Shown: positions 1-64,000 of the stretch, piece after piece | How the letters are laid out: each line of letters starts with the position of its first letter | How positions within the stretch are numbered: position 1 is the stretch's first letter | Assembly: GCA_021927905.1 (NCBI GenBank) | Contig: BLLK01000047.1 | Coordinates: forward strand, 2,232,001 to 2,296,000 | DNA from: Chaetoceros tenuissimus | Lineage: Eukaryota > Bacillariophyta > Thalassiosirophyceae > Chaetocerotales > Chaetocerotaceae | Reading direction: 5' to 3' | DNA: 64,000 nt | The notes under the pieces: model-generated | The model's database searches: none | The model's input: the letters and a program-made list of their open reading frames with translations, nothing else | What the model was told of the DNA's origin: nothing | Program-made: the position numbers and the translations under genes

Positions 1-776
1 ATGCAGCTGTTCTTGAAGAGGATCCATATTTTAATAAATTGCTGAGAATTTTATCGACTCGGTGCATGTCTCCAGCGCAATATTTCTGCTCTGGTGAATA
101 CAAACCAACTGATTGGCACCACTACGGTCTTGCAGCCCCTGTATACACTCACTTTACATCACCTATCCGTCGTTATGCAGATGTTTGTGTCCATCGTCTC
201 CTTGCTGCTGCGATAGGAGTAGAACCATTACCAGTTCATTTGTCATCAAAATCTTATCTTCATGACCTCGCTGCTAATATGAATCGTCGTCATAGATCGG
301 CTCAGCTCGCAGGTAGAGCAAGTGTTCAACTGCATACTTTGATTGTTTTCTCAGGTGAAAATGGAAATAAAGAAGAAGATGCATATGTATTAGATGTAGA
401 TACAAATGCAAGTTCGGAGCCAAGTTTCACTGTCATTGTTCCGAGATATGGTATCGAAGGTCGCGTTCGGATCCCAAACATAACTGCTAACGATAAGAAC
501 ATAGTCCGTGATGCAGAGAAGCACCTCATTTCATACAAAGGAAAGAAAATCCAAGTTTTTGACAAAGTTCGTGTGAAAATCTATGTGAATGTTGTGCAAG
601 AAACCCAGAAAGAACTCATGATTGACTTGGTATCTCCAGTGTTCGGCGAGCAAGTGGATAAAACAAGTTGTGGAGAGATAGAAGCAACTCTAGAGAAAAA
701 GAGAAAAGCAAGTACGAAGTCGTCCTCTGGACCGACAAGTGCAAAGAAGCGCAAAAAGAATAAGTCTAAGAAATAA
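1..776 (+). CDS. DIS3: Exosome 3'-5' exoribonuclease DIS3/RRP44, C-terminal part (5' end outside window)
   Basis: DIS3 is the catalytic RNase of the RNA exosome in nucleus and cytoplasm. The reading frame (codons from base 3) is open to the window edge, so the first ~700 residues lie outside. The visible ~258 residues begin in the RNB domain with DPYFNKLLRIL and the family hallmark THFTSPIRRYADV, which lines the RNA channel next to the active site. An S1-like RNA-binding beta-barrel follows (around YGIEGRVRI). The protein ends in a lysine-rich tail (KKRKASTK...KKRKKNKSKK) that looks like a nuclear localisation signal. The window-side start is not a true start. The gene is convergent with the LRAT-like gene downstream. 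The RNB signature is specific for the DIS3 group rather than bacterial RNase R. Confidence 0.95.
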   Translation, partial: AAVLEEDPYFNKLLRILSTRCMSPAQYFCSGEYKPTDWHHYGLAAPVYTHFTSPIRRYADVCVHRLLAAAIGVEPLPVHLSSKSYLHDLAANMNRRHRSAQLAGRASVQLHTLIVFSGENGNKEEDAYVLDVDTNASSEPSFTVIVPRYGIEGRVRIPNITANDKNIVRDAEKHLISYKGKKIQVFDKVRVKIYVNVVQETQKELMIDLVSPVFGEQVDKTSCGEIEATLEKKRKASTKSSSGPTSAKKRKKNKSKK

Positions 777-927
777 CTTTTTTTCCTCAACTATGATAAT
801 CATCTAATGTACCTTTGGAAATTCTTTTTAAAAAATAAGCATTGCTAAGTTTAGACTAGTATAATTCATATAATACATTCTACTACAAATTACATGTAAG
901 TATCGGGATAGGCCAATTTGGAAGGAT

Positions 928-2097
928 CTACTTAATATTACTCCAACTCTTGATAGCTTCGACATAAACAGTACCATCTGCCGACCCCCAGAAACGATCA
1001 TTCAAAAATTGCGTTGTTTGTTCCCATTTCATTTTTGCTCTTTGGGCAAGTACAATTGGTGTTCCTACTGCAATGAGGCCATAGCCGGCCAAGACTGGAA
1101 TAAGCCAAGGTTGAACACTTAACAGAGAAACGGTAGTCGTTGTTGTCATTCCAAACCAACCAGCAATACCAGATGCAGGAACAGTCACTGTTGTTGTTGC
1201 AGCAGCAACACCAGTAGAACTCAAAATAGCTGTTTTTAGATTCCCAGCTGCAGTTGAATAGAAAAATATGCTTGCTTGAAGTGTTGACCACCTTCCGGTT
1301 TTGCAAAATACTGCAATGCATTCGGAATTAGAGTAGAAAATATGATGTGGTGGCAAATCCTTCGGATTATTCAATATATATCGTACACGACTCAATACTA
1401 TATGTGTTGGATCAGATTTTGGAAGCTTTGGGACCTTGTTTTCAGATGTGCCGTCTTGATTTGTGTCCACATTTGACGCTTGCTTTGGTTTACACCACCA
1501 ACTTGACGATTCTTTAGGGTGTAGTTCCAGATTTCCCTCATCTTGTTGATCTTCTTTTGGTTTCTGTATACTCAGTTGCTCAGATTCATCGCTAACTTTG
1601 GACTGGTCCTCACCTACTTCTTCAACTTTTTCTTTTTCCAAACTGGTCTCATTGGAATTATCCGTGTCGGCAGCTATTTTTTTATCATCGTCGTTTTCAT
1701 TATCCCTTTTCCACCACCTCCAATCTTTCTGTTTCTTGAGAGATTCCCCATAGTTAACTTTCTTCCATTGTTTGATCTCCTTTTCGTCAATCAGGGTGAT
1801 GATATTCACTCTGTTTCTACCTCTCTCCTCTCTATGATCTTCACAAGCTTTAATCATATTTTGATCCTCCTGATCTAACATATCTTCCAAATTTTCTGCA
1901 TCTTTCACCTCCTTTTGAGGTTTATTACTGGTAAGACCGAAATCACATATTGTTACAATGGAAGGACCGGCTGAAAGTACAATTCCATGCACTTGAAATG
2001 GATAGACCAATATTCTAGTCCAGCGAATGACATGGTCACCTTTTCTTAGATCGTGACAGTAGTCATCTCGTTCGTCACCTCTATCCTTTTCGGCCAT
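928..2097 (-). CDS. LRAT/NC-domain protein with a charged insertion
   Basis: This 389-residue protein has an LRAT-type (NlpC/P60-like) fold split by a long charged linker. The first half carries GDHVI...QVHGIVLS near residues 20-45, the usual histidine strand. Residues ~60-210 are rich in D, E, K and N and look disordered. The second half carries HHIFYSNSECIAVFCKTG near residue 257, equivalent to NCEHFVTYCKYG of lecithin-retinol acyltransferases. A hydrophobic Ala/Thr/Val segment and a possible membrane hairpin (WLIPVLAGYGLIAVGTPIVL) follow. LRAT relatives are acyltransferases or phospholipases of membranes. The canonical NCEHF cysteine position reads Ser here and a Cys sits two residues on, so catalysis is uncertain. 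Starts at ATG 2097, divergent from the Myb gene. Confidence 0.7.
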   Translation of the reverse strand: MAEKDRGDERDDYCHDLRKGDHVIRWTRILVYPFQVHGIVLSAGPSIVTICDFGLTSNKPQKEVKDAENLEDMLDQEDQNMIKACEDHREERGRNRVNIITLIDEKEIKQWKKVNYGESLKKQKDWRWWKRDNENDDDKKIAADTDNSNETSLEKEKVEEVGEDQSKVSDESEQLSIQKPKEDQQDEGNLELHPKESSSWWCKPKQASNVDTNQDGTSENKVPKLPKSDPTHIVLSRVRYILNNPKDLPPHHIFYSNSECIAVFCKTGRWSTLQASIFFYSTAAGNLKTAILSSTGVAAATTTVTVPASGIAGWFGMTTTTTVSLLSVQPWLIPVLAGYGLIAVGTPIVLAQRAKMKWEQTTQFLNDRFWGSADGTVYVEAIKSWSNIK

Positions 2098-2537
2098 ATC
2101 TTCGTAATAATAATGGGAATTCTATGTATTCAAAATGTTTTTTCTTGGATGAAAGGAGATGAAAAGGAACACAGAATAAGGAACACAGTAGTGGAACACA
2201 TGTTTTCTTTTCTTCGACCTTCACCTTCAACCTTCAACCTTCAACCTTCAACGTTCATCGCAATGCACGCTTTCGTCTGTCCGGTCTTGGTCAAGAGTAC
2301 TAGTTCCCTAGCTAGTTATCAACCTCTCTTTTTGTCATTCGTACTAAAATTCACGTGTCTTTCATCAAATTAGTCAATCCAGGTAAGTTTTATGGCGTTT
2401 TATGCGTTGGAAGGATCCAACAGAAATGAACAGTTCCAATCCTTCTTCTATCTTTTATTGGGACATCAACCACACTAATTCTTACTGTGTACGCCATCAC
2501 AAGAGTTAAACTCTTTCAGTCGCCTAAAAATCTAAAG
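2098..2537. promoter_or_regulatory. Divergent intergenic region with CCTTCAA heptamer tandem repeat
   Basis: About 440 bp between the starts of the LRAT-like gene and the Myb gene, so it should hold both promoters. Around 2219-2255 it contains four to five tandem copies of CCTTCAA/CTTCAAC. The reverse complement of the same heptamer array occurs upstream of the small secreted gene at 15.6 kb. No clear TATA element was identified. Confidence 0.45.
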
Positions 2538-4038
2538 ATGCCAAAACTTGTACTCAAACAGAAAGATCTATGCGCTAACTGCAAAGCTGGCGTTGAGCTA
2601 TTCCAATGCAGTGACTCCTCTGAAAGGTATGTGTTCTCAGGTCTCATCTTTCGTATCTTTTCCATATCTTCTTCGTAGAAACACTCACATATTTTCATTT
2701 TTTGTTTGGATGCTTTAAAGATACTGCTCGAAATGTATGATTGGTCACTCTGTGAAAGTTTTCTGGCCAGTAGATGAAAAATGGTACGAAGGTAAAGTTC
2801 AAGAGTTCAATGAAGTGAATGGAGAGCATAAGTTGTGCTATCATGATGGAGATACAGAGTGGGTAAAGATTGGTGAAATTGCAGGGGCAACGTCAAGTGA
2901 TCCGTCACCCACAGATGGCACTGGAAAAGGTGTAGATTCAAAGAAAGAGATGCCGCAGTCCTCTGAATCGAGAAGATCATCTCCAACTAGAAATTCTCAG
3001 CAGATCTCGCCTAGAAAACAACCTCAACATCCCATGTATAATCCACACATGTATCCACATCCAACTATGTATGGCCACCCTCCACCTCCGTTTCCAATGA
3101 ATGGCCCATCACCTACAGCAGGAGGCTATGGAATGCCATACCCTTCACCTGGATCTTTCCCTCCTCCACCTCCTCACATGCACGGCGGAGCACCCCCACA
3201 ACATTTCTTCCCTCCTAACCCAAGCAATCCTCAGTCTGAAAATTCTAGTCCAGACAAATCTCCAAAGATCTCCCCTAATAAAAAACAACCTGCCAAGACA
3301 TGGAGCAAAAAGGAAGATGCCATGTTACTCCAATTGGTACATAGAATGCAGATCCCTGTGAAATGGAGCTACGTAGCTCAAAACATGCAAGGTAGAACTG
3401 GTAAACAATGTCGAGAACGTTATGTCAATCACTTGAATCCTAGGTTGAAAAGCAGTGATTGGAGTCCAATTGAGGACGCGACCATATTTCATTTGTACAA
3501 TACTACTGGAAGCCAATGGGCAAAGATGGCGAAAATGATTCCAGGTAGAACCGATAATGGAATCAAGAATCGTTTTCATAATTTAAGGAGACAGCTCGAA
3601 AGGGAAGATGAACAGAGAATGAGATTGAGTAAGACCGAAGACTTTAAGAATCAAATTTCTTTGAACAAAATTAGGAAGTTTCCAGATCATTTGAGGGGAA
3701 AGTCAGATGAATGTTGGGATGTCTTTGAGAGTATTGGTGTTTTAGCTGCGCAATCCGTGATTGGTGGCTCATTAGCTCGGAATGCCAGTAGATTTGGTCC
3801 ATTTCGCAAAGCTGAAGACACAGGAGAACAATGTGCTCGTTGCGGATTATTTGCACCTAGTACACACTGTGGCATTGAAATTTGTACAAAGACTGGTTGG
3901 TGCGTTGCTTGTACTAGATTGCCACCACATCTGTGTAGCAATGTCCTTCGAGAATGTTTGAGTGTGAGAAAGGTCGCTATTTCTGATGAGGAGAAAGAAG
4001 AAGCTGAAAAGGCTGCAGATGCATTAAAATTAGAGTAA
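2538..4038 (+). CDS. Two-repeat Myb protein with N-terminal zinc-finger-like and Tudor-like segments (2 exons)
   Basis: Model join(2538..2626, 2721..4038), 468 residues; the intron is 94 nt with GT-AG and the frame is kept (AG|A). Residues 11-35 hold CANC...CSKC, a small zinc-finger-like Cys cluster made only when the exons are joined. Residues ~38-85 (VKVFWPVDEKWYEG...HDGDTEWV) look like a Tudor/agenet fold, a reader of methylated lysine or arginine. A Pro/His-rich disordered stretch follows, then two Myb repeats (~220-325; W-rich, ending GRTGKQCRERYVNHL and GRTDNGIKNRFHNL), typical DNA-binding R2R3 helices. The C-terminal ~45 residues have another Cys/His cluster (CARCG...HCGIEIC...WCVAC). 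It is probably a nuclear transcription or chromatin factor. The Myb call is firm; the finger and Tudor calls are by pattern. Confidence 0.85.
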
Positions 4039-4209
4039 TTGGTAAAGGGGTACCATTACTGAATCGTCAACTGTTGCTATTTTGTATATTATGATTGTAT
4101 TGGCCTTTCTGAAAGAGACTGTGTGCAACGTTGTTGTGCCAAATATTGCGAAACTAATTTATGTTGAAATGATATTCCAATTTCTTCATGCCTTGACAAA
4201 TTTTACCAT

Positions 4210-5448
4210 CTAAGTATGAGATGACAAAACCTCAAACAATGCATTTACAATAGTTTCAGGCTCCCCGGTATAGCTCCCATTTAAAACTTGTTGAATAACA
4301 AGAGGCAAATCAAGTTTATCTATTTTCAACCCAGTTGTATCAAATATGTGTTCAATTACTCTCTTCGCATCTCTACTCATGCTGCCCCTCTGAGAAGCAA
4401 TTGCCATAGATGGTTGTAGTGCGTACGTCTGGTGCCACCAAGAGGCAGGGATGACCAGCAAGTCTCCCGGTTTCTGGATGCATGTAAAAATGGTTGGAGA
4501 ATCATCAATCGATCGAATGGATAACCAGTGTAATATATCGGCGCTTGGAACGAGCCTGTCTACATCCAAAGCTATTTTATCCATGAGTTCCATTACTTTT
4601 TCCGAATTATGCTCTTCCAAAGATGCAAATTCTTCAGCAGATGGAATATCATCACTTCTCGACACGTAAAGACTCAAATCGCTTTGCCAACCGGCACTTA
4701 AATATAAATCGTCGTCCCATGCTACCGAAGGTAGTCTATAAGAATCTAAAGCTTCGTCAATTTCATGTACCCTTGAATCTATATCATTTGCTTTTGGTTT
4801 ACAAGCACCTTTTGGTGCTATAAATCTCCATAGCTTTGTACCTTCGAGACAAAGTGACGTCCCAGTCCATGTGTATGGATCTCGATGAAGTGTAGATGTA
4901 GCTCCTTCACCAGCAATCACCACACAATCACTTGGCCGTATGTCCTCTGGGAAATATTCAAAGATATCCCTATCTTGACATTCTTCATTGACAAAAAGAC
5001 TCTCCCTAGCATTATGAAGTATCTTTCGCACTTTTTCCAAGCCTTCATATTGATCTAATAAACCTTCACAGAAACAAAAGAATGCATCATCGTGATGACT
5101 CTCAAACATGTACCCAAACGCATTCATAAGAGTATCTTCTGCAATCTCTGTTTCAATTTGTATCTCATCATCTTCTAGATATCGAACTTTGCGCTGGATA
5201 GATACATATTCATCTCCTAATTCTTGCATAATTGTACCACAGATACTTTCACATTCTTCTCTAGATAACACATTTTCAATTAGTACAGGAGTTTCGTATA
5301 GAGCTCCACTGGAGTGAGTATGATAGTAATGTTTGTTTGGCTGAAAATCGACTTTATTCACTGCTTGCACTTTGGAGATATCAATGGACAGAGCAAGTGA
5401 TACATGTGAAAGTAAACAGCATAGAAATGCACTTCTTTGCATAGTCAT
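4210..5448 (-). CDS. JmjC/cupin-like dioxygenase with signal peptide
   Basis: Start taken at ATG 5448 (412 residues), which gives a clean signal peptide (MTMQRSAFLCCLLSHVSLALS); the open frame runs 34 codons further upstream. The core has the JmjC/cupin-8 pattern: STLHRDPYTWTGTSLCLEGTKLW around residue 185-205, where H and D would bind Fe(II) and K/W lie on the next strand, and KPGDLLVIPASWWHQTYAL around 325-343, giving the second iron histidine. Such proteins are 2-oxoglutarate oxygenases that hydroxylate proteins; the signal peptide suggests an ER or endomembrane member rather than a histone demethylase. The substrate cannot be told. It is convergent with the Myb gene. Confidence 0.75.
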   Translation of the reverse strand: MTMQRSAFLCCLLSHVSLALSIDISKVQAVNKVDFQPNKHYYHTHSSGALYETPVLIENVLSREECESICGTIMQELGDEYVSIQRKVRYLEDDEIQIETEIAEDTLMNAFGYMFESHHDDAFFCFCEGLLDQYEGLEKVRKILHNARESLFVNEECQDRDIFEYFPEDIRPSDCVVIAGEGATSTLHRDPYTWTGTSLCLEGTKLWRFIAPKGACKPKANDIDSRVHEIDEALDSYRLPSVAWDDDLYLSAGWQSDLSLYVSRSDDIPSAEEFASLEEHNSEKVMELMDKIALDVDRLVPSADILHWLSIRSIDDSPTIFTCIQKPGDLLVIPASWWHQTYALQPSMAIASQRGSMSRDAKRVIEHIFDTTGLKIDKLDLPLVIQQVLNGSYTGEPETIVNALFEVLSSHT

Positions 5449-5891
5449 GATGAAACCAACTATGTGGAGGGAATAAATAGGGAGTAATATGAAGAAGAAG
5501 TGCACCCTAGCTACACGGTAAGGACTGTATCTTAATACAACTACTACCACACACTTTATTGTAGACTACCTAAGTAAAGTACGTAAGTAAATAGTAAATA
5601 CCACTAAAGCAACGACTGCAACTAGCTATTAGCAAACGCTAAACGCCATCAAACCTAAAAAATGATGTGCTTAGGTCGGACAACAACAAAAAATGTAGAT
5701 CGCATCTATTTTAGCTTTGTATCGTACATGACACTTTTCGGACCCGCCATTGTATATCCTCCATCTCTGCTGTGATGGCAGCATATTTTTTTGAACTAGA
5801 ACCAGTCAATAGAGTGCTGTGAAATGGTTATTGCTTGCTTCACATACCATACCTACTTCTAGTCCTAATTCACATTCTCTAATCACTGCAA
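5449..5891. promoter_or_regulatory. Divergent intergenic region
   Basis: About 440 bp between the starts of the JmjC-like gene and the WLM protease gene, expected to hold both promoters. No repeat, RNA gene or convincing open frame was seen. Confidence 0.4.
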
Positions 5892-7334
5892 ATGTCTCCA
5901 AAGAAGATGCCCTCATGGGGAGCAAGAGTGCATACTCTAAACACTGTCGATAGAGTGAACTATGGAGAAGTCACTTCGTCCTCATCGTCAAAAGGCAGCA
6001 GCAGCAGCTCGACAGTTTCTTCTTCGGGCTTCAAAATACAGCATATTCCAACACTGCCTTCTGCTGAATATGCTGCATCAATACTACAGAGGATACAAAA
6101 GGAATTTACAATTCTAGCTCAAAAGCGTGGCTACAATTTGTCCTCTGTGACGGAAATGTGCTGCTGCTCCGATGGCCTTGATCACATCAATGGTAAACGA
6201 GGAAGAAAGACAAGATGTATGCCCGACAATGTACTGGGTTACAATCTAGGCAATGGCCGAACCAATCGTATTCATTTAAGATTGAGGAAGCCGAAAAGTC
6301 ATGAATTCTTACCGTATGAAGATATTGCAGGAACAATGTGTCATGAGCTGAGTCATTGTGAGATTGGCCCGCATAATGCTAGCTTTTATAAGTTGATGGA
6401 TGAAATCATGGAACAACATGCAGTATTTATGGTAAGAGGTGTAGTACTTGATCAAAATGGCTTTCCAATGGGAGAGAATGGGAATACATTGGGAGGTTCA
6501 AACAGAGGCAATGCAGGTGAGCAAGCGGAACAAAGAAGAAGACGACAACAGCAATTGGGTCTTGGTGGAACTTTTCGGTTGGGTGGAGGTTTTATGCCTG
6601 CATCTGGCATCCATCGAAACGGTAATAGTTTGCAAGGACTAAAGCCTAGTGAAGCGAGTAGAATAGCTGCTGAAAAGAGATTTGAAGAGAGAAGGAAGAA
6701 TGATGGACAATTTTGCCTGCCTTGCAATGAAATCATTGAAATTTTAGATGAGAGTTCGAGCGAAGAAGATGAGAAAGATGTAGATGGTAAGGCTGCAAGG
6801 AGAAGACGCAAAATTATTGAGAAGGAAAAAGTAAATCCTACCAGAATCCAGGTCAAGAAAGAGAAAGCAGAATTGGACGATTGCGCCATCGTTCTATTGG
6901 ATAGTGATGATGAGCAGCAAACTCATGGTGACGAATCAGAGAATTCCAAGCCAAGCAGCGGTTTCACAGAGAAAAAAGTCAAAAGGAAGCCAGTGCAAAA
7001 AAGGGGTCGTAGATCCAACAAGATAAAACAGGTGCCAGAGTATACCAAGAAAACTGAGGTGGAACATTCTGATTCCGACATTGAAATTGCAGGCTGGTCT
7101 TGTCCAAAATGCACTTTCAACAATGATCCGTCTCACTTTGCATGCCAGATTTGTGGACACGAACAAAATAAGAAACAGTGTCAAATAGAGAAGCAAAAAG
7201 CAATACGAGATAAGGCTATCGAAGATGTAAAGCGAAATGAAGTAGAATCTTCAAAGAAAGAGTTTGGCTTCAATATTTATGGTGACAAGGATGTAAGAAA
7301 AAAAAGTTCTAGAACAATGGATCATTTGACATAA
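5892..7334 (+). CDS. WLM-domain metalloprotease with RanBP2 zinc finger (Wss1-like)
   Basis: 480 residues in one exon. The WLM domain spans roughly residues 50-180 and contains the zincin site CHELSHCEIGPHNASF near residue 150: HExxH with a further His, as in yeast Wss1 and relatives of SPRTN. These proteases cut proteins crosslinked to DNA. The C-terminal half has two acidic-flanked hydrophobic patches, EIIEILDESSSEED (~279) and AIVLLDSDDE (~331), which match SUMO-interacting motifs. A RanBP2-type zinc finger (WSCPKCTFNNDPSHFACQIC, ~399-420) may bind ubiquitin. The middle and tail are highly basic (VKRKPVQKRGRR), suiting a nuclear role. The order protease, SIMs, zinc finger supports SUMO/ubiquitin-guided DNA repair; no clear p97-binding motif was found. 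Confidence 0.88.
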   Translation: MSPKKMPSWGARVHTLNTVDRVNYGEVTSSSSSKGSSSSSTVSSSGFKIQHIPTLPSAEYAASILQRIQKEFTILAQKRGYNLSSVTEMCCCSDGLDHINGKRGRKTRCMPDNVLGYNLGNGRTNRIHLRLRKPKSHEFLPYEDIAGTMCHELSHCEIGPHNASFYKLMDEIMEQHAVFMVRGVVLDQNGFPMGENGNTLGGSNRGNAGEQAEQRRRRQQQLGLGGTFRLGGGFMPASGIHRNGNSLQGLKPSEASRIAAEKRFEERRKNDGQFCLPCNEIIEILDESSSEEDEKDVDGKAARRRRKIIEKEKVNPTRIQVKKEKAELDDCAIVLLDSDDEQQTHGDESENSKPSSGFTEKKVKRKPVQKRGRRSNKIKQVPEYTKKTEVEHSDSDIEIAGWSCPKCTFNNDPSHFACQICGHEQNKKQCQIEKQKAIRDKAIEDVKRNEVESSKKEFGFNIYGDKDVRKKSSRTMDHLT

Positions 7335-8041
7335 AAAATCCATTTGCATTTTTAGGGTAGAAATCTGTATCATACTGTAACAAAAGTACATTATTCCGTT
7401 ACTCAAATAAATCAATATAGCAGAATCTTGATTACGATTCAAAATATTCGCACTCCCATTGATTCTTCTTAAAAAAAAATGCGCTTGCTACATCAAAAGA
7501 TACTAGTAAAGAAGAGTATAAACCCTCATAAACAAATATTAACATGTATTATTTCCATCTATGTAACCCTACAGAACAGCTGGTGTCGACAATCAACCTT
7601 TGGTGATGTGTGATGTCGTCGACGAAAGAGAAAAAGCAGATGCTGAGATGCAGGGTTCTTTTGGCAATGTCAATATTTAATTTCCACAGAAATAGTCGTG
7701 CATCGACATTTCAACCTCTTTCCAGAATTAAGAGAGTTTTTATTGCAATTCACAACGCTGGTTGCTCTACAAGTATCACTGTATACATCAAAATAATCCG
7801 CATTGTTTGTATTGCTTCATACAACGATTTGCGATCTCCCAAACTAGTTCCATCTATTTCTAATACTCACAAGTATGTCGTCCAAAGAAGTGATACAAAA
7901 AAGTCTCAGGGTGTCAAGTGTCAATGACGTGGTCCGGAAAACGGCTTTCTCAATGTTCCATATCTTCTAAAGAAGAAAGGAAACATCACCTACAAATCCA
8001 ATAAAGAACATAAAAACAAACAAGCAATCAATCAATTTTCG
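7335..8041. other. Gene-poor intergenic stretch
   Basis: About 700 bp between the protease stop and the hydrolase start. It holds a 105-codon open frame (7610-7927, +) whose translation has no domain, low-complexity bias or signal peptide; I do not call it a gene. It should include the hydrolase promoter. No RNA gene recognised. Confidence 0.4.
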
Positions 8042-9040
8042 ATGAGTGTAAGAGTTCGCCGTCGCATCAGATCTGGTAGCTTCGGATTGCCTTATCAGCG
8101 AGTTGCACCGAGCAATTCTGGAGATTTTGGCAACAAAATCCTCACGGTCAATCGTACATATGTGCCTTCAACATATGATACGAATAATCAAACCGTGAGT
8201 ATAGACTTTAGACTTTCCTACCGAATTCACAATCAAGATCTATTGACCTCCGGTAATGCACCCTTAATCTTGCTTCATGGAGGACCTAGTATTCCATCAA
8301 ACTATCTCCAGTCATCTGCTGCTGCCTTGAGTAAAGAGAGATCGGTCATCACTTATGACCATATCGGCTGTGGCTCCAGTAGCGAACCGAGTGATATCAA
8401 TGCATACTCAATTGATTTCGCAGTAGACGATCTCTTTGCCCTTGTGAAACACCTTCAACTGAAGGAATTTCATATCCTAGGCCACTCATTTGGAGGTATC
8501 ATTGGTTTCGAGTTCATGAAGAGGCTTCTAAGTGATATGGAAGCACCTGGAGAAACCAAATGCCTCAGTCTTTCTCTATTGTCTACACCTTTCAGTGTCA
8601 AAGAAGTGGATCAAGAGTCTGAAATGGTGCTGAAATGCTTTGAGAATGAAAACATTTCTGCTCAAGATGCCTCATCTCTCTTTCAAAAATCTCATGTATG
8701 TCGCGTGACAGGTGACGACACTCTACCGTCTGCCCTTCGAGAAGCCTACTCAAAAAGAGGAAAGGTGTGGCAAGGTACTGAAGTAATTCAAGACTATGTG
8801 GCAAACATGGCACAAAAGCTGCACCATGAATTTCCTCATATTCTTCTTCTGCGTGGTGAACATGACTTTGTTTCTAATACCCATGCTATTACTGAGTGGT
8901 CATCACTGATGACTTCCCATGGTTGCAAAACCATTCAACATGCAACTCTTCCTGGTTGCTCTCACTACAGCATGCTTGAAAATGAGAAATTGTTTTCATG
9001 CAAATTGATGTCCTTCCTTGTACAAATTGAAAATATCTGA
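8042..9040 (+). CDS. Alpha/beta hydrolase, proline iminopeptidase-like (S33)
   Basis: 332 residues, single exon, with a canonical alpha/beta-hydrolase layout. The oxyanion-hole motif LILLHGGPS lies near residue 75 and YDHIGCGSSSEP follows. The nucleophile elbow is GHSFGG (Ser ~148), the acid is likely Asp in GEHDF (~273), and the base is His in GCSHYS (~306). HGGP with the GCGSS loop is typical of prolyl aminopeptidase-like family S33 members, which release N-terminal proline or cleave small amides. No signal peptide is seen, although the N-terminus is basic (MSVRVRRRIRSGS). The true substrate could differ, since this family is broad. Its end is convergent with the methyltransferase gene. Confidence 0.82.
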   Translation: MSVRVRRRIRSGSFGLPYQRVAPSNSGDFGNKILTVNRTYVPSTYDTNNQTVSIDFRLSYRIHNQDLLTSGNAPLILLHGGPSIPSNYLQSSAAALSKERSVITYDHIGCGSSSEPSDINAYSIDFAVDDLFALVKHLQLKEFHILGHSFGGIIGFEFMKRLLSDMEAPGETKCLSLSLLSTPFSVKEVDQESEMVLKCFENENISAQDASSLFQKSHVCRVTGDDTLPSALREAYSKRGKVWQGTEVIQDYVANMAQKLHHEFPHILLLRGEHDFVSNTHAITEWSSLMTSHGCKTIQHATLPGCSHYSMLENEKLFSCKLMSFLVQIENI

Positions 9041-9224
9041 AAAGTAGATGTGAAGTATTGTAATTCTCCCAGTGCTTGGGCGTTTGTAAAGAACTCATCA
9101 AAAGCCAAGCGAATATGACTAATATGTAAGAAATCTGAAAACACTAATGATAAAAAATGTTACCTTGTTAGCTTACTACATCCTTACCATTACTATCATC
9201 CTATATTGATTTACTTTATTCTAT

Positions 9225-10109
9225 TTATTGTCTAATTGAAATGTATCCAGTACTTCCTAGAAGTGATGGGTTTTCAACATCTAATCTATTCTTAAGAACC
9301 CATCCATTCACAGGATTCAAAGCACGATCTGTAGTTACAACTACAGTACCTAATTTGCACGAGTCTGCCAGCAGTTCGCTCCATTCTTCGACAAGGACAA
9401 GAGCTCCTAAGTCTGTGTTGAAACCTACAGTATCAAACACAGTGCTGTAGCAGAATATAATGTCTGCTTTTGATAGAATATGTTTTGCTTCCTGTGCAGG
9501 AAGATTGTGAAAATAAACCTCAGTTGATGAATCAAATTGATCCTTTTTCGTTTGCAATATGTTGCTTTCTATCCCTCGACCAATCATTTCAATTGCATAA
9601 TCATGCATCAAGTCACTTATTTCAATACCATGCACTTGATCCCATTGATTTTGACTGTTTAGCTCTTGCCCTTTCAATGCAGCAGATAGAACCAATCTTC
9701 CGCAGCCACTTCCTAAATCAATCAAGTTCAGTGGTTTTCTCCCATTTGTAGTTTCGTACAACGTTATAGCTAAGCTTAGTAACTCGTCCAAACTTTCCAG
9801 TGGGAATTCATGATAAGTCAATGCCAAACGAGGATCGTCAGCTTCAAGAGCTGTTCCTGAACTCTGTCCTTCTCCAAATTGTGCATCTCTACCTATTTTC
9901 ATTCTCAATTTGTATTCATTTTCTGGATAAAGGATAGTATTTATTATGTCTTTTGATTCGCCCACCTTCAGCATTTTGTTGCATACAGATGCCATGTGAA
10001 GACATGATGGAATTCTCGGATGAGATTTTGTTGATGATGAGAACCCATAGGAATAGCTCCAAGTGATAAAAAGCAATACAGCCTTGAATAGATACGAATT
10101 GTTTGTCAT
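9225..10109 (-). CDS. Class I SAM-dependent methyltransferase, possibly plastid- or ER-targeted
   Basis: 294 residues. Motif I is NLIDLGSGCGRLVLSAA near residue 127-142, followed by an acidic strand end (VHGIEIS) for the ribose of S-adenosylmethionine and a later IIFCYSTVF strand. DLGSGCGRLV is reminiscent of DOT1-type methyltransferases, but no DOT1 substrate region is apparent. The N-terminus (residues 1-22, hydrophobic, then SYGFSSS) looks like a signal peptide, and a Phe just after the probable cut recalls diatom plastid presequences, though the residue before is Gly instead of Ala. The substrate is unknown. Divergent from the carboxylase gene. Confidence 0.72.
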   Translation of the reverse strand: MTNNSYLFKAVLLFITWSYSYGFSSSTKSHPRIPSCLHMASVCNKMLKVGESKDIINTILYPENEYKLRMKIGRDAQFGEGQSSGTALEADDPRLALTYHEFPLESLDELLSLAITLYETTNGRKPLNLIDLGSGCGRLVLSAALKGQELNSQNQWDQVHGIEISDLMHDYAIEMIGRGIESNILQTKKDQFDSSTEVYFHNLPAQEAKHILSKADIIFCYSTVFDTVGFNTDLGALVLVEEWSELLADSCKLGTVVVTTDRALNPVNGWVLKNRLDVENPSLLGSTGYISIRQ

Positions 10110-10518
10110 TTATAATGTTGTTTTTACTCTATGTCTTTTTAATAGCAAAAATAGTTATCGGAAAACAATTTCACAAATTACTCCTCTAATGTTGTCTTGA
10201 AAAGTTGGCGTCTTGAAACCTAAAACCTATCCCACCACGGAACGAGTAATTGATCGCGCAGCCAGAAAATGTGAGTAGAAAAATGAGAGTAATGTGTACT
10301 CAGTGACACGCGCCAAATTTTGTACGACTTTTTCCTATTATTTTAGTGGCATTGATAAGTCTATCAGTTGAAGACATGAGAAGGAAAGAATTCTGATTAT
10401 GATGTGATGTGATGCGATTGATTCCATTCATTCGATTCGCTTGGTGATGACATTCATCTCTGCCTTTTCCATGCCTAAGCACATAATTTCAGGAGTTTGA
10501 CGAAGGAATACATATGAA
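10110..10518. promoter_or_regulatory. Divergent intergenic region
   Basis: About 410 bp between the starts of the methyltransferase and the carboxylase genes. An out-of-frame ATG followed at once by TGA (10513-10521) overlaps the carboxylase start by a few bases and could act as a minimal upstream reading frame. Nothing else stands out. Confidence 0.35.
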
Positions 10519-12883
10519 ATGATTAGATATTGTAAGCAGCTGTGTAGAGTGCGAAGGGTTTATCCCAATGTGTCGCAGAAAGCTTCCATGTCTACTTTGA
10601 AAAGGGACAAACCATTTGAGAAAATTCTAGTTGCCAATCGAGGAGAGATTGCATGCAGGATTATTCGAACTGCAAAAAGGTTGGGAATTAAAACAGTAGC
10701 TATTTATAGCACAGCTGATGGGAATTCTTCTTTACATGCCAAAATGGCAGATGAAGCCTATCAGGTGAGTAAAACTGGAACTTTTCAAGCGTTCATGTTT
10801 CTGTCAATGACATTGATTGACTGACTTTCTTCCCTCTTCAGGTTGGCCATGGACCCAGTCCAATGGAATCTTATCTTCTTCAAAATGATGTTCTCGATAT
10901 TGCAAAGAGGAATGGAGTTCAAGCTATCCATCCGGGATATGGTTTTGTTAGTGAGAATTCAGGTTTTGCAAGTGCTACGGAATCAGCTGGAATAACATTT
11001 ATAGGACCTGGACCTGAAGCCATCTTAGCAATGGGATCCAAGTCCCATTCGAAAAGGCTAATGGAGGATGCAAATGTTCCCACAACTCCTGGATATCATG
11101 GTCTTAATCAAAATCCTGAATATCTGCTACATGAAGCCGTGAATATAGGTTTTCCCTTGCTTATCAAAGGTGAGACTTTTGTCATGAACTATGTTATTGA
11201 CAACTTGAATATGTTAAGATCTTACGATGATGATTCTTCTTTATAGCAACAATGGGAGGAGGAGGAAAAGGAATGAGACTCGTCTGGAAAGAAAACGAGT
11301 TTTTAGAATCATTAGAGTCATGCAAGAGAGAAAGTCAGGCAGCATTTGGTGACACAAACGTTATTCTAGAAAAGTATCTCATTCATCCAAGACATATTGA
11401 GGTTCAAATAATGGCAGATACGCATGGTAATGCAGTCTATTTGCATGAAAGAGATTGCAGTCTGCAAAGACGCCACCAAAAGATAATTGAAGAGGCTCCA
11501 GCTAGTGATTTGCCAAATGAATTGAGAAAAATGATGGGTGAAACATCGATCCAAGCAGTGAAGGCAATTGATTATGTCAACGCTGGAACTATTGAATATC
11601 TTTTAGATACACAATCAGACAATGGAGACTTCTACTTTTGTGAAATGAATACGAGACTTCAAGTTGAGCATCCTGTAACAGAATTGATTACTCAACAAGA
11701 TCTAGTTGAATGGCAGTTGAGAATTGCTGCAGGGGAGGAACTACCTATAAAAGACCAGTCTTTGATACCATGCCTTGGAAATGCGATGGAAGCTAGAATC
11801 TATGCAGAGAATCCAATGAAGAATTTTCTTCCTGTAACAGGCAAAGTTTGGCACCATAAGGGACCCGTCGATTCTAATTTAGGAGGAAGTGATGTGAGAG
11901 TAGATACTGGCCTTGAATCTGGGAGAGATATTTCTGTTTACTACGACCCTATGGTCTCCAAATTGATTGTTCATGGGAAAGATAGGGAAGAAGCGAGATT
12001 AAAGTTGATCGAAAGTCTTTCCAAATATCAGATTGCAGGCGTTCCGTCCAATATCCCCTTCCTTATAAAATGTGCAGCACACCCAGTCTTTGCAAGAGCT
12101 GGAGCTATCAATACAGGATTTTTAGAGCATTATGCTGAGGATGTAAAGGTCGATGCATCTAATTTGCCTGAACTTAATGCGATATGTGCAGCTGTAGCCT
12201 CTCTCCGTCTCGAAGGTAGAGATTCAACCCTTCCAAAAAAGTGCAGTCCTTGGTCTAAACATGACTCTTGGCGGCTGGGCTCAAACCATGAAAGAAAACT
12301 CAAGATCATTGATGACGTCGAGGCATCTAGCTCTCTTGCTAAAATCAAATGCAAAGATGGTTCTTACAATATTACTATTGGAGATGAAAAGCGAAGTATT
12401 CCCATTGAGATTGAAGGAGTCATTGAGAGCGATGATAAGATGACAGTAACATTGAATGGCACTGAGAAACGGATCTACACTGCGAAATCAATATTTCATG
12501 AAAAGGAAGGTTACATTGAAGTGTTGCTTTGGTCTTCAGATTCTAGTGATAGTACTGGAGCTATCAGAGTTTGCTTTGAACATCCATTACATGAAAAACG
12601 TGTTTCCAATACTTTACATAGTGGTATGAGTCATTTGAATTCGCAGCTGAAGTCACCTATGCCAGGCAAAATCACCCGATTGAATTTCAGTGAGGGTGAT
12701 ATGGTCAAAGATTCAGATGTGATAATTGTCATGGAAGCTATGAAGATGGAACATGCATTGTCGAGCAAAATGAGTGGAGTCCTCTCCTCTCTTAATTGCA
12801 AAGTAGGGGATATTGTGAGTGAAGGAGATGTCCTAGCTGTTCTTGGCGATGATGATACTAAAATGACCGATAAAGCGGCGTGA
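10519..12883 (+). CDS. MCCA: Methylcrotonyl-CoA carboxylase, biotin-containing alpha subunit (3 exons)
   Basis: Model join(10519..10764, 10842..11169, 11247..12883), 736 residues; both introns are 77 nt, GT-AG and keep frame. It carries out ATP-dependent carboxylation of biotin for leucine breakdown in mitochondria. The N-terminal ~35 residues are Arg/Lys/Ser-rich, as in a mitochondrial presequence. The biotin carboxylase domain starts at [20 protein letters not shown], has [10 protein letters not shown], the ATP-grasp loop MGGGGKGMR (rebuilt across intron 2) and [12 protein letters not shown]. The C-terminal biotinyl domain has [10 protein letters not shown] near residue 688, where the central Lys is biotinylated. 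MEHA rather than MQN after the Lys, and the length, favour methylcrotonyl- over propionyl-CoA carboxylase; the latter is not excluded. Confidence 0.93.
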
Positions 12884-12989
12884 ATTGATGCGAATGGTAT
12901 ATTCAGCGAATACCTCCTAGATAATACTGATTTTACTGATGAAAATGCATATAACAGATTTTAAAAACATATTCTTTCAAATACTCCTA

Positions 12990-13886
12990 CTACACTCCTG
13001 CCTCGTTCTGATTATCTGCAGCTGATAGAATAACCGGTAAATCGCGATCTCCGTTGCCCATGATTATGATCTTCGTGTTTGGTGAATTGGCAAATTTTTC
13101 TGTAGCTTCTACCCCTTTCCATTGGAGCAATTCTTGCGATATTCCACTACTGACAATGTCTTGAAAATCCGCAATACCCTGAGCTTCAATTTTCTTTCTC
13201 TGGGCTTCCTGTGATTCCTTCTGTAGTACAAATTGCATAGTCACAGCATCTTGTTCAGCCTTCGCTTTCAATTCTATTGCTTTGCTCAATTCAGATGGCA
13301 AAGTAATATCTTTGAGTAGTACATCTTCAATGATAATTCCTCGCTCTTCTAGCTTTTGCTTTAATTCATTCTTGACATTGTTTTGGATGAGATCTCTGCC
13401 GTTGGAGTATAAAGCTTTAGCATCACACTCAGCTGTAATGCCCCTAATTGCCGATGCAGCTTCTGGTTCCAAAATGAGATTCTTATAATCCTCTCCTACA
13501 TTACGATAGATATCTGCAGCCTTCGAAGCGTCTAGATGGAATAGAACAACGGTGTCTAGACTCACAGCCAGGCCCTCTTTTGTAGGGATAGAATTGGTTT
13601 CTTCAAGTTTTTGCGTTTTTGCACTCATCTTAATTACCTCAGAAACGAATGGTGGAACAAAATGAACGCCACTTTCGATTGCTCGAACTTTACCAAGAGT
13701 GACGACGACACCAATAGTACCAGGACCAATAACTGTAACAGGCATAAGGGCAAATCCAACATTGGTAAGGATCACGATTACAATAAAGAAAGCTACGATT
13801 TTGAATGGTTTCGATGATGAAACATTTTGTCGAGAAGGGAAATCTCCGGTCATGTGAGCTACGAGAGGATCGCTTTCACTAGGCAT
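12990..13886 (-). CDS. SPFH/band-7 (prohibitin-like) membrane protein
   Basis: 298 residues. One membrane segment (~residues 28-50, KIVAFFIVIVILTNVGFALM) follows a polar N-terminus. The SPFH domain runs from VIGPGTIGVVVTLGKV to about residue 200 and includes the family-like GVHFVPPFVSEV and EERGIIIEDVLLKDITLP. A helical, Lys/Glu/Gln-rich segment (AIELKAKAEQDAVTMQFVLQ) leads into the C-terminus, as in prohibitins and related band-7 proteins, which form ring scaffolds on mitochondrial or other membranes. The upstream N-terminal extension and SEV/KMSAKTQKLE make it a prohibitin-like rather than a classical PHB1/PHB2 protein. Convergent with the carboxylase gene, separated by ~105 bp. Confidence 0.85.
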   Translation of the reverse strand: MPSESDPLVAHMTGDFPSRQNVSSSKPFKIVAFFIVIVILTNVGFALMPVTVIGPGTIGVVVTLGKVRAIESGVHFVPPFVSEVIKMSAKTQKLEETNSIPTKEGLAVSLDTVVLFHLDASKAADIYRNVGEDYKNLILEPEAASAIRGITAECDAKALYSNGRDLIQNNVKNELKQKLEERGIIIEDVLLKDITLPSELSKAIELKAKAEQDAVTMQFVLQKESQEAQRKKIEAQGIADFQDIVSSGISQELLQWKGVEATEKFANSPNTKIIIMGNGDRDLPVILSAADNQNEAGV

Positions 13887-14415
13887 GGTTTACTGAAGAA
13901 CTGGAATTAGTGAATGAGCGATGAATAAGATGAAATTACTGTACTTATTATGTGGATAGAAAATGAAGATATGCAAAAGATTTTTTGTAAAAAGAATTCT
14001 TTTCTAGCCGCGGTATCCATGATGGGTAGATATGAGCCCGAGTATTTTGAAGATGGATTGTTTCTCAAACAGTTGCAAAATGAAAACTCTTTGTATAGTC
14101 ATATCATTTTCTTAAGCATTTCTGTTTTTATAAATTTTCTCATCTGAGTGAGGGAGAAGAAGGAATAAGGTTTCATAGTAGTAAAAGAAAGAGAGATGTG
14201 GATTTTTAAATTGGAAAGTGTCAATATTCAAATACGTGAGTCCCAAGTCGTCGCGGTCAATGGCGTCAAACGAAATCGTCTTTCCCTTGTTGCGTCATTA
14301 TCGAGCACCTTGACCCATCACACGAAGGCAGGAAAGCATTACTACAACCACCAATCCATAAATTACTTCTTGATCCAACAAAAACTAGAGACCACACACA
14401 ATACTAATCATCATC
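13887..14415. promoter_or_regulatory. Divergent intergenic region
   Basis: About 530 bp between the starts of the SPFH gene and the first small secreted gene. A 65-codon open frame (13950-14147) lacks any supporting feature and is not called. The stretch just before the secreted gene is rich in CACA/ATCAT, as is common in transcribed leaders. Confidence 0.35.
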
Positions 14416-14822
14416 ATGATCTCATCTATCACTAAGCTTATCTTATTGGCAGCTCTATGCTTCACATGTCAGGCTACTCAAACTAGTTCATTCGACAATT
14501 TGGTCATGTCCTATGGAGACTTCGAACGTTGTTCCTTCGGTTTGTGCAGGTAAGTCTTTATTGCAGTGAACATGATGTATTGGCCAGTGTACTTAATCAA
14601 AATATACTCAATCTATGTTTCCCCTAACAATTTAGGCATGAGGAAAAGATTCCAGAAGCAAGTAAGCACCCACACTCTGTACGTGCCATTAAGAAAACTA
14701 CCGGAGGAGGACAACGTAAACGCAACACCAAGAAATTTGCTAATCTTCCATCGAAATGTGAGGTTGAAACAAATCTTCAATGTGGAGCCAAGGACCATCC
14801 ATATGGATGGGGAATGTTTTAA
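14416..14822 (+). CDS. Small secreted protein A, C-terminal PYGWG motif (2 exons)
   Basis: Model join(14416..14549, 14636..14822), 106 residues; the intron is 86 nt with gtaagt donor and tttag acceptor, phase 2 in an Arg codon. The N-terminus (MISSITKLILLAALCFTCQA) is a strong signal peptide. The mature part has four cysteines and a basic stretch (KKTTGGGQRKRNTKK) that includes possible dibasic processing sites, and it ends in DHPYGWGMF. The function is unknown. Its downstream neighbour on the same strand has a signal peptide, an intron at the same phase in an Arg codon and a similar last ten residues (HYPYAWGLH), so the two probably belong to one family. It is too short and spliced to show up as one open frame. 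Confidence 0.72.
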
Positions 14823-15595
14823 TTCATCTAGCCTTTCTTGTCAATATATACATGAGAGAAATTTCACTTCTCTCTTTCGGGGAAAATCTCTCCTTTTATC
14901 TTGACAATTATATGTTTGTACAATAGCTATTTCATTTTAAAAATAATTTTATTTAATTCATAATTACGCTGAAATCTTTGGTAAATGATTTTTCAAGTCA
15001 AGAAGAATATAATACGAAGGTGTTACAAAAATTTTATTGTGGAGGTCAAATAAATTGAAATACGTAGCGAAAGAGATGATGCTGACATTATTTTGCATAG
15101 ACAAAAAATATAATGGAAAAACATCTGAGAACTGGACGTATTAGTTCTTGATATGTTGATGGAAGAACCGGTGAAATCATGCAGAAGATAAAAGAAAAAA
15201 CACATCAAATACTACTTCTACAACAGCTAAACTTTTCCAATTTTTGGGAAGGGTTCGGCAGCTAAGTTCGGGTCGGAGGAGGTTGAAGTCAAGAAGGTTG
15301 AAGGTTGAAGTGGAAAGATCTGATTTTATATCGCTAAAACAGCCTTAGTCATGACACTTGATGTTCTAAATAAGAGAAAAATAAGAAATCGTATGATTAT
15401 GCGAACACCTGTCACATTTCTATTTTTGCCATCACCTTTTCCTTGTCAACAAAAGGTTTGGTGCCAGAATTTAAAAGGGTTCGGGAAAATAGAAGATTTG
15501 GTTGTGGTGATATACTAGAATCCTATTGCCGTGCTCATAATAAATACAATAGAACAAACAAAACCATACTAATTCACTCCTACAAAAATATTATA
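14823..15595. other. Intergenic stretch with GGTTGAA heptamer repeats
   Basis: About 770 bp between small secreted genes A and B, AT-rich. At 15282-15310 it carries repeated AAGGTTG/GGTTGAA units, including an 18-bp block at 15293-15310 identical to the reverse complement of the repeat at ~2230. A GGGTTCGG word occurs at ~15251 and again at ~15478. It should include the promoter of gene B. No coding frame is convincing. Confidence 0.4.
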
Positions 15596-16110
15596 ATGAA
15601 GGCATTCACAAGCATCGTTCTTGCTTTATGTTTCTCAGGCGTCCAAGCAAAGAGACCTCATTCCTTTCTCATTCCAAATACAGAAATAGTTGAAAAAGCA
15701 GCATCGACTTCCCGGTAAGCTTCTCATTGTCCAGTTCTAAAAACAATTTAATGCAACAATCACCCACATCGTACTCACACGTGTTTGTTTCATCTTTCAG
15801 TCGAAGTAGAACAGGTATGAAGTTGCCCGATGAAGACGAGCCCGACGACGAAGTAAAATCTGTTAGCTCGAGCATCCTACATTCCGTTGAAGTCGCTGAG
15901 AAGGCCTTTGTCGATGCTGTGAGGGATGAAGTCGATGTTCTTTTCCACGATAAGGATCATGAACATCATGAGACCATGGAGAAAGCAAAAGAAGTCAAGC
16001 CAGTATCGACAAAAACGGTGATCAAGAAACACGATGGCAAGGCCGAAGAACTTGATGACTTGGATATGTTTACTATCAACCACTATCCTTATGCATGGGG
16101 TCTTCATTAG
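15596..16110 (+). CDS. Small secreted protein B, C-terminal PYAWG motif (2 exons)
   Basis: Model join(15596..15714, 15801..16110), 142 residues; the 86-nt intron is GT-AG and phase 2 in an Arg codon. The ATG at 15596 gives a signal peptide (MKAFTSIVLALCFSGVQA). The mature protein has no cysteine, is very acidic in the middle (LPDEDEPDDEVKS), then helical and His/Glu/Lys-rich (HDKDHEHHETMEKAKE), and ends NHYPYAWGLH. Intron phase, intron length and the terminal motif match gene A 0.8 kb upstream, while the middles do not align. The function is unknown; possibilities include a cell-wall or matrix protein or a precursor of a peptide. The shared C-terminus suggests that this end is the functional or sorted part. 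Confidence 0.75.
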
Positions 16111-16222
16111 TGATGAATTGGATAGTGTACAAGTTACATATATATAATCATATGACGAGTATCATTAGATGTGCTCGTGGAGAATTGAGAAAATTATAAT
16201 CATTGAGAACTATAAAAATCTA

Positions 16223-18397
16223 TTACGATCCATTTGGTCTATCTTGCTTACGCACATAACGAAAATATTCGAAAGGGATTCGATCTTGCCCAAATACTTT
16301 GTCTTGTAGTTGCTTACTAGCACTTTTGCGAAATGTATTCAGTGTGATATTACTCAGCTGCCCCTCGCTGATACATTTTCTAATAACATGTTCTAGGAGT
16401 CGAAATTTTTCTTGTTGGTTGCCTAATCTTCCGATAGCTTTTATCAAACTTCCATATGTATACGAATTTGGAGTTCCATATTTTGGACTTTTGCAGAGAT
16501 TTTCATAGGCGCCAAGAGCAAGTTTAAGCGCTGCCCTTTTTCTTTCGGATGGTCCACCTTGGTTTGCACAGGCCTGGATGAAGGCAGAAAATATTCTTAC
16601 ATCAGGTTTCATTTTGTCATCGTTACGTGAAGCGTGAAGGGAAATCATTTGTTGAAATACTTTTCTCGCTGGTTCGGCTTTTTCTTCAGAATTACTAGAG
16701 CTAATTGTGTTCAGAGCGATTGTGAATGATGCTGCATCTGGTGTAAATTCTGGAGATATCTTTGAAATACTAATCATTTTCTCCAAAAGTTCCAGGATAA
16801 GCGTAACTGCGTTAGATTGTTTTGAATTTCTAATTGCATCCATCATTATATTGAAAGTCACGGTGTCCGGATCGATATTACTCTTCTCCATTCTTTCATA
16901 TAGCAGCTGGATATTTGTGAATGCTGTCAAGGGATCAGAATTGAGAATTCCATTCATGATAGTGTTGAAACTGATTGAATCTGCAACTTCTTTATCCAAC
17001 ATTTTGCCAAGTAGTTTCTCTGCTTCCATGACCATTTCTGAATCGTTCACTTTGCAGAGAGCTGACAAACAGGTATTGTAATGTATTGTATTTGGTATAA
17101 AGTCTTTGTCTGATGTTTCTTCGAAGAGATTTTCCATACGTTCCAAAAGAGACAAAGTACGTTGAGCTCCGTAAACAGTTGAACATTCAGCCCATGCTTG
17201 CATACATGCTGTGTACGTAATTTGATTTGGTTTTATGTCCTCTCCATTTTCATATCTTTCCTCCATAGAAACTAGTATATTTTCTACTTTGCTTGCGTTG
17301 GTCTCTGCAATTGATTTATCTTTTGCTTCCACGGTTGCATTTGTCAAACACTTCATAAGTATACTGTATGTACGCGTATTTGGTTTCACGCTAGAATGTT
17401 CTTCATCTGAATCTTGGAATTCAGCCTTCCCAAGAATATATGATTCCATATTTTCCATTTGTGAGAAAACTCTTTCTACTACTTCTATAATGTCTTTGCC
17501 TTTACCATTTTGATACAATCCATTTAACACAGTGTTGAAAGTAATTGTATTCATTGGAATTTTCGGTGTAACATTTTGGTGCACGTGTAGTAACGAGCTG
17601 CTGCTTTCTTTATTTATTTCGAATTTCGAATAAGCATTGTCAAATATTGCTAATATTCTATCAAATGATTTGGCGTGTCCAGAATTTCCCCATGCCTCTA
17701 ATACTATGGACAGTGATCTAGCCGATGGTTTGATACCTGTAAAATGCTCATGCACGAGATTGTAGGAGCAGTCAAAATTCCATCTTTCCATTTTCCGAAA
17801 TACACGCTCTGCATGATATCCAGATTCTATGCTACCACTCTTTGCCCAAGCGTTCATGACGTGGTTGAAGGTAGATACCAATGGTTCAGGTGGTGCCTTC
17901 GCGAAATCATCTTTCTCATCATATTCCCGGCATCTTGAAATCATACGGTCTAGTATTTCTTCACATTTTTCTGCTCCTTTTATTCCACTATCACTTTGTA
18001 CATATGAGTTGAGAGCATGATTGTAGGATATTGCATTTGGAGCGAGATTTGACTTCTCCAGGGCATCCAGTAATGCTTCTGCATTTTGAGCTCCTTCTAT
18101 ACTTTTATGCTCTACCCATTCTTCCATCACAGAGTCAAAATCCATCAACGTATATGAAGCATTGCTTTGGTTCTCGATATAGTCCAATAAATCGCTCGTT
18201 CGCTCTTGAATAGATCTAGTGCTTGATGATAATGTTCTTGTCGTTATTCTAACTAATGACATGAAATGAGTCTCATTTTTCCTCACATTTTGTATTCTAT
18301 TCCTGTGTTTGTGAGATAATTTAATGCAGTTCTGTCTTTTCCCAGCCAATGGCAATCCTGCCGGAATTCGTATTCTTCGAGAGCATTTTCGCAACAT
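16223..18397 (-). CDS. Pentatricopeptide-repeat (PPR) protein, organelle-targeted
   Basis: 724 residues from ATG 18397; the open frame extends 34 codons upstream but begins with GTG. The N-terminus (MLRKCSRRIRIPAGLPLAGK...) is rich in Arg, Ser and Thr with few acids, as expected for an organelle presequence. PPR units are visible throughout, each with a pattern such as PNAISYNHALNSYVQSD, PNTRTYSILMKCLTNA, PNQITYTACMQAWAE, PNTIHYNTCLSALCK, DSISFNTIMNGIL, DPDTVTFNIMMDAI and PDAASFTIALNTI. PPR proteins bind organellar RNA and control its stability, editing or translation. No DYW or SMR domain is visible at the C-terminus. The target RNA is unknown. Confidence 0.9.
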   Translation of the reverse strand: MLRKCSRRIRIPAGLPLAGKRQNCIKLSHKHRNRIQNVRKNETHFMSLVRITTRTLSSSTRSIQERTSDLLDYIENQSNASYTLMDFDSVMEEWVEHKSIEGAQNAEALLDALEKSNLAPNAISYNHALNSYVQSDSGIKGAEKCEEILDRMISRCREYDEKDDFAKAPPEPLVSTFNHVMNAWAKSGSIESGYHAERVFRKMERWNFDCSYNLVHEHFTGIKPSARSLSIVLEAWGNSGHAKSFDRILAIFDNAYSKFEINKESSSSLLHVHQNVTPKIPMNTITFNTVLNGLYQNGKGKDIIEVVERVFSQMENMESYILGKAEFQDSDEEHSSVKPNTRTYSILMKCLTNATVEAKDKSIAETNASKVENILVSMEERYENGEDIKPNQITYTACMQAWAECSTVYGAQRTLSLLERMENLFEETSDKDFIPNTIHYNTCLSALCKVNDSEMVMEAEKLLGKMLDKEVADSISFNTIMNGILNSDPLTAFTNIQLLYERMEKSNIDPDTVTFNIMMDAIRNSKQSNAVTLILELLEKMISISKISPEFTPDAASFTIALNTISSSNSEEKAEPARKVFQQMISLHASRNDDKMKPDVRIFSAFIQACANQGGPSERKRAALKLALGAYENLCKSPKYGTPNSYTYGSLIKAIGRLGNQQEKFRLLEHVIRKCISEGQLSNITLNTFRKSASKQLQDKVFGQDRIPFEYFRYVRKQDRPNGS

Positions 18398-18768
18398 GTC
18401 AGAGGACGCTCTATTCAGAATGGAGAAGAAGGCTTGGTTTTGAAAAGCATAAAAAGACGAGTTGAAAATGTGAGAGAGATTTCCAAGTCCAAAAGTCACA
18501 AGTTTGAGTGGTGCTCGGGTGGTAGTGGCAGTGTTACTTCAGTCTTAGAACCTATTAGTGCTACATGAGAATAGGTAAGTATTTTGATCATCTAATCCCA
18601 CATTTCTCCAGTTTTGTCAACACGTCATGCGCACTTTCATCTCTCTCATCATTGTTTTCTCACCTCCTCGCACCACACACCACCCAACGCTCAGCAATGT
18701 TCCATATACTCAACTCAGGCAAATTACACATGTATCAGAAGGGAAATTAAGTATTTCACTTCCAAAAC

Positions 18769-21153
18769 ATGAGTATTGTTCCCACAGCACAATCTGTGCT
18801 CGAATCAAGTCTACATGGTCGTCAAAGACGTGAAGAAAGAGGCATCCAAAAAATAGATTTACAGCGAGCTCGACGTTATGGAATGAAAGAAACTGGAAGA
18901 TTTGGTAGACTCAAGTATACATATGGTGGTGTTGTATTTATTTATGATCCACATCGCAATAGAGAAGTTACATCTTTTAAATCTCATGATGTGGCTTTGG
19001 CCTCTTCTGGGACAAGAGCTACCGAACCAATTATCTTAAAGAAAAGGGAAGAAACTAGTGATGATGTTGTGCGACGTACATTACAAAACCGTAGCATACA
19101 GCTGCAGAAAAGTAAGTGGACTAGCCACTCTGTGCTAGTCGTAGATATGTCTGGATCCATGAGACGCGATGATGTAAACGGTAGTCGCTGTAGATCAGAC
19201 GGAGTATGGATGACTCTTGCAAGAGATTTCGTCAAAAAACCATTGCAAGAAAGAAAACGTACTGCTAATGATGTCATAAGTGTCATTTTAATGCGTGATG
19301 AAGCTGAGATTGTAGTTCGTCATGAATCAATTGATTGGGGTTTGTATAACAAATTCATTGATTTTAGGGAATGGATCGAACACAGACCTTATGGACCGGG
19401 TAATTATATGCCAGCACTAGATGCTGCAGAAAGATTGTTATTGGAAAATCAAAATAGCAACTGCTCTCTGTCTCTCATGTTCTTTTCGGATGGTAAGCCT
19501 TCAGACCGAGGCGACTTTAGTCAAAGAATGGGGGATATAGCTGCAAACTTCGGAAGACGGTTGTCGATTGCATGCATTGGAATGGCAGGACAGTCAGAGG
19601 ACTTTTCGATGCTCTCTGAAATGACACAAGAGGCGACATCTTATGGGGCCGTTGCGTCGTTTGGAAAGCCATCACTTGATGTAGACTCACTATCAAATAT
19701 CATCACTGATTTGGCTACAAGTTTGACTTCGTCCAAAACTGAGATGACAAATGTAGCAACTGGAAAAGTAAGAAAAGTCCGAATGGTCCAGAGAGAACGA
19801 GTTGGAACTCCAGATGATGATTACGTCAATGATAATTGGACATGTTACATGAATACTTCGAATGAAACATATGTAGAGAGAGTATGGACTTGGTCTTCAA
19901 CAGAAAATGATTTCGCTCAGCTTGTAGATGGCAGATGCAGGGAATGTTTGAAAGATACATGTGCCCTTGATGGAAAGATGGCAATAAAAGGTAAAAATTG
20001 TCAGAAAGAGGCAGGACTCGTGTGCAAAAGATGCGAATCTTGCTGTTTCTGTGCAACCTGCTATATGAAAGGCCGCCATCGCGGTAGCCACCGAACAAGT
20101 GGAGAATGTTCGAAATTGAAACATAAAGCTATGTATGGACAAATCATAGGAAAAGCAATCCCTTCGTTTAACATTGCTGTGAAAAAACAAATATTTGGGG
20201 AAGGTGCTGAGCGAATTGTAAGGAAATTTCGTTTCATAGATAAGTATCGACAATTTGTTGGTCCAATTATGGTAGCAAAAGAATCCAGATTCATCGATGA
20301 TGATGATGAGAATTACGATCAAGCCTATAAAAATAGAATGGGCTATCATAGAGAGTTCATGAGAACACAAACCCTTGCAGCAAAAATGGCTAAGGACTTT
20401 AATGAAGCCGTTCGCAATTCTTCATCTCATTTTGATAACGCATCTGTTGTAGATGATATTCTAAGGTGTCTTCCTACTATAGAATTTTTGAGGCCTTTGG
20501 TTGTTGAAACTCGAAAAGAAGGGTACGAATACAACACTCTTATCGAGCCCTTTCTTCAAGGAGACTATAAAAAGTTTAACGACAACATGGGCATGGTTAA
20601 AGGTCAGAGTCGTGACTTATCCATGAATGATCTTGTCGGCTCCATGGGTGGTCTCGGTCTTGGGGCTATTGAGGAAGGTAGTGAAGAGGAAGATTCGGAT
20701 GAAGAAGATTCGGATGACGAGGGAATTTTCAGAACAAAAGATAACGCTCCGCATTATGGAAGTTATGATTTACACACTATCAAGGATGATGATGTACCAC
20801 AGGCTTTTAGTCATTTTACGTATGAGAAAAGTATGCGTCATTTCATGGTAGTTGATTTACAAGGAGTACTATCAATGAAGCGTGGTAGAAAATGTTTCCA
20901 ATTGACGGACCCAGTAATACATAAACGCCGAACAAAGAAGAAAGAGAAACTGAAGAAGTTTACTTTTGGTCGAACTGACCGAGGTGATAAGGGTATCAGA
21001 GCATTTTTTGACTCCCATCGCTGTACGGAGCTTTGTAGACTCCTTGGACTAAATGAGAATGAGCGAGGACCGTCAATAATCAATCAATCAAGAGAATCGT
21101 TTCAGAAACTTAAAAACATAGATGAGTATGAATTTGGTTCGTACTATCAATGA
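18769..21153 (+). CDS. vWA domain - zinc-finger - alpha-kinase fusion protein
   Basis: 794 residues, one exon. Residues ~118-320 form a von Willebrand A domain with the MIDAS motif VVDMSGSM (~124) and a second FFSDGKPSD strand. Residues ~385-450 are Cys/His-rich (CRECLKDTC...CKRCESCCFCATC...HRGSHRTSGEC) and look like a zinc-binding segment. The rest is an atypical alpha-kinase: VKKQIFGEGAERIVRKFRF, then after an acidic insertion (EEGSEEEDSDEEDSDDEG) PQAFSHFTYEKS (~677), MVVDLQGVL and FGRTDRGDKGIRAFFDSHRC. vWA/alpha-kinase proteins such as Dictyostelium VwkA act on myosin-linked or contractile-vacuole processes. The split of the kinase by the acidic loop is unusual; key residues appear kept. 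Confidence 0.9.
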   Translation: MSIVPTAQSVLESSLHGRQRREERGIQKIDLQRARRYGMKETGRFGRLKYTYGGVVFIYDPHRNREVTSFKSHDVALASSGTRATEPIILKKREETSDDVVRRTLQNRSIQLQKSKWTSHSVLVVDMSGSMRRDDVNGSRCRSDGVWMTLARDFVKKPLQERKRTANDVISVILMRDEAEIVVRHESIDWGLYNKFIDFREWIEHRPYGPGNYMPALDAAERLLLENQNSNCSLSLMFFSDGKPSDRGDFSQRMGDIAANFGRRLSIACIGMAGQSEDFSMLSEMTQEATSYGAVASFGKPSLDVDSLSNIITDLATSLTSSKTEMTNVATGKVRKVRMVQRERVGTPDDDYVNDNWTCYMNTSNETYVERVWTWSSTENDFAQLVDGRCRECLKDTCALDGKMAIKGKNCQKEAGLVCKRCESCCFCATCYMKGRHRGSHRTSGECSKLKHKAMYGQIIGKAIPSFNIAVKKQIFGEGAERIVRKFRFIDKYRQFVGPIMVAKESRFIDDDDENYDQAYKNRMGYHREFMRTQTLAAKMAKDFNEAVRNSSSHFDNASVVDDILRCLPTIEFLRPLVVETRKEGYEYNTLIEPFLQGDYKKFNDNMGMVKGQSRDLSMNDLVGSMGGLGLGAIEEGSEEEDSDEEDSDDEGIFRTKDNAPHYGSYDLHTIKDDDVPQAFSHFTYEKSMRHFMVVDLQGVLSMKRGRKCFQLTDPVIHKRRTKKKEKLKKFTFGRTDRGDKGIRAFFDSHRCTELCRLLGLNENERGPSIINQSRESFQKLKNIDEYEFGSYYQ

Positions 21154-21257
21154 ATAGCGTTGAAAGGGCAGAGATGCATTGATGAATAAGATAATGATCA
21201 AATCTTGTATATTTCAAGAGCATAGATCGTGTTAATTATTCATGAAGCTAATCTACT

Positions 21258-21935
21258 TTAATCTTTCTTTGCTTTCCCATCATCTTCTTTGTCAAACTTT
21301 CCACTCTCAAATCTTCTGTAGAGAGCTTCAACCTCATATTGCAAACCATACTCATCAAACATACCCTCTTTATCAAAGAACTGTCCTACAGACCAAGTGT
21401 GCTTTACAAATGGACTATCCTCCATCCCTTGATATTCAATTCTAACAGTGTAAAACTCACTAAACTTTGGAAAAATAGATCTGATTCTCAATCCATATTT
21501 GGTCAGATTAGGATTCTTCTTCAAATTATCCCCAGAAGTCTCTCCATCTTTGATAGCTTTAGTGAGAAGGATACAATCTTTGTCGATAAATGTTTGGATA
21601 AACTGTAGAACCCCACTCAACATGAAATAAATAGCACAGCAGAATCCAAGAATTGGTCGAGATTCTGGGAAAGGTACAGGACTGAATTGCGCCCCACATG
21701 CAAATAGACAAGCGGTGATCATTAGTAGAAGTTTGATATTGTTGAGTTTGTGGTCTTCAGTGAGGCCAATGTTTTTTGCACGAGGGTCGTGACCCTCAAG
21801 TGTGTTTTCACATAAAAATGTGTTGGCTACGGTTTCGTCTAGGATTTGCTTGAGTTTAATGATGTCTCCTGTATCGACTTGAAGGAGAACAACTTCCTCC
21901 TCCTCTGAGCTTGTAGTCTTGTCGGATTTAGACAT
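21258..21935 (-). CDS. SPCS2: Signal peptidase complex subunit 2 (SPCS2/SPC25)
   Basis: 225 residues. Two adjacent membrane helices (~72-90, LLLMITACLFACGAQF and ~98-116, PILGFCCAIYFMLSGVLQFI) separated by the conserved PVPFPESRPIL turn are typical of SPC25. The N-terminal part has LKQILDETVANTFLCE and HKLNNIKLLL, as in the family, and the soluble tail carries YTVRIEYQ...SVGQFFDKEGMFDE. SPCS2 is an ER-membrane subunit that links signal peptidase to the translocon. The protein ends in a KAKKD tail, close to an ER-retrieval-type dilysine signal. Convergent with the vWA/alpha-kinase gene. Confidence 0.88.
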   Translation of the reverse strand: MSKSDKTTSSEEEEVVLLQVDTGDIIKLKQILDETVANTFLCENTLEGHDPRAKNIGLTEDHKLNNIKLLLMITACLFACGAQFSPVPFPESRPILGFCCAIYFMLSGVLQFIQTFIDKDCILLTKAIKDGETSGDNLKKNPNLTKYGLRIRSIFPKFSEFYTVRIEYQGMEDSPFVKHTWSVGQFFDKEGMFDEYGLQYEVEALYRRFESGKFDKEDDGKAKKD

Positions 21936-22387
21936 GATAATAATTGTAGTGCACTGAGTTGATATATTGATGTATTTGGTAATTCAATTGAAACCTAAAC
22001 AAAGTTTTGTGGTTCAAGGTGGAACTAGCACCAACAAGGCAGGGCAGGATACCTGGGGCCGCCCGCGGTGGCGGCCCGCCGGGCGCCGCCATTGATCATC
22101 TTTTATTTGGCTACTGTTTATTACATAACCATCTACGTAAAAATTTCGGTTAAAGCAAGTTTAACGTTCGCCACTCTGTTCAGTCACTTTATTCTTTTCC
22201 AGTATTTCTTCCGAGGCACCTGAGGCACTTCAAAGACATTGGGAGGTCATCAACTTCGTGAATAGGCCGAAGTAAGCACCATCCATTGGTCTTTTAGTGT
22301 CGTTCATTCGCTCATTCTATCATAATCCAAATACATTTACAGTATTTTCGAGGAGCGATAGAACATAGAACAGAAGGCCTAAAATCC
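21936..22387. promoter_or_regulatory. Divergent intergenic region with a GC-only hairpin block
   Basis: About 450 bp between the starts of SPCS2 and the PAPS transporter gene. Bases 22055-22090 are all G or C except one T, in an otherwise AT-rich window. 22056-22063 and 22070-22077 form a perfect 8-bp inverted repeat (GGGCCGCC/GGCGGCCC) around a 6-nt loop, and GCCCGCCGGGC at 22074-22084 is a second palindrome. The block could be a real structural element or a sequence artefact. Confidence 0.6.
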
Positions 22388-23778
22388 ATGTGCAACGCGA
22401 CCCCAGTAACTAGTTCAGAAAGATCTCAAGCCCCGTGCTCGCCGAGTAGTAGAGATAAAATGTTTACAAATAGCAGAAGCATCAAGCAGTCACGGTCTAA
22501 TGAAGACCTTATGGCTCTGAAGCAAGAGGTGGAAATGGAGATGAACTTGCTTGAAAGAAATGATTCTGCAACTTATTCAATGTGGAATAAATTGAATTCT
22601 TCTCAGCAGTTTATGATGTTGACTTTCACAATGTTTTTGTTCTTTGGAATGCATAACATTTTACAAGAAGCTATGATGAAGGTTGAAGGCTTTCATGGTG
22701 TCATGCTGGCATATATGGAAGTTCTAGGGTAAGTGATTATCATATGTTCTGTTGATGAGTTCGTGTGTTGATAGAACAAGACATGTATATCAAAGGACTG
22801 CATGTCATTCTTCTTGAAACACTGTATATTAGCAATGTTTTGTTGGTGAGCTCCTGACTCCTGAGTTCAGGGATTTCACTTGACATTAATTACACTTCAC
22901 TAATTTTTCATTTCTTCTTCAATAATTTCAGAGTTACGATATGTTCCTACATTGAAAGAAAATACGTTGCCAAAGAAACTGGACGAGTAGCTCCACTCGC
23001 ATCATATCCTTTGCTGACATTTTGCCTCATGGCATCCTCTAGTCTATCTAATATCTCACTCAATTATATCAACTTTCCAACAAAAGTTGTTTTCCGATCT
23101 TGTAAGCTCATTCCAACTATGATCATTGCTACAATTATCAATAGAAGAGTTTTCAAATCATATGAATATGCTTCAGCAATTGCCATATCTGTGGGAATGG
23201 TTGTCTTTGCAGCAACTGACTGGAAGCTGACACCTACTTTCCATCCATTTGGACTGATATTAGTATCATTATCAGTGATTGCAGATGCAATCTTACCAAA
23301 TGCTCAAGAAAGATTATTTGGTAGTGGCTCTTCCAGATTGGAGGTCACATTCTATACAAATGCATTTACCTTGATTGCAATGACTATAACGACAGTCGCC
23401 AGTGGAGATTTGATGAGAGTTATTGATCTTGCTCTAAAAAGTGATACCAATTTGATCACATATATGGTTGTTTATACATTCATATCCTACATTGCCATCA
23501 GTGCATTTATGGCAATCGTAAAGAAATATGGTGGAGTGACTGCAGTATTACTAAGCACAGCAAGAAAAGCAATGACTTTGATTTTGAGCTTTATCTTATT
23601 CCCAAAAGAATTTTCTTGGTACTATGTACTAGGTGCGATATTAGTACTGGGCGGATTATTAGTTGTCAGTTTAGCTAAGCAATACAAGAAAAAGATGGAA
23701 GCTATGAAAAATGGAGGAAGTGAAAGTGAATTAAAACCACTTCACAACAATGACGTTGAAAACCAACAGAATAATTGA
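22388..23778 (+). CDS. PAPS transporter, SLC35B3-like (2 exons)
   Basis: Model join(22388..22728, 22932..23778), 395 residues; the 203-nt intron is GT-AG and splits a Gly codon (GG|A). About nine to ten membrane segments follow a polar Ser-rich N-terminus. The central signature SNISLNYINFPTKVVFRSCKLIPTMI matches the SLC35B group (GLSNTSLGYLNYPTQVIFKCCKLIP in B3), as do ADAILPNAQE and STARKAMTLILSFILFPKEF. These Golgi antiporters import 3'-phosphoadenosine 5'-phosphosulfate for sulfation. The C-terminus is cytosolic and charged. The last 45 codons and 3' flank are copied at 26181-26495 as part of a tandem duplication. SLC35B2 or a UDP-sugar carrier is a less likely alternative. Confidence 0.88.
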
Positions 23779-23963
23779 AATTGATGGAAAAAATACTTGA
23801 AATGAAAGGAAAGATTAATACTCAACCATACGATGATGTTGAAAAAAATAGAACTAATGAGGAAGAGAAATGCAATAAAAGGATAGATTTAAAGTTAATT
23901 GAAGTTGATATGCTATGTATGTTCTTGTTAAATATGATGGCTATGTCCAATATTTTAAAATTC

Positions 23964-25010
23964 TCAACCACCATAACACCACATCGCACATTCAGCAACA
24001 GGGCAGCACTCTCCTGGTTGAAGTGTTTCAACGAAACAATCGACGCCACAATATGGATCATTGGATTCACCACACGCACCGCATGGATTATTGCATTTAG
24101 TATTTTCACATGTGAACATAATTCCTTCTTCTTCTGGTAATGCGCAAACAGCAGTTGGACAATCCTCGCCAGCGAAGGTGATCTCCTTACAAATTTGATC
24201 AGTACCGCACCATTTTGTAGCGCAAGGGTTGCTGTCACACTCAGGAGGTGTGTACGGCTTGCATTCATAGTCTGGATTAGGTGAACATCTCACTTCACTT
24301 ACACAACAATGACCTGGTTTTGCGTAGCTTTCGCATATTTCGTTCTCTCTGCACGAATCAGCTCGGCACAAATCATTTGTGAAGCACAATACCTTTGAGC
24401 AATCTTCGACGCATTTTGCATCATGGCAACATTGACCGTCTTCCTTCGGAAATCTCTCACAAACTTCGTGTTCTCCACACTTATGGTCAAAACATGGATC
24501 TGAACATCGCACAAGTGAACAGTCGACTGGTGGTGGAGGGGGAGAGCACTTTGGTTCGGAATGACAACAAGATCCTTCAGCCAATACACTTTCACAAGTG
24601 TAGCCTTCTGGACAGGCATCTTCAGTACACGCATTCATGACGGCACATTTGACCAAAGAACAGTCTAGCTCTTGTTTTGCGCAATGTGCCTTGGGGCAGC
24701 ATTGGCCATCAAGCAAGGGTAGGTTCTCGCAAACTTCTTCAATCTGGCATTTTATACCATTGCAAGGGTCATCACACGAAATGCCATCGCATGGGTTTGG
24801 GTCCTCTGTAGACGGTTTTCCTTCTTCATCTGTTGTGCATTTCTGTAGCGGTGAGCACTTTGCACGCAAGCAGCATTCATTTTTCCTCACTTTCTTATCC
24901 GGGGTGCAAATTTGATCAAAGTCACATGGATTATGGCCTTCCATACATGGGTCTTCTGGGCATTCTTGATCACACTCAACTTCTGTGCAGTCCATTTGCT
25001 TCCTAGAAGG
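23964..25010 (-). pseudogene. Broken left copy of the cysteine-rich repeat gene, 3' part
   Basis: The frame reads the last ~345 residues of the cysteine-rich protein described at 26496-28094, ending in the same CAMWCYGG. An ATG supplied at the border of the inserted DNA (25014-25016) would give a 350-residue product without a signal peptide. Compared with the right copy it lacks 92 residues (two repeat units) in frame, so TEVEC is joined directly to DQECPEDPC. The join lies in a shared CACACT word, as expected for deletion or slippage between short direct repeats. The 5' part is displaced to 25968-26180 by the insertion. All cysteines in the remaining repeats are kept, so decay is recent or the fragment is still homogenised by its twin. 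Confidence 0.8.
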
Positions 25011-25967
25011 ACTCAAAGGAGAAATAGCACTACGAAGGTACTTCTTTACAGGGTCCTAGAGATTGAAGAATGGATGTGTTAGTTCAGGGTATGATATCTC
25101 CTCAACAAATGTATATGCTTGATCGAACAATACAATATGTACTTACCTCGATTGCAAAGGAGGTTGGAAGCAAAGCAGCAGATGCTGCGAACAAGAGAGT
25201 AGAGAATTTCATGATTACTTTTGGAGATTTGAAAAATTATGAGAGAAAGCTTTTCTTTGAAAACTACTTTTTATGTGATGATTGTCTTAGGTATAGCTCG
25301 GAACGCTTCTTTTGTAGGTCAGATCAAATGGGTTTCCCTTTCTATACTTTTCCGGAAGAGAGGAATTATTTAAAATCTCATCCTTTATAGAAAATAGTCT
25401 GATTATTTATTTTCTTCACTAATAACGAATAATATTTTGAGATTGCATGAGAACATTGATAAAAAGGATAGGAATTAGGCCTTACTTTTGACAGAGAAGG
25501 CAATGTAAAAATAGAAATTGCTCAAGTCGTGCTGGCCAAATTTTCAATCTACCCCGAACAAAGGGGAAACCCAGCACTACCGAGAGCTGTAATTTACTGC
25601 ATGATCTGCAGTACTTTAGAGAAAAAGGATTCGGCAAGAGAGAAGCCAAGTAGTACTTTAGGGTTCAGAAGGGCTCGACAAGAAGAGAGAAGCTCAAAGA
25701 GTTTGGTAAACGAGAAACTCAGATAGGCACCTACCAACTATCAGATAGTAGAGCACGACCCGGCACACCTTCTTGATAATTTTGATTTGAAAAGGTGAAA
25801 GGTTATTATTGGTCAGCAATTTTATTTCTTTCGAAAGTGCGATGTACGAATTTTCCTGCCTGCCTGCCTTTCCAAGCAAGCTAGCACTTCTTATCGTGTC
25901 AAACAATATGTACGATGCAATAAAGAAGCATTTGAAGTATGGTTTAGCGCATCATTCCAAGTAATTA
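25008..25967. other. Insertion of unknown DNA inside the left cysteine-rich copy
   Basis: About 960 bp separate two pieces of the left gene copy whose ends adjoin each other in the right copy (near CATCCCAAAGAAACAAATG). The insert is neither similar to the neighbouring genes nor flanked by clear terminal inverted repeats; a target duplication of more than 3-5 bp was not found. It contains a 106-codon open frame at 25070-25390 (+) and a 65-codon frame at 25529-25726 (+), neither recognisable. GTACTTTAG and AGAGAGAAGC words recur at ~25611-25695. It could be a captured genomic filler or a non-autonomous element. Confidence 0.6.
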
Positions 25968-26180
25968 CACTCTTTGGATGCACTTAGAGTCAGGACAGCA
26001 TTGACCATCAGAAAGTCTTCTCTTGAATTTACAAGAATGGTCTTCGCTACAAATATTTCCATCCCCAAGGCAAGGGTTTTCACAGAAAATGTTGCGGCAA
26101 AATTTTGGCCTGGTAATTCTAGTCAAAAATCTATGAAACTTTTCGTCGTGAACAGAGTTGTGGGAAAGCTTTCCGATGTC
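25968..26180 (-). pseudogene. Displaced 5' fragment of the left cysteine-rich copy
   Basis: On the minus strand this reads a version of residues ~25-95 of the cysteine-rich protein (KLSHNSVHDEKFHRFLTRI...RRLSDGQCCPDSKC). It lacks the start codon and signal peptide because the duplication boundary falls at 26180/26181, where it is fused to the copied 3' end of the transporter gene. By eye about 13 substitutions and one indel separate it from 27816-28021, near 6%, much more than the ~1% in the 3' part of the same unit. Confidence 0.8.
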
Positions 26181-26316
26181 AGTACTGGGCGGATTATTAG
26201 TTGTCAGTTTAGCTAAGCAATACAAGAAAAAGATGGAAGCTATGAAAAATGGAGGAAGTGAAAGTGAATTAAAACCACTTCACAACAATGACGTTGAAAA
26301 CCAACAGAATAATTGA
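26181..26316 (+). pseudogene. Duplicated 3' end of the PAPS transporter gene
   Basis: An identical copy of the last ~45 codons (from GTACTGGGCGG to the TGA) of the transporter at 23643-23778. It has no promoter or start and is a passive part of the tandem duplication; the downstream spacer to the cysteine-rich gene is also copied, with a 6-bp deletion just at the stop. Confidence 0.85.
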
Positions 26317-26495
26317 TGGAAAAAATACTTGAAATGAAAGGAAAGATTAATACTCAACCATACGATGATGTTGAAAAAAATAGAACTAATGAGGAAGAGA
26401 AATGCAATAAAAGGATAGATTTAAAGTTAATTGAAGTTGATATGCTATGTATGTTCTTGTTAAATATGATGGCTATGTCCGATATTTTAAAATTC

Positions 26496-28094
26496 TCAAC
26501 CACCATAACACCACATCGCACATTCAGCAACAGGGCAGCACTCTCCTGGTTGAAGTGTTTCAACGAAACAATCGACGCCACAATATGGATCATTGGATTC
26601 ACCACACGCACCGCATGGATTTTTACATTTAGTATTTTCACATGTGAACATAATTCCTTCTTCTTCTGGTAATGCGCAAACAGCAGTTGGACAATCCTCG
26701 CCAGCGAAGGTGATCTCCTTACAAATTTGATCAGTACCGCACCATTTTGTAGCGCAAGGGTTGCTGTCACACTCAGGGGGTGTGTACGGCTTGTATTCAT
26801 AGTCTGGATTAGGTGAACATCTCACTTCACTTACACAACAATGACCTGGTTTTGCGTAGCTTTCGCATATTTCGTTCTCTCTGCACGAATCAGCTCGGCA
26901 CAAATCATTTGTGAAGCACAATACCTTTGAGCAATCTTCGACGCATTTTGCATCATGGCAACATTGACCGTCTTCCTTCGGAAATCTCTCACAAACTTCG
27001 TGTTCTCCACACTTATGGTCAAAACATGGATCTGAACATCGCACAAGTGAACAGTCGACTGGTGGTGAAGGGGGAGAGCACTTTGGTTCGGAATGACAAC
27101 AAGATCCTTCAGCCAATACACTTTCACAAGTGTAGCCTTCTGGACAGGCATCTTCAGTACACGCATTCATGACGGCACATTTGACCAAAGAACAGTCTAG
27201 CTCTTGTTTTGCGCAATGTGCCTTGGGGCAGCATTGGCCATCAAGCAAGGGTAGGTTCTCGCAAACTTCTTCAATCTGGCATTTTATACCATTGCAAGGG
27301 TCATCACACGAAATGCCATCGCATGGGTTTGGGTCCTCTGTAGACGGTTTTCCTTCTTCATCTGTTGTGCCTTCCTCTAGCGGTGAGCACTTTGCACGCA
27401 AGCAGCATTCATTTTTCCTCACTTTCTTAGCCGGGGTGCAAATTTGATCAAAGTCACATGGATTATGGCCTTCCATACATGGGTCTTCTGGGCATTCTTG
27501 ATCACACTTGATTTGCTCCTTGAAAAAGCATTTTGGCTCTGGGCAACATTCATTTTTTCTAATACGGTGAGAAACTCTGCAGTACTCATCATCTCCACAC
27601 GGATTCCATTCATTAGAGCAGGGGTCCCTACATTGTTCAGGGCAATTCTTTGGCCTTAGAGGCTTTCTTTTCTTTTTGCATTTTGAGCGTAGGCAGCACT
27701 CGTTCTTGCGGATTCTCTTTGCTGTAGTGCATACTTCGTCACTGTTACAAGGGTTGTTCCCGTGACTACATGGCTCCACACACTCAACTTCTGTGCAGTC
27801 CATTTGTTTCTTTGGGATGCACTTGGAGTCAGGGCAGCATTGACCATCAGAAAGTCTTCTCTTGAATTTACAAGAATGGTCTTCACCACAAATGTTTCCA
27901 TCCCCAAGACAAGGGTTTTCACAGGGTATGTTGCGGCAAAATTTTGGTCTGCTAATTCTAGTCAAAAATCTATGAAACTTTTCGTCATGATCAGAGTTGT
28001 GGGAAAGCTTTCCGATATCAGAGAGCTGTCCTTCCTTCGCAGCTATGCTTGTTCCAAGCAGAGGAATCCATGGTAAAACCAGAGCTACCCTCAT
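26496..28094 (-). CDS. Secreted cysteine-rich protein with ten ~40-residue repeats
   Basis: 532 residues, one exon. Residues 1-19 (MRVALVLPWIPLLGTSIAA) are a signal peptide. From residue ~50 to the end about ten repeats follow, each roughly C-x3-C-x2-P-C-x4-C-x5-C-x7-9-G-x-C-C-x3-4-C, for example CSLVRCSDPCFDHKC...CERF...GQCCHDAKC. The end of each repeat (G-x-CC-P-x2-x-C) recalls von Willebrand C modules, but the spacing of the first half is different. Linkers are Pro/Asp/Glu/Lys-rich. Such a protein is probably a disulfide-rod extracellular or cell-wall component; I recognise no named family. This is the intact right copy of the tandem duplication, convergent with the transporter tail copy. 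Confidence 0.85.
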   Translation of the reverse strand: MRVALVLPWIPLLGTSIAAKEGQLSDIGKLSHNSDHDEKFHRFLTRISRPKFCRNIPCENPCLGDGNICGEDHSCKFKRRLSDGQCCPDSKCIPKKQMDCTEVECVEPCSHGNNPCNSDEVCTTAKRIRKNECCLRSKCKKKRKPLRPKNCPEQCRDPCSNEWNPCGDDEYCRVSHRIRKNECCPEPKCFFKEQIKCDQECPEDPCMEGHNPCDFDQICTPAKKVRKNECCLRAKCSPLEEGTTDEEGKPSTEDPNPCDGISCDDPCNGIKCQIEEVCENLPLLDGQCCPKAHCAKQELDCSLVKCAVMNACTEDACPEGYTCESVLAEGSCCHSEPKCSPPSPPVDCSLVRCSDPCFDHKCGEHEVCERFPKEDGQCCHDAKCVEDCSKVLCFTNDLCRADSCRENEICESYAKPGHCCVSEVRCSPNPDYEYKPYTPPECDSNPCATKWCGTDQICKEITFAGEDCPTAVCALPEEEGIMFTCENTKCKNPCGACGESNDPYCGVDCFVETLQPGECCPVAECAMWCYGG

Positions 28095-28736
28095 TTGCAG
28101 AAAAAGATGAATTTATATAAGGATAAGTAATTGTTGTTTTGATTACCTCTCAATTATTACATGAGTGAACATGTTCTTGAGGTGAGAAGTCTATCCAATG
28201 ATGATGATCTTCTGACGGTGAGAAGTCTATCCAAATAATGGGACTAAAATCACGACTCGACTCAAACGTCATTGTTCTCCTCATTTTTTGGAAAGTGTAA
28301 ATCATCGTTATGTTTTCACTGCGTGTCTTCTATCTCTTGAAAAACTAGATTGGTATAAAAGCAGTATAAATTTTGCAGTATAAATTTTGACAAACCGGTA
28401 TATTTTAGGTCTTTTCCACATCCTTGTGGCTACAAAGATAAGTCGCGATATGCATCACATGTTAAAGATGAAAAGTGGTCAAAGCCTCACATTTTGAAGC
28501 ATGGTCTTTTGAATTGAGTAATAAAAAGGACTAGTCAGATGCCCATTTTTTGAGTGTCCTGTTCCTAAAACTTCTAGTTAGTGGAAATCCTCAATTCAAT
28601 GACATAATTGTGGATAAAGAAATGATCGCGTGCAATGAACGCAATCATTCATCATGAGCTAGATTTTCATACAGTCTTTTTACTTGTAAAATCAGTTTCT
28701 CACTAATCTATGTAAATTATTTTAATTTCCCAGTTA
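28095..28736. promoter_or_regulatory. Upstream region of the cysteine-rich gene with direct repeats
   Basis: About 640 bp between the start of the cysteine-rich gene and the 3' end of the kinesin gene. It contains an exact 18-bp direct repeat (GGTGAGAAGTCTATCCAA) at 28181-28198 and 28217-28234, and a tandem 14-bp repeat (GCAGTATAAATTTT) at 28361-28388. Both could be promoter elements of the minus-strand gene. The first 100 bp upstream of the ATG include a TATATAA-like word at 28114-28120 (minus strand TTATATAAAT), well placed for a TATA box. Confidence 0.5.
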
Positions 28737-31511
28737 TTACTTCTTATATGATACGTGTTTGGTTGCTTTTCCTAACTCAACTTGATTCACCCTCTGTGCG
28801 AACCGTAGGGAACAGAGACTTTCACTACTACTCTCGATTGTAGGGCTCAAATTCACAAACATGAGTGCCTTTCCATCTCCACTTAGACAATCTTGGAGAA
28901 GATATGTAAGCTTTGAATTTCTGAAAGGAACATGTGAAGATCCATTGGACAAGGCTGTAAAGACGTCTCCGAGACAACTTAAGCTCTTGTTGATAGCTTG
29001 GGTCTCTTTCAGGCGCTTGGTATCACTTCCTGCTCCACTGCGATCTAATCGTTCACTTCCTGCAAGGTCACATAGATTAAGCGCTCCTTCCACTATTGTG
29101 CCATCATCCTCATTAACTCCATTCAAATGTAGCATGAAAACAGAATGACTTCTGGAACTGACGGAGTTCATCTTTGTAGATGCTACAGATCGAGCACGTG
29201 CTGCTGCTGACATTACATTCTTCAGGCATTGCATTCCAATTTCAGAGTCTTCGGTATCGATGGCTATCTTCTTAAGTCCAGCTACATAACTTCTTCCATC
29301 GCGTTCACGGCGAATTGAAAGTTTACTCTGATCCTTGGATTGATTTCTTGTAGACATTCCAGGTCCTCCCGTAATTGTTCCTTCGTTCATGTTCACAAGC
29401 AAGTCTTTTAGTTCTTCGTTATAGATTTCCAAGAAACTTGCAGTCATGTTAAATTTCCATTTCTGCTTTTGCATTGCCTTTGCTTGGGAAAGTATCTGTT
29501 CTACAGCTCTTGGGATAATTCCTCTCATTGTTCCAGAGCCACTTCCTTGCATAGTATGGGTCTTTCCGCTTCCTGTTTGACCATATGAGAACAGGCAGAC
29601 ATGATATCCATCGAGAGCACTCTGAACAAATTCTGAAACTTCTTCAAATACTGCTTCTTGTCCCGAAGAAGGAGTGAAGACCTTATCAAATTTGAAGTCG
29701 TAAGATTTAGATCTGTTTTCGATGGCAAGATTTTCTCCATCTGGATGAATGTCCAAAGAAGATTGTGTGCTGCCATTATCACCTGGTAAGAAGGGTCTTG
29801 TACGAACAAAAACCCTAATATTTCCTCGCAATTCTTGGATTGTATTGTGTAAATCGCGCCTGATTTGTTCTCCCTTCAAAATTTCAGACTCGAGCTGTTC
29901 AATTCTTCTATCCTTCTCTTCAATGCGTGCTCTTAATACAGCTTCATCTTCACTGTCAGTCGAAGCATCATCTCTATCTTCGTTACTAGCGGCTCTACTT
30001 TTTAGTACACTCATTTCAAAAAGCATTTTTTCTCTCTCTTCTTGCCATTCGCGCTCTTTCTGTTCCATATCAAATTTGCTTTGAGTTTGCAGAGATGCAA
30101 GTTCCCCGGCTGTTGCATTCAATTGTGCCAACATAGCAGTATGCTCTTTCGACAACTCTTCCAATTGTATCTCAGCTTCACCATTTGCTTCTTTGTCTGC
30201 TCGCAAAATGTTGTACTCTTCTTCCATTTCTTCGAAGGCTCTTGTTAATGCTGACAACTCCATATTCGTAGCATCGATCTCACTTTCGATTGAAACCTTT
30301 TCTAATCGCAAACTCTTGATTTCTTCCTCGGCATTCTTGAGTTTCTCCTTGTATTCTTGTAAAATGCGATCATTCTGTACTCTACGACTCCAATCATCGG
30401 TACCAGCACTCTGACCTTCTGCAGATCCCAAAGTTTGCTTACGAATCTCTAATCTTAGTCTACGATTTTCTTCTTGCAACTCCTCCTTTTGATTCTCGAG
30501 AGATTTGAACTTTTCTGAATCGCCATAGGCACTTGATCTCAATTCTGAGATTTCTTCATCAAACTTCACACGAAGTTTATACAATTCATCCTCTTTCTGA
30601 CGCAGACGCGCTTCAAGCGGTGCCTTGTCCATGGACAATTTCATCTTTTCCTTTTCAAGCTCTTGGACTCTCTTTTCCATAAGAACGAGGCGAGATCTTT
30701 GACCTGGCTGTTGATCTTCATTCACAATATCTTCAAGAAGATCCATACCTTCCATACTATTGAAAGTGTCATTCGCAGTTGTACTGGGAGTTGCAGTTGG
30801 CAATGGCAAAGGAGGGATTGCAGATCTATTGGTCGTTGTAGTTGGAGCATCTAACCCTCGGGATGAAGATAAACCTCCAATTCCAATAGAAGCTCTACCA
30901 GCACGACTACCCGTTCGTCTAACTGCACCACTCAAAACACTCTTTCTTCTATTGGAAATGGGGGTAAAACCAGCTCTAAGGCCAATAGAAGAGGAAGGAG
31001 TATCGTCATCGAAACATATAGAGGAAGCAGTTGACTCTGCAACAGTTGGCGCAGTGTTGACAGAAGAAGCATCTACTTGCATTTTTTGCCTCATTTGTTT
31101 CTTGAGACGAAATCTTTCAAGAGCAGTCATTCCTTCTGTATTTGGTGGAAGTGGAAGTGGAGTACTGTTACTGAACGCCGACGTGGAGGAGGCAGATACA
31201 GGAGCAGTATGTGAGACAGGCTCAGCAGAGTAAGATGAATTCACATCGTTCTCTTTTTCAATAGAAGATTTTGTACCAGACTCCTTGGCACGAATTTCAG
31301 CTCTCCATTCTTCCAACATGGTTCTTCTATCCTTTTTCGGTTCATTACTGTTGACAGAAACATTATCGACATCAAAGGAGGGAGCAAGTCCTCCTTGACC
31401 ACCAAATGATGCTCTTCGTTTCGAGAGAGAAGGTGAACTGCTCCTACCACTGATACGATTTCTCTCTTGAAGAATGGTAGATGGACATAGCGATTGACGT
31501 CCTCTTCTCAT
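28737..31511 (-). CDS. Kinesin-14, C-terminal motor
   Basis: 924 residues, one exon. The N-terminal ~260 residues are Ser/Pro/Arg-rich and unstructured. Residues ~270-560 form long coiled coils (heptads rich in E, L, K, R). The motor begins at ELRGNIRVFVRTRPF, the neck and first strand typical of minus-end-directed kinesin-14. The P-loop is GQTGSGKT (~644), switch I is NSVSSRSHSVF, switch II is LCDLAGSERLDRSGA, and the nucleotide-linked helix reads LTYLLQDCLSGDGKALMFVNLSP. Kinesin-14 proteins crosslink and slide microtubules in the spindle, like KIFC1/Ncd. The motor is at the extreme C-terminus with only ~20 residues after it. Divergent from the Rab1 gene. Confidence 0.95.
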   Translation of the reverse strand: MRRGRQSLCPSTILQERNRISGRSSSPSLSKRRASFGGQGGLAPSFDVDNVSVNSNEPKKDRRTMLEEWRAEIRAKESGTKSSIEKENDVNSSYSAEPVSHTAPVSASSTSAFSNSTPLPLPPNTEGMTALERFRLKKQMRQKMQVDASSVNTAPTVAESTASSICFDDDTPSSSIGLRAGFTPISNRRKSVLSGAVRRTGSRAGRASIGIGGLSSSRGLDAPTTTTNRSAIPPLPLPTATPSTTANDTFNSMEGMDLLEDIVNEDQQPGQRSRLVLMEKRVQELEKEKMKLSMDKAPLEARLRQKEDELYKLRVKFDEEISELRSSAYGDSEKFKSLENQKEELQEENRRLRLEIRKQTLGSAEGQSAGTDDWSRRVQNDRILQEYKEKLKNAEEEIKSLRLEKVSIESEIDATNMELSALTRAFEEMEEEYNILRADKEANGEAEIQLEELSKEHTAMLAQLNATAGELASLQTQSKFDMEQKEREWQEEREKMLFEMSVLKSRAASNEDRDDASTDSEDEAVLRARIEEKDRRIEQLESEILKGEQIRRDLHNTIQELRGNIRVFVRTRPFLPGDNGSTQSSLDIHPDGENLAIENRSKSYDFKFDKVFTPSSGQEAVFEEVSEFVQSALDGYHVCLFSYGQTGSGKTHTMQGSGSGTMRGIIPRAVEQILSQAKAMQKQKWKFNMTASFLEIYNEELKDLLVNMNEGTITGGPGMSTRNQSKDQSKLSIRRERDGRSYVAGLKKIAIDTEDSEIGMQCLKNVMSAAARARSVASTKMNSVSSRSHSVFMLHLNGVNEDDGTIVEGALNLCDLAGSERLDRSGAGSDTKRLKETQAINKSLSCLGDVFTALSNGSSHVPFRNSKLTYLLQDCLSGDGKALMFVNLSPTIESSSESLCSLRFAQRVNQVELGKATKHVSYKK

Positions 31512-32016
31512 TGTTTCTATTGATTGGTAGAAAAGAACTCAAGGAAAGAAAACGAATTCGATTCACAGTAGTTTCTCTCTTATTTCAAATTCAAATATAG
31601 CTCTTGGAAATTGTGTATTGGCCAATTCAATCAGAATGAATCCTATACGACACAGCTTTTTGGATGTGAATAATAGACAGTAGGTTGCTGCTATTTATTT
31701 GTTGTTCGTTTTATTTGTATTCATTTCCGACACAAATGGTACAGATTTTGATGTGAAAACTACTAGCCGTTAGCAAGAAAGAAGCTAAATCCCGTTTATT
31801 CGATAGCTAAATTGAAATATCTGTAGCCAAATAAAAATTCAAAATGTCAATCAGTGTCAAATAGCTTGTTTTTAAAGAAAGGCGTTGCTAAGTGCACCAT
31901 GCCAGGCGTAATTTTGGTGAGGTACGGTTCCAAACCGTTCTTGGTACACCGCTACTTTTTATCACATTCCCTTCTCTATACTTCTTTCCACATCCCATTA
32001 CATAAATAGAACTACA
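31512..32016. promoter_or_regulatory. Divergent intergenic region
   Basis: About 500 bp between the starts of the kinesin-14 and Rab1 genes. It is AT-rich and without convincing coding frames or repeats; both promoters are expected here. Confidence 0.35.
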
Positions 32017-33212
32017 ATGAATCCTGAATAGTAAGTAACTGTGAATTGCATTATGATGAGTGATTAAAGGAGTAGAGGGAATGAAGTACTGTCGATAAGG
32101 AGAGAAAAAGGTCATGTGGTCTCATAGTACGAATGACAGCTCGGAGAAAACGAATTCCAAATGCCTCCCGAACTCCAAATAGGGAAGAGAATTTGAGAGC
32201 ATGGCATCAAGCTCCAGACTGCAGAGAATTCATGTTTCGTTTTCATTTTCAAAGCTTCGACATTGTGCTTTGCATAAGGAGCAAGATGATTCATTAGAGG
32301 CAATTATTTCAAATTCTAGAGCAGGCTATATTTTTCTACTATGGAAAAAAGACTGCCTATGGGAACATGCAGTCTCTCTCTCTTTCTCGAACGAAACCAC
32401 TCGTGCACTATCATGAAATGTTGACTAACACCCGGCTTTTCTTTTTATAGCGATTATCTTTTCAAGCTTCTTCTCATCGGAGACTCTGGTGTTGGTAAAT
32501 CTTGTCTTCTTTTGAGATTCGCTGATGATACCTACACTGAATCATACATTTCCACAATTGGAGTTGACTTCGTAAGTATACAAGAACTCGCTTTTGTTTG
32601 ATTGGAAGATGTAGCATTTTTGCATGGCCAAGACATTTTGTAGCTTGTTTGAATCTAGCTTGAATCAAAATCAAATATACTTCCTTTTCTTTTCCTCTAC
32701 AGTAGAACCAAGTCATCTCACATCTTTTCTTTCCTTTATAGAAAATCCGTACTATTGAACTTGATGGAAAAACAATTAAGCTCCAAATCTGGGATACAGC
32801 AGGACAAGAACGTTTCCGCACAATCACATCATCATACTACCGTGGAGCACACGGAATCATTGTAGTGTACGATGTAACCGACAATGAATCCTTCAACAAC
32901 GTAAAACAATGGCTGCATGAAATTGACAGATATGCATGTGAAAACGTGAACAAGCTCCTTGTGGGTAACAAGTCTGATTTGACTTCCAAGAGAGTTGTTT
33001 CAACTGAGCAGGGTAAGGAGTTTGCAGAGAGTCTTGGAATTGAGTTCCTTGAGACTTCCGCCAAGACTGCTACAAATGTAGAGCAAGCGTTCTTGACTAT
33101 GGCAAGTCAGATCAAGGCAAGAATGAAGACTCAGCCAGCTGCAAGTGGTGGAAATAAGAAGGGTGTGAATTTGACTTCTCGTCCTGTCAATGAAAAGGGT
33201 GGATGTTGCTAA
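32017..33212 (+). CDS. RAB1: Rab1/Ypt1 small GTPase (3 exons)
   Basis: Model join(32017..32030, 32451..32571, 32742..33212), 201 residues. The first exon has only 14 coding bases (MNPE + TA), and a 420-nt intron follows; intron 2 is 170 nt. The joined start [20 protein letters not shown] is the classic Rab1 beginning. P-loop GDSGVGKS, effector [38 protein letters not shown] and ETSAK are all present, and the C-terminus ends GGCC for double geranylgeranylation. Rab1 governs ER-to-Golgi vesicle traffic. The near identity of the N-terminal half with animal and plant Rab1 makes it distinct from Rab8 or Rab10. The long first intron next to the ATG may hold regulatory elements. Confidence 0.96.
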
Positions 33213-33921
33213 ATTGCGCTTGTCTTTGGGTGCTCTTGTTGGTAGAGTGTGGAAGATAATTCTGATGATTAGCTCAGACCAACTTTGGTAAACACAGTGT
33301 GCAAATGTTGAGAATGCAGGTGATGAAGATTGTCCGCTTTTCAGACGGTCACGCCATACGCTTTTTAGAATCTCCTTTACTTCGAATGATTTCTTTGTAT
33401 CAATTGTATTGGAATCATATTATAAAAATAGAATAATAAAAACTGATTGTGTAACATCTTGATTGAATTTAAACCAAATTACATTCTTTAGCTTTAGTTT
33501 GAAGAAAGAATATGTACTTTGTTGGTACAATGCTCGTACATACAGAGAAGAATGGCGGACTGTCTTCCGTAAAACTGAGTGAGTCAAACACTCTTGTTGC
33601 TCATCATTCTTTAGTGTTGGTAGAGCACCCAGAAAACTCCTTTCTGCGTTTGGACTAAACAGTGCTTTTATACAAGCATACGAGTATATTTGTACAATCA
33701 ATTTTATTTTAATACAAATATCCTAGTTAGTACTATTGGAAAGCAGGTCGATATTACAGCAGAAATCAAAAATTGTCTGCGAGATTTTGGAGTTGAAACT
33801 TAAAATGGTTTCAAATTGCTTTTCTAGCTAATAGTGACGAAATTAAATTTGAAATTTCTCTCTTTATCCCCTTTTTGCCCCTGTTGTGTTGCAATGGTAA
33901 AATAGTTTATGAGCAAAAGAT
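33213..33921. other. Convergent intergenic stretch
   Basis: About 700 bp between the 3' ends of the Rab1 and E2 genes. A 93-codon minus-strand frame (33420-33701) shows no domain or signal and is not called. A short last exon of the E2 gene could lie at ~33870-33890 (see that entry). Confidence 0.35.
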
Positions 33922-35316
33922 TCACGCGTAGAATGTGAGAAAAATTGAAACTTTCAAAAACTTACACCAACCAGACCATCCCTTTTTCTTGTGGTATTCT
34001 GACAAATGGTTATAGGCAGCCTTTGCTTCAGCTGTTGAATATGCCCCAACATTAACTTTTTCATTGTCTTCTTGTATCTTTGCCTTTTTAGCTGGGGGTT
34101 GCTCCGAAGAAGTCTCTGCAGCATTCTTCTTTTCGCATTGTGCAGCGGCGAGGAGAGCTTCTCGCTTCTTTTCAGACATGTTGGCAGCCGCTTCAAGTCT
34201 ACCGTCTCCTACAACTAGTAAAGATCGAATAGACACAATAACAGATTCAATGTCGTTGACAGGATTCCAGCCCTCATTGGTTAGTAATTCCATACAGAGT
34301 GCACCATTCATGACAAAACCGGTTTGGCGTTTGAACCTAGGACGAACAACTCTTACAAATGGTGGTTCAAATGGATACTGAAAGTAATTAAAATTGAGAA
34401 ACGATTACAATAACAGAAAAAACAAGACCGCTAAAGCGTTTCCACTTACCTGATCTGGAAAGTTCATCTCTAATTCTACATGATCAAGGCCCAGAACCAA
34501 GAGATCCTTGTGCAATTCGGAATCAGGATCAAAGTTGAACAACTTGACAGTCCATTTGTTCATGCATGAGTCATCCTTTTGCATTACCTCGTATCCTGCC
34601 TCAGTGGAGTCATTTGTCATGGCCTTGTACAAATCCGCCATTAGACGTCTTTTCCCTCCGCTCTTCTCCTTCTCCGCACGAATACTCATGGAAATTGCTT
34701 GTTGTGACGGTTCCTTCCACGCACTCTTTTTGGAAGAGGAATTTTCATCTGCAGTGTCTTCAGCTTCTGCAACCTTTGGTTTCTCCTCTTCAATCACCTG
34801 CACTTCAGCTTGTAGAGGAGCCTGGTCCGGAATCGTGTTGGCTTCGGTAGTCTCCAAGAACCCTGCATAATGCCCATCGTCATCATCGTCGTCTTCGTAA
34901 GAGTAGTCAGACTCATATTCGTCTTCATCCTGTTGTTCCTCGTTTTCAGATTCTTCTTTATCTTCATCGTCTTGCTCCAAAGGAATTTCGGCTGGTTCGA
35001 CATTCCCACTAGTGCTGAGTCCTGAGGATTGGTCGTCTGATTGATTTTGAGAATGGGAAGCAATAATTCCTGAATCAACTTGTTCTACAACATCACTAGA
35101 TACTCTTCGACATTCGTTTGAGTTATCCTCGTGTTCAGAGACGAGGTAGTCGGAAGCATTCGATGCGGTACGTGGTATTTTTCTGCTTTCTGTGTTTGCA
35201 GGAATTGAGAGTTTGGATGTGTTATCCTGGACTATCACGGCTGAAGTCGAAGGGTAAGCACTTGCTTCATGTGATGACTCTGGTGAGTTTTCTTTTAATT
35301 TCGATTTGCCGCTCAT
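33922..35316 (-). CDS. UBE2Q-type ubiquitin-conjugating enzyme (2 or 3 exons)
   Basis: Model complement(join(33922..34377, 34450..35316)), about 440 residues; the 72-nt intron is GT-AG with phase 0. The first ~200 residues are acidic and disordered (EEQQDEDEYESDYSYEDDDD). The UBC fold starts near SQQAISMSIRAEKEK and runs through WTVKLFNFDPDSELHKDL, MNFPDQ|YPFEPPFVRVVRPRF, and the active-site Cys in GFVMNGALCMELLTNEGW, then PVNDIESVIVSIRSLL. This is the UBE2Q signature, with AEAKAAYNHLSEYHKKKGW at the end. The 3' end is uncertain: a donor (GTAAGT) directly after KKGWSGW could join a short exon with an acceptor near 33886, giving a somewhat different tail. It transfers ubiquitin, sometimes to non-lysine sites. 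Confidence 0.87.
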
Positions 35317-35871
35317 TGTTTAATTTTCAGTGTGTAAAAATGTTTTGAATGGTGAATACCTTCTTTATGATTGAAAGAAGGGACGGAGTGTTTAGAGTGT
35401 GTTGCGTTGCGTTTTCGTCGTTTGTGTGCAGCAGCAGTGCCACCAGCCACCAGCAATTGAAAAGTGAATTTTAGCTAAAACTGCGACAATGACTGCAGTC
35501 AAAAATTAAAAATCAAATCAAGGCCAATCAAATGGAAAATGAAAATACATTTGAAGTAAAAAAGAATCCCTACCAAACAATATCAATGCAAAAACAAGCG
35601 CAAACGCTGAGGCCGTAATGTTACTATACGATGATTACATAGAGTACAAAATAACAATTATTGGTACACTACTACACTAATCCTACATTACACTACATTA
35701 CAGCACATTCTAAGTATATTCTTATAAGCTGGCTAACAGTAGTTCGCTCTGTAGAAAAAATATCATTTTTTTGGAGAATGATCGATTATGAAGTACGAAT
35801 CAATGCAGATCACTCTCTTATTGTATTTGGATATATCCATAGCTCACACAAAATCAAAAAGACCGACTATT
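35317..35871. promoter_or_regulatory. Divergent intergenic region
   Basis: About 550 bp between the starts of the E2 gene and the small secreted gene. It contains repeated CTACATTACACTACATTACA-like words at ~35685-35704. No RNA gene or coding frame supported. Confidence 0.35.
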
Positions 35872-36189
35872 ATGAGTAACCTTGCTTGTATCACAGTTCT
35901 CTGCTATGTAGCAACCATGCAAAGTATTAATGCCGTGGCTCCTACGCAATTAAAAGGATGGCAGCTTCGAGGATCATTGAAAGTAATCAAAGAAATGGAA
36001 CTGAATCTTGAAGAAGGAAATGATATCAGAGAGATGGAAAACGAAGTACAACAAAAGCTCATCAATGAAGCCTATTTTGAATCCAAACTTGAAGCAGCTA
36101 AATATCAAGACCGTGAGGAAATTGAATACTACGACGATGATGAAATACCTGGAGTATTTGGCGATATGATTGAGGAGATTGCAGAGTGA
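35872..36189 (+). CDS. Small secreted acidic/helical protein
   Basis: 105 residues from ATG 35872; an in-frame ATG at 35788 would add 28 residues. The start chosen gives a signal peptide (MSNLACITVLCYVATMQSINA) followed by VAPTQ. The longer start also begins with a hydrophobic stretch, so the start is open. The mature part is helical and charged (VIKEMELNLEEGNDIREMENEVQQKL) and ends with an acidic segment (EEIEYYDDDEIPGVFGDMIEEIAE). No cysteine and no known domain. It resembles the small secreted genes at 14.4-16.1 kb only in size and secretion; it lacks their PY[GA]WG end. It is convergent with the four-exon membrane-protein gene, 117 bp apart. Confidence 0.55.
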   Translation: MSNLACITVLCYVATMQSINAVAPTQLKGWQLRGSLKVIKEMELNLEEGNDIREMENEVQQKLINEAYFESKLEAAKYQDREEIEYYDDDEIPGVFGDMIEEIAE

Positions 36190-36306
36190 GCTTTTCAGTA
36201 CAACTTTCACGTGGAGACCATCTAATTACATAAATGTATCTATAACTGTAGAATATATTTATTCGAGAGCATATTTCTCTATTTTCTTTCATTTGAAAAA
36301 ACCTAT

Positions 36307-39300
36307 TTACAGCCAATCAACGTGGACCTCATTAGGGGCAATCAAAATCATTGCAACCCAAGCACATGTCAAAAGTAAAGAACAAAATATTGTTGCGTAG
36401 CCCTTTGCTTGAAAGATGAATGAATTCTTTTGCATCTTCTTTTTGATATCCTTCCGTACTGAGGCAGAAACATTTTCATTTTTTCTGTCGCTATAATCAC
36501 CTTTCGTACTGCCATCTCCATGTGTAATAATTCTCCCAAACTCATCGCAATTAGCCCTCCCAATGACGGTCCCAGGATGTAACTTTTTCCAGAATACTTT
36601 GGCTAAACCATTGATGAGCATCACTCTAGAAACATTGGTCGATATGAATACGAATAATGTCAATAGCCAGCGAAGAATCAGTGCGTGTATGAACCATTCT
36701 ACAACACAGCTGCATTCCTTTGTCACTCTTTGTATTCTCCCTTTGTGTGGTCCAGAGCAAGTTGAGTCGCATTTGGGTAATATTGAACAGTCGAATATGG
36801 AATCATTCAAAACCCAAGCTGGATCATCTCTACCATTTCTTACATCGCTTTTAAGTAGCTCGCCTTGGAGAATGAATGTGAGTAATGATCCTCTCAATAA
36901 AATCTTTTCCAAATGTAATACTCACCAGGTTGGTTGCTTCGCATTTGCAAAATTTCTGTAGAGTTAAATGGGCAGTCGTGGTGATTGTCACCTTGAATAC
37001 ATTTGTTCCTAAAGTCTAAATCGAATTGAGGTATGTTCAGACATTTCTCAAAAGTATCAATGTAGATATCAGTCTGGTCAATGGATGCAAACTGAATCTC
37101 CATTTGATGACTGTTTCTGTTGAACTTTGATACGGTTTCAAAGTTGCTTGATGTACAGCTATTAGAACGATAGACGTCGTACTTTTCTTTCCCCTTTATC
37201 AAAGACGATGCTCCTCCTCGATATGCGTAATTGTAAGATAAGGAGTATACGTTTTCTCCAAGGAAGGCTGAACCGATATCTTGTGATCTACAACCATTTC
37301 TATAGTCTAAATATATTGGGGTGTACACTCCAATGGCTGTTGCAGTGATTGCAGCTACGACGATTGTTGCGAGGAATAAACCTACAATGGGGTTCGTAAA
37401 GAAGAGAAATAGTAACCTTCCATTGCTCATCCGAAAAGGATTATTCATTTCTTGGTGAGTTCGAATGTCTACTTGTGGTATGGTTATAGAACTAACATCC
37501 CAGTACTTGTAGTACATTCTTATTGTCAAAAAGATTCGAAAGCTAAAGTCAAGAAAGAAAAGGACACTGCTGAAATTGTCAAACTTGATAAACCACCACT
37601 GAAACTTGAATCCAGGTTTTGTCAACTCTTCAAACGCAATATCGAAGCCGTTAAGTCTAGCATTAATGTTAGTACCATTGCTGAATGGTGAGTCAAACTC
37701 TGAATGTTGACTATCTTCAGGAATGATTTTATCACTAGTGTTTGTGACGCCATAGATAGAATCAGTAGATTCTTGTAAAAATATCTGTAGAATGATGACT
37801 GTGTAAGAAAGAAGTGCTGATGTCAATCAAGTGACAGTAGGAATTTGAGTTAATTACCTCGGAAGTCTTTTCGAAGGACTGAATTTGTTCGTCTAAAGTT
37901 GAATCCATTTTGTATTTAGGTGGATTGTAGTCATCTGGGATGATGCTGACTTTTTGTTTCAATTCCATCACTTTATCTTGAATTTCACTCTCAACATGAT
38001 TGACAGCTACCTGTACATCCTTCAATGCATCCCCCCATCCATCCTTGAACTCGTAATAGGTAACATTATATTTTTCTTTCCAAGTTTCCTGTAGCACATC
38101 AAAATCTTTGCGAAAATCCTCATACCACTCATTTCGAAAATATTGATCTAGATCAATTGGGTAGAGAGCAGGCAAGTATTTAGACCAAACTCCACCACCA
38201 AATAGTTGCTTGGCAAATCTAAAAGCGTCGTATACATCATTTGGGATGACCAATTTGCCCAGAGTTGGGGCATATACCATGAGTGTTTGCCAGGTAGCTT
38301 GATGGTATGGTTGGGTCTCTATCATATTCCATACATAGTCTAATCCTATTCGTAAATGAGAAATCATAATGAGTTTATCCTGCAAGTTGTATAACAGTAA
38401 ATAATCTAAAAAAAAACATTCACTTACTGGCCCAAAAACCAGCAAAATTGAAATAGTAATTTGTATAAGTTGCATTGAATTGTTGAAACTTGTGAATCAT
38501 GTCATTGTAACTTTTTTCGTAGTGATGACCAACAGCTTCCCATTTCTCAAGTGTCGAGGCTATATGATTTTCCCACGGTGATATATCAAAGTGAGGGAAT
38601 AATTTTATACACGAGCTAGAAGAAGTGGACACAAATGTGGAACAGCCAATGATTCCCTGCATATGACTCTTTAGTTCGTCAAGGTTGGGCATTGCAGGTG
38701 ATTTCGGAAGACGGATGCTTCTCATGTATTGGAGTGCTGTATCCTCAAAGTCTCCAATATACTGCGTGGCATAATTCTTATCGTAAGTCATCCTTGTTTT
38801 CGTATAATCCGCAATGTTTTGGACTACATGCACACTTTCATCCCGATAATTTGAAGTTTGAGCCAACGCTTCTCTTTTCAGATTATCAACATTGTATATT
38901 GATGACGACATAAATTCTCGGTCTTCTGCTGAACAGGTTGAATTCTCAGTGGGTAGAGAATGAGACTCACTCCACCGACCAAGTATGCTTTGAAAAGAGC
39001 TTACGTTTCTCATAAATTCGTCAGCAAGTTTCGATGTCATCAGTACCAGGTCATCATTCATTGTAGATAAAGCCTGGACACGTAAGGATTCTGCTTGAAT
39101 AGCTTTCTCCAAGTCATCTTGGCACTTTTGCAGTTGGATATCAATACAATTTTGGCTATTTCTTTCCTCGTCAATCACTGTCAGAATTGCAGATGTACAA
39201 GTTTCATTCACAATACTAGTTGATGGGATAGAAATTGATTTGGAAGCAATAAAAGTTGCAGTCTGCAACGAGGTTAACCACATCAGAAAGACTGAAAAGG

Positions 39301-39343
39301 AACATAATCTCATTCGATTCCAAAAGAATCTAGAATTTCCCAT
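36307..39343 (-). CDS. Large multi-pass membrane glycoprotein of unknown family (4 exons)
   Basis: Model complement(join(36307..36863, 36926..37784, 37858..38345, 38428..39343)), 939 residues; introns of 62, 73 and 82 nt, all GT-AG and in phase. Start at ATG 39343, since the longer frame begins with TTG; it gives a signal anchor (MRLCSFSVFLMWLTSLQTATFIA). About 470 residues follow with many helix-forming heptads and several N-glycosylation sequons (e.g. NVSS, NSTC, NATY), probably extracellular. Four further membrane segments can be seen: SVLFFLDFSFRIFLTIRMYY, FTNPIVGLFLATIVVAAITA, WFIHALILRWLLTLFVFIS and IFCSLLLTCAWVAMILIA. A Cys cluster (CSILPKCDSTCSG...KECSC) sits just before the third. 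I know no family with this layout; roles in cell-cell contact or fusion are only guesses. Confidence 0.78.
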
Positions 39344-40024
39344 TTCTTTCGTGGAAAAGAGAAAATGCAAAGTTAAGAAAGATTGCAAAGAGAATAAGTA
39401 TGTACTTAGATGTACGTTGATTCGATTTGATTTTCAGGAGCTGACTTCCCTTTGGCATCTAAAACAAACTTGACAGCATGCACGACCAGATTGAGGTAAA
39501 AGAGGTTCAGTAAAAGAAAATAGAAACTCAGGTGATCAAAAGTATTCTACATCCACCATTATCTTTAAAGAAAAAGATACCTATTCGCTGCTTACCATAA
39601 TGCTTCATGTAAACTCACTTCATTCAATTTTTTGTTTCAATTTCTAGTTCTTGGTTGTCCAAGAATGTTTAAAAAGTATAGTAACGAGACATTTGAATAA
39701 TTTTATAGACAAAGAATTCCAATGTGAATCCATTCTACAATTATGTTTTATGAAATCAGTATTAGGTTTTAGATGGTAACAATTTAGAACAGTCAAAATA
39801 GAAAAAAGCTTGATACTCTCTTCTACTTATTGCGTGATTCTACATGCAGCTTCTTACCGACAAGTCTAGACAGCTTTGATAATGATGTCGAGCATTGCAC
39901 TCAATCGGGGCTTCAGGTACTCCTTCATTGTCAGAAGCTAGTTAAAGTTATATTCATCCTTTCGGACTATCCCCCCTCTAGCAACAAAACTAAGTTCCTT
40001 AAATCTACATTCCCATCACGTCTT
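39344..40024. promoter_or_regulatory. Intergenic region upstream of the membrane glycoprotein gene
   Basis: About 680 bp between the start of the membrane-protein gene and the 3' end of the ARM-like gene (both minus strand). It probably holds the membrane-protein promoter and the ARM-like gene terminator. A 92-codon plus-strand frame at 39830-40108 overlaps the ARM-like gene antisense and is not supported. Confidence 0.35.
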
Positions 40025-41434
40025 CTATTCAACAAGTTTGACTGTGACAGACTCGTACAGATCTTGCTGGTTGAAAAGAGTATCCATGCATTTTTCATAT
40101 TCCTCTGATCTTAGCTTTGAGCCTTTTGTCTTTTCTGCATCCCTAACACCTGACTCTAATGTTAGTTCGATAACATCTTTTGCAAGCGAGAGCCAGTGAG
40201 GCATTTCATTATAATCATGGTAAAAGCATTCGTCAATAACTCGTTCGATAACATCTTTAATACCTTTGTTTTCAACAATACTAGTTCTACCCTCTACAAG
40301 CATCTCCTTCTTTTCATCCAATGATGGTAACAATAACGAAGCCATCATTGAAGAGTACTGGAGGACCGATGTAGACTCAGTTTCTAGGATCAACTGCAAA
40401 AAAGACTCGACATCATCAACATGACTACAAATCTTTTCTTTCATCATAGGGTCAACAACTATTGAACACAGTGCTTTGCATGCCTCGATAGCGACTTGGG
40501 ATTCATGTCTATCAATATCTGTCTCGTCATGAAGACCCATTCTAAGAGCAATATCCATGAGCCCAAGAAATGCTTCTTCTCCGAATGCTCTTCTTGCTGA
40601 ATTTGTATAGAAACAAATGCTTTGACATGCTTTACACGCTCGCTCAAGAATTTCCAGGTCGTCGGAAATAATCAATATTTTCTTGACGAACGTTACGATA
40701 TCTTGATGAGACTCGACGAGAGAAGCATTCTGTCTACTATTTGGTAAATTTGACAGCATTATGAGGAGGTTGATTGCTGCTTTCTTGACGGATTCATTCA
40801 TGTCAAACGATGGTTGTATCATCTCGATTCCACGTGATAAAAGCTTCTCAATCAATCCACTCTGGAGGTATGCACTGGACAAATGAACTGATCCATTTGC
40901 TGAATTAGCAATCAAAGATGATAATGCAATGATGGAATCAACGTTGAAGTCAAATCCATGAAGAGGAGGTAATTCCTTGGATACTTTTGCACCTTTTGCT
41001 TTGGACTCTCGACAAATGTTTGCCAAAATTCCAACAAGATAAGAGAGACACTCTTTGACAAATTCCAAGCAGTCTACCTGCAGGAGGTCTAGAATAATAT
41101 CAGGTAGTCTAGCTGGAAGATTTGCATTTTGATCACTAACCAAGTTGACTATTGCTTTAGCAATGAAGGAGACTACCGTGGTATTTCTAGAGTGCTCTAC
41201 CCCATCACCCATTGCAGAGGATAAAAGTTGGATACCATTATTCTCAATCAAGTGTGAACGTAATTCATTATTTGTTGTCAAAAGGAAGAGAGTTTTTGCA
41301 ACTGATGGCTGGTTACATAAACATAAAAGTGCACCGGGAACTCCATCTCTAATGAGATCGTTCACATTTGCATTGACATTTAGTTCATGAAGAGATGAGG
41401 CGAACTGCTCAATTATTTCAGCCAATTCTTTCAT
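40025..41434 (-). CDS. Armadillo/HEAT-like helical repeat protein
   Basis: 469 residues from ATG 41434; the longer frame begins with TTG. The whole protein is built of paired helices with Leu, Ile and Val spacing like armadillo repeats: GVPGALLCLCNQPSVAKTLF, NNGIQLLSSAMGDGVEH, VSFIAKAIVNLVSDQN, CLSYLVGILANICRES, VKKAAINLLIMLSNLP and AIEACKALCSIVVDP. Such folds bind other proteins. I cannot assign an orthologue; UNC-45-like chaperones or SMG-GDS-type exchange factors have similar repeats but their signature motifs are not evident. No signal peptide or membrane segment. Confidence 0.7.
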   Translation of the reverse strand: MKELAEIIEQFASSLHELNVNANVNDLIRDGVPGALLCLCNQPSVAKTLFLLTTNNELRSHLIENNGIQLLSSAMGDGVEHSRNTTVVSFIAKAIVNLVSDQNANLPARLPDIILDLLQVDCLEFVKECLSYLVGILANICRESKAKGAKVSKELPPLHGFDFNVDSIIALSSLIANSANGSVHLSSAYLQSGLIEKLLSRGIEMIQPSFDMNESVKKAAINLLIMLSNLPNSRQNASLVESHQDIVTFVKKILIISDDLEILERACKACQSICFYTNSARRAFGEEAFLGLMDIALRMGLHDETDIDRHESQVAIEACKALCSIVVDPMMKEKICSHVDDVESFLQLILETESTSVLQYSSMMASLLLPSLDEKKEMLVEGRTSIVENKGIKDVIERVIDECFYHDYNEMPHWLSLAKDVIELTLESGVRDAEKTKGSKLRSEEYEKCMDTLFNQQDLYESVTVKLVE

Positions 41435-41613
41435 ACTCAAAGCTAAATACAAGAAAGCAATTTATTTTGGATTTGAATCTTCTTTATCACTTGCATTTGA
41501 AAATCAAATTTCTCTTGGGTATGGGTATATATATAGAAAAGATGTTAGACTTTTGTACCCCAAATCAGGAAAAATCGATAACTAGCAAGAGGAGTGGTGA
41601 TAGCTTTTTTACA

Positions 41614-43155
41614 TTATCTAGCCAACAATAAAGTAGTCAAAACTCTTTTTCCATCACCGAGATCAGTGAGATATATTTCATGATGATCAGACTGATGCAA
41701 GAGTCTACCCTTCTCATAATGCCAATCTCGATTACTATCAAACTTTTCTATTTTTGTATCTCTAACTTGATTCAAACTTTCTTGGTCTTGATTAAAACTC
41801 CTTAGACGTCTGTTTTTGTTTTCAATTACACCGTATAGATTTTCCAAGTTTGCAAAGTCTACTTCGCTATCTGGCATCATATTATTTTTGTACCGGTAGG
41901 TATAGTCAAGGCAAGATCCAAGGTCTGGATTTGCTGCATTCTCGTCACGATGAGGTAAACCAAATCCATGACCAAGCTCATGACACATGACATATTGTCT
42001 TTCTGCATCAGTGGTTCCTGATTTACTTAAATAACTCTCATTCATTTTTGCAACTGAAGCAGCAATATTGCTACCTTCAAAGTAAACTTCATTGAGTCCT
42101 GTCCATCCTTTCATTCCATAAAAGTCATTGCATACTTTCAATATACCTCGTACTTTCTCGCACTGCGGATCCTCCTCTCCAATCTCTATGGTCAGACTAA
42201 GTGCATTGCTTTTGTTCCAGTCATTAACAGCTTGTACAAAGAATTTATCCCATTTCGGATTGAGAGAATTCCTAATCTTGAGTTTCAATCCCTTGCCTTT
42301 GTTACTCCATTTTGAGAAATTCCCTTGCGCAGATCCATTACCTTTCCCCCAGTCATTGTTAAAGTAGGGTGGTAAATCATCACTCGTCCCTCGGAGTCTA
42401 TCCCATATAGGCCCTCCAAACATCGCGACTCCAATGACTGCTCCGCCAATTATGATAAGCAACATGCCACTATATATCACTCTCCCTATAGCACATCGCT
42501 TAGGTCTATTTTGTCGATTTTCACGAGCAATTTGTATAGCTAATCTTTGTGAGTCACTAGATCTTAGCGGCCTATTTGCTGTAATCATGGCAGCGGTTTG
42601 CTCCTGTTCTTGTATAGCCCTTGCCATTTCTTCATCGGTCATCATAACTGGTTCATCATCATTTTCTTCTTGTGCTTGCAAACGCTTCGCAAATTCTTCA
42701 TCAGCCCATGTCTGCTCCATACGTTTAGCACACTGTTCATCGGAATCACGAGATGCAATCATTTCAATGGAAGGCTCATAGGTGAATCCTGAAACCGCAG
42801 TATTTGTAAGTGATGATCTTGCGTAATTGTCTGCCTTGGAAGTATCATTTGTCGACTGTGATTGAAAAAGATCTAGTTCTTGCTCTTGCTGCATTTGTCT
42901 CGCATTCTGTTTTTCCCGTTCTTGTTCTTCAGAAGACTTTACAATTGTTATACTAAGTGGGCTGCGTGGGCAAAGAGATTCTTCTTCCTCTCTCTGTAAC
43001 TGTCGAGCATATTGAGCATCCCGTTCCTCCTGCGGTAGCTGCTGTGCGAACCCTTCTTCATCCTCTTCCATAGAAAACTCAAAGGTGATTCCCAGTGGAC
43101 AGTGAATGACCTCAGGAGATGGCGGTGCAGATGGTGTCGGTTGATTCTTCGTCAT
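41614..43155 (-). CDS. Membrane-anchored zincin metalloprotease with UIM-like repeats
   Basis: 513 residues. The N-terminal ~215 residues are cytosolic and carry several short helices of the form DxxxAxxLQxxEE: AQYARQLQREEEES, AKRMEQTWADEEFAKRLQAQEEND and DEEMARAIQEQEQT, much like ubiquitin-interacting motifs. One membrane helix (~228-250, VIYSGMLLIIIGGAVIGVAM) follows. The outer part has a zinc-protease domain with HELGHGFGLPHRDE near residue 390: the metzincin HExxHxxGxxH triad, followed by MMPDSEVDF, whose Met may be the Met-turn. Two upstream strands (LKLKIRNSLNPKWDKFFVQA, ALSLTIEIG) suit a matrixin-like fold. The type II orientation with UIMs at the cytosolic face is unusual. It is probably a secretory-pathway protease whose turnover or sorting is ubiquitin-linked. 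Confidence 0.78.
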   Translation of the reverse strand: MTKNQPTPSAPPSPEVIHCPLGITFEFSMEEDEEGFAQQLPQEERDAQYARQLQREEEESLCPRSPLSITIVKSSEEQEREKQNARQMQQEQELDLFQSQSTNDTSKADNYARSSLTNTAVSGFTYEPSIEMIASRDSDEQCAKRMEQTWADEEFAKRLQAQEENDDEPVMMTDEEMARAIQEQEQTAAMITANRPLRSSDSQRLAIQIARENRQNRPKRCAIGRVIYSGMLLIIIGGAVIGVAMFGGPIWDRLRGTSDDLPPYFNNDWGKGNGSAQGNFSKWSNKGKGLKLKIRNSLNPKWDKFFVQAVNDWNKSNALSLTIEIGEEDPQCEKVRGILKVCNDFYGMKGWTGLNEVYFEGSNIAASVAKMNESYLSKSGTTDAERQYVMCHELGHGFGLPHRDENAANPDLGSCLDYTYRYKNNMMPDSEVDFANLENLYGVIENKNRRLRSFNQDQESLNQVRDTKIEKFDSNRDWHYEKGRLLHQSDHHEIYLTDLGDGKRVLTTLLLAR

Positions 43156-43629
43156 CTTGATATTTACAACTATGGGAAGATCTTAAAGGCAATACGGAAA
43201 CTATGACAGCCAATTTTTCACTTTTACCTATTGGACAGGTAAATATTTTATAAATCTTCTACTTACAAAAGAGTGAAAGAGGTGTTCCCTCACTAAATTG
43301 TTGTTCTTTCATTCGTTTGATGTGTGATCTAATTTTTTTTCTCACAAAATCAAACAGTCGTTTTGTACTGGTCCTTAAGCTATTTTGGTTACATTTTAAA
43401 TCGAATCTGTGCCAATCCCCCAAGAAGAAGAGGGACGAGGGGAGGGGGAAATAGCTGAAAAAGGTAAATAGTGAACCAACCTTTTTGTTCGAAGTTCACT
43501 GCTCACTGCTGTAAATAGTTGTGAATACACTATAATGAATAGTGCCGTTCTATATCAATCGTTTCATTAAGCTCATCTAAAAACATACTTCAAGAACTCT
43601 GATATAGATAAAAAATATAACACAATAAG
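43156..43629. promoter_or_regulatory. Divergent intergenic region
   Basis: About 470 bp between the starts of the zincin and YJU2 genes. A purine-rich tract (GAAGAAGAGGGACGAGGGGAGGGGG) lies at ~43424-43449, the most G-rich patch in this part. No gene recognised. Confidence 0.4.
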
Positions 43630-44565
43630 ATGGGAGAAAGAAAGGTCCTCAACAAATACATCCCACATGATTTTGATCCAAAGCTTGTCCCGCGCAGCAA
43701 AAAGCCAAAAGATGAACTCGTGTCAGTACGAATGATGCTTCCATTCACTATTCAGTGTTCCACTTGTTCTAGTTTCATGTATCGTGGTCGAAAATTTAAT
43801 TCTAAAAAGGAAAATGTCAAGGGCGCCGAAGGGAAATATCTTGGTATCCAAAGATATAGATTTTATCTGAAATGTGCTGCTTGTAGTCGACCCCTTACGT
43901 TTCTAACTGATCCAGAAAATGCAGATTATGAAATGGAAACGGGTGGTACGAGGACATATGAAGTTCATAAAGATCGAGATCGAATCAAGGAAGAAATGGA
44001 GAAAGAAGAAGAAAAGAATGAAAAGGAGGATCCTATGAAAGCTTTGGAGAATAGAGTCTTGGCGAGTCAGAAAGAAATGGCTGACTTGGACAATCTTGAT
44101 GAAATCAAAGCTATGAATATGCGTCATTTGAAAATGATGGCAAACAGAGAAAATGGAAATAATGAAGATGCTACAACAAGGATTTTAAATGCACACCATA
44201 AACCTCTCGAAGAGACAAATGATCCTATAGAGCTAGATGAAGAAGATGAAGAACTCATCAAGAGTATCAAGTTTGGACAAAAGAAACCTAATAGTAGCAT
44301 AACAAGGTTGACAGAACAACAGGAGCAAGAGCTTGAACTCCGCCGACAACGAGAATTGAAACTTCTGGAGGAGCAGCAAAAAGATTTGGCTAGCAAAATC
44401 AATGTAGAAAAGAAAGCACCAGTTGCAAAACTCAACCCTCTCATCAAAGTAAAGCGGAAACGAAAAGTGGAAGAAAAGGTGGAAAAGAAACAAAAAGTTG
44501 AGGAACCAGCAGCTCCTTCTCTTGGCCTTCTTGCAGGATATGGAAGTGATTCAGACTCGGATTGA
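43630..44565 (+). CDS. YJU2: Pre-mRNA splicing factor YJU2/CWC16
   Basis: 311 residues, one exon. The start MGERKVLNKYIPHDFDPKLVPR is the conserved YJU2 beginning. Zinc ligands appear as CSTC (~43-46) and CAAC (~81-84), around the signature MYRGRKFNSKKE and KYLGIQRYRFYLKC. The block ADYEMETGGTRTYE ends the conserved half. The C-terminal half is charged coiled coil with a basic KVKRKRKVEEKVEKK nuclear signal. YJU2 joins the activated spliceosome with the NineTeen complex and promotes branching. The kept N-terminal MGERK and GGTRTYE distinguish it from the sister CCDC130/Saf4 group. Confidence 0.95.
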   Translation: MGERKVLNKYIPHDFDPKLVPRSKKPKDELVSVRMMLPFTIQCSTCSSFMYRGRKFNSKKENVKGAEGKYLGIQRYRFYLKCAACSRPLTFLTDPENADYEMETGGTRTYEVHKDRDRIKEEMEKEEEKNEKEDPMKALENRVLASQKEMADLDNLDEIKAMNMRHLKMMANRENGNNEDATTRILNAHHKPLEETNDPIELDEEDEELIKSIKFGQKKPNSSITRLTEQQEQELELRRQRELKLLEEQQKDLASKINVEKKAPVAKLNPLIKVKRKRKVEEKVEKKQKVEEPAAPSLGLLAGYGSDSDSD

Positions 44566-45016
44566 GATTTACACCGAAACATAGCTTGATATTTTTAACC
44601 TAATTTATTTTATTTCATTTATAGACTTTTTCCTCCATCGATTCGATTCACTTATAAATTCACGATGCTTGAAACATGAAAGACTATATATTTTGAATGC
44701 TTACAGCTCCAACCGATAGCGGTTTCTATGGATCACTTTTTAAGCTTTTAAGAAGAAATGGAAATTAGAATTTTTCTAGATAGTTCTGTCACTAAAATAG
44801 TCATATCACTAAAACAATCTAGTCATTGACCTCTGTCAACTCTCCGTTGGGAAAACCGTGTACATAGATTCCATACGAAGAAATATCTTTACTCGTGGTG
44901 TTCTTTTCCACTCACTCTTTCATACTCATTAATTACGATTTTGTTCCATAAATAGAAACAGAAACAGCATTTGAAAAAGTATCACTCCAGCAACAAAATA
45001 GAACAGGCAAGAGAAC
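44566..45016. promoter_or_regulatory. Intergenic region
   Basis: About 450 bp, AT-rich, between the YJU2 stop and the small three-exon gene. It should hold that gene's promoter. Nothing else is recognisable. Confidence 0.35.
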
Positions 45017-45587
45017 ATGTCAGCGCGTAATCTGGATACAACATTTGCAACACAAAACAGCATCGATGCAGGAGGAGATCATGGAGTGAACACACCAATA
45101 AATGTAGCTACCATCAGTTCAGGCTTTGAAAAGGGAGATTTTCTTGTGAGAGAAGAGAAAGGCCAGCGTGTATACTTTGACTTCTTTGAGGAGGCCTTTA
45201 ACTACCTTGCTAATAAGGGCTATGCTAGAATGAAAGATGCTGATTCGGAAGACTGGATGGATGCAGGTAAATATTTATTGTCTATCGCGCTGCTCTCCCT
45301 TCAGCCTTCAGGTGACCATGCACTAACATAACTTCATCTTCTTATAGTAAATACCGCTCATTCAAGTATCCCGAATGGGACCAGATACAACACCGGCGTT
45401 TTGTTGATGGTGTTGAGTAAACCAGTAGATCCACGAGTTCTTATCAATAGTTATCCTTCGCAGATAACTTCTACTAAAAATGCAGGTATGTGCTTGATTT
45501 TTATGGGAGAAAATCCATCTTTATGTCCACTAATATCTAAACACAATCACCTTCAATGCAGATGATAATGACAGTGCTCTTGTTTAG
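45017..45587 (+). CDS. Small soluble protein of unknown function (3 exons)
   Basis: Model join(45017..45266, 45348..45485, 45562..45587), 137 residues; introns of 81 and 76 nt, GT-AG, both phase 1. The last exon codes only for a few residues (DDNDSALV after a split Asp codon). The protein has no signal peptide. It contains DFLVREEKGQRVYFDFFEEAFNYLANKGYARM, an alternation of strand and helix that looks like a compact folded domain, and a loop NGTRYNTGVLLMVLSKPVDPRVL. I do not recognise the family. The good splice sites, phase agreement and steady codon use support a real gene. Confidence 0.6.
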
Positions 45588-45794
45588 ATCAAGGAGATTG
45601 TCACAGCAAAGGCGGGAGTTTTCATGAACAGATTTATACCTTTTGTAAAGTTCAGATGGTTGATTATTGCAAATATTCGTACGTTTCTTGAGCCATACTC
45701 TCAGAGTGATTTTTAAAAGGAATACAAACATGCACGAAGTTTCAATTTCAATAAATTCTAGAGCAACTATGATCAATATTACGTATATATATTT

Positions 45795-47279
45795 CTAATT
45801 TGAAACATGCTTTTGGAGAATTTTACCAAGGTCCGTGGCTGGTGATTTCGCAAAACGGGCTTTTGAAGATACAGCCAGAATATCTGTCCAATACCCCATC
45901 TTGTATTCCTCTGAAGGAAATCTATCTTCAAGATTATAGTACCACATACAAAATTCTTTCAAATTATCGAAGGGAATATTGTTGCGGTCAAATTTGTTCA
46001 AGTAGCCTCCATTATCAGGACTTTTTGGATGACCTATATTCTCCATTGCGAAAAGTTGATAATCATTCTTTGCAAGGAACTCCAAGATTTCAACTGGCTT
46101 TGCGCATTTCTCAGTGGCATCATTCATAAAATCCATTCCTTTTGGCCAAAATTCAAGCAAAATGGTGTCAGCTTTTTGGTTTTCAATAGTACTGTGTAGA
46201 CCAGAAAACACAACTGGTTCAAAGCCTTGAGTATCAATCTTCAATGCATACATGAAATCTATATCGTTCGTAGTTTTGTTTCCTGCCATTTCACGAGCAA
46301 AGTCCTTTGTGGCCGTGATCTTGTTGGATATAATGTCATCAATAGCAACGGACTGGACCTTTACAATATCTTTATCAGAAGAAAATGTATTGTTTGAAGA
46401 AAATTTCGACATCGTCCAAATATCTATTGATCCTCCAACATGATCACCAGTACCACCACCTGATGAAAAATCAAGTTCTTTCCCAGTCTCATTAGATGCT
46501 GCCATTTGGAAGTACCGAACATTCTTCAAAACTGATTTATCTGTTTTTTCAAATTTCCTCATGATTCTTTTTTGTGAGTTTGGACTTGGTTCAACACAGT
46601 ATGCTTGTAAATCATTCCTTGCAATTTTTAGACATTGGTCTGCAGAGTGCATTCCTACTTCCATCAAATTCATGGTAATATTACTATTTTCATTTCGATA
46701 AGCAACTGCTTCTTGAACCAGTAATTTCCAAACTACATCAGCTGTGAAAAGGTCTCTATTTCCACTCATCACCAAATCAGAATTAATCTTGTGCGCAGAC
46801 GTGCTATTTTGCTTCGTCACAGTTGCAGTTGCCATCTTTGCCTTTTCATCATTTGTTTCACCTTCATCAGCAGTGGCGATACTTTCTTCTTGGTTCACTT
46901 CATTTCCCTTTACATCTTCTTGTCCATCCTCATCTGCATCTATTCCATCCTCATCTGCATCTACTACGCCATCTTCATTTCCATCCTCATCTGCATCTAC
47001 GCCATCTTCATCCTCCTCATCCCTTGAAAAAGAACCTGACTTATCATAATATGGTGCTGGTGGGGTCCAGGCAGGCAATGGAATCCTGTCAACCTGTTCG
47101 AATTCATAGGAATGTGATTTCTCTTGGTTCGAAGAAAAATCTAGGGTTTCTCTGGAGTTGTCTTCTATTGTTGTGATGTATAACATGAGCAACATAATCA
47201 TGATTGGTAAAATGCGACCCAAGAGGGTAGCATTAGCATTCTTTTTCCCTTTCTTTGATAACGACTTGATTTTCGGCAT
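45795..47279 (-). CDS. FkbM-type methyltransferase, type II membrane protein
   Basis: 494 residues from ATG 47279; the longer frame begins with TTG. A basic N-terminus (MPKIKSLSKKGKKNANA) and one hydrophobic segment (ILPIMIMLLMLYITTI) give a type II Golgi-like anchor. Residues ~90-130 contain three tandem copies of an acidic (D)ADEDGxxD unit, which may bind calcium or simply extend a stem. The catalytic part begins at MNLMEVGMHSADQCLKIA (SAM motif I region), then AYCVEPSPNSQKRIMRKF, VRYFQMAASNETG, and FMYALKIDTQGFEPVVFSGL with ILLEF, the FkbM hallmarks. FkbM enzymes O-methylate sugars or natural products. A sugar target is plausible for a Golgi form, but this is inferred. Confidence 0.85.
   Translation of the reverse strand: MPKIKSLSKKGKKNANATLLGRILPIMIMLLMLYITTIEDNSRETLDFSSNQEKSHSYEFEQVDRIPLPAWTPPAPYYDKSGSFSRDEEDEDGVDADEDGNEDGVVDADEDGIDADEDGQEDVKGNEVNQEESIATADEGETNDEKAKMATATVTKQNSTSAHKINSDLVMSGNRDLFTADVVWKLLVQEAVAYRNENSNITMNLMEVGMHSADQCLKIARNDLQAYCVEPSPNSQKRIMRKFEKTDKSVLKNVRYFQMAASNETGKELDFSSGGGTGDHVGGSIDIWTMSKFSSNNTFSSDKDIVKVQSVAIDDIISNKITATKDFAREMAGNKTTNDIDFMYALKIDTQGFEPVVFSGLHSTIENQKADTILLEFWPKGMDFMNDATEKCAKPVEILEFLAKNDYQLFAMENIGHPKSPDNGGYLNKFDRNNIPFDNLKEFCMWYYNLEDRFPSEEYKMGYWTDILAVSSKARFAKSPATDLGKILQKHVSN
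46920..47010. repeat. GAxGAxGG-like coding repeat (acidic ADEDG units)
   Basis: Within the FkbM gene, the plus strand reads repeated CATCCTCATCTGCATCTA-type units encoding tandem (D)ADEDG on the minus strand. About four imperfect copies are present with 12- to 18-bp periods, a likely site of length change between alleles. Confidence 0.6.
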
Positions 47280-47291
47280 ACTAGTTCTCAA

Positions 47292-47696
47292 GCTAGATAC
47301 TATATGTTTAAATTTGAACAGAGCAGCTTGTATAATTACGAGAAAGTCAAAGTAAACGCTCTTCTATTGACTTAGTTGAGTGTACGTATGCTGTCTCTTT
47401 TGTTTTTTGTATTCATAATAACGGATACACTCCAGATACTTGGGAGTACGAGAGAAGGTAGGAGCAGCGGGCACGTCCGCCAATATTGTTCGATTCCCGC
47501 AGCTGGAACTTTGAGCTGAATTTATCCGACCAAAAAAAAAGCATCCGATCTTTTTGTTTACTCAATACTGATCCCATAATTTACATACTAGGTATTTAAT
47601 AGTCGTTGCCATAGTGTCGTTTTGTTTTCTCATAAAAGTGATTGAGAAGAATTCAGATGGTCAGACAGAAACTAGAGATATTTAGCACTAATTACA
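47292..47696. other. Intergenic stretch
   Basis: About 400 bp between the start of the FkbM gene and the 3' end of the tubulin cofactor gene (both minus strand). It contains a tRNA-like TTCGATTCCCGC word at ~47495, which I rejected as a tRNA (see rejected list). The FkbM promoter should be here. Confidence 0.35.
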
Positions 47697-49086
47697 TTAC
47701 AATTCATCTTCTGAGGAATCTTCATCGTCATTGCCATCTGTATTCGTTTCATCCATTCCAAGATTTTGCTCCTCAGCGCTCTCCGCACCCAAGGCATTCT
47801 CTTCAATGTTTGTCTCACTTAGGAAGAAATTATCAAAACTTTCAATAAGTCTCTTCACTTCATTATCTTCTCCAAACTCCTTTTCTGTATACACTTCAAA
47901 ATTTGGAGACTTGATGTTATTCTTGAGCCAGAAGAAATCCTTGACGTCCCAGTACAAATTTACACCAGCGTCAAAGTCTTCGCTGTATTTCTTCTCAAAA
48001 TCTTTTTGATAAAACTTCATTTCTTTGGAACCTTCAATAATTGGACCTGATGCACAATGAATTACAAAGGAAACAGATGTACAGTCATGAATGCGCAATT
48101 GACGACTAAATGGAATTTGAAGGAGAGTATTTGTACAGTTTGTAACATGAACTGGTCCATGAATGGCAGATTCAATTTTGATGCTACTATTCGTTGCTTG
48201 AATCACATGTACAGAGTTGTAGAGTCCATGTCTAATAGAACCATAACGCAAGAGTTTGGAACAATTAGAGATTTGATCAAGAAAAAAATCAAAAGAGACA
48301 AAATCCATACGAGTACTGTACTTACACTTGAATCTCACAATTGGTAATATCTTGAATGAGAAATGCCTTTGCATCGGTAAAAGCCTTTTCACAAGATATT
48401 CTTTGAACCTGACTCTTGTCCTCTTTACTTTGAATTTGAATAGATCCATCTGCCTCCACTACAATGACCGAATCAGCTTGTTTCGACAGCGTGAGTCCAT
48501 CAAATGACAGCATATCGTCATGATCATTTTTCTCTTGTTCATTCGAATCTAGCTTTTCTTCATCCTCCTCCATTTCCTCCATTATAACACCATTTGCATT
48601 ATGCTTGGCCATGTAAGCATGATATCTCTTGAAGCGAAATTTTTCTTTTGGTACAATGATGCTTCGTATTTCATCCACTCTAGTTTTTAGTTCCTGTAAA
48701 TCAACATTGATCAACCTGACATCTCCTATCGGCAATTCTGGTAATTCATTCTGATCAAACCATTGAGTCAAAATCTGCTTTTGAAATTTATTCGAACGAT
48801 TACAGAAATGATTTAAACTCTTGATTTGTAGTTGAATCCTATTCAAGTCCTCCAATGCTTCGTTCCGTTGTTGAGCGGTCACAAATTCTTTTCCCGATTC
48901 TTGGCCTATGAGTAGCGATAGACTTTGCTGTATTGATTGAGTCTGTTGCTTGAATGATTGCCAGAATTCTTTTCGTTGATTTTGTAGATGAACATCGAGT
49001 TTTTGTGATTCTTCTTGGAGTTTGTCAAGACGGGCTTTTTGCGATGCAAGGAATTGGGCTTCTCGATCTACTTGCTGATTGCTCAT
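47697..49086 (-). CDS. TBCC: Tubulin-specific chaperone C (TBCC) (2 exons)
   Basis: Model complement(join(47697..48231, 48326..49086)), 431 residues; the 94-nt intron has GTAAGT and ATTAG and splits a Val codon. The N-terminal ~110 residues are coiled coil (REAQFLASQKARLDKLQEES). The TBCC/C-CAP beta-helix follows, with VHVTNCTNTLLQIPFSRQLRIHDCTSVSFVIHCASGPIIEG. The end of the domain has YWDVKDFFWLKNNIKSPNF, matching the DDFQWL/SPNW ending of cofactor C. TBCC with cofactors D and E triggers GTP hydrolysis in beta-tubulin when dimers are made. The catalytic Arg of the family probably corresponds to the one in FSRQLRIHD. An acidic tail (DDEDSSEDEL) is extra. Confidence 0.9.
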
Positions 49087-49456
49087 GTTATTACTAGCTA
49101 GATGGTGATGTAGATGTTAGAATGGAGGTGTCTATCGACTGGAGCAGTGGTTATTACAACAAGCCATAACATTCACTCCAAAAAAGAGAGAGAAGAGATG
49201 GTTGAGTAAAATGGTGGTAGACGTACTATACGAGATTATGCAGGTACATTTTTGTCTTCAAAATTTTGAATGCCCTTTAATGACACTGGTCTTAAGACAC
49301 TTTTAAAAATATAGTAGGTTGTGTATCCACCACAAAACCTCAACACACACGAGAAAGGAACTCTAAGGTATCACCCATCACCATCAATAGATATCGATAC
49401 ATTGAAAATACTATAGGTATTTGATAGCATCAATACTAAACTTTCCACTCATAACC
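49087..49456. promoter_or_regulatory. Divergent intergenic region
   Basis: About 370 bp between the starts of the TBCC and beta-helix genes; both promoters are expected here. No repeat or RNA gene seen. Confidence 0.35.
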
Positions 49457-50965
49457 ATGAGTAGGGGAAACAACCGCAACAAAGTAAATGGGCCTAATGC
49501 CAAGAAGAGCACAAAAGGCACATCTGGCAATAGTTCCTCTCTTGTCTACATTGCTCTTGGTGCCATCATTACAGTGGCACTTTGTATGCTTTTATTTATC
49601 ACTTCCAGTTCAAGTTTCAAAGGTGCATTGACCATGACAGGCCCTCAAATTCCAGTTCATAACACAGGGCCATTACACTTTCAACCTCAAAAGAAGAAGA
49701 AAAACTCAACTTCACGTAAACCCCAAGTGAAAAACAATTCATCGCAACAACAATCTGCAGCACAGAAAAAATCTCCTTCAGTTCATAATGCTTCAGATCA
49801 AGCGAATGACAACACTGAATTTTCTCCAGTTTTCATGGCAAAGTCTATGGCAGAGAGTGCCACTTTAGATGTTGGAAGTTTCATTCTGGAAGACGGGAGA
49901 AAGATTTTGCTTAATAGAAGATTCTTTCTTCCCAAAATGGATGGGAAGTTATTCATTACAGTAAAGGACAAAGATATAGGCGACGCACAAATAAATAATG
50001 CTGGTTTTGAGTGGTCACAGGATAAACCAGTTCCAGTTGTACAAAAGGGTGAAAAAGTGATTGAAATTAGGACATTTCCAAACATATCTTCCTTGCAGCC
50101 AGAACATATTACTTTACATCATCCACACAATTCGCCATTCACAGTCGAGACAAATGTGGAAAAAGTTGATTCGTACTTTTATTTTGATTCAAACACCGAC
50201 TCATTTCGATTGAAGGATGATTATGCTGTTTTTCCAGCAAAACCTGTCAAAGCTACTTTGACTAATGGTCAATTTGACACTACCTTTCAATCTCACCTTG
50301 CTCTATCTGGAAAATATCCACCATCTTTATGCAAAGATGGCAAGACATATGGATTTTCTGATTTAGCAACTTTGCGTAGTGCAATAAACGAATTAGGATC
50401 TTTCTACGCCTATGCTGTAGAAAGGCAAACGCACTATTTGAAAGCTATGGCAGAAAGAGTAAATCTTGAAAAATCCAATCCAAATTACTACGTCGAAGAA
50501 GCCCACGAACTACCGCAGTACATGAAAGACTATCTGAATCTTGTACCTGATCCATTTGTGATTTGTCCACATTCTCATTTGAAACCATTGATTCATGAAA
50601 GGGTTGAGCCAATTTATATCAATGCGGAAGATCTTATCATTCAATGTGAGGATTATTGTGTGATTGATGCACCTGGAACACACATGGAATTTGGGCCATA
50701 TTCGAAAAATGTTTTGATAAAGGGATTAACTTTTGTCGGAGCTACTGATACAAGCGTAGTGTTTCGAGAGGATGGATCCGTCACTACTTTTGAAGATTGT
50801 TATTTCTTTCACAATGCAGGACAGAATGCTCATGGATCAGTGATGGATGTAAATTCAACAAGTTCAGTGGAGTTGAGTCGTTGCGAAATCAACGAATACA
50901 GCGACAAAGGTGGAGGAACCCATCAGCCTCATACACTTACATTGAGGGCAAAGGCCAATACTTAA
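49457..50965 (+). CDS. Type II membrane protein with parallel beta-helix ectodomain
   Basis: 502 residues from ATG 49457, since the longer frame starts with TTG. A polar N-terminus, then one membrane helix (~30-51, LVYIALGAIITVALCMLLFI), a Lys/Ser/Gln-rich stem and a large outer part. From ~residue 375 onward short strands of pectin-lyase-like shape are seen: PIYINAEDLIIQCEDYCVID, HMEFGPYSKNVLIKGLTFVG, SVVFREDGSVTTFEDCYFFH, NSTSSVELSRCEINEYSD. These suit a right-handed parallel beta helix, common in sugar-binding or -cleaving proteins. The segment CKDGKTYGFSDLATLRSAINEL precedes it. It may act on cell-wall polysaccharide in the Golgi or at the surface; catalytic residues are not evident. Confidence 0.65.
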   Translation: MSRGNNRNKVNGPNAKKSTKGTSGNSSSLVYIALGAIITVALCMLLFITSSSSFKGALTMTGPQIPVHNTGPLHFQPQKKKKNSTSRKPQVKNNSSQQQSAAQKKSPSVHNASDQANDNTEFSPVFMAKSMAESATLDVGSFILEDGRKILLNRRFFLPKMDGKLFITVKDKDIGDAQINNAGFEWSQDKPVPVVQKGEKVIEIRTFPNISSLQPEHITLHHPHNSPFTVETNVEKVDSYFYFDSNTDSFRLKDDYAVFPAKPVKATLTNGQFDTTFQSHLALSGKYPPSLCKDGKTYGFSDLATLRSAINELGSFYAYAVERQTHYLKAMAERVNLEKSNPNYYVEEAHELPQYMKDYLNLVPDPFVICPHSHLKPLIHERVEPIYINAEDLIIQCEDYCVIDAPGTHMEFGPYSKNVLIKGLTFVGATDTSVVFREDGSVTTFEDCYFFHNAGQNAHGSVMDVNSTSSVELSRCEINEYSDKGGGTHQPHTLTLRAKANT

Positions 50966-51154
50966 ATGGCGACATGTCGAATTTTCACTTCATAAAATTT
51001 CGTTCGATATTTACAAAGAATCAAGCCAATATTACTCTAATGACAATGGCCTCATACTGTGCTTTATCCTTTTCAGATTATAAACTGTATGGTCATGTCA
51101 CTTCTTGTTCTAATGTATCTATGTAAATACTTCTTCATATTTATTGATTTACGT

Positions 51155-51981
51155 TTATTCAATTGAGACTAATGTTATTTCAAAATCTAGATTACAGAAT
51201 GGAGGAATCATAACGTCTCCATTAGCCTTTCGATAGCCTTCACGATTTGTTAGAGCAAACTAATCATCTATGAAATAATCATGGTGGCGAAGTACTTACC
51301 TTCAGGTCCGTAACCATAGTCAGCACGACAAGACATTTTCGCAGTCTCGCCAACTTTCATAGTTGCCACCAATAGCTCCATAGATTTGATTGCTTTTCCC
51401 TTTCCCAGCACAAACTCAAATGGTTTGCCACGATCTGCACTTGAATCGAACACAGATCCTTGTTCAAAATCCTCTCCTTGAGTTCTTAACCTCTTTGCAG
51501 CCATGATGGTCTTTTTACATTGGATTTTATTCGCTACTCCAAGTGTCTCGGCAACATATGCTTCATCAAAAGTATCAGCATCAAATAGAACTGCCCCATC
51601 AACATTATTTTCCTCCATCGGTTTAGCTAATATGTCATACAAGCCTTGTTGATTCTTTAGCCAGCATTCAACAACATCTTCTACACTCCAAGTTGATTGT
51701 GACTTTCCAATGGTCCCTTTGTATTCAATTTTTACAGTTTGACCTTTCTGTGGAATGTCTCCAGAACTCTCGCACAAAATTTGCTTCTGAACTACATCAG
51801 ATCCATCAACGAGACTGATCCATTCTTCACTGGTAGAAGACATGTCAAGCGAAGTCATGAATACATTGGATGTATAGTTAGGTCTTAGAGAAGTGTTTGA
51901 TGGTGCAACAGGTTGGAACGCGTGTGCTATGCTCGCTGTGCCCAATATCGCAATCAATGAGTGGCTTTTCATGATCTTCAT
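51155..51981 (-). CDS. FKBP-type peptidyl-prolyl isomerase, plastid-targeted (2 exons)
   Basis: Model complement(join(51155..51237, 51300..51981)), 254 residues; the intron is only 62 nt and splits a Gly codon. The second exon completes the FKBP fold with YRKANGDVMIPPFCNLDFEI, matching the usual NGDVxxPPF end. The N-terminus (MKIMKSHSLIAILGTASIAHA|FQPVAP) is a signal peptide with Phe after the cut, the diatom plastid import style, followed by a Ser/Thr-rich transit part. The FKBP domain starts KGQTVKIEYKGTI, then has an insertion of ~80 residues before GSVFDSSADRGKPFEFVLGKG, VATMKVGETAKMSCRADYGYG. FKBPs speed prolyl isomerisation and protein folding. Ignoring the intron would truncate the domain and lose its last strand. 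Confidence 0.9.
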
Positions 51982-52382
51982 CTTATTGCAGGATAAAAGA
52001 TCACCCGAATGGTTAAAATGTATTGCTTAGCGACCACCTCAAGTTACTTGTGTTCATAGATAACCACACCACATCATACAACGCTTGCTTATAAGAAAAG
52101 AAAATGGAAAACGTGTTTGATAAACATGGATGAGTAAAATAAAAAAGAAAAGAAAAGAAAGAGAGGGGAGAGGGAATAAAAAATGAACAAAAAAGAACAG
52201 TTTGGAACATTTTGACATTGGACATGAACATAATAGTATATGAACATGTTGTGTGATTGTGTGATTACGTATTAATGGTAAGGTACTTTACTTACATTGA
52301 ACATACTTACTCTATTGTGGATCTGAATCTGCACCTACATTAACTCAAAGGACTTATATAACAATTGTACTTAGCAGTCATC
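51982..52382. promoter_or_regulatory. Divergent intergenic region with purine-rich tract
   Basis: About 400 bp between the starts of the FKBP and M50B-like genes. 52135-52185 is a nearly pure A/G tract (AAAAGAAAAGAAAAGAAAG... then GAGAGGGGAGAGGG). The open frame upstream of the peptidase begins with TTG at 52365, so the ATG at 52383 is used. Confidence 0.4.
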
Positions 52383-53285
52383 ATGCGGACATCAATCGTA
52401 GTAGAAGAGCACGGAATTGATCCGTTCGTGACCTCTACATCAACATCAAGAAGATGTCCATGTAGATGCACTTATAATGTTCCTTCTTTGCATGAGTTAT
52501 TTGAACGAGATAAAAGACTTTTGCGTGCAATCTGTTTGATTATCATTCTCCTTAACTTCGACATTGGCCAGAAGGTTCTCTATCCATTTAAGTTATTCTC
52601 GACATGGATCCATGAGCTTTTCCACGGCATTGCAGCACTATTGGTAGGAGGAAGTATTAGATGGCTCAACATTTATCCTAATGGCTCAGGATTAGCGTTT
52701 ACATCAATTCCTGATGGTGACTTTCAGCGTGCTTTTGTCGCATCTTCGGGGTATCAAGGTACATCCATAGTAGGTTGCATCATGCTCATGTTCCGACGAA
52801 ATGTCCGTGGGGCAAGAATTGGGAATATAGGTATAGGAGTGATTATGTTATTAACTTGCGCTCTATATGTTCGAAATACATTTGGGCTTTCTGTTTTGAT
52901 ATTGATGGGACTAACTTTGACAATAGCTGGATTGAAACTTCCACGTTTCTTGAATGGTGAATTATATGCATTATTGGCGGCAACCTGTTGTTTGAATGCA
53001 ATAACGAGTGCGAAAGTTTTGCTTACAGTTCAAAAACAGACCATTGGCGGAGTTATGCGTTCATCTGATGCCATGACTATGGAGAATGTGACTGGGATCC
53101 CAAATAAAGTTTTTGCATTCTTGTGGATTAGTTTAGCTATCATCATGAGTGCTTTAGGAGTTTTCATCGTTGTGGAATCAAGTGAAGATCAGACTGAGAC
53201 CTTAAGGATATCGAGTGACGAAGAAGATGTACCGGAAGACCAGGGATTAATATCAGCAGAAATACCACCATGGGCTAGGACATGA
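52383..53285 (+). CDS. M50B-like intramembrane metallopeptidase
   Basis: 300 residues. After a Thr/Ser/Cys-rich N-terminus and a first hydrophobic helix (AICLIIILLNFDIGQKVLYPF), the zinc site TWIHELFHGIAALLVGG lies near residue 75, with HExxH in a membrane helix. The strand SIRWLNIYPNGSGLAFT matches the peptidase M50B-like pattern (VxxIxVxPDGSGxTxT). Further hydrophobic segments (GIGVIMLLTCALYV, FGLSVLILMGLTLTIAGLKL, LLAATCCLNAI, VFAFLWISLAIIMSALGVFIV) follow, with an acidic cytosolic tail (DEEDVPEDQG). It should cleave or bind membrane proteins; the third zinc ligand is not certain by eye, so activity is unproven. Confidence 0.82.
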   Translation: MRTSIVVEEHGIDPFVTSTSTSRRCPCRCTYNVPSLHELFERDKRLLRAICLIIILLNFDIGQKVLYPFKLFSTWIHELFHGIAALLVGGSIRWLNIYPNGSGLAFTSIPDGDFQRAFVASSGYQGTSIVGCIMLMFRRNVRGARIGNIGIGVIMLLTCALYVRNTFGLSVLILMGLTLTIAGLKLPRFLNGELYALLAATCCLNAITSAKVLLTVQKQTIGGVMRSSDAMTMENVTGIPNKVFAFLWISLAIIMSALGVFIVVESSEDQTETLRISSDEEDVPEDQGLISAEIPPWART

Positions 53286-53352
53286 AGCATAATATAATCT
53301 AATGTTTGTCGACTTTGTGTTTCAAATATATTCCCAAGTATTAAATATGATC

Positions 53353-54069
53353 TCATGATGTCTTGGACTTTTTCTTCTGGTCCTTTTTATCCTTAGCAAT
53401 GATCGCTTCTTCGATTGAGTCCAACAACTCCAAACTGAAATTGAATTGAATACTCTCTTCTATACCCTCAAATTTAGGAACGTGTACAAATAAGCCATGA
53501 ATTTCCAAATTTTCAGGGGTCTCTAGTTGGGCAATTTGCTTTAAAGTCGAGTAATATATGTAATTACAAACAAATCTCCCGGCATCTCCTGAGGTACAAA
53601 CGTCGAATCCTTTCCCAACCAAGTGATCTTTGATCCGTTTTACATTCAAATCTGTACTGAATCTATGGCTTATTTTCTGTGTTGCATCTATTGGTTCTTT
53701 TGTAGGTTTCCATCCCAACTCATCTGCTATTCGAAAATTAGCTTCATTGAATGCATTTTGTTCAAGTTGGAACATGGGTGTTTTCTTCTTCATATGATTC
53801 ACACCAAAATGTAAGATAACTATGTGTACTCTTCTGTCAATACTCTCGACTGAATTGGAAATATACTTATCTTTGATATCATCTATAATAACTTGTACTT
53901 CTTGCTTAGCCGTGGATCCAGCCACTTCTACTATCTTCGTGGATTTCATTTTCGATTGTGATGATAGCTCCTTTTCCATGTATTCTACAATGAAAGTTGT
54001 AGGGTTTGCATTGACACCACCAAACTTTCCAAAGCCAGTCACATAGAAAACAATATTTACATCTTCCAT
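53353..54069 (-). CDS. Pyroglutamyl-peptidase I (C15)
   Basis: 238 residues. The start FYVTGFGKFGGVNANPTTFIVE matches the family's TGFGPF..xxxNPS opening. The region PMFQLEQNAFNEANFRIAD should supply the catalytic Glu. CTSGDAGRFVCNYIYYSTL carries the catalytic Cys (~166), and GLFVHVPKFEGI the catalytic His. These enzymes release N-terminal pyroglutamate from peptides in the cytosol. The extra ~20 residues at the N-terminal side and the long middle loop (NHMKKKTPMFQLEQ) are typical of eukaryotic members. A basic C-terminal tail (KDKKDQKKKSKTS) is unusual. Confidence 0.9.
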   Translation of the reverse strand: MEDVNIVFYVTGFGKFGGVNANPTTFIVEYMEKELSSQSKMKSTKIVEVAGSTAKQEVQVIIDDIKDKYISNSVESIDRRVHIVILHFGVNHMKKKTPMFQLEQNAFNEANFRIADELGWKPTKEPIDATQKISHRFSTDLNVKRIKDHLVGKGFDVCTSGDAGRFVCNYIYYSTLKQIAQLETPENLEIHGLFVHVPKFEGIEESIQFNFSLELLDSIEEAIIAKDKKDQKKKSKTS

Positions 54070-54681
54070 TTTGATCTGATTTTAGTAGTATATCTTGTTC
54101 TTAGCATAGACCAATCTCTCTCACTATATGAACTCTCTTATTTTACTTATTTCCCTCTATTTCCCCTCATTTTTTATTGCATACGTACTACTTCTGTGTC
54201 GTACCCTACCCCATCCCCCATCCCTCTTTTCGTCTCCAGGTCTCCTTTTGCATTGAGTTCTCAAGTTGAGATAATGGGATTATTTCGGTATCTATTTATA
54301 AAGTTAATTTAGAGTTTGACTATTGGGGTTTTAGAAAAGGTGATTCGGTTCTTCGCATACCTGGGTTGTAAAATCAATTTTCCAATCGTTTCAAAATTCT
54401 TGATTGTAAAAGAGAATCTTTTACAGGACAAATATCTCTATCCCGCACAACACATACTACCGAGTACTACCTACAGAGCAGAAAAGATCTCAAAGATCTC
54501 CTCTCCTCAGTCTCCCTCCAACGAAAGTGCACTTCACTTCTTCTCAACACTCTCGTACGAGGTGGAACATCCAATAATAAAAGCTTTGTGTCAATTATTA
54601 CACCCAGGGGTAATTCATTTCTATTACTTCTCTTCATTTTACCAGTTCCTCAATCCTACATTTATAGATAAACCAATCATC
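54070..54681. promoter_or_regulatory. Divergent intergenic region with pyrimidine tracts
   Basis: About 610 bp between the pyroglutamyl-peptidase start and the kinase start. It holds C/T-rich tracts (54140-54175 and 54208-54240) and a long open leader upstream of the kinase ATG; the frame is open from 54316, but the translation there has no domain and I use the ATG at 54682. Confidence 0.4.
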
Positions 54682-56335
54682 ATGCCTTCGAAAGCAGCTA
54701 TGCAAGCGATGCAGAAAATCACGGCTGGTCCTGAGCCGCTGCCTGAAGAAAAGAGGATGGAACTATTGGAAAAATCAATGGCAAAATACACCGAAGAGTC
54801 TAAGAAATCCACAGTGTTTGATAAAGATGTATCCGACTTGGTGGCACGATTTGAAGAAGGAGGTAAGACTACTATCTTTCGTCACCAAATCCACAGGAAA
54901 TTGAGAATTCTATTTACCTAATCTTATTTCCATACGAAAGAGCTTGTCATGGGGAAGAAGCTAGGGTCAGGAGGATTTTGTGATGTGTTCCAAATTGATG
55001 AATTGAAACTGGATTCAAAAGGATCTGATGCACATGAAGATAAATTTCGCGACAAGATTGAAGAGTATCATACTCGTGGGTGGATGTCAAAGACATGCAT
55101 GCGTAATGGTTCAGCACGTTATGCTGTGAAATTGTTATCCAAAAAGTCCATGGCAGATGAATTTCTTTACGAACAAGGTATCACTGATTTAGCTATGGAA
55201 GCAAACTTTTTGGCTGTCATTCAGCACTCCAACATTATCAAGGTGAGAGGTTTTCGCCTTGGTAACTTTTGTCAAGATGGCATGTTTATTATGATGGATA
55301 GACTCTATGAAACTTTGGATAAAGCAATTGTCAAGTGGCGCGAACAGAATAAGAAATACACAGGATTGGTAGCAGGTTTGAAAGGAGGAAAAGAAAAAGC
55401 ACAAGAGCTTCATACTGATAGACTCCAGTATGGATATGATCTAGCTTCGGCTTTTGAGCATCTACACGAGAAGAAGTAAGTTTTGATATTGCAGCAATGA
55501 TGCAATGACACTATTGGAAAGTTACTCACTATATCATATTTTGAAAGGATCATCTATCGCGATTTGAAACCTGAAAATATTGGATTTGGTAAGTATCTTT
55601 GATTCAATAAAATTGACTCTACCCACGACCACTTTTCCTCATAAAAATCCTCTTGATAGATGTTCGTGGAGATGTGAAGATCTTTGATTTTGGACTTGCA
55701 AAGCGTAAGTACTTTTTTGATTGATTACTTCATTAGTTGTCTAAATCGATATGTCGGTATCTCACACGACTCTTTCTTCAAAACAATTTAGAATTGAATG
55801 ACCCAAATGAAGATGGAACTTACAACCTCACTGGATATTGCGGTTCACCAATGTACATGGCTCCTGAGGTGAGTACATATTTTCAAACGTTTCATCATCA
55901 GCTATATTCGTAATATCTTTTTCACTACTTGTGAAGTGATTTTATTCTTTATATTCATATTTCTTTTGTATCTTGTCCAATTAGGTGATTAAATGCATCC
56001 CGTACAATGAAAAAGCAGACGTGTACAGTTTTACTATCCAATTTTGGGAGATGATTGCGTTATCTAGACCATATAAGAAACTTGCAAAAGTATCGGCATC
56101 AATGATTGAGAAAATGGTATCCGAAAAGAATCATCGTCCAGAAATTGATCCCAAATGGGCACCTGCAGTCAAATCTGTGCTTGAGCAAGGATGGGCTCCA
56201 AGCTCAAAAGATAGACCAAGTTTCACTGAAATGAAAAAACTGATTTATGACTGCGTTTTGGATGCCGGAGGAGATGAAGAATTAAATACTTCGATCGATA
56301 AATCAGGTAGATCATTCAGAAATTTGAAGATCTAA
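54682..56335 (+). CDS. Ser/Thr protein kinase (6 exons)
   Basis: Model join(54682..54862, 54941..55475, 55548..55588, 55660..55704, 55792..55868, 55985..56335), 409 residues; five introns of 71-116 nt, GT-AG, in frame. The glycine loop is GKKLGSGGFCDVF (~65-77), and the catalytic Lys is in YAVKLLSKK (~122), after an insertion of ~35 residues. IIYRDLKPENIGF (catalytic loop), VKIFDFGLAK (DFG) and GYCGSPMYMAPE (activation end) are each in separate small exons. YNEKADVYSFTIQFWEMI and RPSFTEMKKLI complete the C-lobe. YRD in place of HRD and the TKL-like C-lobe are seen in stramenopile kinases. The pathway cannot be told. The exon joins are needed for an intact domain. Confidence 0.88.
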
Positions 56336-56762
56336 ATAAAATCGTTGTGTTTTTTTTATTTGCAGATGAGTGTATTACGGAACATACCATACTCGATCGA
56401 AATTTTAAGTAGTAACAATTAACTTATATATTTATTCTCTCCATTATCTACGACAAGAAACGTTAGTTTGAATTTTTGTTGATGGTTTCCATTTTGTAAA
56501 TATTATCATCATTTCGTCTCTATGTGGAAGTGGAAGCATGTTTTGGAATAGAGAGGATGTACAATGACGCAGTCTTGTCGGAGAAAAATGACCGCCACAA
56601 TGACGTCAGACTAAAGTGATTTCTCTCTCTCTCTCTTTTTATGAAATATGAAATTTACTTTCAGAGATTGCAGAAAGCAGAAAGTAAAAACAGATGTATT
56701 GATAGCAGCACATTAGACCTCATACATACAAAATAGAACCATACTTCATCGCACAGGAAAAC
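56336..56762. other. Intergenic region with CT microsatellite
   Basis: About 430 bp between the kinase stop and the sulfotransferase start. A (CT)n run lies at ~56622-56638. The sulfotransferase promoter should be here. Confidence 0.4.
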
Positions 56763-58199
56763 ATGCATCGGCGGAGGAAGCAATCTGCAAAAGATCTACA
56801 GAAGGAGAGCTTAAATGCAGCTCGCAAACTTCGCTTTACTCTACAAATATCTCGCATCATCATGCTGTTTTGTATATCTGTGTTTATATATATTACATCT
56901 AATGCTTTGTACCCTTCTAATGTGTACACTTCTGAGACCATCCACGCCAAAGGGCATAAAGTGAAGGTAACGGTGGAAGAAGTTTTTGACGTCCCTTTGG
57001 AAGCTCGACAGGCTACGAGATTTTCTTCACCCAAACCAGATCTTCAAATACCAGAAAACTTAGAAAGATATTTTACAGATACCAACAAGCCTATCTCAGC
57101 CACAGATATTCCTTTATTTTGGCATATTTTGAAGTCAGGAGGGACTTCCATGAAACATGGAATAGCTTTTTGTTTAGGGAAGGTTGAAGCTTCGGAGAGT
57201 GGTATTGTAGATGGTCATGAACATGATACAAGAATCGAGAAAGTAAAAGTTGGCGAAGGAAATTATATCAACGGTAAGAAAGAAAGAAGCTCATACTTTC
57301 AAAGAAGATCCTTTATTTGGTTGAAATCAGCTCATTACCTTGAATGTAGTTGATACTACAACACCACAGGGCATCGATCGAGCAATATCAATGGGTCTCT
57401 TGAGAGATGGAAATGCTTTGCCAGAAATAATCTTTTCACCATATTTGCATGAATCATCTAATTTATTCAAAGATACATCTTATCAAGGAAGAATATTTTG
57501 TGTGTTTAGGCACCCAATTGAGAGAGCTGTCAGTCTTTTCTATTACCTAAAGAAGGCGTCTTGGGAGCCGACCTTCAGTGCTAAGTTGGAGAAAATCGAA
57601 TCGATTGAAGATTACGCCATATCTGAGTTTGCAGGTATGTTTCTATGATAGATCGATGTTATTCACGCATTGAATTTATGCTGACATATCCCCTCTCGTA
57701 GAAAATAATTGGATGGTAAGATTTTTAACAAATGAATTGACAGGAATCGTCACAGAGGAACATTTGGACATCGCAAAAGAGATTGTTCGGAGAAAAGTAC
57801 TTGTAGGGTTAACACTTGACATGGAAAATTCATTCAGACGATTTATGCATTATCTAGGCTGGAATATAGATTCTCTTTCAGTAGATCAACAACAGTGTTT
57901 AAACAAATACATAGGACATGGTACAAATCAAAACCAACATACAAATGAGCATTTTGGATCAATGGGTTGGAAAATTTTAAGGGCAAACAACATTCTCGAT
58001 TTAGTAAGTTGAACTAATGTACTGGGATCCTAGGGCCTACTTTCTTGAATGTGCAATGTCCGAGTTTTTTCTCCTTTTTCAATTTTCTCACAGAAATTTT
58101 GCTAACTTGTATCATTTGCTTCTTCTTTTAAAGAAACTATATGAATACGCGTTGCAATTATATGCTGAACAAGGAGCGACAATGTTCGGGATAAATTAA
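56763..58199 (+). CDS. Golgi-type sulfotransferase (4 exons)
   Basis: Model join(56763..57273, 57350..57634, 57702..58003, 58134..58199), 387 residues; introns of 76, 67 and 130 nt in phase. A basic cytosolic N-terminus (MHRRRKQSAKDLQKESL) and one membrane segment (~30-50, IIMLFCISVFIYITSNALY) give a type II Golgi topology. The PAPS 5'-phosphosulfate loop is FWHILKSGGTSMKHGI (~119-134), and the 3'-phosphate site is CVFRHPIERAVSLFYYL (~221-237) with its Arg and Ser. It transfers sulfate to a carbohydrate or protein. The window also has a PAPS transporter (22.4 kb) that would feed it. Several such genes occur in diatoms; the acceptor is unknown. Confidence 0.85.
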
Positions 58200-58494
58200 T
58201 GATAATTCTGATAGCAAAATGAAAGAGGTCATCTTGTTTTTATCTACACAATCTGATACAGCAACATTGAATATGATGATGATGTGAAGAGATGAAGAAT
58301 AAGGAGATCTCTATCGTCTGTCCACCCATTGAGTCCCATCTATGTCTGTCCGTCCATCAGTGATGCCAATTTTGAGTCGTGCTTTTTACTGCGAGATGCG
58401 AGATAGACCAGTGATTTTGTACTTTACTTTTTCTTTGTTGTCTCTAATTGTTTCATGGATACTCATCCAATAACATGCTAGTATTATTTCACAA

Positions 58495-60753
58495 ATGGCT
58501 TCATCTATAGAAGATGCAATACGAAATGCAAGATACAACGAGGCCGTTGTAGTATCCGTTGAAGGAAATAACGAAGAGTCGCGAGAGATTGTGTTGATAG
58601 CTTCATTAGACAAACATAATGGCGGAGTTTCTTGGCAAGACGCCAGCGCTGATTCGCATCCTGATGGATTTGATGTTGGAATTCTTCGCCACTTTCGAAC
58701 AAAGCGGTGGATCGTTCCTATGTTGAACGATATTCATCGCAACAATTTATATGAAAACTCTATCCGAAAAGCTTGCAATGATGTGAAAAAAAGATTACAA
58801 GTTGGTAAATCAGAAGTCAATATTCTGGATATTGGAACCGGCACAGGTTTACTTGCTATGATGGCTGGGAGAGAGATGAATGAACAGGGTTTAAATAGCC
58901 GCATTACATCTGTAGAAATGGCTTCTGCTATGGCTCGACTGGCCAAGATGACTATTGCGGAGAATAAAATGGAAGATCAAGTTGAAATAGTTGAGAGTCA
59001 TTCCTGCGATCCATTATTCGACCCATTTTCTTCCAACAAAGCAATGTTATGTACCTCAGAATTATTAGAAACATCGCTTCTTGCAGAAGGCATCATTCCG
59101 GCAATGAGAGATGCTTGGGAACGTCATTTGGACAAAAATGCTATTGTTGTGCCACAGAAAGCAAGAGTTTATGCTCAAGTTATTGAAAGTGAAACATTAA
59201 TACATAGTCACTGTGGTCCACATCTTTCTGAACACACAGTTATATCACTATCCTCAACAAGGGATGGAAAGCCTCTTCTTAGTGGTGGAGTTCGGATACC
59301 TGTTCATGCTGGCATATTTGGTGATTCAGATTCGGAATTTCTGCTGAATCAATTCCCTACTGATTCATCAGATCCTGATATTCCTAAGTTCCTTTCAAAA
59401 ACATTTCAAGTATTTGAATTTGATTTCTCTGCTCCGGAAAAACTTCCTCCTAAAACTGGTGGATCTAACAAAATAACTTTAGAAGCTACTGGTACTGGAA
59501 TTCCACATGGTGTTCTTTTTTGGTGGGAACTTGATCTATATAACGACGAAACATACAGCACCGAGCTTGGGAAATCTCCATGGCAAGATCATTGGCAACA
59601 ATGCGTATACGCATTTGGACAAGATTGCAAAAATGTAAAGCTGGAGAAAGGATCACCCTTTGAACTTACAGCTTATCACGATGATACATCTATTGACTTC
59701 GAGATAACTAAATCATCAGAAAACCCCGTTCATCTCCATAAGCGCAAAAAACTATCAAATGAAGCAAAAAAACAAAATAGTTCCAAAGAAAACCACATTT
59801 CATACGAGCGCGCATTACAGCTAAATGATGAAAATAGACTGACTGCTTTCACAAATTCAATAGGCTATGCGATCAAACAAAAAGGACAGGATTCAATTTT
59901 GTTAGATATTTCTGACTTTTCCATTTGTGCAATTATTGCTGCAAGTACATTTGGTGCAAAGAACGTCTCTACATTGGAATCATTCTCGCATGAACTTTGT
60001 ATGTTGTCAGCAGCAGTATGTCAGGAAGGAAATAATCTTCCAAAAGAAGGAGCATCATTTTCAGTCATACATGCATATGCAGAAAATATCACACCAAATG
60101 AAGTTGGTGGTGAAGTTGATATTATATGTGCAGAACCATATTATCAATTACTGGAAGGTTGGCATTTACAGGAAGCTCTCAATTACTTTTATACTCTGAA
60201 AAATATGAAGAAAAGAGGTGTGGTGAAAAATAATGCCATATCAATTCCAGATACAGCAACAATAATGATTTGTGCTGCACAATTTGACAATGACGTTATC
60301 AAAGCACATTCAAGTATTCATCAGTCGATGCTTAAAGGATTTCACCATGATACAGTGAAAAAATATGCTGATAGGTTTCATACTTTTGATAATAAAATCT
60401 ATGCTGGTCAATACAAATGGAAAAGGCTTTCTGATAACATACCAGTTGCAAAGATTCAATATAATGGTACAGCTGAAGACATGAAAATAGATGGCGATGA
60501 TCAATGGAAATCATTTGAAATCAACGTAGAAGGAGAAATAAATGGACTTCTCTTATGGGTTGATTATGCAGTAAAGACGAGCGACAACGAACATTCGACA
60601 ATCACAACAGGGAACCACTACCATCAACAAGCATGTAGATTTCTTTCCTCTCCGAGAAAAGTAGAATCATCGTCATCAGTTGTTGCCAAGGTGAAGATTA
60701 CTTTTGATACACAAACCTTCGAAAGCCATGTTATTGATTTTGAACTCGTTTAA
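58495..60753 (+). CDS. PRMT7: Protein arginine methyltransferase 7 (PRMT7)
   Basis: 752 residues, one exon. The first unit starts RHFRTKRWIVPMLNDIHRNNLYE and has motif I NILDIGTGTGLLAMMAG (~109-124), SVEMASAMARLA and the double-E loop SELLETSLLAEGIIPA (~187). VVPQKARVYAQVIES follows, as in PRMT7. A second, degenerate unit spans the C-terminal half (ILLDISDFSICAIIAAS..., CAEPYYQLLEGWHLQEALNY), as is usual for PRMT7. The tandem arrangement and length rule out PRMT1 and PRMT5. PRMT7 makes monomethyl-arginine on histones and RNA-binding proteins. The second unit lacks an intact SAM motif, as in the family. Confidence 0.9.
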   Translation: MASSIEDAIRNARYNEAVVVSVEGNNEESREIVLIASLDKHNGGVSWQDASADSHPDGFDVGILRHFRTKRWIVPMLNDIHRNNLYENSIRKACNDVKKRLQVGKSEVNILDIGTGTGLLAMMAGREMNEQGLNSRITSVEMASAMARLAKMTIAENKMEDQVEIVESHSCDPLFDPFSSNKAMLCTSELLETSLLAEGIIPAMRDAWERHLDKNAIVVPQKARVYAQVIESETLIHSHCGPHLSEHTVISLSSTRDGKPLLSGGVRIPVHAGIFGDSDSEFLLNQFPTDSSDPDIPKFLSKTFQVFEFDFSAPEKLPPKTGGSNKITLEATGTGIPHGVLFWWELDLYNDETYSTELGKSPWQDHWQQCVYAFGQDCKNVKLEKGSPFELTAYHDDTSIDFEITKSSENPVHLHKRKKLSNEAKKQNSSKENHISYERALQLNDENRLTAFTNSIGYAIKQKGQDSILLDISDFSICAIIAASTFGAKNVSTLESFSHELCMLSAAVCQEGNNLPKEGASFSVIHAYAENITPNEVGGEVDIICAEPYYQLLEGWHLQEALNYFYTLKNMKKRGVVKNNAISIPDTATIMICAAQFDNDVIKAHSSIHQSMLKGFHHDTVKKYADRFHTFDNKIYAGQYKWKRLSDNIPVAKIQYNGTAEDMKIDGDDQWKSFEINVEGEINGLLLWVDYAVKTSDNEHSTITTGNHYHQQACRFLSSPRKVESSSSVVAKVKITFDTQTFESHVIDFELV

Positions 60754-60972
60754 TTTTTGCGCGAAAACATGAGAACCCTGTGTGATTGGAAAGATATCAT
60801 TGGTTGACACCAGAAGGGGTTCTCATCTTCCACCACCGTTCGTTGTTAAAAAAGCGAAAAAAGTTGATTTGATTCATTTAATTCTCACATTCATGCAGAC
60901 CAAGAAGTATAGGTCTAACATATAATAGGTATTTATTGCACACAAGAGAATCAATTTAGAACTTATCGAAAA

Positions 60973-62050
60973 ATGAGTAGAGCAAAGGTAGTATTAGTGG
61001 GGACAGGGAGAATGGGAGCAATCAGGGCAAAGATTCTATACTCAAACCCAAGAGTAAACTTTTGTGGAGTAGTTGATGTAAATGAAGAAGCTGCCACAAA
61101 ACTTGCAACCGTATTCAATGTAAGTTTCTTTAGAAGCGAATTTATATTGGATTACATGGTCATCAGAGATCTGACTTTGCATCCTTTTGTCTTTCTCCTA
61201 GACTAAAGCTTATACGAGCGTTTCGGCTGCAATGCAAGCAGTTGGAGGGCTTGATGGAGTGGTTGTTTGCACACCTACATTCACACATGATGCTGTCATC
61301 AGAGAGGCCGCTTCTTTTGGTCTGCACATTTTTACTGAAAAACCTGTAGAAGAGAATGAAGAAAAGGTCACTAAACTATTCAATATTTGCCGTGAGAATA
61401 ATGCAAAACTATACTGTGGTTTTCAAAGAAGATTTGATGCAACATACAAGTCTGTAGCTGATTCTGTCAGATCTGGGAAAATCGGAAAGCCACTTTCTGC
61501 TTCGATATTCTTTGCGGATCATCCTTGCCCTCCTATTGAATTTCTACTGACTGGTGGAGATATATTCATGGATCTTAGCCCACACGACGTTGACTACATT
61601 AGATACTGTCTTAACGACGAGGTTGACAGTGTTTTCGCAACTGGATCATCATCTGATGAGAAATTGAAGAATGCCGGCGTCTGCGACAATGCAACAATGG
61701 TGCTTTCATTTAAGACAGGTGCAATTGTTACTTTGACAATGAGCAGATCGGCTTCATATGGTTATGATCAAAGATGCGAAATTTTCGGTACCGAAGGTCT
61801 TGCATGTGTGAATAATGAGCATGCTGATTCCAGTATCATTTCCAATAAGGGAGGGATTCAGCAAGCAAGACTAAAACATTCCTTCCCAGAAAGATTTGAT
61901 GGGGCTTTTGCTACAGAGATTGAGATGTTTGTAGATGGTATTTTGCACAACGTAGCTTGGCCAATAAGTGAACAGGATTGCATCGCGGCGCAGAAAATCG
62001 CAGACGCTGCTAGACGCAGTGCAGAATTACACGAAGTGATCAAGCTTTAG
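60973..62050 (+). CDS. Gfo/Idh/MocA oxidoreductase, inositol 2-dehydrogenase-like (2 exons)
   Basis: Model join(60973..61119, 61202..62050), 331 residues; the 82-nt intron is GT-AG, phase 0. The Rossmann start KVVLVGTGRMGAIRAKIL binds NAD(P), and GVVVCTPTFTHDAVIREAAS, then HIFTEKPVE (catalytic Lys ~96) are typical. SPHDVDYIRYCL gives the family HDxD/H pair (~175). The C-terminal sheet (ATMVLSFKTGAIVTLTMSRSA...YGYDQRCEIFGTEG) closes the fold. Similar proteins oxidise myo-inositol at C2 or related sugars. No signal peptide, so a cytosolic role is likely. The precise substrate is inferred from resemblance only. Confidence 0.87.
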
Positions 62051-62206
62051 AAATTGAAATGAAAATTTCAAAATCATATTTTGCAATATAATTTTGGCAT
62101 TAGAATGACACTTATTATTGAAGGAATCGTAGGGGAAAAATTGATATGAAAATAAGACACATCTTAGAGAGTTAGAGTATTCCATCTTGCCGGTGTAGTA
62201 GCATCT

Positions 62207-64000
62207 CTACTTTTTTTGACCAGTTCCAAACTGAGCCAATAAAAAATTTGTAATGACTTGGTTGTATTCTTGTTCATTCTTATCCAATGTAGACATTTCT
62301 TGTGTGTAATTTTCGGAAGATGTTGAGTGTGAAGAATCATATTGGGAAAGATCTGATCGCAAATTACAACCGATATCACGCATTTCTTTCTTGATGTCCA
62401 TAATCAATGCGGCATTGTTTTGCAAAATCTGGAGGGTTTCTCTGTATTGCCTTGCAAGCTTGCAGGCTTTCTCGTTTTGTAACAGCTCCTTTGCTGATGA
62501 TTGATCATTGGCCTCGTACACACTGAAGACATTGGCAAGGTCATTATTTCCATAAGAGACATCAACGCACTCTTCAAGAGATGCGTTTGAATCTGAATGT
62601 ACCTTTGCTGGTGTAATTTTTCGTACCTTGGTGCATTGGTGATTCGCATCGTGGAATGTCGCTTGAGTCAAACTTTTGTCCTTGGTAGCTCCAGAGGTTT
62701 TGACATACTTCGAAGTTTCTTTCATCTGACTATCACAACTATAGACAGAAGGATCAAAGTAATCATTTTCTTTATCCTCGGAAGAATCAGAGAACGAGCG
62801 CGAAGGCGATGCATGGTCTCCATGGTGAGCAGTAATTTTTTCAATTACAAACTCTTCTGCATCCTGTAATTTATTATGCTTGATTCGTCCAACAAATTTG
62901 GTATTGTATTCAATGTTTGCAACTCGTTTGGATTGCCTATATTCACCAGATAAAGTTGTCGATTCATCACTAGACTCGGAAGAAGTTTCATCGCATTCGA
63001 TGTCGATATTTCTAGCATGGAGAACTTCTTTCACAAGTGCAACATCTTCTCTTTTCAAATATACTTCAATGGTTGTTAGCTCCAGTGCTTTCTTGTGTCT
63101 AATTTGGGACCTCAAAACCTGAAATAAATTGTTCTCTTCTATAGTTCTTGTAGTTATTGGTATTGATAAATTGCAACTAGTTTCGGACATACTACACACA
63201 TTCATCTTTAGGTCCTCAAAAGGTATGGCAATGTAATGACGGCCGGAGTACAGTTGCTCTAGTGTTGTATCAAGTTCAACTTTTTGGCTGAGACCCATTC
63301 CTCCTCCATCACTATAAAATGTGATGACATTACGATTGAAATCAATATATTCTACAGCATGTAGCTTCAATGTGTCTTTCATTGTAACTTTGCCATCTTT
63401 TGTAGAAACATATACCCCTGTCGGAACGACGGAGGTAATGTCCTTGTTCTGCATATCAAGCACGAGTTCACGGCTCCATTTTGTGAAGTTTGTTTCTTTG
63501 ACTGAGTTGCTCTGATGACCGAGCATCTTCAAGAATTTCTTTGGTAAAATTGGATCTGTAACCTCAATACTTTCCAAACATTCAGAAGGGACCGCGTCGA
63601 AAATGGAACGAACACTTTGAATTGCCTCCTCAGATTTCTTACTTGATTGAGAGTCTATCAGAGACAGGAACTGAAAACGAATCTTGAAAATAAATGCAAG
63701 TGAAAGCTCGATCCAAGGATAAGAATGAAGCGACGGTAAAGCTATAGCTAGATCAGCAACATGGTTGTATAGCTTATCCAGAACTTTGGAAGGAGATTTT
63801 GAAAAGTATTCCATGATCTTCTGTCCTGGAATAGCATGAAGATATCCAAGAAAAGTCATTGCCTGCTCTTCGTTTCTACAGTCGGCGTTTGACAATGCTA
63901 CCAAAAGGCCAAATACCTGTTCAAAGACCTCACAATTAGCCGTAATGATACTAGCTTTTGGCGACAATTGAAATGAATTACTGTAGAGGCCATAAATATC
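62207..64000 (-). CDS. SYCP2-like protein, C-terminal part (5' end outside window)
   Basis: The frame is open to the window edge (residues DIYGLYSNSFQ precede the first codon usually taken), so the start is outside; ~597 residues are visible. The first ~150 look like a helical armadillo-like array ending in LPKKFLKMLGHQSNSVKETNF. A beta-rich domain follows (~165-310), with KLHAVEYIDFNRNVITFYSD, KVELDTTLEQLYSG and LSIPITTRTIEENNLFQVLRSQI, which reads like the Spt16-like/PH domain of SYCP2 (WIDFNxxxxISFxI...). Then ~200 disordered charged residues and a C-terminal coiled coil (KACKLARQYRETLQILQNNAALIMDIKKEM) end the protein. Such order is known for SYCP2/Red1/ASY3-type meiotic axis proteins. 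The call rests on pattern only. Confidence 0.45.
   Translation of the reverse strand, partial: DIYGLYSNSFQLSPKASIITANCEVFEQVFGLLVALSNADCRNEEQAMTFLGYLHAIPGQKIMEYFSKSPSKVLDKLYNHVADLAIALPSLHSYPWIELSLAFIFKIRFQFLSLIDSQSSKKSEEAIQSVRSIFDAVPSECLESIEVTDPILPKKFLKMLGHQSNSVKETNFTKWSRELVLDMQNKDITSVVPTGVYVSTKDGKVTMKDTLKLHAVEYIDFNRNVITFYSDGGGMGLSQKVELDTTLEQLYSGRHYIAIPFEDLKMNVCSMSETSCNLSIPITTRTIEENNLFQVLRSQIRHKKALELTTIEVYLKREDVALVKEVLHARNIDIECDETSSESSDESTTLSGEYRQSKRVANIEYNTKFVGRIKHNKLQDAEEFVIEKITAHHGDHASPSRSFSDSSEDKENDYFDPSVYSCDSQMKETSKYVKTSGATKDKSLTQATFHDANHQCTKVRKITPAKVHSDSNASLEECVDVSYGNNDLANVFSVYEANDQSSAKELLQNEKACKLARQYRETLQILQNNAALIMDIKKEMRDIGCNLRSDLSQYDSSHSTSSENYTQEMSTLDKNEQEYNQVITNFLLAQFGTGQKK

Follow-up and report, generated by a model that had tools for sequence, protein, structure and literature searches.

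Self-BLAST comparison of the window (the whole 64,000-nucleotide stretch of Chaetoceros tenuissimus DNA that was analysed) demonstrated a real tandem duplication, and the composition of its two copies suggested that the locus is probably a tandem pair of genes for cysteine-rich secreted proteins, assembled in layers of different age and with a chimeric left member. The repeat was detected in three collinear blocks: positions 23636 to 24976 matched 26174 to 27508 with 98.7% identity, 24971 to 25002 matched 27779 to 27810 with 1 mismatch in 32 positions, and 25971 to 26182 recurred at 27809 to 28021 with 93% identity. The match is not due to chance, since only one other pair, a 43-bp repeat at 46.9 kb, was listed in this self-comparison at an E value of ≤1e-6. 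These blocks bore out the link between a transporter tail and a cysteine-rich gene proposed in the initial annotation, and the duplicated piece starts, as proposed, within the last exon of the transporter (at 23643, inside exon 2). Recurrence of a unit from 23643 to 26180 at 26181 to 28021 was also found, but the two units are unlike: a 968-bp insert (25003 to 25970), which had been overlooked, is present in the left copy only, and 276 bp of the right copy are missing from the left, which had likewise been overlooked. At the junction (26180/26181), the last exon of the transporter meets coding sequence from the 5' portion of the cysteine-rich gene. Both parents carry AG at the break, in agreement with the short microhomology described previously, and a by-eye comparison placed this AG in an imperfect 9-mer (CGATATCAG and CGATATTAG in the parents).

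Residues 52 to 337 of the transporter matched PF08449 (E = 6.4e-48), and three sequences with solved structures were found, all of them SLC35B1, with chains at an E value of 8e-14. These matches are compatible with PAPS as a possible cargo. The tail had been described as identical over ~135 bp; no mismatches were detected in 130 aligned positions, but there was a 6-bp gap at the tail end. The right cysteine-rich copy was indeed whole. Relatives of its protein were compared within its own genome, where two matches on contig C46 and three weak matches on contig C13 were detected beyond the locus. The C46 paralogue had 48% identity over query residues 35 to 390, and its module order agreed by eye with that of the right copy. 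Membership in a known cysteine-rich domain family was rejected, as the right protein matched no Pfam or NCBIfam family at an E value of ≤0.1 and no PDB sequence at ≤1. One protein scan of a viral collection found no relative.

The left copy was initially thought to lack a start. Its own old start is gone, but a new one lies inside the insert and opens a frame of 385 codons that continues without a stop across the insert edge, a GT-AG intron and the 276-bp deletion, which keeps the frame. A foreign signal-peptide exon, an intron and 17 codons lead in frame into the cysteine-rich body; this body is common to the right copy, and the 5' end is common to an unlinked gene cluster on another contig (C27). 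With a foreign upstream region and secretion signal in frame, the left copy would be a small hybrid gene and not a headless copy, and its product would most likely be a secreted protein of reduced length that contains 59 cysteines, expressed from the donor promoter. We read the 276-bp difference as a probable loss in the left copy because the C46 paralogue, judged by eye, has these modules.

The insert resembles the C27 cluster over about 530 bp upstream of the ATG, the signal-peptide exon, the 91-bp GT-AG intron and 17 codons (Table 1). A 43-base pattern from the signal exon was present at three places in the genome (≤3 mismatches), namely, the left gene and C27 units 1 and 2; unit 3 was not counted because it lacks 9 bp of the pattern. 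A fragment of a gene for a MYND-like finger sits on the far side of the upstream region, in divergent orientation relative to the signal gene, and the same arrangement is found beside C27 unit 2, although the copy there was not the closest match to the fragment. A point against the chimeric reading is that the insert is a patchwork in which the upstream region resembles unit 2, the intron resembles unit 3, and the MYND piece is nearest to C59 and to C27 at 1686 kb; a further 145 bp had no match in either of two genome searches at an E value of ≤10. This patchwork suggests that the donor was lost, was recombinant or comprised more than one locus.

Table 1. Features of the duplicated locus, in window coordinates
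Feature	Position	Strand	Basis
Two-exon transporter gene of the UAA family, 22388 (or from ATG 22460)-22729 and 22933-23778	22388..23778	+	Frame, splice sites, PF08449, SLC35B1
Transporter tail, left copy, within the whole transporter gene	23643..23778	+	0 mismatches with right copy
Spacer between stop codons of convergent transporter and left cysteine-rich gene	23779..23963	.	1/185 differs from right copy
Left gene, predicted exon 2, with 17 captured codons (roughly 25005-25055) ahead of cysteine-rich body, which runs through stop codon	23964..25055	-	Frame analysis
Left gene, predicted intron, 91 bp, GTAAGT...CTCTAG	25056..25146	-	Matches C27 unit 3 at 89/91 aligned bases
Left gene, predicted exon 1 of 22 codons, with ATG and signal peptide	25147..25212	-	Matches C27 unit 2 at 66/66 bases; signal peptide assigned by eye
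Captured upstream region (putative promoter and 5' UTR), C27 unit-2-like	25213..25746	-	With exon 1, 574/591 aligned bases agree
Insert part without genome match	25747..25891	.	Two genome searches, E ≤ 10
MYND-like-finger gene fragment	25892..25970	+	C59, 86-87%; C27:1686499, 92% over 62 bp; copy beside C27 unit 2, 77%
Relic of cysteine-rich gene, 5' coding segment (approximately codons 25-95), without own start, severed from body by insert	25971..26180	-	14/204 sites differ from right copy
Junction of relic and second transporter tail	26180..26181	.	AG in common
Orphan second copy of transporter tail	26181..26316	+	Self-BLAST
Right cysteine-rich gene, whole, single exon, 532 aa, 80 Cys	26496..28094	-	Open frame
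Segment of 276 bp (92 codons, roughly two cysteine modules) in right gene, missing from left	27509..27784	-	CACACT at both edges

Identity of the transporter tail had been taken to point to a very recent event. This holds to the left of about 24838 but not for the 5' relic, and events of different age appear to be stacked. Left-right mismatches numbered 6 in 1,190 positions from the transporter tail to 24838, 5 in 164 in the stretch after this point and 14 in 204 in the relic, which is more than 10 times as diverged as the tract left of 24838. The change-point after 24838 was matched in 0 of 2,000 permutations. A simple recent tandem duplication with uniformly low divergence was rejected on this change-point and on the divergence of the relic, which also means that tail identity does not date the whole duplication. 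The spacer between the genes matched as closely as the 3' coding sequence did, and hence constraint alone does not account for the contrast. Between the insert (upstream region plus exon 1) and its nearest C27 donor, 17 of 591 positions were mismatched, a divergence that differed from that of the recent tract (P = 7e-5) and from that of the relic (P = 0.019). Nine of the 14 relic differences, sorted by hand, were silent. In a small simulation with assumed settings (constraint of 0.15 and transition bias of 7), a silent share this high was observed in 5% of 74 draws with the relic dead from the start, in 86% of 135 draws with both copies constrained and in 0 of 106 draws with both neutral, which weakly suggests that the relic was alive rather than dead at duplication.

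The order of events that we infer from these layers depends on a limited number of sites and on the small simulation above, whose settings were assumed. An old duplication would have produced two copies. C27-type DNA, comprising the MYND-gene fragment, upstream region, signal exon, intron and start of exon 2, would then have been pasted into the left copy and have given the body a new start; this insertion probably occurred during break repair, as no element ends were seen. Recent copying or conversion between the copies would finally have covered the transporter tail, the spacer and the 3' part of the body. The recent tract ends in the body near 24838 and at the AG joint, as expected if repair was opened by homology and closed by end joining.

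The same chimera could have formed in another order. One simple tandem duplication, reaching from the transporter tail as far as roughly codon 25, would have made the left copy headless at birth; the insert would have come later, and repeated gene conversion with the right copy would have preserved the similarity of tail, spacer and body, with the relic left to drift. A single junction suffices for this scheme, its unit is that drawn in the initial annotation, and a halt of conversion at the insert and the deletion would be normal. However, conversion must then extend to the exact edge of homology at 23643 (0 of 130 mismatches in the tail), and the relic is richer in silent changes than a dead piece should be, a weak argument (5% of 74 draws). 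We regard this order as possible but rather unlikely.

Whichever the order, the left copy could be a pseudogene in which the insert is filler DNA with an in-frame start by luck. About two modules have been lost, and since the recent event the left and right bodies have acquired 2 silent changes in 200 sites and 7 replacing changes in 808. These similar rates give no sign of constraint, and the left gene could therefore be drifting. The signal exon, the splice sites, the joint of insert to body and the 276-bp deletion are nevertheless all in frame, with 385 codons free of stops, and loss of function is an explanation that we hold to be doubtful without being negligible.

Part of the divergence pattern could also be produced by an assembly artefact, either a misjoin or the alleles of a heterozygous diploid set end to end. 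The genome report gives a heterozygosity of 1.56% for C. tenuissimus and describes a MinION/Illumina hybrid assembly, with MaSuRCA and HaploMerger2 named in the reference list (PMC8613185). The 0.5% divergence of the recent tract fits within this heterozygosity, but the 968-bp insert, the 276-bp deletion and the 7% divergence of the relic are well over such an average. Furthermore, genome searches with 23600 to 26180 and 28020 to 28180 found no full second copy on another contig, and the window contains no N bases. An artefact is accordingly improbable, and the chimeric gene pair is the reading that we retain.

In unit 3 of the C27 cluster (1682.5 to 1685.2 kb), the secretion start is followed by a beta-propeller body. 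The signal and beta-propeller frames of this unit do not join unspliced (a stop follows after 138 codons); 53 GT-AG pairs would join them, an uninformative result. A near paralogue of this PF09826 beta-propeller starts with a membrane-anchor-like segment. It is conceivable, although we would not favor it, that the C27 cluster has repeatedly donated a promoter plus secretion start, which became attached to two or more unrelated bodies (the cysteine-rich gene and the PF09826 beta-propeller) and turned copies into secreted proteins under new regulation, perhaps through template-switching repair. The idea that the insert is a mobile element bearing a promoter and signal exon might draw on the start ahead of the beta-propeller and on a single weak pair of inverted sequences (25 nt, 72% complementary) located some 40 bp inward from both insert ends, but it was rejected as very improbable, given the absence of inverted repeats at the ends themselves, a possible target duplication of at most a few bases (edges judged by eye) and, instead of dispersed copies, few copies found in genome searches scoring best candidates only, the signal gene being confined, outside this locus, to one C27 cluster.

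A literature search covering titles and abstract openings found nothing on this locus among the matches listed. In its matches to PF08449 and SLC35B1 chains the transporter resembles the UAA family and SLC35B, but in this locus only its tail joins the rearrangement. In a report on Schistosoma japonicum, a gene family is described that has a core promoter and signal sequence in common, spread by duplication at the DNA level, with the motif in 27 UniGene entries, flanking repetitive elements and reported expression (Mbanefo et al. 2012, PMC3434034). The likeness to the family as described there lies in the duplication of a promoter and signal sequence across genes; in contrast, the copies here are few and lack repeat ends. 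If the left gene is expressed, the locus would record how a hybrid gene came into being, with its components still recognizable. Donor cluster and host body both survive, as do the sister gene and the stranded old 5' end, so that other strains could be used to test the order of steps. The locus also shows that identity of a short tail is unfit for dating a duplication. Chimeric genes are a known kind, and new ones have arisen through partial duplication and exon shuffling, as with jingwei and Sdic in Drosophila. In those genes, as proposed for the left gene, a partial gene copy became a gene by the joining of regulatory and coding pieces from elsewhere; here, however, the borrowed piece is an upstream region and a secretion signal with its intron, inserted into a single member of a tandem pair, and the old 5' end can still be seen where it was stranded.

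Self-comparison of the window gave left/right matching blocks and bore out a tandem duplication of a cysteine-rich secreted-protein gene together with the tail of the neighboring UAA-family transporter gene (table). Because 28020-28180, used as a genome query, matched only itself, the duplicated unit ends at ~28020. The microhomology claimed by the initial annotation for junction 26180/26181 was also present, as an AG common to both parent sequences within what by eye is an imperfect 9-mer. The left copy had been described as lacking a start; the old start is indeed gone, but a new ATG lies in a 968-bp insert (25003-25970) that separates the left body from its old 5' part, the relic. The predicted proteins have 385 aa with 59 Cys (left) and 532 aa with 80 Cys (right). 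A 276-bp stretch of the right gene (27509-27784), equivalent to ~2 cysteine modules and in frame, is absent from the left body and flanked on either edge by CACACT. A paralogue on contig C46 exhibited 48% identity over residues 35 to 390 of the right gene and, by eye, the same four N-terminal modules in the same order. Since this paralogue keeps the alignment and the module order, we take the right copy to be the older form.

Features of the duplicated locus and its surroundings (mismatches are left versus right)
Feature	Position	Second copy	Strand	Detail
Left gene exon 1	ATG at 25212		minus	signal exon, 22 codons
Left gene intron			minus	91 bp, GTAAGT...CTCTAG
Left gene exon 2	from 25055 to 23964		minus	17 captured codons, then cysteine-rich body, no internal stop
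Block 1	23636-24976	26174-27508		98.7% identity
Block 2				32 bases
Block 3	25971-26182	27809-28021		93% identity
Transporter tail	23643-23778	26181-26316		0/130 mismatches
Spacer	23779-23963			1/185 mismatches
3' coding				5/875 mismatches
Next segment	24839-25002			5/164 mismatches
Relic	25971-26180			14/204 mismatches
GC island	22034-22100			up to 86% per 50 bp, window maximum; directly upstream of transporter gene; genome search matched island itself only
933-aa open frame	28737-31538		minus	C-terminal part kinesin-motor-like (by eye); 3' end toward start of right gene
Direct repeats	46913-47012			neighboring 43-bp pair, 88% alike

Genome searches, which took in 68 contigs (41,027,912 bases), matched the insert to a cluster on contig C27 whose units carry a signal-peptide exon. 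Exon 1 and the region upstream were nearest to unit 2 (574/591 aligned bases; 66/66 in exon 1), and the intron and exon-2 part were nearest to unit 3 (136/142), the intron being identical at 89/91 positions to unit 3 and at 64/91 to unit 2. Fisher contrasts of the intron with the promoter-proximal part gave p values of 2e-7 (unit 2) and 0.0035 (unit 3). The genome search returned no match for 25747-25891. The remainder, 25892-25970, is a fragment of a gene from the MYND-like-finger family, for which matches lay on C27, C59, C16 and the window's own contig, C34; zf-MYND E values for the family (0.001 and 0.0004) did not reach Pfam's cut-off. A divergent MYND-like gene lies directly upstream of unit 2, the same layout as in the insert; that of unit 3 lies ~3.4 kb upstream with another frame in between, and none was found upstream of unit 1 within the stretch examined. 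The simpler reading of these alignments is that the insert would have come in one piece from a single donor, an array unit now lost or itself recombinant. Counting against a single donor, the MYND fragment has its nearer copies on C59 (87%) and at C27:1686.5 kb (92% over 62 bp), the unit 2 neighbor being less similar (77%), and several separate captures are possible. The donor cluster also contains a MYND-family match with an in-frame TAG (C27:1687917-1688834) and a ~4.7-kb tandem duplication (C27:1669830-1674446 and 1674756-1679395; 95.7% identity), in which the MYND-gene frames read identically and the signal-gene introns and upstream parts visibly differ.

The signal exon of unit 3 is of the same kind as those of units 1 and 2 and 9 bp shorter, and its N-domain is 57% identical to theirs. 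From 1683137, unit 3 has a beta-propeller body (PF09826) with DNA 88-89% identical to C27:2107.8-2110.4 kb, a paralogue with, by eye, a membrane-anchor-like segment at its start. Given this different N-terminus, another body, the PF09826 beta-propeller, has also been fused to the secretion start of C27. The fusion of the unit 1/2-family signal peptide and N-domain to this body spans C27:1682550-1685161. At the joint the two frames do not meet unspliced, and hence the fusion may be broken.

A single very recent event, as initially proposed, conflicted with the non-uniform left-right divergence, which was highest in the relic. The best change-point fell after 24838 (0.5% versus 5.2%) and was reached by none of 2,000 permutations. 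The spacer was as similar as the coding part, so that selection alone does not account for this contrast. The mismatch rate between the insert and unit 2 (17/591) was higher than that of the recent tract (p = 7e-5) and lower than that of the relic (p = 0.019), an age comparison that presumes a C27 unit without later conversion. Codon changes in the body were silent at 2 in 200 sites and replacing at 7 in 808; in the relic, with two insert-edge codons counted, they were silent at 9 in 39 and replacing at 7 in 165. When these codons were left out and site 26178 was included, hand sorting of the 14 relic differences gave 9 silent and 5 replacing. In a small simulation, at least 9 silent changes occurred in 5% of 74 draws when the relic was set as dead at the outset, in 86% of 135 draws when constraint acted on both copies and in 0/106 draws when both evolved neutrally. 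The silent-rich relic thus leans toward both cysteine-rich genes having worked for a time.

In the favored history, an old pair of cysteine-rich genes would have come first, the left copy would then have captured a C27-type 5' end, and a recent repair tract would have run from ~24838 to the transporter tail, with one end homologous and the other end-joined at the AG. The main rival is a single old duplication with later insertion and repeated gene conversion. The chimera is common to both histories, and neither is compatible with one very recent event. It is possible that the locus reflects an assembly error. The window (C34:2232001-2296000) has a GC content of 38.7% and an N count of 0; for the published Chaetoceros tenuissimus NIES-3715 assembly, 41.0 Mb, 38.9% GC, 85 scaffolds and 1.56% heterozygosity are given (PMC8613185).

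Partial duplication is a known source of hybrid genes, and the left chimeric gene is a new, well-preserved case of this kind. A Schistosoma japonicum gene family whose members have a core promoter and signal sequence in common has been described (PMC3434034).
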